A DNA stretch of 33,104 nucleotides from Salinicola peritrichatus (GTDB lineage Bacteria > Pseudomonadota > Gammaproteobacteria > Pseudomonadales > Halomonadaceae): positions 21,614-54,717 of the forward strand of contig NZ_PZJU01000043.1 in the NCBI RefSeq assembly GCF_003206715.1. Reading direction: 5' to 3'. A model generated the notes under the pieces. That model had not been told where the DNA came from. It saw nothing but the letters and a program-made list of their open reading frames with translations, and did no database searches. This document shows positions 1 through 33,104 of the stretch, piece by piece (position 1 is the first letter of the stretch; every line of letters begins with the position of its first letter). The position numbers and the translations under genes were made by a program.

Positions 1-39
1 CCGAAGCGCGGGTATCTTGCATCACTCGCTGTTGCGCAT

Positions 40-62
40 CCGGCCGGCACTGCACCGGCCGG
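40..62 (-). terminator. GC-rich hairpin behind the peroxiredoxin gene
   Basis: Two copies of CCGGCCGG (40-47 and 55-62) flank a 7-nt loop and can form an 8-bp stem, starting 7 bp after the peroxiredoxin stop codon. No T-run follows on the minus strand, so this is not a classical intrinsic terminator. It may slow polymerase or protect the 3' end. Confidence 0.35.
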
Positions 63-69
63 CCAGCCC

Positions 70-705
70 TCACTTGTTGGGCTGCTTGGTCACGCGCAGA
101 TAAGGCTTCTTCTCCTCCCAGCCGTTGGGGAAGAGTTCCTTGGCTTTCTCGTTGTCGATGGACGGCACGATGATCACGTCGTCGCCGTCGTTCCAGTTCA
201 CCGGAGTGGCGACCTTGTAGCCATCGGTGAGCTGCAGGCTGTCCAGCACGCGCAGGATCTCGGCGAAGTTGCGGCCGGTGCTGGGCGGGTAGGTGATGGT
301 CAGGCGCACCGTCTTCGCCGGGTCGATGATGAACACCGAGCGCACCGTGTTGGTACCGCTGGCGTTGGGGTGGATCATGCCGTAGAGCTCGCTCACCTTG
401 CGGTCGGCGTCGGCCAGCAGCGGGAAATTGAGACCGCAGCCCTGGGTCTCCTCGATATCGCCGGCCCAGCGGGAGTGGTCGTCCAGCGGGTCGACGGAGA
501 GACCGATCGCCTTGGCGTTGCGGCGCTCGAACTCCGGCTTGAGGCGCGAAACCTCGCCCAGCTCCGTGGTGCAGACCGGGGTGAAATCGGCCGGGTGGGA
601 AAACAGGATGACCCAGCTATCGCCGGCCCACTCGTGAAACTGGATCGGTCCTTCGGTGCTTTCCTGAGTGAAATCGGGGGCGGTATCGCCGAGCTGCAAA
701 GCCAT
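70..705 (-). CDS. 1-Cys peroxiredoxin (Prx6-type)
   Basis: This 211-residue cytosolic thiol peroxidase reduces H2O2 and organic hydroperoxides. The peroxidatic motif PADFTPVCTTE is visible at residues 38-48, with Cys45 as the peroxidatic cysteine. The length, and the long C-terminal arm that includes a VNWNDGDDVII stretch, fit the Prx6/1-Cys subfamily rather than AhpC. Another Cys lies in QGCGLNF, but there is no VCP-type resolving-cysteine motif near the C-terminus. The start is supported by AAAGGAGA about 6 nt upstream. The gene stands alone, with 270 bp separating it from the next gene. A small inverted repeat (GGCTCC, 5-nt loop, GGAGCC, 729-745) lies in its leader. The family is clear; the physiological reductant cannot be told from sequence. 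Confidence 0.93.
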   Translation of the reverse strand: MALQLGDTAPDFTQESTEGPIQFHEWAGDSWVILFSHPADFTPVCTTELGEVSRLKPEFERRNAKAIGLSVDPLDDHSRWAGDIEETQGCGLNFPLLADADRKVSELYGMIHPNASGTNTVRSVFIIDPAKTVRLTITYPPSTGRNFAEILRVLDSLQLTDGYKVATPVNWNDGDDVIIVPSIDNEKAKELFPNGWEEKKPYLRVTKQPNK

Positions 706-975
706 GGCGTTCTCCTTTTACCGGTGGCGGCTCCGAGCCGGAGCCCATGGGACGGAATCACTGATCATGCCGTGGCACGGCGGCGCTGTGAAACAATCAT
801 TGAGACTAACGACATTCCCGTTGTTCGGGGTGCCGCTGAGGTGGCCGTCGGCATCACCTTAGAGAACGTGGTACTTCTTCAATGATTTCTCAAGGGGGCG
901 GTTTACACTATCACGTCGATGCGGAACCGAGCACGTAGGGTAGAAGAGGCGCTTCGGTTCGACGATTATCGGCAT

Positions 976-1932
976 CTATCGAGGCGCGTTCAGTTGCTTT
1001 TCCAGTCTGCTCAAGAGCTGCATGGTGGTCAAGACGGAGTGGATATCGCTTTCGGGTCGACGACCTTGTCGTATGGCGTCGAAAAATTCCTGGTCCTGTA
1101 AGGTGAATGCCGAGCCTTTCAAGGGGATGTTTTGGTGCTCGCTGTCGCTGAGTTCATCGCGGAATGCATGGTAGGTTTCCTCCTCGCCTATGTAGCGATA
1201 GAAACCACCGAAGGGCCCTTTGTTGTTGAAAGACAGGGCCAGGCTCAGTAACTGACCGGTACTTCTCTCGCGCATTCCGATAGTCATGTCCATGGGGATG
1301 CCCATCTCCGGATGAGGCGGCCCCTGCTGCGCCCAGACGTCGAATTCATCGGACCCCAACAGCCAAGCGAACAGATCCACGGAATGGCAGGCATGATGCC
1401 AAAGCAGGTTGTCCGCCCAGCTACGCGGCTGGCCGAACATGTTGAGATTGGTCCGACGCAGGAAATAGGTCTGTGCAACCAGGTGATAGAGATGGAACTC
1501 ACCGGCCTGGAGGCGTTGCTTGAGCCATTGATGAGCCGGAGAGAAACGACGACTGTGAGCTACCATCATGACGCTGCCGTTGCGGCTCTGGGCCTCGCAC
1601 AGCTGCTGGGTTCCCGCCAGGTCCAGTGAGGCGGGGATCTCGATCAGGCAAGGGAGGCCTGCTTCGGCAGCCATCATGCCCTGTTCGACATGCATCCCGG
1701 AGGGGGAGGCGATGATCACGGCATCGATATCGCCGCTGGCTAGGCAGGCGGCGTAATCGTCGGTCTGGTGTGGAATCGCCCATTCCTGCGACAGCCGCCG
1801 ACCGGCGTCCTCGTCCTTGGCGATCAGGGCATGTAGATTGACACCTGGCAGCGAGGAAAGAACCTTGGCATGCGTATGGCCCATTGCGCCTTCGCCTACC
1901 AGTGCCACCCGGAGAGAGGAGTCAGTCGTCAT
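976..1932 (-). CDS. Gfo/Idh/MocA oxidoreductase, LigC-like semialdehyde dehydrogenase
   Basis: A 318-residue NAD(P)-dependent oxidoreductase. The N-terminal Rossmann motif is VGEGAMGHTH (about residues 12-21). The middle of the protein resembles 4-carboxy-2-hydroxymuconate-6-semialdehyde dehydrogenase (LigC) of the protocatechuate 4,5-cleavage pathway: AHSRRFSPAHQW, TYFLRRTNLNMFGQPRSW and LLWHHACHSVDLFAW all have close LigC counterparts as I remember them. LigC oxidises the hemiacetal form of the ring-cleavage semialdehyde to 2-pyrone-4,6-dicarboxylate. The gene ends a three-gene operon behind a LigB-type dioxygenase and an alpha/beta hydrolase, and its start overlaps the hydrolase stop by 11 bp. 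The true substrate may be an analogue, since no LigA, LigJ or LigI is seen nearby. Confidence 0.82.
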   Translation of the reverse strand: MTTDSSLRVALVGEGAMGHTHAKVLSSLPGVNLHALIAKDEDAGRRLSQEWAIPHQTDDYAACLASGDIDAVIIASPSGMHVEQGMMAAEAGLPCLIEIPASLDLAGTQQLCEAQSRNGSVMMVAHSRRFSPAHQWLKQRLQAGEFHLYHLVAQTYFLRRTNLNMFGQPRSWADNLLWHHACHSVDLFAWLLGSDEFDVWAQQGPPHPEMGIPMDMTIGMRERSTGQLLSLALSFNNKGPFGGFYRYIGEEETYHAFRDELSDSEHQNIPLKGSAFTLQDQEFFDAIRQGRRPESDIHSVLTTMQLLSRLEKQLNAPR

Positions 1933-2716
1933 GAATGAGTGTCTTCGCTTTCAGCCACGCCTCGATCGTTTGATTGAAGTCGGCGGGAGTTTCGAAATAG
2001 GCGGAATGTCCCGAGCGCTCCAGGCAGACGTAATCCGCGCCCGCAACGGTCGCACGGGCTTCGGCGACCTCCGTCGGAGGGAAGAGCACGTCTTCCTCGC
2101 CAACCAGGAACAACACCGGTACCCCGGTTTCGGCCAAGGCCGCCGGCGCATGCGATTGTTGCGTGCCCGTCAGGTTGCTGACGTTGGCCACGTTGAAGCT
2201 GGCGATCGCGGTATAGAGCGTTGTGAGGTCGGGCCGACTGGCGATGCAGGTTCTGCCCAGCACACGCTCGATCTGGCTCAGGCCGGCATTGTTCGCGTTC
2301 AGCGCCGCCATTCGCGCATGTTGCTCCGGTTCGAGCTGTAAGCCAAACAGGGTATCGGCCAGAATGAGTCCGGTGACGCGCTCCGCATGCTTGCAGGTAT
2401 AACTGAGTGCCGTTCCCCCGCCCATCGATTGGCCGATGAGAACGGCCGAGGCCGTTTGCGTGGCGTCCAATACGAGCTCCAAGTCCTCGATAAAGCGGTC
2501 TCGCCCCAGTCGCCCCGGGTCCGTCGAGTTGCCGAACCCGCGAGCATCCGGTATCAGCAAACGAAAGCGTTTGCGCCATGCGGCGATCTGTTGATACCAA
2601 CTGGCGTGGTTGCCACCGACGCCATGTAATAGAACAAGTGTTGGCTCGTCAGTCGTGCCCGCGTCTTCGTAGAGCGTGTAGTAGAGCGTCGCATTATCTC
2701 CACGCACAGAGGCCAT
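1922..2716 (-). CDS. alpha/beta hydrolase of the ring-cleavage operon
   Basis: A 264-residue alpha/beta-hydrolase-fold protein. The visible catalytic triad is Ser97 in GQSMG, Asp209 in GEEDVLFP and His237 in GHSAYF, with an oxyanion HG motif at residues 31-32. The fold resembles meta-cleavage-product hydrolases and 3-oxoadipate enol-lactonases, so it could split a C-C bond or open a lactone made by the neighbouring dioxygenase and dehydrogenase. I chose the ATG at 2716 over an upstream one at 2773 because GAAGGAGC lies 5 nt before it and because this leaves a 26-bp gap after the dioxygenase stop. The exact substrate cannot be deduced. Confidence 0.85.
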   Translation of the reverse strand: MASVRGDNATLYYTLYEDAGTTDEPTLVLLHGVGGNHASWYQQIAAWRKRFRLLIPDARGFGNSTDPGRLGRDRFIEDLELVLDATQTASAVLIGQSMGGGTALSYTCKHAERVTGLILADTLFGLQLEPEQHARMAALNANNAGLSQIERVLGRTCIASRPDLTTLYTAIASFNVANVSNLTGTQQSHAPAALAETGVPVLFLVGEEDVLFPPTEVAEARATVAGADYVCLERSGHSAYFETPADFNQTIEAWLKAKTLIHDD

Positions 2717-2742
2717 GAATGCTCCTTCGAGGTATTCGGCGG

Positions 2743-3729
2743 TCAGCGCCAGACGGCGAACGCCATGGCACATCCGGTACCGGCTGGGCTGCGATAGCAG
2801 GGCACGTAGTCGATGAGTTCCATCTGCATCGGTTGCACCGCACCGGCCAGCGCGGACCAGCAGCGAAACTCCGAATTGCCGGACTGCAGCTTCTCACGTG
2901 GCAGTGCCGCATGCTCCTCGACGGTACCGTTTTCCATGATGTCGAGGAAATGCCGGTCGAATGCCTCGTCGACCACGAAGTGACTCAGCCCTCCTGTCGC
3001 AATGATCGTGACATTGATCTCTTCCGGCCAGCTCTCCACCGCTTCACGCAGCGCCTGGCCTAGTTTGAAGGCGCGAGCCGGGGTGATCTGGTTCGGTGGA
3101 TAGTAAGTATTGATGCTCACCGGAATGATCGGAATCGGGGTTTCACCCATCATCTTGTAGTAGACGTAGCCAAAGGAATGGCTCATGCCTTGTTCTGGGT
3201 TGTAATGATGGGAATGCGCGACGTCGAAGTCCTGTTCCATCAATTGACCAATCAGACGCTCCGCCAGGCCATTGGCAACGGGGTACTCCTTTTCCTCCTG
3301 CGGATACCAGTCTTCGGCCCTGAGGTCGGCAGCATACTTCCACTTCATCATGCCTTGTGGTTTATAGGGAAGCTTCTCGCCCCAGTAGATGGAGATGGCC
3401 GGCATGTTGTCTTCCTGGAAGACTTCCTTGTGATCGTCACCAATGATCAACACCACGTCCGGGTTGGCTTCGGCCAGAATGGATTTCATCTTGGCGACCG
3501 CCTGCTGATTGGTGCGATGCCGTTCCCATAACTTATCCATGTCGATTTCTTTGAGGATGGACGGATCGGCGTCGGCCAGCAGTTGCTCGTAGCTTACCCG
3601 CTTCCCTTCATGATCGAAGAGGGCATGGATGTGGACATCGTCATGCCCCGCACGGGCGAGCCAGGCTTCGGGCTCCATCAGCAGCGCCGGGCTATGTGAG
3701 GAGCCCATTCCCAGAGTGATACGTGCCAT
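2743..3729 (-). CDS. LigB-type (class III) extradiol ring-cleavage dioxygenase
   Basis: A 328-residue non-haem Fe(II) dioxygenase of the LigB/DODA superfamily, which opens catecholic rings next to the diol. By analogy to LigB the likely iron and acid-base residues are His12 (SSHSPA), His100 (IIGDDHKE), His250 (GGLSHFV) and Glu287 (GNSEFRCW). It has an insert at about residues 20-85 not found in LigB itself and no fused LigA domain. This separates it from gallate dioxygenase, which is about 420 residues, and makes a DesZ-like or uncharacterised specificity more likely. The ATG at 3729 is preferred over 3768 because AAAGGAA precedes it and MARITLG matches family N-termini. It is first in its operon, divergent from the LysR gene. 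Confidence 0.85.
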   Translation of the reverse strand: MARITLGMGSSHSPALLMEPEAWLARAGHDDVHIHALFDHEGKRVSYEQLLADADPSILKEIDMDKLWERHRTNQQAVAKMKSILAEANPDVVLIIGDDHKEVFQEDNMPAISIYWGEKLPYKPQGMMKWKYAADLRAEDWYPQEEKEYPVANGLAERLIGQLMEQDFDVAHSHHYNPEQGMSHSFGYVYYKMMGETPIPIIPVSINTYYPPNQITPARAFKLGQALREAVESWPEEINVTIIATGGLSHFVVDEAFDRHFLDIMENGTVEEHAALPREKLQSGNSEFRCWSALAGAVQPMQMELIDYVPCYRSPAGTGCAMAFAVWR

Positions 3730-3820
3730 TTGATCTTGTTCCTTTTCTGCGAATCGATATGGGGGCATTGGTTTTTGTTCGTGTCGCTGTGGGTATTCTT
3801 GAAAATGCCGATCACCTTCA

Positions 3821-3832
3821 CAAACGATTTAT
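3821..3832 (+). promoter_or_regulatory. candidate LysR operator, CAAACGATTTAT
   Basis: This 12-mer lies in the 172-bp divergent region between the dioxygenase and LysR genes. A copy with one change (CAAATGATTTAT) lies at 7787-7798 in the other divergent region of the island, and a third related copy (CAAATGATTTTT) lies on the minus strand at 7875-7886. The recurrence in just these two control regions suggests a shared binding site. The link to the LysR protein is inference. Confidence 0.35.
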
Positions 3833-3901
3833 GGCAACATCATGGATGAGTTACCTTCATGTATGCGGTGAACTTGAGCACCGCGCAAACAGGACCGTGA
3901 A

Positions 3902-4873
3902 ATGTCTTCTCGTCTTCCCTCCCTTCTCTCTCTCAGAGCATTTGAAGCAGCTGCTCGACATCTTTCGTTCACGTATGCAGCCGATGAATTATTCCTGACC
4001 CAGAGTGCTATCAGTCGCCATGTGCGGGGATTGGAAGAGTTGCTCGGGCAGCGTTTGTTCGATCGTTTCACCCGCCGTGTTGAGCTGACCCCGACGGGGC
4101 TCGAGTATTATCGCGCGATCCAGATCGCCTTGGGCGATATCGAGAAAGCGACTCAGCGTGCCAAAGAGACCGATCAACGCACTTCCATCACTATCAATGT
4201 CATGCAGACGCTTGGCGCGACCTGGCTGATGCCGAAACTGGCCAGTTTCAGCGAAACTTATCCTCACATCGACATCCGCATGATCTCTTCCATCGCCCCG
4301 GTCAATTTTCAAACCAACGAGATCGATGTCGCGATTCGATGTGGTCGCTTGCCAGGGAGCCCGCGTCAACCGGGGCGACCACGCATTGAGTCGGAGATGG
4401 TAACCAGCTGGAAGGGTATCAATGCCGAATTCCTGTTGCCTGACGTGCTGGTGCCGGTGGTGTCGAGCAAACTGTTATCCCAGGGGGCTGAAATCAACAG
4501 CCCGAAGGACCTACTCAAGTATCGGCTGATACACAATACCAGCCGTCCACACGCTTGGCCGGACTGGCTGGCGGCGCATGGCGTGCGGCTGACCTCGCGC
4601 ACGGAATCGATCCATTATGGGCACTTCTTCATGGCATTGCGGGCAGCGCTCAACTGCAAGGGCGTGGCGATACTGCCCGCGATACTGGTCGATCATTCAC
4701 TGGAAAGCATGGACTTGGTTCGGCCATTGCCCGGCACCATCGAAAGCGACGGCGCCTATTATCTGCTGACGCGGGAAGATGCCAATACCAATCGCTCGGT
4801 ACACACCTTTTGCAACTGGTTGCTGACCGAAGCCCACAACGAAGGCAAGCCGGCGATCGACACTCAACCGTAG
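3902..4873 (+). CDS. LysR-family transcriptional regulator (GcvA-like)
   Basis: A 323-residue regulator. The N-terminal winged helix-turn-helix (about residues 5-64) reads LRAFEAAARHLSFTYAADELFLTQSAISRHVRGLEE in outline, typical of the GcvA branch. The effector domain follows from about residue 92 (TINVMQTLGATWLMPKL). It is transcribed away from the dioxygenase operon across 172 bp, the usual arrangement for a LysR activator and its target. It probably senses the aromatic substrate or an intermediate. Its last codons overlap the end of the convergent ABC permease gene by 10 bp, tail to tail. GC is visibly lower than in the hut genes to the right, as in the rest of this island. Confidence 0.92.
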   Translation: MSSRLPSLLSLRAFEAAARHLSFTYAADELFLTQSAISRHVRGLEELLGQRLFDRFTRRVELTPTGLEYYRAIQIALGDIEKATQRAKETDQRTSITINVMQTLGATWLMPKLASFSETYPHIDIRMISSIAPVNFQTNEIDVAIRCGRLPGSPRQPGRPRIESEMVTSWKGINAEFLLPDVLVPVVSSKLLSQGAEINSPKDLLKYRLIHNTSRPHAWPDWLAAHGVRLTSRTESIHYGHFFMALRAALNCKGVAILPAILVDHSLESMDLVRPLPGTIESDGAYYLLTREDANTNRSVHTFCNWLLTEAHNEGKPAIDTQP

Positions 4874-5739
4874 CGACGTGTCACCACATACTCGAGCAGC
4901 GCTACCACACCATACAAAGCCAACCCGATGATGCAGAGAAAGAGGATCGCCGAAAGAATCAAGGCCGTATCCGCCTGCGAGGACGCAAAGACGATCAAAT
5001 AACCGAGCCCTTTCGGTGCACTGATGAATTCGGCAACGATGACGCCGATCATTGCCAAGGTCACGGCGACCTTCATGCCGCTGAATATGTGTGGAATCGC
5101 ATAAGGCAGACGTACCAGCGTGAATATCTGCCAGGAATTGGCTGTCAGGCCTTTGCACAGGCGCAGCATGTCTGGTGGCGTGGCGCGCAGGCCGGCCATG
5201 GTCGATACGACAATCGGAAAGAACGCCATGAACGTGGCGAATTCGATACGAGACTGACTGCTGATGCCCATCCAGACGACGAATAGCGGAGCAAGGGCGA
5301 TTTTGGGTATCAACTGAAAGAACACAATGATGGGATAGAACGCCGAATTGAGCAGTCGCGAGTAGGTCAGTATCGAGGCAAGAACGATGCCCAGAGCGGT
5401 TGCCACGCAGAAGCTGGCAATGGTTTCCAGCGTCGTCGGTACGGCCTGGTTCAGCAGCACTGTCCAGACTTCGGTCAGGCGAGTGTAAATGTAACTGGGC
5501 GGAGGCAGCAGGCTGACAGAAACCTGGAAGTGTGTGACCAGGGCTTCCCACAGGCACAGAAAAATAGCGATCACCAATAGCGGCAACAGCGTTTTCTCTA
5601 ATAGCTGGCGGTAACTTTGTGGCAGCGTAGGCCTGGATTTGCGCGATGTAGCAGGCGTAGTGGTGTTGCTTACACGCTTGTTGGGTGCTGGGGCGGCTTG
5701 GGCAAGGTGTGCCTCGCCGTGGACTTCGCGGACGTTCAT
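4864..5739 (-). CDS. ABC transporter permease (TauC/SsuC-type)
   Basis: A 291-residue inner-membrane permease of the nitrate/sulfonate/taurine/aromatic-carboxylate ABC class. An N-terminal soluble stretch of about 55 residues precedes a first membrane helix (LLPLLVIAIFLCLWEAL). Further helices follow, and the cytoplasmic EAA-type loop is seen around FTLVRLPYAIPHIFSGMKVAV. The ATG at 5739 is chosen because earlier in-frame starts (5901, 5838) would overlap the ATPase gene deeply; its ribosome site (AGGT) is weak. It is the third gene of the binding protein-ATPase-permease operon, 37 bp behind the ATPase. The substrate is probably the aromatic acid handled by the neighbouring enzymes. Confidence 0.88.
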   Translation of the reverse strand: MNVREVHGEAHLAQAAPAPNKRVSNTTTPATSRKSRPTLPQSYRQLLEKTLLPLLVIAIFLCLWEALVTHFQVSVSLLPPPSYIYTRLTEVWTVLLNQAVPTTLETIASFCVATALGIVLASILTYSRLLNSAFYPIIVFFQLIPKIALAPLFVVWMGISSQSRIEFATFMAFFPIVVSTMAGLRATPPDMLRLCKGLTANSWQIFTLVRLPYAIPHIFSGMKVAVTLAMIGVIVAEFISAPKGLGYLIVFASSQADTALILSAILFLCIIGLALYGVVALLEYVVTRRYG

Positions 5740-5776
5740 GTTCTTGACCTGCGTAATAGACGACGAAGGGCTAAAG

Positions 5777-6595
5777 TCATTCGGTGGTGGCCGCAGCCGA
5801 TGTGGCCGAGCGATAGCGGTTGTTCTGGCTTGTCGCATGGCCTGATTCGATATGACCTCTGAGTTCGCTGCAGAGACGGTTGAATTCGGCACTTTCGACA
5901 ATGCTGGGATCGCGCGGGCGTTCGAACGGTATCTTGATGTCTTGGACGACGGTAGCCGGGCGGCGGGTCATGACCAGTACGCGATCGGAGAGCAGCACGG
6001 CTTCCCGAATACTGTGCGTGATAAACACTCCCGTCTTGGGGTTTTGTTGCCAGATATCCAGTAGCGCAACGTTCATCTCGTCCCGAGTGATGGCGTCCAG
6101 GGCACTGAATGGTTCGTCCATCATCAAGAGAGGGGGGTCGAGGATCAAGGCCCGGCAAATCGCCACACGCTGACGCATGCCGCCGGAAAGTTGCGCCGGG
6201 CGCTGGTGAAGAAAGTCCTTCAGGCCCACCATTTCCAGCAGGTCGCGGGCCCGCATCTCATAATCGCGGCGCGGACGTTTGAGGATGCGTATCGGGAACA
6301 GTACGTTGTCGAGCACCGTGGCCCATGGCAGCAATGTGGCATCTTGGAAAATCAAGCCGACATCGGGGCGCGGACCCGTGACCTCCTTGCCCCGATCGAT
6401 GATCCCGCCGGCACTGCTACTCTCCAGTCCCGCCATCATCATCATCAGCGTGGATTTGCCGCAACCACTGGGTCCCAGTATCGATACGAACTCTCCCTTC
6501 TGAATCGTGAAGGTGGCATCGCTGACGGCCTCTACCTGGCCGTGAGTGGTTTCGTAGATCTTTGAGACTTTCCAGACATCCAGTTGGTTGCTCAT
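5777..6595 (-). CDS. ABC transporter ATPase (TauB/SsuB-type)
   Basis: A 272-residue ATP-binding subunit. It shows Walker A GPSGCGKST, the Q-loop (GLIFQDATLLPW), signature LSGGMRQR, Walker B LLMMDEPFSALD and the switch histidine (VFITHSIREA), so it should be an active ATPase. It energises the permease encoded immediately downstream. Its start codon overlaps, as ATGA, the TGA that ends the extended reading frame of the binding-protein gene. This shows that the original operon had translationally coupled binding-protein and ATPase genes. With the premature TAG upstream, coupling to this start may be reduced in the present sequence. Confidence 0.93.
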   Translation of the reverse strand: MSNQLDVWKVSKIYETTHGQVEAVSDATFTIQKGEFVSILGPSGCGKSTLMMMMAGLESSSAGGIIDRGKEVTGPRPDVGLIFQDATLLPWATVLDNVLFPIRILKRPRRDYEMRARDLLEMVGLKDFLHQRPAQLSGGMRQRVAICRALILDPPLLMMDEPFSALDAITRDEMNVALLDIWQQNPKTGVFITHSIREAVLLSDRVLVMTRRPATVVQDIKIPFERPRDPSIVESAEFNRLCSELRGHIESGHATSQNNRYRSATSAAATTE

Positions 6596-6747
6596 ACCGC
6601 GTCACCCCTGAGACGACTTGGGAATTCGCGAGTGCGCTTGCTAAGACTTTCCCACTCCGGCTCACTCAGTTTGACGGATCCGATGAACTCATTGGTAAAG
6701 AGCGTCTGTGGATCCGGCCGCTTTGCAGAATCCGGCGCGGCGTACTA
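6592..6747 (-). other. in-frame continuation of the binding-protein gene beyond a premature TAG
   Basis: After the TAG at 6747-6745 the same frame stays open for 50 codons, beginning YAAPDSAKRPDPQTLF, and then ends at TGA 6594-6592. That TGA overlaps the ATPase ATG at 6595 in the usual ATGA arrangement. The perfect frame and the operon-style overlap show that the native binding protein was about 51 residues longer. This is either a nonsense mutation, a sequencing error or an amber readthrough site. Confidence 0.85.
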
Positions 6748-7701
6748 CATGATGAGATCGGTCATCTCGGCGACCCGTCCCAGGTCGCTGTAACCCAAGC
6801 CATTCTCGATGGCTTCTGGATGCGGCACCGACGCGAGCATGAAACCTTGGCTCAATCTCACGTTTTCCTTGCCGCCCGAACTCAACGCCAGTTCAGGCAC
6901 CTTTTTCAGCAGGATTCCCATGGAAGCTTCAGGATCCTTGGCAGAGAAAGCCAGTGCTTCCAGGATGACTTCCGTGACATCCCGGCATAGTTCCGGATCG
7001 CTCTCGAGTACTTCGGGGCGGGTCACGATGTTGTTCGAATAAAATGACATGCCGTAGTCTTGCATCAGCATTGCTCGCGTATCCACTCCCATGCCTTGCG
7101 CGACGGCATAGGAGCTGCTGGTGACGCACCAGCCGGCGTCGATCTGTCCCTCCACCAGAGTTCTTTCCAGTACTCGCGGATCGGACTGAACGATCTCCAC
7201 TTGCTGAGGATCGATACCGGACTTCAGGGCGAACGCTTTCCACAGCGGAAACTCGACGGAGGCGGGAACGCCGCCCATCTTCTTGCCCACCAAGTCCTTC
7301 GCGCTCTTGATCGGTGAGTCGGAGCGTACCAGCAGCCCCAGATAGGCTTCGTAGTTGGTTGTTCCCAATGCCACTAGCGGCAAACCGTTCGCGGCACACA
7401 GTATCGTGGAACTCGCCGATACCAGACCAAAATCGAACTGCTTGTTGCCGATGGCCTGACCCGCGGCCAGGGAGCCATAGCCACGGCTGATTTCGACGTC
7501 GATACCACGCTTTTTGAACATTCCCTGGTCTTCAGCCACGTACATGTAAGCTGTGGCTCCCTGGGCCAACCAGGGCAGGGTGAATTTCAGCGTTCGCGAG
7601 CTCTGTGCAAAGACCGACGGGGCCAGCGCCACCGCCCCGGCCGCCCCTGCTGTCTTGAGAAAAGTGCGGCGCGAGAAGCGCGAATCGTCAAACAGTCCCA
7701 T
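6745..7701 (-). CDS. ABC transporter substrate-binding protein (NMT1/TauA-like), Tat-exported, C-terminally truncated by TAG
   Basis: As read, this is a 318-residue periplasmic binding protein. Its signal peptide has a perfect twin-arginine motif, SRRTFLK (Arg11-Arg12), then a hydrophobic stretch ending in PSVFAQS. The mature part (LKFTLPWLAQGATAYMYVAEDQG, residues on as GIDVEISRGYGS) is typical of the NMT1/SsuA-like family that binds sulfonates, taurine, thiamine precursors or aromatic acids. The start at 7701 has ACGGAGAA upstream; an earlier ATG at 7761 has no such support and would bury the signal. The gene stops at a TAG 51 codons before the natural end, removing the C-terminal helices. 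Such helices often pack on the N-terminal lobe, so function may be impaired. Confidence 0.88.
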   Translation of the reverse strand: MGLFDDSRFSRRTFLKTAGAAGAVALAPSVFAQSSRTLKFTLPWLAQGATAYMYVAEDQGMFKKRGIDVEISRGYGSLAAGQAIGNKQFDFGLVSASSTILCAANGLPLVALGTTNYEAYLGLLVRSDSPIKSAKDLVGKKMGGVPASVEFPLWKAFALKSGIDPQQVEIVQSDPRVLERTLVEGQIDAGWCVTSSSYAVAQGMGVDTRAMLMQDYGMSFYSNNIVTRPEVLESDPELCRDVTEVILEALAFSAKDPEASMGILLKKVPELALSSGGKENVRLSQGFMLASVPHPEAIENGLGYSDLGRVAEMTDLIM

Positions 7702-7786
7702 GTTGTTGTTCTCCGTTGGGCGAATTGTTGTAGAGCGGATGATACGCCTTTCTGACCCCAACTTATGGGCACTATGAAATCTTAAT

Positions 7787-7886
7787 CAAATGATTTATCT
7801 GCGCACCATGCATGAGCTTCTGTAAACCATGCAGAGGAACTTATGGATGCGGATAAGTTATGCATGTCGATTTCAAAAATCATTTG
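7787..7886. promoter_or_regulatory. large dyad-symmetric control region between the ABC operon and the aspartate-dehydrogenase-like gene
   Basis: CAAATGATT (7787-7795) and its exact inverse AATCATTTG (7878-7886) are centred near 7836. Inside them lie ATGCATG (7808-7814) with a one-mismatch mirror (7859-7865), and the repeat AACTTAT-N8-ATAAGTT (7838-7859). A second AACTTATGG occurs at 7760-7768. The region separates divergent operons and probably holds both promoters plus regulator sites. Confidence 0.45.
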
Positions 7887-7939
7887 TTTTGGGGCGCACG
7901 GTATCACCATGATTCTCGCAACGATCTAGGAGAGTGGAA

Positions 7940-8761
7940 ATGGGAGTTGACAATAATATTGCCATTCAAATTGGCATTGCGGGACTGGGAACCATTGGCA
8001 AGACGATTGCATTGGCACTGGTAAAAGGCGTACCCGGGGTCGGTCTGTCCGTAATCTCTACCCGAAACGTGGCAGCCGCAAAGGATTGGCTCCAGCAGCA
8101 TGGGATCGATGTCCCTGTCGTCGCCTTAGGGGAACTGGAACAATACTGTGATGTGGCCATCGAATGTGCACCTGCCGAGGTGATGCGGGAATTGGCGGAG
8201 CCCGTGCTGAAAGCTGGCAAAACGCTGGTGGTGCTGAGTTCGGGAGCGCTGCTCGATCGACTGGATCTACTCGATCTGGCCCAGCGTCACGCGGGGCGGA
8301 TTCTGATCCCGACTGGCGCCTTGCTGGGGCTGGATGCGGTCAAGGCTGCCGCCGAGGGCAAGATAAACAAGGTCACGATGGTTTCTCGTAAACCCGTCGA
8401 AGGGTTTCGTGGAGCGCCCTTCCTGGTCAAGCACAACATCGATATCGAAGATATCACGGAGCCGAAGCTATTGTTTTCCGGGAAGGCCCGCGAAGCGGCT
8501 ACCGGATTTCCTGCCAACCTCAACGTCGCTATTTCACTGTCATTGGCAGGCATCGGTCCTGACCTGACCGAACTGGAAATCTGGGCCGATCCTACGATCC
8601 ATCGCAATACGCATACCATTATCGTGGATTCCGATAGCGCCAGCTTCTCCATGACCATCGAGAACATTCCTTCGGAAAATCCAAAGACCGGGCGCATTAC
8701 CGCACAGAGCGTGATCGCCTTGTTACGTGGTCTTGCCGCCCCATTGAGAGTCGGTACCTGA
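7940..8761 (+). CDS. L-aspartate dehydrogenase-like NAD(P)-dependent oxidoreductase
   Basis: A 273-residue protein from the ATG at 7940; AGGAG at 7928-7932 sits 7 nt before it and only 1 nt before the alternative GTG at 7934. The N-terminal Rossmann motif is GIAGLGTIGK. The C-terminal domain carries ADPTIHRNTHTI and IENIPSENPKTGRITAQSV in outline, strongly characteristic of aspartate dehydrogenase (NadX/AspDH), which interconverts L-aspartate and iminoaspartate or oxaloacetate plus ammonia. The setting is a catabolic island with no nadA or nadC in view, so a role in NAD synthesis looks unlikely. It may act on an amino or imino acid made from the island's substrate. It heads a unit with the FAD monooxygenase. 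Confidence 0.85.
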   Translation: MGVDNNIAIQIGIAGLGTIGKTIALALVKGVPGVGLSVISTRNVAAAKDWLQQHGIDVPVVALGELEQYCDVAIECAPAEVMRELAEPVLKAGKTLVVLSSGALLDRLDLLDLAQRHAGRILIPTGALLGLDAVKAAAEGKINKVTMVSRKPVEGFRGAPFLVKHNIDIEDITEPKLLFSGKAREAATGFPANLNVAISLSLAGIGPDLTELEIWADPTIHRNTHTIIVDSDSASFSMTIENIPSENPKTGRITAQSVIALLRGLAAPLRVGT

Positions 8762-8802
8762 TACCGGACACACCTCAAATAACAATTGGAGATCGACAAC
8801 CG

Positions 8803-9927
8803 ATGAGTCGCCCCATCAAAAGACATGCAGAAATTGCCGGAGCCGGTTTTTCGGGAATCGCTAGCGCCATTGCACTGACCCAGCGTGGCTGGAGTGTTCG
8901 CGTTCACGAAGCCAGTCCGCAATTGCGTGCTTTCGGCGCCGGCATCTTCATCTGGGACAACGGCCTGCATGTTCTGGACGCGCTGGGGGCATACAGGGAG
9001 GTGCTCGACGGCGCCTTCGCCGCGCCGGCCTACGAGACGCGTACGAACGGTGAATGCACTTCCTTTCAGGCAATCAATGGTCCCGGCAAGCAGCGTCTGC
9101 TGACCATGACCCGGCAGCACCTTCACCATGCCATGCTGTCGGCCGCGAAACGCTTGGACATAGAGTTCGTGACCAGTTCCGAAGCGATCGGCGCTTCCCC
9201 TGAAGGGGAGTTATGGTTGGTTGACGGCACACGCCTGAAAGCCGATCTGGTGATTGGCGCCGATGGCGTCAAATCCAAGGTGCGCGACTCTCTTGATATA
9301 CCCATGCAGCGCGAACGTTATCACGATGGCCTGACACGCGTGCTGACACCACGTTCGATATTAAAAGGCGGCGAGTGGGATCACGTGATCGATTTCTGGA
9401 ACATCCGGCCGGAGCGCACCTTGCGTATTCTCTACACTCCTTCGGGCGAGGATACGTTGTACATGGCGATGATGGCCGGTTTGAACGATACCGAAGCGAC
9501 TGCCATCCCGGTGAATCCGGAGGTCTGGGCGGAAGCTTTCCCACGCTTACGGCCGGTGCTGGAGGCCATTGGGGACAACGGCCGCTATGACGTTTACGAG
9601 AAGACGGTACTCGAAAGATGGTCTTCCGGCAGGGTGGCGATCGTCGGCGATTCGGCCCACGCCATGCCACCGACGCTGGCTCAGGGCGCTGGTTGCGCCA
9701 TCACCAATGCGCTGGGTCTCGCCGTGGCCATCGAAGAAACCGATTCGCTGGAAGAAGCGCTGCAACTCTGGGAACGTCGTGAACGACCGCTGACCGATCA
9801 CACGCAAAGTCGTGCGTCGGAATTGGCCGCATCTCGCGACCTGGCCGCCGGTATGGACTGGAACGATATTGGCCTCAAGGCTGCCCGACACGTTCCGACT
9901 GGCACCTCGCCAGAGTTCAGCTGCTGA
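8803..9927 (+). CDS. class A FAD-dependent aromatic monooxygenase
   Basis: A 374-residue flavoprotein hydroxylase of the p-hydroxybenzoate hydroxylase/salicylate hydroxylase family. The three family fingerprints are present: the FAD-ADP motif GAGFSGIASAIAL near the N-terminus, the DG motif VIGADGVKSKVR in the middle, and the GD motif VAIVGDSAHAMPPTLAQGAG. It would use NAD(P)H and O2 to hydroxylate an aromatic acid, supplying the diol that the LigB-type dioxygenase needs. The start has TTGGAGA upstream, and the gene lies 41 bp behind the aspartate-dehydrogenase-like gene, so they are probably co-transcribed. The ring position and substrate cannot be read from the sequence; similarity to 6-hydroxynicotinate 3-monooxygenase is only general. 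Confidence 0.88.
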   Translation: MSRPIKRHAEIAGAGFSGIASAIALTQRGWSVRVHEASPQLRAFGAGIFIWDNGLHVLDALGAYREVLDGAFAAPAYETRTNGECTSFQAINGPGKQRLLTMTRQHLHHAMLSAAKRLDIEFVTSSEAIGASPEGELWLVDGTRLKADLVIGADGVKSKVRDSLDIPMQRERYHDGLTRVLTPRSILKGGEWDHVIDFWNIRPERTLRILYTPSGEDTLYMAMMAGLNDTEATAIPVNPEVWAEAFPRLRPVLEAIGDNGRYDVYEKTVLERWSSGRVAIVGDSAHAMPPTLAQGAGCAITNALGLAVAIEETDSLEEALQLWERRERPLTDHTQSRASELAASRDLAAGMDWNDIGLKAARHVPTGTSPEFSC

Positions 9928-10061
9928 TTGAATACCAGCATAACGGTCCGGCTATTTAACGAACCCTCCACACTGACGATCGATGTCTGCACGGTGGGCT
10001 GATGACGATGCTTTTGCTGAAAATCGCCAACCAATATGCAGATCATCTTCTTGCGCATGAG

Positions 10062-10096
10062 CTTCCCATACACTTGACTCGAAAGTGTATGGGAAG
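10062..10096. repeat. perfect 14-bp inverted repeat between convergent genes
   Basis: CTTCCCATACACTT (10062-10075) and its exact reverse complement (10083-10096) are separated by a 7-nt loop. It lies in the 209-bp gap between the convergent monooxygenase and PhyH genes. It may serve as a terminator for both strands, but no T-run follows on either side. A protein-binding site is the alternative. Confidence 0.6.
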
Positions 10097-10136
10097 GAAG
10101 ACCCTACCATTGAGAGAATATCCGGTGCCGTTCGTT

Positions 10137-10949
10137 TCAGCGCGGCCAGGCAACGGGGAACAAGTCACTATCTACTGCCTGCCCATTTCGCAGACCGGGA
10201 TCCCGGATCGGTTTGGTCACATTGGCGGCTTCTCGATAGCGCACATTGTCGCCAATCCAGCGTACGGATAGCGCGCGTCGTCGTAGCTGTGAATGAGCGT
10301 TGCCAGGGGCGCCATGAACGGCCATGGCATGGAAGGCGATCGCATCTCCCGGTTCCAGTGACTCCCAGCTCAGAAAATCGTACTTCTCTCTTTCCCCCTC
10401 GATGTCCGGCATGGGCTCGAGGTCGCTGGCGTAGTCCTGCGTGTAGCGGAAGTCGGGTGCTCGGAAACGACGATTCCAACGGTGCGAACCACGCACGAAC
10501 TGCAGTAGACCGCTGTCATGGGATACGGAATCGAGCGCTATCCACAGCGAACAAAGCTGCTCACCTTCAACGCACCAGTACGGGGCATCCTGGTGCCACG
10601 GTGTCGGGGATTCCGATCCCGGCTCCTTGACGAGGAGATGGTCATAGAACAATCTCGTCTGCGCAGATCCCATTAACTCGGCTGCGATCTGTGCACCGGG
10701 ACTTTCGAAGACGAAGCGTCGAAAGTCCTCATCGAAAGTCCACATATAACGGTCACCGCGAAAGGTCCCTTTATGGTCTTCGCTGCCATAGCGCGTACCC
10801 AATGGACCGGGATTTTCTAAGACACGCTCGGTCGCATCACGCAGAAAATCCACCCAAGGCGAGAATTTTCCCCTTATCACGATGGCGCCATCTTCGGCAT
10901 AAGAAGCCCGCTGCTCTTCGCTGATATGTATGAGTGATGATGATGTCAT
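10137..10949 (-). CDS. phytanoyl-CoA dioxygenase family (PhyH) Fe(II)/2-oxoglutarate oxygenase
   Basis: A 270-residue double-stranded beta-helix oxygenase from the ATG at 10949, which has CAGGAA upstream. Iron ligands are visible as His119 and Asp121 in WHQDAPYW and the distal His212 in AMAVHGAPGN; an arginine-rich segment (LRRRALSVRW) can hold the 2-oxoglutarate carboxylate. Members hydroxylate small acids, ectoine, betaines or CoA esters, or cleave C-P and O-alkyl groups through hemiacetals. Lying at the right edge of the aromatic island, it may demethylate or side-chain hydroxylate the substrate, but it has its own upstream region and could be separate. It does not carry features that let me call it ectoine hydroxylase. 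Confidence 0.87.
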   Translation of the reverse strand: MTSSSLIHISEEQRASYAEDGAIVIRGKFSPWVDFLRDATERVLENPGPLGTRYGSEDHKGTFRGDRYMWTFDEDFRRFVFESPGAQIAAELMGSAQTRLFYDHLLVKEPGSESPTPWHQDAPYWCVEGEQLCSLWIALDSVSHDSGLLQFVRGSHRWNRRFRAPDFRYTQDYASDLEPMPDIEGEREKYDFLSWESLEPGDAIAFHAMAVHGAPGNAHSQLRRRALSVRWIGDNVRYREAANVTKPIRDPGLRNGQAVDSDLFPVAWPR

Positions 10950-11120
10950 GGATAGATTCCTGATTTTTTTATTGTCCGGAATGGAAGCTTGATCGCAGGC
11001 GCAAAGAATCAAGGATTAATGGCCTTATGGTATTTGCGTCAAGAAATACGATAGGAAGTTTTGCTGGAAGGCGGCGAGCGATTTTTTTACGCTCTGCCCA
11101 TGACTAATGGGAATGCATGT

Positions 11121-11633
11121 CTAGGGAGCGGGGCCCGCCGCGCCGAGATAGTGCTGTCGCCAGTAACGAATATCCAGTGACGATACCGTTACCGTGCGGC
11201 CGCTGCCGGGGGCGTGAATCATCTGGCGGTCGCCCATGTAGATGCCGACGTGTGTGGCATGGCTGCCCGAGCCGAAGAACAGCAGGTCTCCCGGGCGCGC
11301 GACGTCGCGTTCCTTCAGGGCGTGAAACTGCTCGTTGGAGGTGCGTGGCAGGGAAATACCGATCTTGCCGTAGGCCATCTGGACCAGGCCGGAACAGTCG
11401 TAGCCGGCGGGAGAATTGCCGCCCCACTGGTAAGGCGTGCCGAGGGCATCCTTGGCGGCGGACATCACCAGGATGCGGTCGATGGAAAGATTGTCGCCAT
11501 CGATCGCCGGGCCGGCATCGCGGGTGACGATCGCCTTTTGCGAGCTGCAGCCGCTCAGCAGGATCAATGCGAGTAGGGCGAAAAGGCCGAGGAGTCGGCC
11601 GCTACGAAGAGGGAAAAACAGGCGAATCGGCAT
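11121..11633 (-). CDS. NlpC/P60 family cell-wall hydrolase, lipoprotein
   Basis: A 170-residue outer-membrane or periplasmic lipoprotein. The signal peptide ends in the lipobox LLSGC (Cys29). The C-terminal NlpC/P60 papain-like domain (about residues 50-165) shows the catalytic Cys80 in GYDCSGLVQ, His128 in HATHVGIYMG and His140 in MIHAPGSG. Relatives such as Spr/MepS cut D,D- or D,L-peptide cross-links in peptidoglycan. A start at 11678 (15 residues longer, with AGGA upstream) is also possible. The long upstream extension of this frame to 12167 lies antisense to the glyoxalase gene and is not credible. It is divergent from glyoxalase I. Confidence 0.88.
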   Translation of the reverse strand: MPIRLFFPLRSGRLLGLFALLALILLSGCSSQKAIVTRDAGPAIDGDNLSIDRILVMSAAKDALGTPYQWGGNSPAGYDCSGLVQMAYGKIGISLPRTSNEQFHALKERDVARPGDLLFFGSGSHATHVGIYMGDRQMIHAPGSGRTVTVSSLDIRYWRQHYLGAAGPAP

Positions 11634-11810
11634 CGAGTCCAACGCCGAAGGAGGCAATGATTGGGGGCCTATCGCCATCTTGCTCAGTCCTGGCTGCCGT
11701 TTGAACAGAGTGTAGAGCAGTCTATCGTCACGGTGGAAGACGAAGCGGTTGATAGATCGGGCAATGTCCCCATTTTGTAGGTTCATCCCGCTTAGTCTAT
11801 GGAGACGTCT

Positions 11811-12341
11811 ATGGCCATTGCCGAAGACCAGGTTCCCGGTGTCCAATCCGCCACGGCGGAGAGCCAGGGATTCGTGTTCAACCACACCATGCTGCGCGCC
11901 AAGGATCCGAAAGCGTCGCTGGCATTCTATACCCGGGTGTTCGGCATGCGTCTGCTGCGCAAGCTCGACTTTCCCGAGATGCAGTTCACGCTCTACTTTC
12001 TGGCCCGCATCGACGAAGGCGAGGCGATTCCCGAAGACGACGCCGAGCGCACCGCTTATACCTTCTCGCAGAAGAGCGTGCTCGAATTGACCCACAACTG
12101 GGGCAGCGAGGACGATCCGGAACTGCGCTACCACGATGGCAACGCCGAGCCACAGGGCTTCGGCCACATCTGCTTCTCGGTGCCGGATCTCGCCGCCGCC
12201 GAGCGCTGGTTCGACGCCAACGACGTCGAGTTCAAGAAGCGCTCCGACCAGGGCAAGATGAAGAACGTGGTTTTCGTCAAGGACCCCGATGGCTACTGGA
12301 TCGAAGTCGTGCAGCCGTCGCTGTCGGCGGGGCTGGGGTAA
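11811..12341 (+). CDS. gloA: glyoxalase I (lactoylglutathione lyase)
   Basis: A 176-residue enzyme that isomerises the hemithioacetal of methylglyoxal and glutathione to S-lactoylglutathione in the cytosol. Metal-ligand positions of the family are seen in FNHTMLR, LELTHNWG, GFGHICFSV and GYWIEVVQP (pattern H/E/H/E). The length and the N-terminal extension match the Zn-type glyoxalase I of pseudomonads, yeast and human, rather than the 135-residue E. coli type. The ATG at 11811 is preferred because GGAG lies 6 nt before it; the upstream ATG at 11799 overlaps that ribosome site. Confidence 0.93.
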   Translation: MAIAEDQVPGVQSATAESQGFVFNHTMLRAKDPKASLAFYTRVFGMRLLRKLDFPEMQFTLYFLARIDEGEAIPEDDAERTAYTFSQKSVLELTHNWGSEDDPELRYHDGNAEPQGFGHICFSVPDLAAAERWFDANDVEFKKRSDQGKMKNVVFVKDPDGYWIEVVQPSLSAGLG

Positions 12342-12393
12342 TAGCCGACCCTATCCAAAAACCGCCGTTGAAGGATCGCCGATGCGAATGAGT

Positions 12394-12413
12394 GGCCGGG
12401 AACTCACCCGGCC
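12394..12413 (-). terminator. hairpin around the hutC-like stop codon
   Basis: GGCCGGG (12394-12400) and CCCGGCC (12407-12413) form a 7-bp GC stem, and the TGA of the first hutC-like gene sits in the loop. No T-run follows, so it is only a weak candidate for the end of the SBP-to-hutC operon, which faces the glyoxalase gene. Confidence 0.3.
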
Positions 12414-13180
12414 TGGTTGGCGGCGCCGGTGGCGAAGCGGCTGCCGAGACGATAGCGCGACGAGGGATGCAGAAAGCGGACATAGGTGACCACCTGGCTG
12501 CTGGCCCAGGTGCGCCGCATCAGCGCCAGGCAGGGCTCCTGCGGATCGATGTCGAGGGCCGCTGCATCCTTGGCATTGGGCAGCAGGGCATCGACGATGT
12601 GCTCCATTTCGTCGACCGGAACGTTGTCGAGCAGGTAGCGCGAGGGCTGTAGCTGGTCGCCGAAGCGCTGGTCGATGAAGCCCGGTGCCATCGCCGGTGA
12701 AACGTAGCGATCCTCGAGCTGAACGGCGACTTCCTCTTCGTAATGCACGCAGCGCAGGTAATAGACCGAACGCCCGGTGGGGACATCCAGGGCGGAGGCG
12801 ACCGCCAGCGGCGCGGCGACGCGCCCCAGCGTCGACACTTCGCAGTGGTAGCGGTGTCCACGGGCATGAATTTCGTCGGCGATGTTGGCGATCATCAACA
12901 GGTTGGACTGCGGTTTGGGTTCGGCAATGAAGGTGCCGACGCCACTGATCCGCTCCAGATAGCCTTCGCTGGTGAGTTCCCGCAGTGCGCGATTGACGGT
13001 CATGCGTGACATGCCGAACTCGCTCACGAGCTGATTTTCCGACGGAATCATGTCTCCCGGTTGCCACTGCCCCGACTGGATACGCTCCAGGACGAAGCTC
13101 TTGAGCTGTTGATACAAGGCCTTGGGCGGTTTGCTGGTGTCAGTGGCTGGCATCGGCAAGACTTCCGCGGACGGGGGCAT
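12404..13180 (-). CDS. hutC: HutC-type GntR-family repressor (copy 1)
   Basis: A 258-residue regulator (249 if the ATG at 13153 is used; both have weak ribosome sites). The N-terminal GntR winged helix (about residues 20-88) includes NQLVSEFGMSRMTVNRALRELTSEGYLERISGVGTF in outline. The C-terminal UTRA effector domain follows (YYLRCVHYEEEVAVQLEDRYVSP). In pseudomonads and enterics HutC represses hut operons and is released by urocanate. This copy ends the ABC importer-aminotransferase operon, overlapping the aminotransferase stop. Its operator is probably the TGTATATACA palindrome found upstream of that operon and five others. A second HutC-like gene at 23682 is clearly diverged, so the two may see different inducers or share sites. 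Confidence 0.9.
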   Translation of the reverse strand: MPPSAEVLPMPATDTSKPPKALYQQLKSFVLERIQSGQWQPGDMIPSENQLVSEFGMSRMTVNRALRELTSEGYLERISGVGTFIAEPKPQSNLLMIANIADEIHARGHRYHCEVSTLGRVAAPLAVASALDVPTGRSVYYLRCVHYEEEVAVQLEDRYVSPAMAPGFIDQRFGDQLQPSRYLLDNVPVDEMEHIVDALLPNAKDAAALDIDPQEPCLALMRRTWASSQVVTYVRFLHPSSRYRLGSRFATGAANQAG

Positions 13181-14306
13181 CGAGTGCCTGCATCAGGGCC
13201 TCGAAAAACAGCGCGTTGTCGGCCGGACTGCCGACGGTCACCCGCAGGCAGTGCGTGAAGCCGGGCTCGCGCCAGGTCTTGACGATGACGCCATGGGATA
13301 GCAGCGCCTCGCCAACGGCGTCGGCCTCGCGTTCCAGCGCCAGGAACAGGAAATTGCCCAGCGAGGGATAGACCCGCAGACCGGCGGCGGCCAGTGCCGC
13401 AGACAGCCTGGCGCGCTCGGTGGCGACGTTGGCCAGGCTCCGCGTCAGATGTTCCTGATCCTCGAGCGCGGCGACGGCCGCGGCCTGCGCCGGTCGGCTG
13501 ACATTGAACGGTGTGCGCACACGATCGACCAGATCGGCCAGCACGGGGTCGGAAACGATACCGTAGCCGACACGGAAACCCGCCAGCGAGTAAGCCTTGG
13601 AAAAGGTGCGCAGCAGCACCCAGGGTTGGCGGCTGGCTTCCAGCAGCGCCAGCACGTCGGGGTAGTCGTCCGCCAGTTGCCCGTACTCGAAATAGGCCTC
13701 GTCGAACACCAGCAGCAGGTGGGGCGGCAGGCCGGCCAGCAGGCGTTCGATCTCTGCGCGCGACAGGGCGCTGCCGACCGGGTTGGAAGGCGACGAGAAC
13801 ATCACCAGCCGGGTGCGCGGGGTGATCGCCCCGAGCAGGCCGTCGACGTCAATGGCGCCGGCCGCGGTGATCGGCACGCCGATCACCCTGGCGCCCATCG
13901 ACTGCGGGTAGAGCGTGTGCAGGCCGAAGGCGGGCACCATGGTGACCACTTCATCGCCATGGTCGAGGAAGACGCGGGCGAGGATGGCGATCAGATCCTC
14001 CGAGCCGTTGCCGAACACCAAGCGCTCGGGGGCGATATCGAGCCGCTCGCTCAGCGCGGCGCGCAGCGTCTGGCACTCGGCATCCGGGTAGAGCGCACAC
14101 TCGCGGGCGGCCTGGGTGACGGCCTCGATCACGCCGGGCGCCGGGCCGATGGGGTTTTCGTTGCTGCCCAGCCGGGCGATCCGCTCGACCCCGTAGCGCC
14201 GCCGCACGGCCTCGTTGGAAAGCCCGGCGTTATAGGGCGCCAGCGAGCGCACCTCGGCGCGTGCCAGGCTCTGGATGGTATACGCGGCGGGCGGTGAATC
14301 AGGCAT
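13140..14306 (-). CDS. HisC-like PLP-dependent aminotransferase
   Basis: A 388-residue fold-type I aminotransferase of the histidinol-phosphate/aromatic group. Visible PLP contacts are Asn175 (SPSNPVG), Asp202 (FDEAYFEY), the Schiff-base Lys237 ([10 protein letters not shown]) and the phosphate-binding Arg in GFRVGYG. Its place between an amino-acid importer and HutC, under a HutC-type operator, argues for a catabolic role such as histidine/imidazolepyruvate transamination rather than histidine synthesis, where hisC sits with other his genes. The ATG at 14306 has GAGGAG upstream and overlaps the transporter ATPase stop by 8 bp. The long upstream frame to 14477 is antisense-like nonsense inside the ATPase gene. 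Confidence 0.87.
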
Positions 14307-15129
14307 GCGTGGTCGACTCCTCGAGGGTGTCCCAGAACGCGTTGCGCTCCAGGTAGTTTTGCAGGAATTGCTGCAGGCGCGGGCTCTCGGCGTGACGGAA
14401 GACCTCGCTGGGGGAGCCCCGGGCGACGACCTTGCCCTGGTCGAGGAACACCACGGTGTCGGCGACCTGGGCGGCAAAGCCCATCTCGTGGGTGACCACC
14501 ACCATGGTCATGCCCTCCGCGGCGAGCTGCTTCATGACCTGCAGCACCTCGCCGACCAGTTCCGGGTCGAGTGCCGAGGTCGGCTCGTCGAAAAGCATGA
14601 TATGCGGCTCCATGGCCAGCGCCCGGGCGATGGCCACACGCTGCTGCTGGCCGCCAGAGAGCTGCGCCGGGTACGCCGCGGCCTTGTCGGCGAGGCCGAC
14701 CTTGTCGAGCATTGCCCGGCCGCGGTTGTCGGCGTCGGTCCGGGACAGCCTCTTGACCCGTTTCAGCGCCTCGGTGACGTTGGCCAGCACCGTCATGTGC
14801 GGCCACAGGTTGAATTGCTGGAAGACCATGCCGACGTTGCGCCGCACCTGGCGGACGCGGCGGTTGCTGGCCGCCACCCGCTGGCCCTGGCGGCCGCGTT
14901 CAAAGCCGAGCAGCTCGCCCTCGAGCTCGACCTCGCCCTCGTCGTAGCGTTCGAGGAAGGCCAGGCAGCGCAGCAGGGTACTCTTGCCGGAGCCCGAGGG
15001 GCCGATCAGGCAGACCACTTCGGAGCGGTGCACGCGCAAGTCGATGTCCGCGAGCACGGTGTTGTCGCCGAAGCGCTTGCCCATTCCACGGGCTTCGATG
15101 ATGGCGTCGTTGGCGCGGGAGGCGCTCAT
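14299..15129 (-). CDS. polar amino-acid ABC transporter ATPase
   Basis: A 276-residue ATPase of the HisP/GlnQ class. It has Walker [11 protein letters not shown]-loop [10 protein letters not shown], signature LSGGQQQR, Walker [13 protein letters not shown] and switch histidine VVTHEMGFA. The start codon overlaps the preceding permease stop as ATGA. It powers the two membrane subunits encoded just upstream; with the binding protein they form a complete importer. Relative to HisP the C-terminus is ordinary except for a short tail ([14 protein letters not shown]). Histidine or an imidazole derivative is the likely cargo from the hut-regulon context. Confidence 0.93.
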
Positions 15130-15824
15130 GCGATGTCCTCCTGGAGAGTCTTCTTGACGGGGCTGGTCCCCAGGTAACGCTGGGCGCGACGCTCCAGCGC
15201 TTGGCCGACCCGCGAGGTGGCCTCGACCAGCGCCAGATAGCCCAGGCACAGCGCCAGCAGCACCTCGGCGAAGGCGAAGGTCTGCGAGCCGATGCCGCTG
15301 AGTACCAGCGTCAGTTCGGGCACGGTGATGATCGACAGCACCGGGGTCTCCTTGCACAGGATGGTGACCATGTTGACCAGCGCCGGCAGAATCAGCACCA
15401 GCATCTGCGGCAGCTGGATGCGCCGGATCACCTGCAGCCGCGAGAGCCCCAGGCACTCGGCGGCTTCCAACTGGCCGGGGGGAATCGAGTTGAAGCCGGT
15501 GCGAAAGATCTCGGCGAAATACACGCTGCCGTACACGCCCAGGCCGATCAGTCCCGCCGGGATGGCATCCAGCGTGATGCCCAGCGCAGGCCCGCCGTAA
15601 TAGAGCAGGAACAGCTGGATCAGAAACGGCGTGCTGCGGATGATCTCGATATACACGCGCAGGATGGCGCGCAGCCAGCGTGGGCCGAACAGCTGCAGCA
15701 CCGCCACCAACAGGCCGAGCGCCAGGCCCAGTGCCACGCCGCCAAGCCAGGTGCCCAGGGTGACCATGAAGCCATCGGCGATCGCGCCCAGGTTGTCGGT
15801 GAGTACGCTCAGGTCGAATTTCAT
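15126..15824 (-). CDS. polar amino-acid ABC transporter permease (second subunit)
   Basis: A 232-residue HisM/GlnP-type inner-membrane protein. Hydrophobic helices are evident, for example [23 protein letters not shown] near residues 20-45, and the EAA loop [21 protein letters not shown] contacts the ATPase. It pairs with the permease encoded immediately upstream to make the heterodimeric channel. Both junctions are 4-bp ATGA overlaps, which indicates tight translational coupling and equal dosage of the membrane parts. Confidence 0.92.
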
Positions 15825-16477
15825 GCGCCACTCCTGCGCAGGCGGATTTCCAGCCAGCTACCCAGCAGCGCCAGCGAGACGTTGAGCACGCAATACAGTG
15901 CCGCCGCGGCCAGGTAGAACTCGAGTTGCAGGAAGGTGCTGGCGGCCAGGTTCTGCGCGGTTCGCGTGAGTTCGGAGATGCCCACCACCGAGATCAGCGA
16001 GGAGGCCTTGATCAGCAGGATCACCTCGTTGACCAGCGCCGGCGAGGTCAGCCGTACCACCTGGGGGATCTGTATGCGCAACAGCAGCGCGCGATGCGAC
16101 AGACCGAGCATCAGCGCGGACTCGGCCTGGCCCTTGGGCAGGGTCAAAAAGCCGCCACGCAGGATCTCCGCGATATAGGCGCCGCAGCACAGCGACAGAC
16201 CGGCGATGGCCGCCACCACCGGCGTCACGCCCAGCCCCAGGCGCGGCAGCACATTGTAGAGAAACAGCAACTGGATCAGCAGCGGCACGCCGCGGAAGAT
16301 CGTGATGTAGGCGCCGCCCAGGCGCCGCAGGACGGCGCGCGGGGAAAGCCTCAATCCGCACACGCCGACGGCGATTACGAAGCCGATCGCCAGGCCCACG
16401 GCGGACATCTGAAGCGTCGACCAGAGGCCCGCCAACAGCATCGGCAGGCTCTGGATGATTTGGGACCATTCGAGCAT
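15821..16477 (-). CDS. polar amino-acid ABC transporter permease (first subunit)
   Basis: A 218-residue HisQ/GlnP-type inner-membrane permease with a first helix around [20 protein letters not shown] and an EAA loop ([21 protein letters not shown], one residue trimmed). It is 13 bp behind the binding-protein gene and overlaps the second permease by 4 bp. With that permease it forms the transmembrane channel of the importer. Confidence 0.92.
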
Positions 16478-16490
16478 GGGAACTCAGCGA

Positions 16491-17315
16491 TCAGATGTTG
16501 GGTTCGAAGTCGCCACGCGGCGTATCCATTGCCTGGCCCAGCCACTGCTTCTGCAGCTCGGCGAGGCGGCCGTCGTCCTTCATCTTCAGCAGGACCTCGT
16601 CGATGACGTCCAGCAGCGGGCGGCTCTCCTCGTCGTCACGTCCCAGATAGGCGAAATAGCTTGGCTCGCCGAAGGGCGGCTGAACGACCTTGAAGACGTT
16701 CGAACGCTGGCTGGCGACGTAGCCGATGTTGGGCAGCGAATTGGCGACGGCGTCGATGCGTCCGGAGGCCAGCGCGGCGTAGGCCTGGTTGTTGTCGACG
16801 AACTCCTTGATCTCGACCGGCTCGTCGAGGGTTTCGGCATACGCCTTGAGTGCCGCCAGTTGGGCGGACGACTGGCCGCCACCGGCGGTCTTGCCGGCGA
16901 TGTCCTCGGGGCTTTCGATGCTGTCGTCGCCGGCGCGCTTGAGCAGCGCCACAGTCGATTCGGCGATCGGCGTCAGGAAGTGATAACGCGCCTTGCGCGC
17001 TTGGGTGACAATGATCGGCCCGGCGACGATGTCGAAGTTACCGGCCTCGAGACCGGGCAGGACGCTCGGCCAGGGCAGGTCGATGAACTCGATCTCGACG
17101 CCCAGCTCCTTGCCCACCTCGGCGAAGATGGCCTTGTTGAGCCCGGCCTGTTCGCCGTTCTCGTGGAAGTCGAAGGGCGCAAACTGCATTTCCGTGGCCA
17201 CTTCCAGCACGCCACTCTGGCGGACATCGTCCAGCGCATCGGCGCTGGACGTCAGCGAGGCGGCGCTAGCGGCCAGGCCGAGGCAGAGTGCGAGCACGCG
17301 GTTCTTGTTGTTCAT
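16491..17315 (-). CDS. polar amino-acid ABC transporter substrate-binding protein
   Basis: A 274-residue periplasmic protein of the HisJ/GlnH/FliY class (SBP_bac_3 domain). The Sec signal is MNNKNRVLALCLGLAASAAS with cleavage likely around SSADA. The ligand pocket includes the early aromatic-acid motif QFAPFDF and the GNFDIVAGPIIVT stretch, where most polar amino-acid binders carry D-x-(I/V)-x-(A/G). AAGGAG lies 7 nt before the start. It opens the importer-aminotransferase-hutC operon, and a HutC-type operator lies 110 bp upstream. The ligand may be histidine or a 2-hydroxy acid analogue such as imidazole-lactate; this is inference from neighbours. Confidence 0.9.
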   Translation of the reverse strand: MNNKNRVLALCLGLAASAASLTSSADALDDVRQSGVLEVATEMQFAPFDFHENGEQAGLNKAIFAEVGKELGVEIEFIDLPWPSVLPGLEAGNFDIVAGPIIVTQARKARYHFLTPIAESTVALLKRAGDDSIESPEDIAGKTAGGGQSSAQLAALKAYAETLDEPVEIKEFVDNNQAYAALASGRIDAVANSLPNIGYVASQRSNVFKVVQPPFGEPSYFAYLGRDDEESRPLLDVIDEVLLKMKDDGRLAELQKQWLGQAMDTPRGDFEPNI

Positions 17316-17424
17316 GAATGACTCCTTGGCTGAGAGGCCGGCAGGGCCGGCGAGTCGGGCTGGGTCGGTGCCCAGGGTTCGGTGACGTCTGTCATCTTGC
17401 AGTGTTCGTGCCAATGTCTAGCCC

Positions 17425-17434
17425 TGTATATACT
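17425..17434. promoter_or_regulatory. HutC-type operator A (TGTATATACT)
   Basis: Nine of ten bases match the TGTATATACA palindrome repeated through this locus. It lies in the 183-bp gap between the FAD dehydrogenase stop and the importer binding-protein start, which suggests that the importer operon has its own HutC-controlled promoter. Confidence 0.7.
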
Positions 17435-17498
17435 TTTCAGTCGCTACACGCAGCGCCTGGCCGTTGCGCAGGCGGCGGCGACGTTTCCAAAGACGTGT

Positions 17499-18956
17499 CT
17501 ACGGCTCGTTTGCGCCATGCTGGTGCATGTCCGGCACGCCTGTGGCTGCGCCCTCGTCCACCTCGTCGGCCGGCAGCAGTTTGCCGGGGTTAAGGATGCC
17601 GCGGGGGTCGAAAGTGCACTTGAGCATACGCATCGCGTCGATGACATTCGGGGTGGCGCTATGGTGCAGGAAATCACGCTTGAGCAGGCCGATGCCGTGC
17701 TCGGCGGAGATCGAGCCACGCCGCTCGCCGACCAGCCGGTAAATTTCGGCTTCGATGGCGTGGCGAGTCGCCGGGGTGTCCTCGGCCAGCGAGCGGCCGT
17801 CCACCGTCAGGTGCAGGTTGCTGTCGCCGATATGCCCGAAATTGACAATGCGCGCGCCCGGCCAGCGTTGCCGCAGCGCCGCACCGGCGGCCTCGACGAA
17901 GGCGCCAATGTCGGCGATCGGCAGGCTGATGTCGAAGTTGATCGGCGCCAGCTTGACCGGAAACTCAGCGGTCGCCTCGCGGATCGTCCATAGCTCGCGG
18001 GCCTGGGCGGTGCTGCTCGTCAGCACGGCGTCCTCGACCTCACCCGCTTCCAGCGCGGCCGCCAGCGCCGTTTCCAGGCGGTTGGCATCGCCTTCGGCCT
18101 CGCACAGCACATAAAGGGGATGGCTCGCCGCAAGCGGCGGCTGGCCACCCTGCCAGTCGCAGCTCATGGCATAGAAGTCCTGCCACATCACCTCGAACGC
18201 CTCCAGCGCCAGCCCGGCGCCGCGCAGGCGGTGCAGCAGCGAGACCGCCGCCGGATAGTCGCGCAGCGCACACAGCAGGGTGTGGGTTTCGCCCTGGGGC
18301 GGCGCCAGGCGCAGCACGGCGCGGGTGATGACGCCCAGCGTGCCCTCGGCGCCGATGAAGCAGTGCTTGAGGTCGTAGCCGGTATTGTTCTTGATCATGG
18401 TATTCATCAGATCGAGAACCCGGCCGTCGGCCAGCACCACCTCTAGGCCGAGCACCCGGTCGCGGGTCATGCCGTGACGGATCACCGCGTGGCCGCCGGC
18501 GTTGGTGGCGATGGTGCCGCCGATCTGGCAGGTGCCGCGGGCGCCGAAGTCGACCGGGTAGCGGAAGCCGGCCTCTTCTGCGGCGTCCTGCACGGCCTGT
18601 AGTGTCGTGCCGGCGCGCACCGTCAGGGTCGCGGCGGCACGGTCGACGCTTTCCACGCCGGTGAGCCGGGCCAGCGACAGCGCGACGCTGTCGGCGCTGG
18701 GCACCGCCGCGCCAGCCAGCCCGGTCATGCCGCCCTGGGGGACCACCGCGCGGCGGTGTTCATGACACAGTTTCAGCAGCCTGGCGACTTCAGCCGTGCT
18801 GGCCGGGCGCACCAGGGCCAGTGGTCGGCAGGCGGCGTGGCCGGTCCAGTCGCTGTGGCAGGACTCGGGAATCGCCTCGCCCAGCAGCACGCTGTCGCCG
18901 AAGGCGTCTTGCAGCGCATCCAGAAAGGCGTCGTCGGCGGTGCTGGCGGAACTCAT
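17499..18956 (-). CDS. FAD-linked D-2-hydroxyacid dehydrogenase (GlcD/D-LDH/D2HGDH-like)
   Basis: A 485-residue flavoprotein. The PCMH-type FAD domain (about residues 35-215) contains VPQGGMTGLAGAAVP and GTCQIGGTIATNAGG, and the C-terminal FAD-oxidase domain contains NFGHIGDSNLHL and SAEHGIGLLKR. Family members oxidise D-lactate, glycolate or D-2-hydroxyglutarate to 2-oxo acids. It overlaps by 4 bp (ATGA) with an FMN dehydrogenase specific for L-2-hydroxy acids, which itself follows hutH by 1 bp, so the three are one operon. That context points to a D-2-hydroxyacid related to histidine, such as D-imidazole-lactate. The much longer upstream frame to 19601 runs out of phase through the FMN gene and is not real. 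Confidence 0.9.
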   Translation of the reverse strand: MSSASTADDAFLDALQDAFGDSVLLGEAIPESCHSDWTGHAACRPLALVRPASTAEVARLLKLCHEHRRAVVPQGGMTGLAGAAVPSADSVALSLARLTGVESVDRAAATLTVRAGTTLQAVQDAAEEAGFRYPVDFGARGTCQIGGTIATNAGGHAVIRHGMTRDRVLGLEVVLADGRVLDLMNTMIKNNTGYDLKHCFIGAEGTLGVITRAVLRLAPPQGETHTLLCALRDYPAAVSLLHRLRGAGLALEAFEVMWQDFYAMSCDWQGGQPPLAASHPLYVLCEAEGDANRLETALAAALEAGEVEDAVLTSSTAQARELWTIREATAEFPVKLAPINFDISLPIADIGAFVEAAGAALRQRWPGARIVNFGHIGDSNLHLTVDGRSLAEDTPATRHAIEAEIYRLVGERRGSISAEHGIGLLKRDFLHHSATPNVIDAMRMLKCTFDPRGILNPGKLLPADEVDEGAATGVPDMHQHGANEP

Positions 18957-20194
18957 GGCAGATCTCCCGTGGCCGGCTGGGCGGTGGCGGTCGCTGGCGC
19001 GCCGGACGGGGACAGCTGCGGGGAAGGGCTCAGGCAGTCGCGGTCGAGCTGGGCCAGGCGGGGCCGTCCCAGCAGCGCGAGGGTGTTGTGGAGCTGCTCG
19101 TGGAGCAGCGTCAGGGCGTGCGCCGCGCCGGCCTCGCCGCCGACCGCGAGGCCATACAGCGTGGCTCGCCCGCTGAGTACGCCATGCGCACCCAGGGCCA
19201 GCGCCTTGGCGATGTCGCTGCCGCGCCGGATGCCGCTGTCGAGCAGGATCTCGAGCTCCTGGCCCACGGCGTCGACGATCGCCGGGAGGCAGTCGAGGCT
19301 GGCCGGCGAGTCGTCGAGCTGGCGGCCGCCGTGGTTGGTCACCACGATGCCGTCGGCACCCAGTTGCTGGCAGCGCCGGGCGTCCTCGGCACCGAGAATG
19401 CCCTTGACGATCAGCTTGCCCGACCAGTGCCGGCGAATCTCGGTCAGGGTGTCCCAGGTCAGGTCGCTGGCCATCTGCTGGCCGATGTAGGTCGCCGCGC
19501 TGGCCGCGCTGTGCTGTCCGGCGGGCAGATACTTGAGCAGGTTGCCCAGCGTCGGCAGGCTGTCGGGCCACAGCGCCTGGGCGGCCCAGCGCGGGTGGCA
19601 CAGGGCATCCAGCGTGTGGCCCGGGGTCAGGCGCCGCGGGCTCAGGTAGCTGCGGCTATCCCATTCGCGCCGGCCCAGCACCACGGCGTCGGTGGTAATC
19701 ACCAAGGCCTCGGTGTTGGCCGCCCGGGCGCGCTCGATCAGGTCCCGGGTCGCCTGCTTGTCGCGCAGCGGATAGAGCTGGAACCACAGCCGTCCTTCGG
19801 GAACCGCGGCGGCGACTTCCTCGAGACTGTTGCAGGACACCGTGCTCAATGTGAACGGCACGTCGTGACGCTGTGCCGCACGAGCCAGGGCGATGTCGGC
19901 ATCGCGCCACAGCATGCCGTTGTAGCCGGTCGGGGCGATCGCCAGCGGCATCGCACAGTCCCGGCCCAGCAGGGTGGCGCGACTGTCGGTCTCGCTCAGG
20001 TCGACCAGGGTGCGCGGCCGCCACTGCCAGCGCTGGAAGGCGTGGCGGTTGTCGGCGAGGGTACGTTCATCCTCGGCGCCGGCACTGACGTACTCCCAGG
20101 CGAAGGCGGGCAGCCGCTGGCGGGCCATCGCGGCGAGCTCGTCGATGCTCTGGGCATGGTGCCAGCGATGGCTGCGGGCGAAGCGTCGTTTCAC
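18953..20194 (-). CDS. FMN-dependent L-2-hydroxyacid dehydrogenase (LldD/mandelate dehydrogenase-like)
   Basis: A 413-residue enzyme starting at GTG 20194, where GAGGA is 5 nt upstream and the hutH stop is 1 bp away. The FMN alpha-hydroxyacid oxidase fold is shown by APTGYNGMLW and by the signature TNHGGRQLDD, with the catalytic base His288 and Arg291; the FMN-phosphate motif is LDSGIRRGSDIAKALALGA in outline. The family oxidises L-lactate, L-mandelate or glycolate to 2-oxo acids, usually passing electrons to the quinone pool. About 25 C-terminal residues rich in Ser, Pro, Ala and Thr look unstructured. Co-transcription with hutH suggests L-imidazole-lactate as substrate (inference). Confidence 0.9.
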   Translation of the reverse strand: MKRRFARSHRWHHAQSIDELAAMARQRLPAFAWEYVSAGAEDERTLADNRHAFQRWQWRPRTLVDLSETDSRATLLGRDCAMPLAIAPTGYNGMLWRDADIALARAAQRHDVPFTLSTVSCNSLEEVAAAVPEGRLWFQLYPLRDKQATRDLIERARAANTEALVITTDAVVLGRREWDSRSYLSPRRLTPGHTLDALCHPRWAAQALWPDSLPTLGNLLKYLPAGQHSAASAATYIGQQMASDLTWDTLTEIRRHWSGKLIVKGILGAEDARRCQQLGADGIVVTNHGGRQLDDSPASLDCLPAIVDAVGQELEILLDSGIRRGSDIAKALALGAHGVLSGRATLYGLAVGGEAGAAHALTLLHEQLHNTLALLGRPRLAQLDRDCLSPSPQLSPSGAPATATAQPATGDLP

Positions 20195-20195
20195 G

Positions 20196-21728
20196 TCAAT
20201 CCTCGGTGTACAGGCGTGGGCGGGGCAGCAACTTCTCGAAGGCAGCATCATCGACGAAGCGCTGCGCGGCGTCGAGATCGGGGGCGAAATAGCGGTCTCG
20301 TTCATAACGTGCCACGTCGCGGCGGATCAGCGTCAGCGCTTCTTCGAGGGCCGGCGAGGTGGCCATGGGGCGATGGAACTCGATGCCCTGGGCCGCCGCC
20401 AGCAGCTCGATGGCGACCACCGCGCTGGAATTGAACGCCATGTCGGCCAGCCGGCGGGCCGCGAAGGTCGCCATCGAGACGTGGTCCTCCTGGTTGGCGG
20501 AGGTCGGCAGGCTATCCACCGAAGCCGGGTGCGCCAGGGTCTTGTTCTCCGAGGCCAGTGCCGCCGCGCTGACCTGGGCGATCATGAAGCCGGAGTTGAG
20601 TCCACTGTCCTCGACCAGGAAGGCCGGCAACCCCGATAGCGCCGGGTCGACGAGTTGTGCGATGCGCCGCTCCGAGAGCGCGCCGATCTCCGCGATCACC
20701 AGCGCCAGCACATCGGCGGCCATGGCGACCGGCTCGGCATGGAAGTTGCCGCCGGAAAGCACGTCGCCGTTGTCGAAGACCAACGGATTGTCGGAGACCG
20801 CGTTGGCCTCGCGCAGGAACACCCCGGCGGCGAAGCGCAGGTGATCCAGGCAGGCGCCCATCACCTGCGGCTGGCAGCGCAGCGAATAGGGGTCCTGCAC
20901 CCGCGGGCAGTCGCGGTGCGATTCGCGGATCCGGCTGCCGGCGAGCAGTTCGCGGTAGTAGGCCGCCACGTCACGCTGACCGGGATGGCCGCGAACCGCC
21001 TGGATGCGTTCGTCGAACGGGGTATCCGAGCCCTTCAGGGCGTCCACCGTCAGGCTTCCCGCGACCACCGCGGCGGTGAACAGCTTCTCGGTGGCGAACA
21101 GCCCGCGCAGCGCCAGCGCGGTGGACACCTGGGTGCCGTTGATCAGCGCCAGGCCCTCCTTGGGCGCCAGCGTCAGCGGCGCGAGGCCGGCCAGCGCGAG
21201 CCCTTCGGTGGCCGGCATCTCGCGCCCCTGGTGGCGCATGCGGCCCTCGCCGAGCAGCGTCGCCGACAGATGCGCCAGCGGCGCCAGATCTCCCGAGGCG
21301 CCCACCGAACCCTTGGCCGGAATGCACGGGTAGACCCGCGCGTTGTACAGAGCCAGCAGCGCTTCGATGATCGTCCAGCGCACCCCCGAGTGGCCGCGCG
21401 CCAGCGAGGTCGCCTTGAGCGCCAGGATCAGCCCCACCGTGGCGTCATCCAGTGCGTCGCCGACCCCGGTGCTGTGCGACAGCACCAGATTGCGCTGCAG
21501 TTCGGTCAGCGAGGCGCGCGGTATCGAGGTCTGGGCGAGCACGCCGAAGCCGGTATTGATGCCGTAGACGGTACGTCCGCTGTCCAGGATGGCGCTGACC
21601 GTGGCCTCGGCGTCGTCGACCCGGGCGCGGCTAGCGTCGTCGAGCGTAAGCGTAGGGCTGCGCTCGTAGAGTTCACGCAGCGTGTCGAGTGTCAGATTGC
21701 CCGGAGAGAGCCGCAGCGTTGTTGTCAT
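20196..21728 (-). CDS. hutH: histidine ammonia-lyase
   Basis: A 510-residue enzyme that eliminates ammonia from L-histidine to give trans-urocanate, the first hut step. The MIO-forming tripeptide Ala144-Ser145-Gly146 is present in [14 protein letters not shown]. Other active-site motifs are YGINTGFG (Tyr55), LSHSTGVG (His85), [16 protein letters not shown] and [10 protein letters not shown]. The length is normal. The ATG at 21728 follows AAGGGA; the upstream ATG at 21827 would start within the operator-promoter region. Unusually, it is separated from hutU, hutI and hutG and instead leads an operon with two 2-hydroxyacid dehydrogenases. A perfect HutC-type operator lies 71 bp upstream. Confidence 0.97.
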
Positions 21729-21796
21729 GATCGTTCCCTTACGGGTGCCGGCGATGTCTGCCGCCGTGAAGCAGGTGCGCAAAGGCAGGGTTTTAT

Positions 21797-21810
21797 CCTG
21801 TATATACAGG
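21797..21810. promoter_or_regulatory. HutC-type operator B (CCTGTATATACAGG)
   Basis: A perfect 14-bp palindrome with the TGTATATACA core at 21799-21808. On the minus strand TTGCAT (21827-21822) stands 17 bp before TATACA (21804-21799), a plausible -35/-10 pair for hutH, so the repressor would cover the -10 element. Confidence 0.8.
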
Positions 21811-21881
21811 AACACTTTTCGATGCAAGTGCCGTACGGGAAGGAATGTGCGTTGGACAATGGTTGGCGAGTTAGTGGTAAG

Positions 21882-21922
21882 TTTTAGTGCATGTTTAGGT
21901 CATTTATCCCTTTTTAGTGCAT
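21882..21922 (+). repeat. two 11-bp direct repeats TTTTAGTGCAT
   Basis: Exact copies at 21882-21892 and 21912-21922 start 30 bp apart, about three helical turns, in the hutH/oxygenase control region. The same-face spacing suits cooperative binding of an activator. The protein is unknown; CbrB, NtrC or Crp-type sites do not match clearly. Confidence 0.45.
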
Positions 21923-21983
21923 CAAAATCGCCGAGTTATCGCGAGTTCGCTTTCTTCGCGAATGGCGCGTTGGCAAATTTGCA

Positions 21984-21993
21984 TGTATATACT
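21984..21993. promoter_or_regulatory. HutC-type operator C (TGTATATACT)
   Basis: It has one mismatch to the TGTATATACA core and lies 70 bp before the oxygenase start codon. This places the oxygenase-hutD-hutC operon in the same probable regulon. Confidence 0.7.
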
Positions 21994-22063
21994 TATGGCG
22001 TGCGGCAGCTGGACCGAGCGCTGCCTTAGGCGGATGAATCCTTACGATGGGAGAAAAGCAGTC

Positions 22064-23035
22064 ATGACCCAACCAACAACTACAATACCCCTGGTCGACA
22101 TGCAGGGCGTGCGCGAGAGGGACCCACAGAGCCTGACCCGGGCCGGCGAAGCGATACGTCGCGCCTGCACCGAGGTTGGCTTCTTCTACATCGTCAACCA
22201 CAGCCTGCCCCAGACGGTGATCGACGACGCCATGCAGGCGGCCCAGGCCTTCTTTGCCGAGCCGCTGGAGCGCAAGACCGAGGTAGCGGTCAACAAGCGC
22301 CACCGCGGTTTCCATCGACGGGGCGGCGCGACCATGTATCAGGCCACCCGTCCCGACGAGAAGGAGTTCTTCGGCTTCGGGCTCGACCTGGCGGAAGACG
22401 ACCCCAGCGTGCTGGCGGGTGAGGCGCTGCGCGGGCCCAATCAATGGCCCGGCTTTATGCCTGAGCTGCAGCGGGCGATGGACAGCTACTTTCTCGAGGT
22501 GGGGCGCTGCGGTGCCGACCTGCTGCGCGCCGTGGCGGTCAGCCTGGAGATCGACCCCGAGTTCTTCGTCGCCAAGTACACCAAACCGTTGCAGCGCACC
22601 CAGGCGGTCTATTACCCGGTGCAGCCCGATGATCGCCCGGCGGACCAGTTCGGCGTCGCCCCGCATACCGATTACGGTTGCATCACGCTACTCTACCAAG
22701 ATGCCATCGGTGGCTTGCAGGTCCGCGAGCTGGGCAGCGAACGCTGGATCGATGCGCCGTTCATCGAAGGGTCGCTGGTGGTCAATGTCGGCGATCTGCT
22801 GGCGCGCTGGTCCAACGATCGTTTCCGCTCAACCCTGCATCGGGTGATCAACACCAGTGGCCGCGAGCGCTACTCCATCGCGACCTTCTACGATCCCGAC
22901 TACGGCGCCCGCGTCGACCCGGTCGATCTCGGCGTGTCGGTGGACGAGGCCCGCTACCCGCCGGTGGCGGCGGGCGATTACATCCTGGGGCGCATCGATG
23001 CCTCGATGAGCTATCGTAAGACCGCCGCGTCCTGA
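22064..23035 (+). CDS. isopenicillin-N-synthase-like Fe(II)/2-oxoglutarate oxygenase
   Basis: A 323-residue oxygenase. The N-terminal DIOX_N region (IPLVDMQ... GFFYIVNHSLP) is followed by a core with iron ligands His201 and Asp203 (APHTDYGCITLL) and His259 (STLHRVIN), and the 2-oxoglutarate-binding Arg269-x-Ser271 (RYS). The R-x-S motif favours 2-oxoglutarate as co-substrate, unlike ACC oxidase variants. GGGAG precedes the ATG at 22064; the upstream ATG at 21917 would read through the operator. It is the first gene of an operon with hutD and a hutC copy. No oxygenase belongs to the classical hut pathway, so it may modify a histidine or imidazole derivative before entry (inference). Confidence 0.88.
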   Translation: MTQPTTTIPLVDMQGVRERDPQSLTRAGEAIRRACTEVGFFYIVNHSLPQTVIDDAMQAAQAFFAEPLERKTEVAVNKRHRGFHRRGGATMYQATRPDEKEFFGFGLDLAEDDPSVLAGEALRGPNQWPGFMPELQRAMDSYFLEVGRCGADLLRAVAVSLEIDPEFFVAKYTKPLQRTQAVYYPVQPDDRPADQFGVAPHTDYGCITLLYQDAIGGLQVRELGSERWIDAPFIEGSLVVNVGDLLARWSNDRFRSTLHRVINTSGRERYSIATFYDPDYGARVDPVDLGVSVDEARYPPVAAGDYILGRIDASMSYRKTAAS

Positions 23036-23036
23036 C

Positions 23037-23630
23037 ATGGGCCTGCCTGAAACGCTGCGCTTCGCCGAGCTTGAGCCGGTTGCCTGGCGCAACGGCGGCG
23101 GGATCACCCGCGAACTGGCTCGTGAGGCAACGCATGAAGAGGGCGCAGATCCGGGTTGGCGGGTCTCGATCGCCGAGCTCGATAGGCCGGTGCCGTTCTC
23201 GACATTCGCCGGCCTGGCGCGTCACTTCACGGTGATCGGCGCGCAGCCGGTAACGCTCATGCTCGGCGAGCGGCGTGTCGAGCTGGTGCCCTTGGAAAGC
23301 CTGGCCTTCGCCGGCGACGCCTCGGTGAGTTGCCTGCTGCCCGACGGCCCCAGCCGGGCGCTGAACCTGATGTACAATCCGCAGCGCTGGCGGGCCAGTA
23401 TCGCCTGGCTCGACCCCGGCGAAGCGCTGACGCACGATGGCGATTGCGAGACGCTGCTGCTGGCCGTGATCGGCGACGTGCGATTGGCCGGGCAGGCGTC
23501 GGCGCGTCTCGATTGTGGCGACGCCTGGCACTGGCGTAGGCTTGGCCCGCTCGCGACGTCGACGACCTATACGCTGGAGGCGCCGGAGACGGCACGCCTG
23601 ACCAGGATTGATCTGCGACCGCTGACCTGA
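23037..23630 (+). CDS. hutD: HutD family protein
   Basis: A 197-residue cupin-fold protein. The family signature near the N-terminus, WRNGGGITRELA (residues 17-28), and SIAELDRPVPFSTFAG are clear. In Pseudomonas fluorescens HutD is described as limiting the upper level of hut expression, perhaps by binding urocanate or formylglutamate; it is not a pathway enzyme. It begins 1 bp after the oxygenase stop and is followed after 51 bp by the second hutC copy, so all three are probably one transcript under operator C. Confidence 0.9.
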   Translation: MGLPETLRFAELEPVAWRNGGGITRELAREATHEEGADPGWRVSIAELDRPVPFSTFAGLARHFTVIGAQPVTLMLGERRVELVPLESLAFAGDASVSCLLPDGPSRALNLMYNPQRWRASIAWLDPGEALTHDGDCETLLLAVIGDVRLAGQASARLDCGDAWHWRRLGPLATSTTYTLEAPETARLTRIDLRPLT

Positions 23631-23681
23631 CGTTCTGTTCGAGCGACGGGGCTGGGCGGCAGAGGACTTCGAGGAGAACCC

Positions 23682-24395
23682 GTGGGACGCCAACCGCCCC
23701 GTTATCAACAGATCAAGCAGTACCTGCTGGAGAACATCCGCACGGGGCATTTTCCGGCCGATCATCAAATCCCGCCGGAGGAGCAACTGGCGGTGACCTT
23801 CGGCGTCAGCCGCATGACCGCCAACAAGGCGATCCGCGATCTGGTGCAGGAGGGCTATCTGGTCCGTCAGTCGGGGATTGGCACTTTCGTCACCGATCGT
23901 CGCTCGGAATCGCCGCTGGTCGAGATCAACAATATCGCCGACGAAGTGCGCCGCCGGGGTCATGGCTACGCCAACCGCGTGCTCTCCTGCGAAGCGATCA
24001 GCGCCGACGACGAGATAGCGCTGCGCATGGGGGTGCGCATCGGCGTGACGCTGTTCCACTCGATCCTCATCCATCTGGAGGACGGCCTGCCGATCCAGCT
24101 CGAGGATCGCTACGTCAATCCGCGCTGGGTACCCGGTTACCTCGAGGCCGATTTCTCGCGCCAGACGCCCAACGAGGTGCTGGTCGCCGCCTGCCCGATC
24201 AGCGACATGGAGCACGTCGTCGAGGCGGTGCTGGCGGACCCCCAGGCCGCTGACTGGCTGGAGGTCGAACCTTCACTTCCCTGCCTGAGCGTGCGCCGGC
24301 GCACCTGGTCGGGCGATCACCTGATCAGCTATGCCCATCTGCTGCATCCCGGCGATCGCTACAAGCTGCGTTCCATGGCCCATTCGGCTACCTAA
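23682..24395 (+). CDS. hutC: HutC-type GntR-family repressor (copy 2)
   Basis: A 237-residue regulator with a GTG start, supported by GAGGAG 6 nt upstream. The GntR winged helix (about residues 5-72) contains EEQLAVTFGVSRMTANKAIRDLV in part, and the UTRA domain follows from about residue 88, including LPIQLEDRYVNPRWVPGY and SDMEHVVEAV. It is the more typical HutC of the two, being next to hutD and facing hutF. Urocanate should be its inducer. Its own operon carries a HutC-type operator, so it is likely autoregulated. It ends 15 bp from the convergent yjiH-like gene. Confidence 0.92.
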   Translation: MGRQPPRYQQIKQYLLENIRTGHFPADHQIPPEEQLAVTFGVSRMTANKAIRDLVQEGYLVRQSGIGTFVTDRRSESPLVEINNIADEVRRRGHGYANRVLSCEAISADDEIALRMGVRIGVTLFHSILIHLEDGLPIQLEDRYVNPRWVPGYLEADFSRQTPNEVLVAACPISDMEHVVEAVLADPQAADWLEVEPSLPCLSVRRRTWSGDHLISYAHLLHPGDRYKLRSMAHSAT

Positions 24396-24410
24396 TTCAC
24401 CAGCCAGTTA

Positions 24411-25727
24411 TCAACCCACCAGCCAGGCGGCGAAATACCCGGCGGGAATCGCCAGCGCCAGGCTGAGCAGCGTGCGGATCAGCCAGATCACCACGATGCG
24501 GCCGATGGAAAGTGGAATGGTCGTCGACAGAATGCACGGGATCGACGCCGAGAAGAACAGGATCGACGACACCGAGACTACCCCGGCGGCGAAGCGTGCG
24601 GGTAGCCCGGCGTCGGCCATCAGCAGTGCCGGCAGGAACATCTCGGCCAGCCCCGAGGCCGTCGCCTGTGCCAGCTGGCTCGCCTCGTCGATGCCGAACA
24701 GCGCAATCAGCGGGTAGAAGACCAGCCCGATCCATTCGAACACCGGAGTGTACTTGGCCAGCAACAGGCCGAGCAGGCCCACCGAGAGGATCGAGGGCAG
24801 GATGCTCATGGTCATCCGCATGCCTTCCTTGAGGTTGATCGCCACGCTGCGGCCGAGGCTGGGCGCGCGTTCGGCGGCGCTCAGGCTCTCCTGCCAGGCT
24901 CGGTTCAGCCTATGGCCGCGGGCCACCGGCGCCTCTGCTTTCGGCGTGTCGTCGTTGATCCGCGAGAGTGGCGGCAGGCGCACGGTGATCGCGGTGACCA
25001 CGAAGGTGATCAGCAGGGTCAGCCAGAAATACAGGTTCCACATCGCCATTAGATCCAGCGTCTTGGCGACCACGATCATGAAGGTGGCCGAGACGGTGGA
25101 GAAACCGGTGGCGATGATCGCCGCTTCGCGAGCCGAGTACTGGCCGGCCTGGTAGACGCGGTTGGTGATCAGCAGGCCGATCGAGTAGCTGCCGACGAAC
25201 GACGCCACGGCATCGATGGCCGAACGCCCCGGGGTGCGCCATAGCGGCCGCATCAGCGGCTGGCAGACGACCCCGACGCCCTCGAGCAGGCCGTAGTTGA
25301 TCAGCAGCGCCAGGAAGATCGCGCCGATCGGCACGATCAGCCCCACCGAGATCACCAGCTTGTCGAACAGGAACGGCAGCATGTCCGGGGTATGCAATGC
25401 CGCCGGTCCGGCGCCGGTCAGCGCCAGCACGCCGAACAGCACGCCCAGCCACTTGAATACGGTGAACACGCTCTCGGTGCGATTGGCGCGCCAGCGTCCG
25501 GTGATCACCGGATAGAGCGCCCCGGCGATGATCACCGCCATGGCGTAGTACGGCACGGCGCCGCCGAGCAGACCGCGCACGGCGGTCACCATATGGTCGA
25601 GCAGGATCGTCGTCTTGCCGTTGATGGGCAGCGGTACGAAGAACACCAGAATGCCCAGCAAGCTGGGCACCAGCAGCTTGAACAGCGTCGCGGGGGTGGG
25701 CTTGGGGATGGCGTTGGCGGTGGCCAT
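24411..25727 (-). CDS. YjiH-family (nucleoside-recognition/GATE domain) membrane protein
   Basis: A 438-residue integral membrane protein with about ten hydrophobic helices, for example LLVPSLLGILVFFVPLPI, YYAMAVIIAGALYPV and LPSILSVGLLGLLLAKY. It has the glycine-rich, conserved helix pattern of YjiH/GATE proteins around SAIDAVASFVGSYSIGLLIT. No function is firmly assigned to the family. It lies 50 bp behind hutF with GGAG before its start, so it is probably co-transcribed from the HutC-controlled hutF promoter. A transport role in histidine or urocanate uptake is plausible but inferred only from position. Confidence 0.85.
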   Translation of the reverse strand: MATANAIPKPTPATLFKLLVPSLLGILVFFVPLPINGKTTILLDHMVTAVRGLLGGAVPYYAMAVIIAGALYPVITGRWRANRTESVFTVFKWLGVLFGVLALTGAGPAALHTPDMLPFLFDKLVISVGLIVPIGAIFLALLINYGLLEGVGVVCQPLMRPLWRTPGRSAIDAVASFVGSYSIGLLITNRVYQAGQYSAREAAIIATGFSTVSATFMIVVAKTLDLMAMWNLYFWLTLLITFVVTAITVRLPPLSRINDDTPKAEAPVARGHRLNRAWQESLSAAERAPSLGRSVAINLKEGMRMTMSILPSILSVGLLGLLLAKYTPVFEWIGLVFYPLIALFGIDEASQLAQATASGLAEMFLPALLMADAGLPARFAAGVVSVSSILFFSASIPCILSTTIPLSIGRIVVIWLIRTLLSLALAIPAGYFAAWLVG

Positions 25728-25777
25728 GGGGGACTCCAGGATTGTTGGGGTTGTTGTTGTCGGGTGGGTGCTGTTCC

Positions 25778-27139
25778 CTAGCCAAGTTCGCGGAACAGCC
25801 GGGTCAGCGCCGCCTGGTTGTTGGCGTCGAGCAGGTGACGGCGCGCCTCGACGACCCAGCGACCGGCGACCATCACATCGCGGATCTGCTGCTTTGAACC
25901 GCCGAACAGCCAGCGTCCCAGACGCGTCTCGTCGCTGGCCGTGGCCAGGTAGGGATCGTCGCCTTCAAGTATCACCAGGTCGGCACGCATGCCCGGGGCG
26001 ATGGCGCCGATCGGTTGCCCGGAGGCCTGGGCGCCGCCGGCCAGTGCGTGACGGTAAAGCCAGTCACCGACCTGGCGGGTGTCGCCGTTCTGCAGACAGT
26101 TGCGCTGCTGACGGACCAGCCGTTGGCCGTATTCGAGCAGGCGCAACTCTTCGACCACGTCGAGCGAGACGTGGCTGTCGGAGCCGATGCCCAGCCGCCC
26201 GCCCCGGGTGGCATAGTCGACAGCAGGAAACAGCCCGTCGCCGAGGTTGGCTTCGGTGGTCGGGCAGAGCCCGATGACCGCTCCGCTGGCGGCAAGATCG
26301 CGTACTTCGCCGGCATCGAGATGGGTGGCGTGGATCAGACACCAGCGCGCATCGACCGCGACGTTGTCCAGCAGCCAGCGCACCGGTCGACACCCCGAAT
26401 AGGCCACGCTGTCCTCGACTTCGCGCTGCTGCTCGGCGACGTGGATATGCCGGGGGCCGGCGGGGTCAGACGCGAGGACTTCGCGGATCTGCTCCGGGGT
26501 CACTGCACGCAGCGAGTGGAAGGCCAGGCCCAGCGCTTGGGTCGGATGGTTGGACAGGCGCGGCGTCAACCGCTCGAGCAGATGCAGAAAGCCCGGCGCG
26601 TCGTGAATGAAGCGGCGCTGTCCGGCATTGGGCGGTTGACCGCCGAAGCCGCCGTGAGCGTAGAGCACCGGCAGCAGGGTCAGACCGATGCCGCTGCGCT
26701 CGGCGGCAGCGCTGATTGCCCAGGCCATCTCCGCGGGGTCGGCGTAGGCGCGGCCGGCCGGGTCGTGATGCAAGTAGTGGAACTCGCTGACCTGGGTGTA
26801 GCCGCCCTTGAGCATCTCGACATAGAGCGCTTGGGCGATGGTCGCTACCTGTTCGGGAGTCAGGGTATCGACAAGGCCGTACATGCGCTCGCGCCAGCTC
26901 CAGAAACTATCCGGGCGCTCGCTGCCGATCTCGGCGAGCCCCGCCATGGCGCGCTGGAAGGCGTGCGAATGCAGGTTGGGCATGCCGGGCAGCGCCGGTC
27001 CGGCCAGGCGTTGGGCATCCCCGGCGCCGCTATCCGGCGAGACCGCTGCGATGAAGCCGGCGTCGTCGACCTCGATCAGCACGTGCCGGGCCCAGCCGTC
27101 GGCTAGCAGGGCATGTTCCGCGAAGAGGCGTTGGGCCAT
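25778..27139 (-). CDS. hutF: formimidoylglutamate deiminase
   Basis: A 453-residue amidohydrolase-superfamily enzyme that converts N-formimidoyl-L-glutamate to N-formyl-L-glutamate plus ammonia, the branch used by Pseudomonas-type hut pathways. Zn-ligand and active-site motifs are MPNLHSHAFQRAM, RHIHVAEQQREVEDS, IHATHLDAGEV and GIGSDSHVSLDV. The length is usual. TAGGAG lies 6-7 nt before the ATG. It is divergent from hutU with a HutC-type operator 24 bp upstream, and it is followed by the yjiH-like gene. Together with hutG it makes the five-step route to glutamate and formate. Confidence 0.96.
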   Translation of the reverse strand: MAQRLFAEHALLADGWARHVLIEVDDAGFIAAVSPDSGAGDAQRLAGPALPGMPNLHSHAFQRAMAGLAEIGSERPDSFWSWRERMYGLVDTLTPEQVATIAQALYVEMLKGGYTQVSEFHYLHHDPAGRAYADPAEMAWAISAAAERSGIGLTLLPVLYAHGGFGGQPPNAGQRRFIHDAPGFLHLLERLTPRLSNHPTQALGLAFHSLRAVTPEQIREVLASDPAGPRHIHVAEQQREVEDSVAYSGCRPVRWLLDNVAVDARWCLIHATHLDAGEVRDLAASGAVIGLCPTTEANLGDGLFPAVDYATRGGRLGIGSDSHVSLDVVEELRLLEYGQRLVRQQRNCLQNGDTRQVGDWLYRHALAGGAQASGQPIGAIAPGMRADLVILEGDDPYLATASDETRLGRWLFGGSKQQIRDVMVAGRWVVEARRHLLDANNQAALTRLFRELG

Positions 27140-27161
27140 GACGAACTCCTATGAAGGTCTA

Positions 27162-27173
27162 ATGTATATACAT
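27162..27173. promoter_or_regulatory. HutC-type operator D (ATGTATATACAT)
   Basis: A perfect 12-bp palindrome 23 bp before the hutF start codon, so a bound repressor would block the start or early path of transcription. Confidence 0.8.
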
Positions 27174-27294
27174 ATACCGAAGAGCAAGCGCCGAGTAAAT
27201 CCTTGCGAATGCTCAGATCCGGAAGCGCTACTTTGGTGCAATAAATCGCTTTAGGCCCCAAATTAGGGCGTCTTCAGCGGCGGTGAGGGAAGCA

Positions 27295-27321
27295 TTGCAC
27301 GCAGTGCATGGCTGGCATAAT
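27295..27321 (+). promoter_or_regulatory. candidate hutU promoter
   Basis: TTGCAC (27295-27300) and CATAAT (27316-27321) form a weak -35/-10 pair with a short 15-bp spacer. The -10 element touches HutC operator E, which would suit simple repression by occlusion. Confidence 0.35.
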
Positions 27322-27331
27322 GTATATACAT
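27320..27331. promoter_or_regulatory. HutC-type operator E (ATGTATATACAT)
   Basis: A perfect palindrome identical to operator D, 36 bp before the hutU start codon and overlapping the candidate -10 element. Confidence 0.8.
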
Positions 27332-27367
27332 ATCTCAATCCATCCGATACCACTCCCAGGAGCGACC

Positions 27368-29032
<1,665 letters not shown>

Positions 29033-29042
29033 GGAGGCACGT

Positions 29043-30275
29043 ATGGATGTAGACAACCAGCCATTGGCGGGTGACAGCCTGTGGCGCAACCTGCAGGCGG
29101 TGACGATGCGTGGCGGCGGCTACGCGGTGATCGACGAGGCCGCGCTGGTGATCCGCGACGGACATATCGCCTGGATCGGTCCCGAAGCCGAACTGCCCCC
29201 CGTCAAGGTCAGCGAGACCCGCGATCTCGGCGGGCGCTGGCTGACCCCGGGGTTGATCGATTGCCACACTCACCTGGTGTTCGGCGGTGATCGCAGTCGT
29301 GAGTTCGAGCAGCGCCTGGAGGGGGTCAGCTATAGCGAGATCGCACGCCAGGGCGGCGGGATCGTCAGCAGTGTCAGAGCGACCCGGGAAACCGACTTCG
29401 AGACGCTCTACGCGAGTGCCGAAGCACGAGCGCGGGTGTTGCTAGCCGAAGGCGTTACCACGCTCGAGATCAAGTCCGGCTACGGTCTCGATCTCGACAG
29501 CGAAAGGCGCATGCTGCAGGTCGCCCGGGAACTGGGAAAACGCTTGCCCGTCACGGTAAAGACGACTTGCCTGGCCGCCCACGCCCCGCCGCCGGAGTAC
29601 GCCGGTCGCGGCGATGACTACATCGAACGGGTGTGCGAGACGATCCTGCCAACGCTGGCGGGAGAGGGGCTGATCGATGCCGTCGATGGCTTCTGCGAGG
29701 GCATTGCGTTTTCTCCGGTACAGATGCGTCGGGTCTTCGAGACGGCACGCCGGCTCGGCCTGCCGGTCAAGCTGCACGCTGAGCAACTGTCGCGCCTGGG
29801 AGGCTGTGAGCTGGCGGCCAAGTTCGGCGCGCTGTCGGCCGATCATGTCGAGTACGCCAACGGCGACGATGCGAAGGCGATGGCGGCCAGTGGTACCACT
29901 GCCGTGCTGCTGCCCGGTGCGTTTCTGACGCTGCGGGAGACCCAATTGCCGCCGATCGAGGCGTTTCGGGAACATGGCGTCGCCATGGCGCTGGCCAGTG
30001 ATCTCAACCCTGGTACCTCGCCGGTGCTGTCGCTGCGGCTGATGATGAATCTCGCTTGCACGCTGTTCCGCCTGACACCGGAGGAAGCCCTGGCCGGTGT
30101 GACGCTGAATGCGGCCAGGGCGCTCGGCATCGGCGCCAGTCATGGCTCGCTCGAGGTGGGCAAGGTGGCTGACGCGGTTGCCTGGGACGTGACCGGGCCG
30201 GCGGAACTCGCCTACTGGCTGGGCGGCCAGCTACCCAGCATTCGCTTCCACCATGGAGAGACAATCAGCGCATGA
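29043..30275 (+). CDS. hutI: imidazolonepropionase
   Basis: A 410-residue amidohydrolase that opens the imidazolone ring of 4-imidazolone-5-propionate to yield N-formimidoyl-L-glutamate. The metal-binding [12 protein letters not shown], the ring-binding [17 protein letters not shown] and [12 protein letters not shown] motifs are all present and typical. GGAGG precedes the ATG. It lies 10 bp behind hutU, and its stop overlaps the hutG start by 4 bp (ATGA). Confidence 0.97.
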
Positions 30276-31093
30276 GCAGTTTCCAATTGATCCGGGGAAC
30301 GACGCCTTTACTGGTATCGATGCCTCACGCCGGGACTCGCCTGACGCCGCAAGTCGAAGCCGGACTGAGCGAACGTGGACGATCATTGCTCGATACCGAC
30401 TGGCATCTTCCGTGCCTGTACGATTTCCTCGACGCCCTCGGTGTGAGTCGGCTGCAGGCCGAATACTCTCGCTATGTCGTCGATCTGAACCGGTCTCAAG
30501 ACGACAAGCCGCTCTATGCCGGCGCGACCACCGGTCTGTTCCCGGAGATCGATTTCGACGGCGAGCCGCTGTATCGGGCGGGGCATGAGCCTTCAAAAGA
30601 CGCCCGGGAGTGGGCGCTAGAGAACGTATGGCGGCCTTACCACGCTGCTTTGAGCGAGGAGCTCGAGCGTCTTCGCCGGCGTTTTGGCTACGTGGTGCTG
30701 TTCGACGCGCACTCGATTCGGTCGCGGGTGGCGAGGCTGTTCGATGGCCAGTTGCCCGACATCAACCTCGGAACCAATGATGGTGGGAGTTGCGATCCTA
30801 CCTTGAGCGATCGACTCGAGGCGATCTGCGACGCACAGACCGACTACACCTGGGTGACCAACGGGCGGTTCAAGGGCGGCTTCATTACCCGTCACTACGG
30901 AATGCCGCGCGATAATGTCCACGCCGTGCAACTCGAGCTTTCCCAGGCGACCTATATGGAGGAGCCGCGGGAGGCCGATCAGATCGAGGCATCAACGACG
31001 TTTCCCTATCGGGAGGCACATGCCGGACGTGTCAAGCCGGTGCTCGAGCGTCTGCTGCTCGCCTTGACGCAGTGGCGACCGCCACAGTGCTAG
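30272..31093 (+). CDS. hutG: N-formylglutamate deformylase
   Basis: A 273-residue N-formylglutamate amidohydrolase (FGase family) that produces glutamate and formate, the last step after HutF. The family motifs [11 protein letters not shown] near the N-terminus, [11 protein letters not shown] and [10 protein letters not shown] are visible. This is the deformylase type of HutG, not the arginase-like formimidoylglutamase, in agreement with the presence of HutF. It ends the hutUIG operon; a 375-bp control region follows before the second lyase. Confidence 0.95.
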
Positions 31094-31259
31094 CATTCGT
31101 TTGACGATGGCTGGAACCCGTGGCGGTTCATTCTCATGGCTGGGGCCGGCCATGAAAACGCCCGCGCGCCTGACGACGGCGCCGGCACTGGGCATTGGTA
31201 AGCCCTACGGCTCGATACTTGGACGATGTAATGAAATCTCGGTGGAAGGCCATGGTTTT

Positions 31260-31277
31260 TATTTGTATATACAAATA
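31260..31277. promoter_or_regulatory. HutC-type operator F (18-bp palindrome)
   Basis: TATTTGTATATACAAATA is a perfect 18-bp palindrome, the longest of the seven operators, with the TGTATATACA core at 31264-31273. It lies 191 bp before the second lyase gene. Confidence 0.8.
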
Positions 31278-31365
31278 GTCTCAAGTATTGGGCTCATTCA
31301 ATGACCTCCATGACCTAGTCACGAGGACAGCTTGATTGCTGTTGCAGCTCCACTGAAAGAGTGAT

Positions 31366-31375
31366 TGTATATACA
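31366..31375. promoter_or_regulatory. HutC-type operator G (TGTATATACA)
   Basis: A perfect core 93 bp before the second lyase start. With operator F it could support looping or cooperative repression. Confidence 0.8.
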
Positions 31376-31468
31376 TAGTGGTCGTGTTGAAGCTCCACCG
31401 CAAAGACAACAACAATCAAATTGCCGGCACCTTTCAGCAGTGAGTGGCCGACATGGAGGTAGCATTAC

Positions 31469-33004
31469 ATGAGTTCCTTTGCATCAGCTCCTTCGTATCG
31501 GCTCCTCCCTGATACGTTGCCACTCGATGTTGACGATGTCGCGGCTGTCGCCTGCGGAAAAGCCTGGTTGACCGTCTCTCCCGAGATCGAGTCTAGACTC
31601 GCGGCGGCGCGTTGGGTCGTCGAACGCAGCGTTGCGGAACAGTTACCCATCTACGGATTGACGACCGGCTTGGGCGCTGGGGTCGATACGACACTGGACG
31701 CCGACGATTTGGTTGCATTCCAGAACCGGGTTCCCCTGGCACGTTCCGTAGCTGTTGGTGACAGTGTTCCGCGCGAAGCCGTCAGAGCGATGATGGTGGC
31801 GAGGGCCTGCGGGTTGGCGGCAGGTGGCAGTGGCGTTTCTTCGATCGTGCTGACCCGGCTGATCGACGCCATCAATGCGGGCTTTCATCCAGTCATCCCT
31901 CGGCACGGCTCGCTGGGGGCGGCGGACCTGGCACAGCTTGCGCAGATGACCCGGGCGCTGATGGGGGATGGCCGAGTGGAATGGCAGGGTCACGTGCTCG
32001 ATGCCGGGGAGGCACTCGCCCGCGCGGGTCTCGTACCCCTGGAGTTGGGCCCCCGGGATGGGCATGCCCTGGTGGCTGCCAACAGCTTCTCGGTTGGCCA
32101 AGCCTGCTTGCGGCTGGCGGATATTGGGCGTTTGCTAGATTGGTCCTGTCTTGCCGCCGCCCTGAACTGCGAAGGTTTCCGCGCCAACACCAATGCCTTC
32201 GATGAAAGGGCCATGGCGGCTCGCCCGGCCTTTGGTCAGCGGCAGGCAGCCTCTCGATTACTCGCTCATCTTCGCGGTGGTGAGCTGATGGCAGAAGGGG
32301 CTGCGAGGAAGCTTCAGGACCCGCTCAGTTATCGTTGCCTGCCGCAGATTCTGGGCGCTGTCATGCACGCGCTCGACGAAGCGCGCGAGGCGACGCGTAT
32401 CGAGCTGGCAAGCGGCGGTGACAACCCGGTCATCCTGGCGGATGAGGCACTGGTGCTACCGAACGGCAACTTCGATACCACAGCCTTTACATTGAGTTGG
32501 GCGCGGCTTGCTCTGGCCATAGCGCAAAGTGCCAATGCCACCGCTCATCGCATCATGAAGCTGATGTCGCCGCACGATTCCGGATTGCCGCGTTTTCTCA
32601 CTCCGCTGGGTCAGAGTCGTACCGGTTTTGCCACTGTGCAGAAGACCGTCTCGATGCTCGAAGCGGAGATTCGTCACTTCGCCGCTCCTATGCCAATGTC
32701 TGCCATCCCCGTCGCTGATGGAGTCGAGGATCATGCCTCACTTGCTCCCAGCACGTTGGCGAACGTCGCGGAAGTCGTCGAGCGCATGCGCTGGCTGGTG
32801 TCGATCGAGTTGGTGGTTTCCGCCCAGGCGGTGGATTTGCGTAGTGCGTCCAATGCCCTCGGTCATGGTACCCGGAAAGCCTTGGCTTTCGTGCGCGAAC
32901 ATGTCGCCGCCCTGCATGAAGACAGACCTCACAACTGTGATTTCGAAACGATCAATCGTTTGATAACAAAACAAATTTCGCCGACGGCTGATCTGGATCC
33001 ATAA
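31469..33004 (+). CDS. MIO-less histidine/aromatic ammonia-lyase homologue
   Basis: A 511-residue protein of the HAL/PAL/TAL fold, with YGLTTGLGAG (Tyr62), LQDPLSYRCLPQ, SGGDNPVIL and VEDHASLAP matching HutH landmarks. The cofactor site is changed: where HutH has G-Ala-Ser-Gly-Asp-Leu, this protein reads GSLGAADLA (Ala151-Ala152-Asp153), one residue shorter and with no serine, so MIO cannot form. HutH's His85 site reads PLARS and its NGT site reads AANSF. The protein may therefore eliminate a better leaving group than ammonia, as ergothionase does with trimethylamine, or be non-catalytic. GGAGGT lies 8 nt before the ATG. Two HutC-type operators lie upstream. A plain second hutH annotation would be misleading. 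Confidence 0.88.
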   Translation: MSSFASAPSYRLLPDTLPLDVDDVAAVACGKAWLTVSPEIESRLAAARWVVERSVAEQLPIYGLTTGLGAGVDTTLDADDLVAFQNRVPLARSVAVGDSVPREAVRAMMVARACGLAAGGSGVSSIVLTRLIDAINAGFHPVIPRHGSLGAADLAQLAQMTRALMGDGRVEWQGHVLDAGEALARAGLVPLELGPRDGHALVAANSFSVGQACLRLADIGRLLDWSCLAAALNCEGFRANTNAFDERAMAARPAFGQRQAASRLLAHLRGGELMAEGAARKLQDPLSYRCLPQILGAVMHALDEAREATRIELASGGDNPVILADEALVLPNGNFDTTAFTLSWARLALAIAQSANATAHRIMKLMSPHDSGLPRFLTPLGQSRTGFATVQKTVSMLEAEIRHFAAPMPMSAIPVADGVEDHASLAPSTLANVAEVVERMRWLVSIELVVSAQAVDLRSASNALGHGTRKALAFVREHVAALHEDRPHNCDFETINRLITKQISPTADLDP

Positions 33005-33048
33005 CTCGCCTCACACGACAGCAACAATAACGCTCCAGGAGGAAAACA

Positions 33049-33104
33049 ATGAAAACATGGCGGTCTCAAGTTCCAAGCGCAACGCTATTGAAGGGTGTTC
33101 GGTC
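33049..33104 (+). CDS. start of an unidentified gene, cut by the window end
   Basis: Only 18 codons are visible (MKTWRSQVPSATLLKGVR). A strong AGGAGG ribosome site lies about 6 nt upstream and the lyase stop is 44 bp away, so it is probably co-transcribed with the MIO-less lyase. A basic start running into a mildly hydrophobic stretch could be the beginning of a signal peptide or membrane protein, but the family cannot be named. Confidence 0.6.
   Translation, partial: MKTWRSQVPSATLLKGVR

Follow-up and report, generated by a model that had tools for sequence, protein, structure and literature searches.

MIO, the cofactor formed by cyclisation of Ala-Ser-Gly, is needed for ammonia elimination, and in histidases it activates ammonia, a poor leaving group. 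The locus described here raises the question of which reaction, if any, is left to a histidase-like protein in which this triad is missing. The stretch of Salinicola peritrichatus DNA that was analysed (33,104 nucleotides; hereafter the window) encodes a canonical HutH (20196–21734, minus strand; assigned by hutH model score and alignment), in which the full Ala-Ser-Gly loop starts at residue 142. It also encodes a second lyase of 511 residues (31469–33004, plus strand; characterised by ORF, Pfam, PDB search, alignment, trees and Foldseek), in which GSLGAADLA (residues 147–155; 31907–31933, plus strand, from translation and alignment) replaces the MIO-forming loop.

The loop begins at nucleotide 31907, with 31907–31930 representing the codons of GSLGAADL. 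An earlier note on this DNA had reported the loss of the Ser and a loop one residue short at residues 147–155; re-reading both against the HutH of the window gave the same result. The same note had the His85 and Asn-Gly-Thr sites of HutH as changed. Both sites are indeed replaced, by Arg92 and by Ala203-Ala204-Asn205, respectively, but the histidine in question is His87. A decaying pseudogene or a sequencing error might explain such a loop, and the downstream gene is in fact cut at the contig end by an apparent insertion sequence. The reading frame, however, is intact with no internal stop, and the copy in S. corii L3, 98.8% identical to the window lyase, carries an identical loop. The shortened loop is also found in Rhizobium, Martelella and Mesorhizobium and is common to relatives at 42–62% identity. 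An error in the sequence is unlikely for this reason; we rejected this explanation, and pseudogene decay along with it, as highly improbable.

The window lyase belongs to PF00221 (430 bits, Pfam). With the hutH model TIGR01225 it scored 356.7 bits, below the cut-off of 539.15, compared to 687.2 bits for the HutH of the window. The top match by sequence in the Protein Data Bank was the ergothionase of T. denticola (6s7j/6s7q; E 1.5e-78), ahead of all histidases. Ergothionase is an ergothioneine trimethylamine-lyase, known from T. denticola and Burkholderia sp. HME13. The AlphaFold model of the window lyase had a mean pLDDT of 84.5 and, when submitted to Foldseek, again returned 6s7j in first place (E 1.8e-33). 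The TM-scores of 0.90–0.92 were approximately equal for ergothionase and for histidases including P. putida HAL, and fold similarity was therefore dropped as a discriminator. Overall pairwise identity gives no decision either, being 32.4% with T. denticola ergothionase and 32.9% with P. putida HAL.

Two maximum-likelihood trees placed the window lyase and T. denticola ergothionase in one clade with 100/100 support, comprising 18 of 52 rows in the first tree and 13 of 36 in the second; T. denticola sits on a long branch, which the tree program flagged. The 52-row tree omitted 30 of the 82 rows aligned, mostly further canonical HutH sequences from the family search, together with four PAL-like rows and, besides these, L005, L009, L040 and L056; the 36-row tree is a hand-picked subset additionally without L050, L052 and L053. 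The kinship with ergothionase, which the earlier note had suggested, thus holds in the best PDB match, the first Foldseek rank and both phylogenies run against HutH and ergothionase. Its description of a HutH that had lost MIO in this genome does not hold, the protein belonging instead to an old, separate subfamily. As judged from sequence, the window lyase is an ergothionase-type lyase, not a decayed HutH and not a histidase.

The active site was compared across an alignment of 82 rows, consisting of 21 rows of the ergothionase-like clade, 10 rows of a second MIO-less type, termed B-type and described below (one gene is counted twice among these, as L003 and L005), and 51 canonical-type rows. 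For residue roles and numbering we assume those of P. putida HAL (His83, Asn195, Tyr280). Ala-Ser-Gly is found in none of the 21 clade rows, which show A, E or Q followed by A, G or S in a loop one residue short, while the full loop is present in the 51 canonical-type rows. GSLGAADL aligns gap-free with SSIGEGDI of 6s7j. A Streptomyces relative from outside the alignment (L091) reads GASDL, with the Ser present and the Gly absent.

Three residues of the ergothionase type, Lys392 (in QKT), Leu286 and Asn205, are common to the window lyase and the T. denticola chain, and their equivalents occur in 0 of the 51 canonical-type rows. Within the clade, Lys392 is present in 18 of 21 rows, the exceptions being two Bosea rows (Gln) and S. 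meliloti L081 (Ala); Asn205 is present in 15 of 21. Position 286, the equivalent of HAL Tyr280, is Leu, Ile or Val throughout the clade (21/21), whereas 50 of the 51 canonical-type rows have Tyr, the lone exception being the Y280F mutant chain of P. putida. All ten B-type rows have Leu there, so that in this alignment the MIO loop and Tyr280 are lost together. At position 92 (HAL His83) the clade is divided between Arg (11 of 21 rows) and His (10 of 21); T. denticola ergothionase keeps His and the window lyase has Arg92. As Arg is common to 11 rows, Arg92 was dropped as an argument against ergothioneine.

The two Bosea sequences (L050, L052) are MIO-less clade members without equivalents of both Lys392 and Glu420, and perhaps have a function other than that of the rest of the clade. 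The S. meliloti gene on pSymA (L081:11866–13506), ergothionase-like and annotated hutH, is near LysR genes and a gene annotated as dimethylsulfoniopropionate lyase.

With HutH, the window lyase has in common the fold and the residues Tyr62, Gln283, Arg289 and Glu420; it differs in the absence of equivalents of Ala-Ser-Gly, Tyr280, His83 and Asn195 and in scoring below the HutH model cut-off. Loss of MIO and replacement of the His83 and Asn195 equivalents would be compatible with a relative that has no catalytic activity and serves a regulatory or scaffolding role by binding urocanate or derivatives of histidine, and the earlier note had named a regulatory or binding protein as an alternative. 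The retention of Tyr62, Arg289 and Glu420 in the window lyase disfavours it, as does their conservation within the clade, where Tyr62, Gln283 and Arg289 are found in 21 of 21 rows each and Glu420 in 19 of 21. Moreover, ergothionase demonstrates that the MIO-free fold can catalyse (PMC13405746). We regard a non-catalytic role as very unlikely.

The genes preceding the lyase resemble those of histidine utilization. A hutC-like gene for a GntR-type repressor (23682–24395, plus strand; 42% to Rhizobium hutC, which passes TIGR02018) is followed by a hutF-like formimidoylglutamate deiminase gene (25778–27139, minus strand) and, all on the plus strand, a hutU-like urocanate hydratase gene (27308–29032; 80% to annotated Paracoccus hutU), a hutI-like gene (28965–30275) and a hutG-like gene directly upstream of the lyase (30272–31093). 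The hutF-, hutI- and hutG-like genes were assigned by similarity to their annotated Paracoccus counterparts.

Five copies of TGTATATACA, the core of the HutC operator consensus, were located in the window, where base composition alone predicts about 0.005. The sites are near HutH (21799), between hutF and hutU (27163), at the start of hutU (27321) and, twice, before the lyase (31264 and 31366). The latter two correspond to predicted HutC-type operators TTTGTATATACAAA (31262–31275) and ATTGTATATACATA (31364–31377), both conserved in S. corii (L038, cores 9796 and 9898). A scan with the 14-mer allowing up to three mismatches returned three matches against a mean of 0.16, and at least three were obtained in 0 of 100 shuffles. 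In three Rhizobium plasmids (L054–L056) an operator also lies upstream of the CoA-transferase gene that belongs to the lyase operon, and in the genome G800 one lies at this same gene; Martelella has one site between hutC and the lyase. No operator was detected at the other clade or OCD (see below) loci scanned (L057, L060, L079, L080, L084, L088, Mesorhizobium L039–L041, L117–L120, L122, L123, L082 and L089–L094). The two HutC-type operators described in the earlier note are thus real, and S. corii, Rhizobium and Martelella have such sites as well; as they are missing at most other clade loci scanned, HutC control belongs to a subset.

The adjoining hutI- and hutG-like genes and the HutC-type operators in front would also suit an enzyme that is still a histidase and works without MIO. 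A canonical HutH is already present in the same window, however, the Tyr280 equivalent is replaced in every clade row and the hutH model score falls far below its cut-off. An MIO-free histidase is accordingly about the least probable of the explanations considered.

The window ends at the contig end. Downstream of the lyase, S. corii encodes, in this order, a quaternary-amine binding protein (PF04069, OpuAC), a protein of the OCD/mu-crystallin family (PF02423; L038:12537–13538), a PhnD-like protein (PF12974), a pair of permeases and an ATPase. OCD here denotes an ornithine-cyclodeaminase-like, dehydrogenase-fold protein. The same downstream order is seen in R. johnstonii, Rhizobium NXC14 and R. 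leguminosarum 31B (three plasmids) and in Martelella. In the three Rhizobium plasmids, genes for a YeiH-like exporter, a CoA-transferase, SDR, MaoC and HutC precede the lyase. Relatives at 42–43% identity (Sinorhizobium B11, Rhizobium CC-CFT758, R. acidisoli) have the OCD gene, a betaine-type transporter and two luciferase-like flavin monooxygenases, which in Sinorhizobium B11 are of the NtaA/DmoA kind. Two Rhodobacteraceae plasmids carry LysR, OCD and lyase genes with overlapping OCD and lyase reading frames and no adjoining transporter, and in Paracoccus saliphilus the clade lyase adjoins hutU in a hut cluster that contains OCD and a YeiH-like exporter. A YeiH-like gene accompanies the lyase in the three Rhizobium plasmids, G800, Polaromonas and Paracoccus; the Rhizobium protein passes PF03601 and is below the NCBIfam YeiH cut-off. 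YeiH relatives are sulfite exporters. The PhnD-like protein (L038:13541–14359; L054:15552–16370) has, by eye, no obvious signal peptide and on that ground may be cytosolic and not part of the transporter.

A sample of 398 Pseudomonadota genomes was surveyed for co-occurrence of the lyase with OCD. Ten encode OCD (E ≤ 1e-95) and nine a clade lyase (E ≤ 1e-70), and in eight of the ten OCD genomes a clade lyase lay within about 1.2 kb of OCD. Of 14 places with a clade lyase, eight adjoin OCD and six do not, namely that of the window and five copies at 50–51% identity. In the stretches read around the relatives at about 51% (Mesorhizobium L039–L041 and the G719 copy L120), no OCD was found. Conversely, OCD is accompanied by canonical HutH in G754 (L118, inside a canonical hut operon) and on a Rhodococcus plasmid (L094, where OCD is apparently truncated), and in G572 (L117) and Cupriavidus (L092) no lyase was found in the stretch read around it; these four loci argue against strict OCD–lyase coupling. 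Across plasmid records of Pseudomonadota and Actinomycetota, the OCD-like protein is 65–82% identical, mostly beside clade lyases.

The earlier note had proposed a substrate with a good leaving group, for example a histidine betaine. The PF04069 protein beside the S. corii lyase supports this suggestion, and binding-protein homologues also adjoin the lyase in Rhizobium, Martelella and the relatives at 42–43% identity. The nearest solved relatives of the binding protein are acetylcholine/nicotine sensor precursors and ProX, with the ergothioneine-binding EgtUC ranking after them; with a second binding-protein query, EgtUC was not among the matches at its E-value limit. The binding protein is of a general quaternary-amine type and not clearly EgtU-like. 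This would also agree with an MIO-free elimination of a good leaving group from some other quaternary or activated imidazole or aromatic betaine, not trimethylhistidine, as would the diversity of the clade, in which the two Bosea rows without Lys392 and Glu420 make it probable that functions differ. On the other hand, the HutC operators and the hut genes around several members indicate a product of the urocanate type, and we consider a different betaine improbable, though less so than the explanations dealt with above.

The reading we favour, and consider likely, is that the window lyase is an MIO-independent ergothionase-type trimethylamine lyase acting on a trimethylhistidine, the most likely substrate being ergothioneine sulfonate (with an oxidised sulfur at imidazole C2) or ergothioneine, and hercynine the next. 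For the trimethylhistidine we rely on the betaine-type transporter and the position in the clade; that the product would be urocanate or something close to it is indicated by the HutC operators and hut genes. In the mechanism envisaged, trimethylammonium would leave readily enough to make MIO unnecessary, as in ergothionase; Tyr62 would abstract the beta proton, and Arg289, Glu420 and Lys392 would hold and polarise the substrate. Trimethylamine would depart, leaving a (2-substituted) urocanate.

With less certainty, the OCD-like partner would then reductively displace the C2 sulfur group as sulfite to give urocanate. The step is proposed because an imidazole-2-sulfonate resembles the arrangement on which OCD-fold proteins act, a C=N or C–N bond beside a carboxylate; release of sulfite is suggested by the YeiH-like exporter in the Rhizobium plasmids, G800, Polaromonas and Paracoccus. 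This putative desulfonation is drawn from chemistry and gene context. Urocanate, which is the inducer of HutC, would be passed on to HutU, HutI, HutF and HutG. For the ergothionase-like gene of Burkholderia arboris (L082), the neighbouring gene is HutU-like at 51% identity and no OCD was detected within 12 kb on either side, which fits direct hydration of thiourocanate there.

Against the preferred assignment we count the 32.4% identity to ergothionase, the uninformative TM-scores, Arg92, the failure to find the transporter and OCD genes in the window assembly (see below), the relatives at about 51% identity with no OCD in the stretches read, the occurrence of OCD with canonical HutH or with no lyase found nearby, the sparse operators and a binding protein that is not closest to EgtUC.

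The locus of the window strain itself appears to be truncated. Beyond the lyase stop, the sequence agrees with that of S. corii as far as 33058 apart from a single mismatch, a match that takes in the ATG and some three codons of the betaine-binding protein gene (start of the next gene, 33049–33104, plus strand), and it changes abruptly at 33059. The tail 33059–33104 is found again, one mismatch apart, close to the end of contig C37 of the same assembly (G000:C37:84241–84282) and, by eye, looks like an insertion-sequence end within the first codons of the binding-protein gene. In the window assembly no OCD was found at E ≤ 1e-95 (five of seven candidates scored), and the best match to the binding protein reached just 39%. 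This strain may have an interrupted cassette, and hence an incomplete pathway, or the remainder may lie in an assembly gap. Elsewhere in the assembly (G000:C22:98988–101320, L127), egtD scores above its cut-off with 398 bits, and a reading frame that by eye is EgtB-like lies ahead of it; the strain may therefore make ergothioneine. In two genomes, G003 and G128, egtD is broken.

A second MIO-less lyase, the B-type, is encoded to the left of the window, about 1.4 kb from its first position (G000:C49:18713–20194, L003). Its loop reads GSVGY---LTHMAH and its operon contains a second hutU and hutI, with a second hutC and hutF adjoining. It presumably resembles Pseudomonas HutH1. Like the window lyase it is MIO-less, lies in a hut context and has Leu at the Tyr280 position; unlike it, the B-type has a loop three residues shorter, keeps His83, Asn-Gly-Thr and (Q/R)EDH, lacks the Lys and is accompanied by a BCCT transporter in most loci read. 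Among 18 genomes of the genus, hutU (E ≤ 1e-60) is present in seven, six of which have the B-type lyase and two canonical HutH. The window genome has both, and five (G003, G027, G043, G107, G128) combine hutU and the B-type lyase without canonical HutH. In each of those five, a BCCT gene separates hutU from the B-type lyase; in three other genomes of the family that were read BCCT also precedes the lyase (eight loci in total); beside the copy of the window genome it is absent. The BCCT neighbour suggests that the B-type may be a hercynine lyase.

Fifteen of the 18 genomes encode a further, PAL-like paralogue (38–40% to HutH), which is interrupted by a stop in one case (G134) and has an intact Ala-Ser-Gly in the seven aligned. 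It could in principle act on histidine; genomes that lack hutU have it too, so it is not bound to the hut operon. A B-type lyase is also carried by the Klebsiella pneumoniae plasmid pKPN-065 (L059:5833–7395; loop GSVGY---LIATAH), together with hutU and hutC, genes for a HutD-family protein and a formimidoylglutamate deiminase, and an ABC transporter. In the unrooted trees the window-lyase type (A) and the B-type fall together on one side of a branch (93/91 in the 52-row tree, 90/87 in the 36-row tree), and either a single loss of MIO or two independent ones would be compatible with them.

More tentatively, and as a possibility we ourselves find doubtful, methylated histidines might form a second entry into the hut pathway through two MIO-less lyase types in one genus. 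The A-type, together with OCD as a reductive desulfonase, would convert ergothioneine sulfonate to urocanate, trimethylamine and sulfite, and the B-type beside BCCT would take the place of histidase as a hercynine lyase; the ‘histidine utilization’ operon of the five genomes would then in fact be a histidine-betaine operon.

In comparison with known systems, the window lyase is a variant of the ergothionase kind already known. It resembles the T. denticola enzyme in the PF00221 fold, the absence of MIO, the loop one residue short, the residues Lys392, Leu286, Asn205 and Glu420 and the common 100/100 clade, and differs from it in an overall identity of 32%, Arg92 in place of His, the OCD-like and PhnD-like proteins in the cassette of its relatives and the HutC operators. 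Agrobacterium radiobacter reportedly possesses a catabolic pathway for ergothioneine sulfonate. The cassette of the Rhizobium relatives, with lyase, OCD and YeiH-like exporter, might conceivably be the same pathway.

Among the best 50 plasmid records listed, 29 are annotated hutH or histidine ammonia-lyase and the other 21 are without annotation there; the plasmid clade members that were aligned do not have the residues for the histidine ammonia-lyase reaction. A 2026 paper reports ergothionase in few genera and notes that divergent homologues were left unaccounted for (PMC13405746); the lyase cassette would be such a divergent ergothionase group. If the assignment as a trimethylamine lyase is true, members annotated as ‘HutH’ would be trimethylamine-releasing enzymes linking the turnover of ergothioneine or histidine betaine to the hut pathway in Rhizobium, Salinicola and others, with the conserved OCD-like partner as a candidate for an unusual form of sulfur removal.
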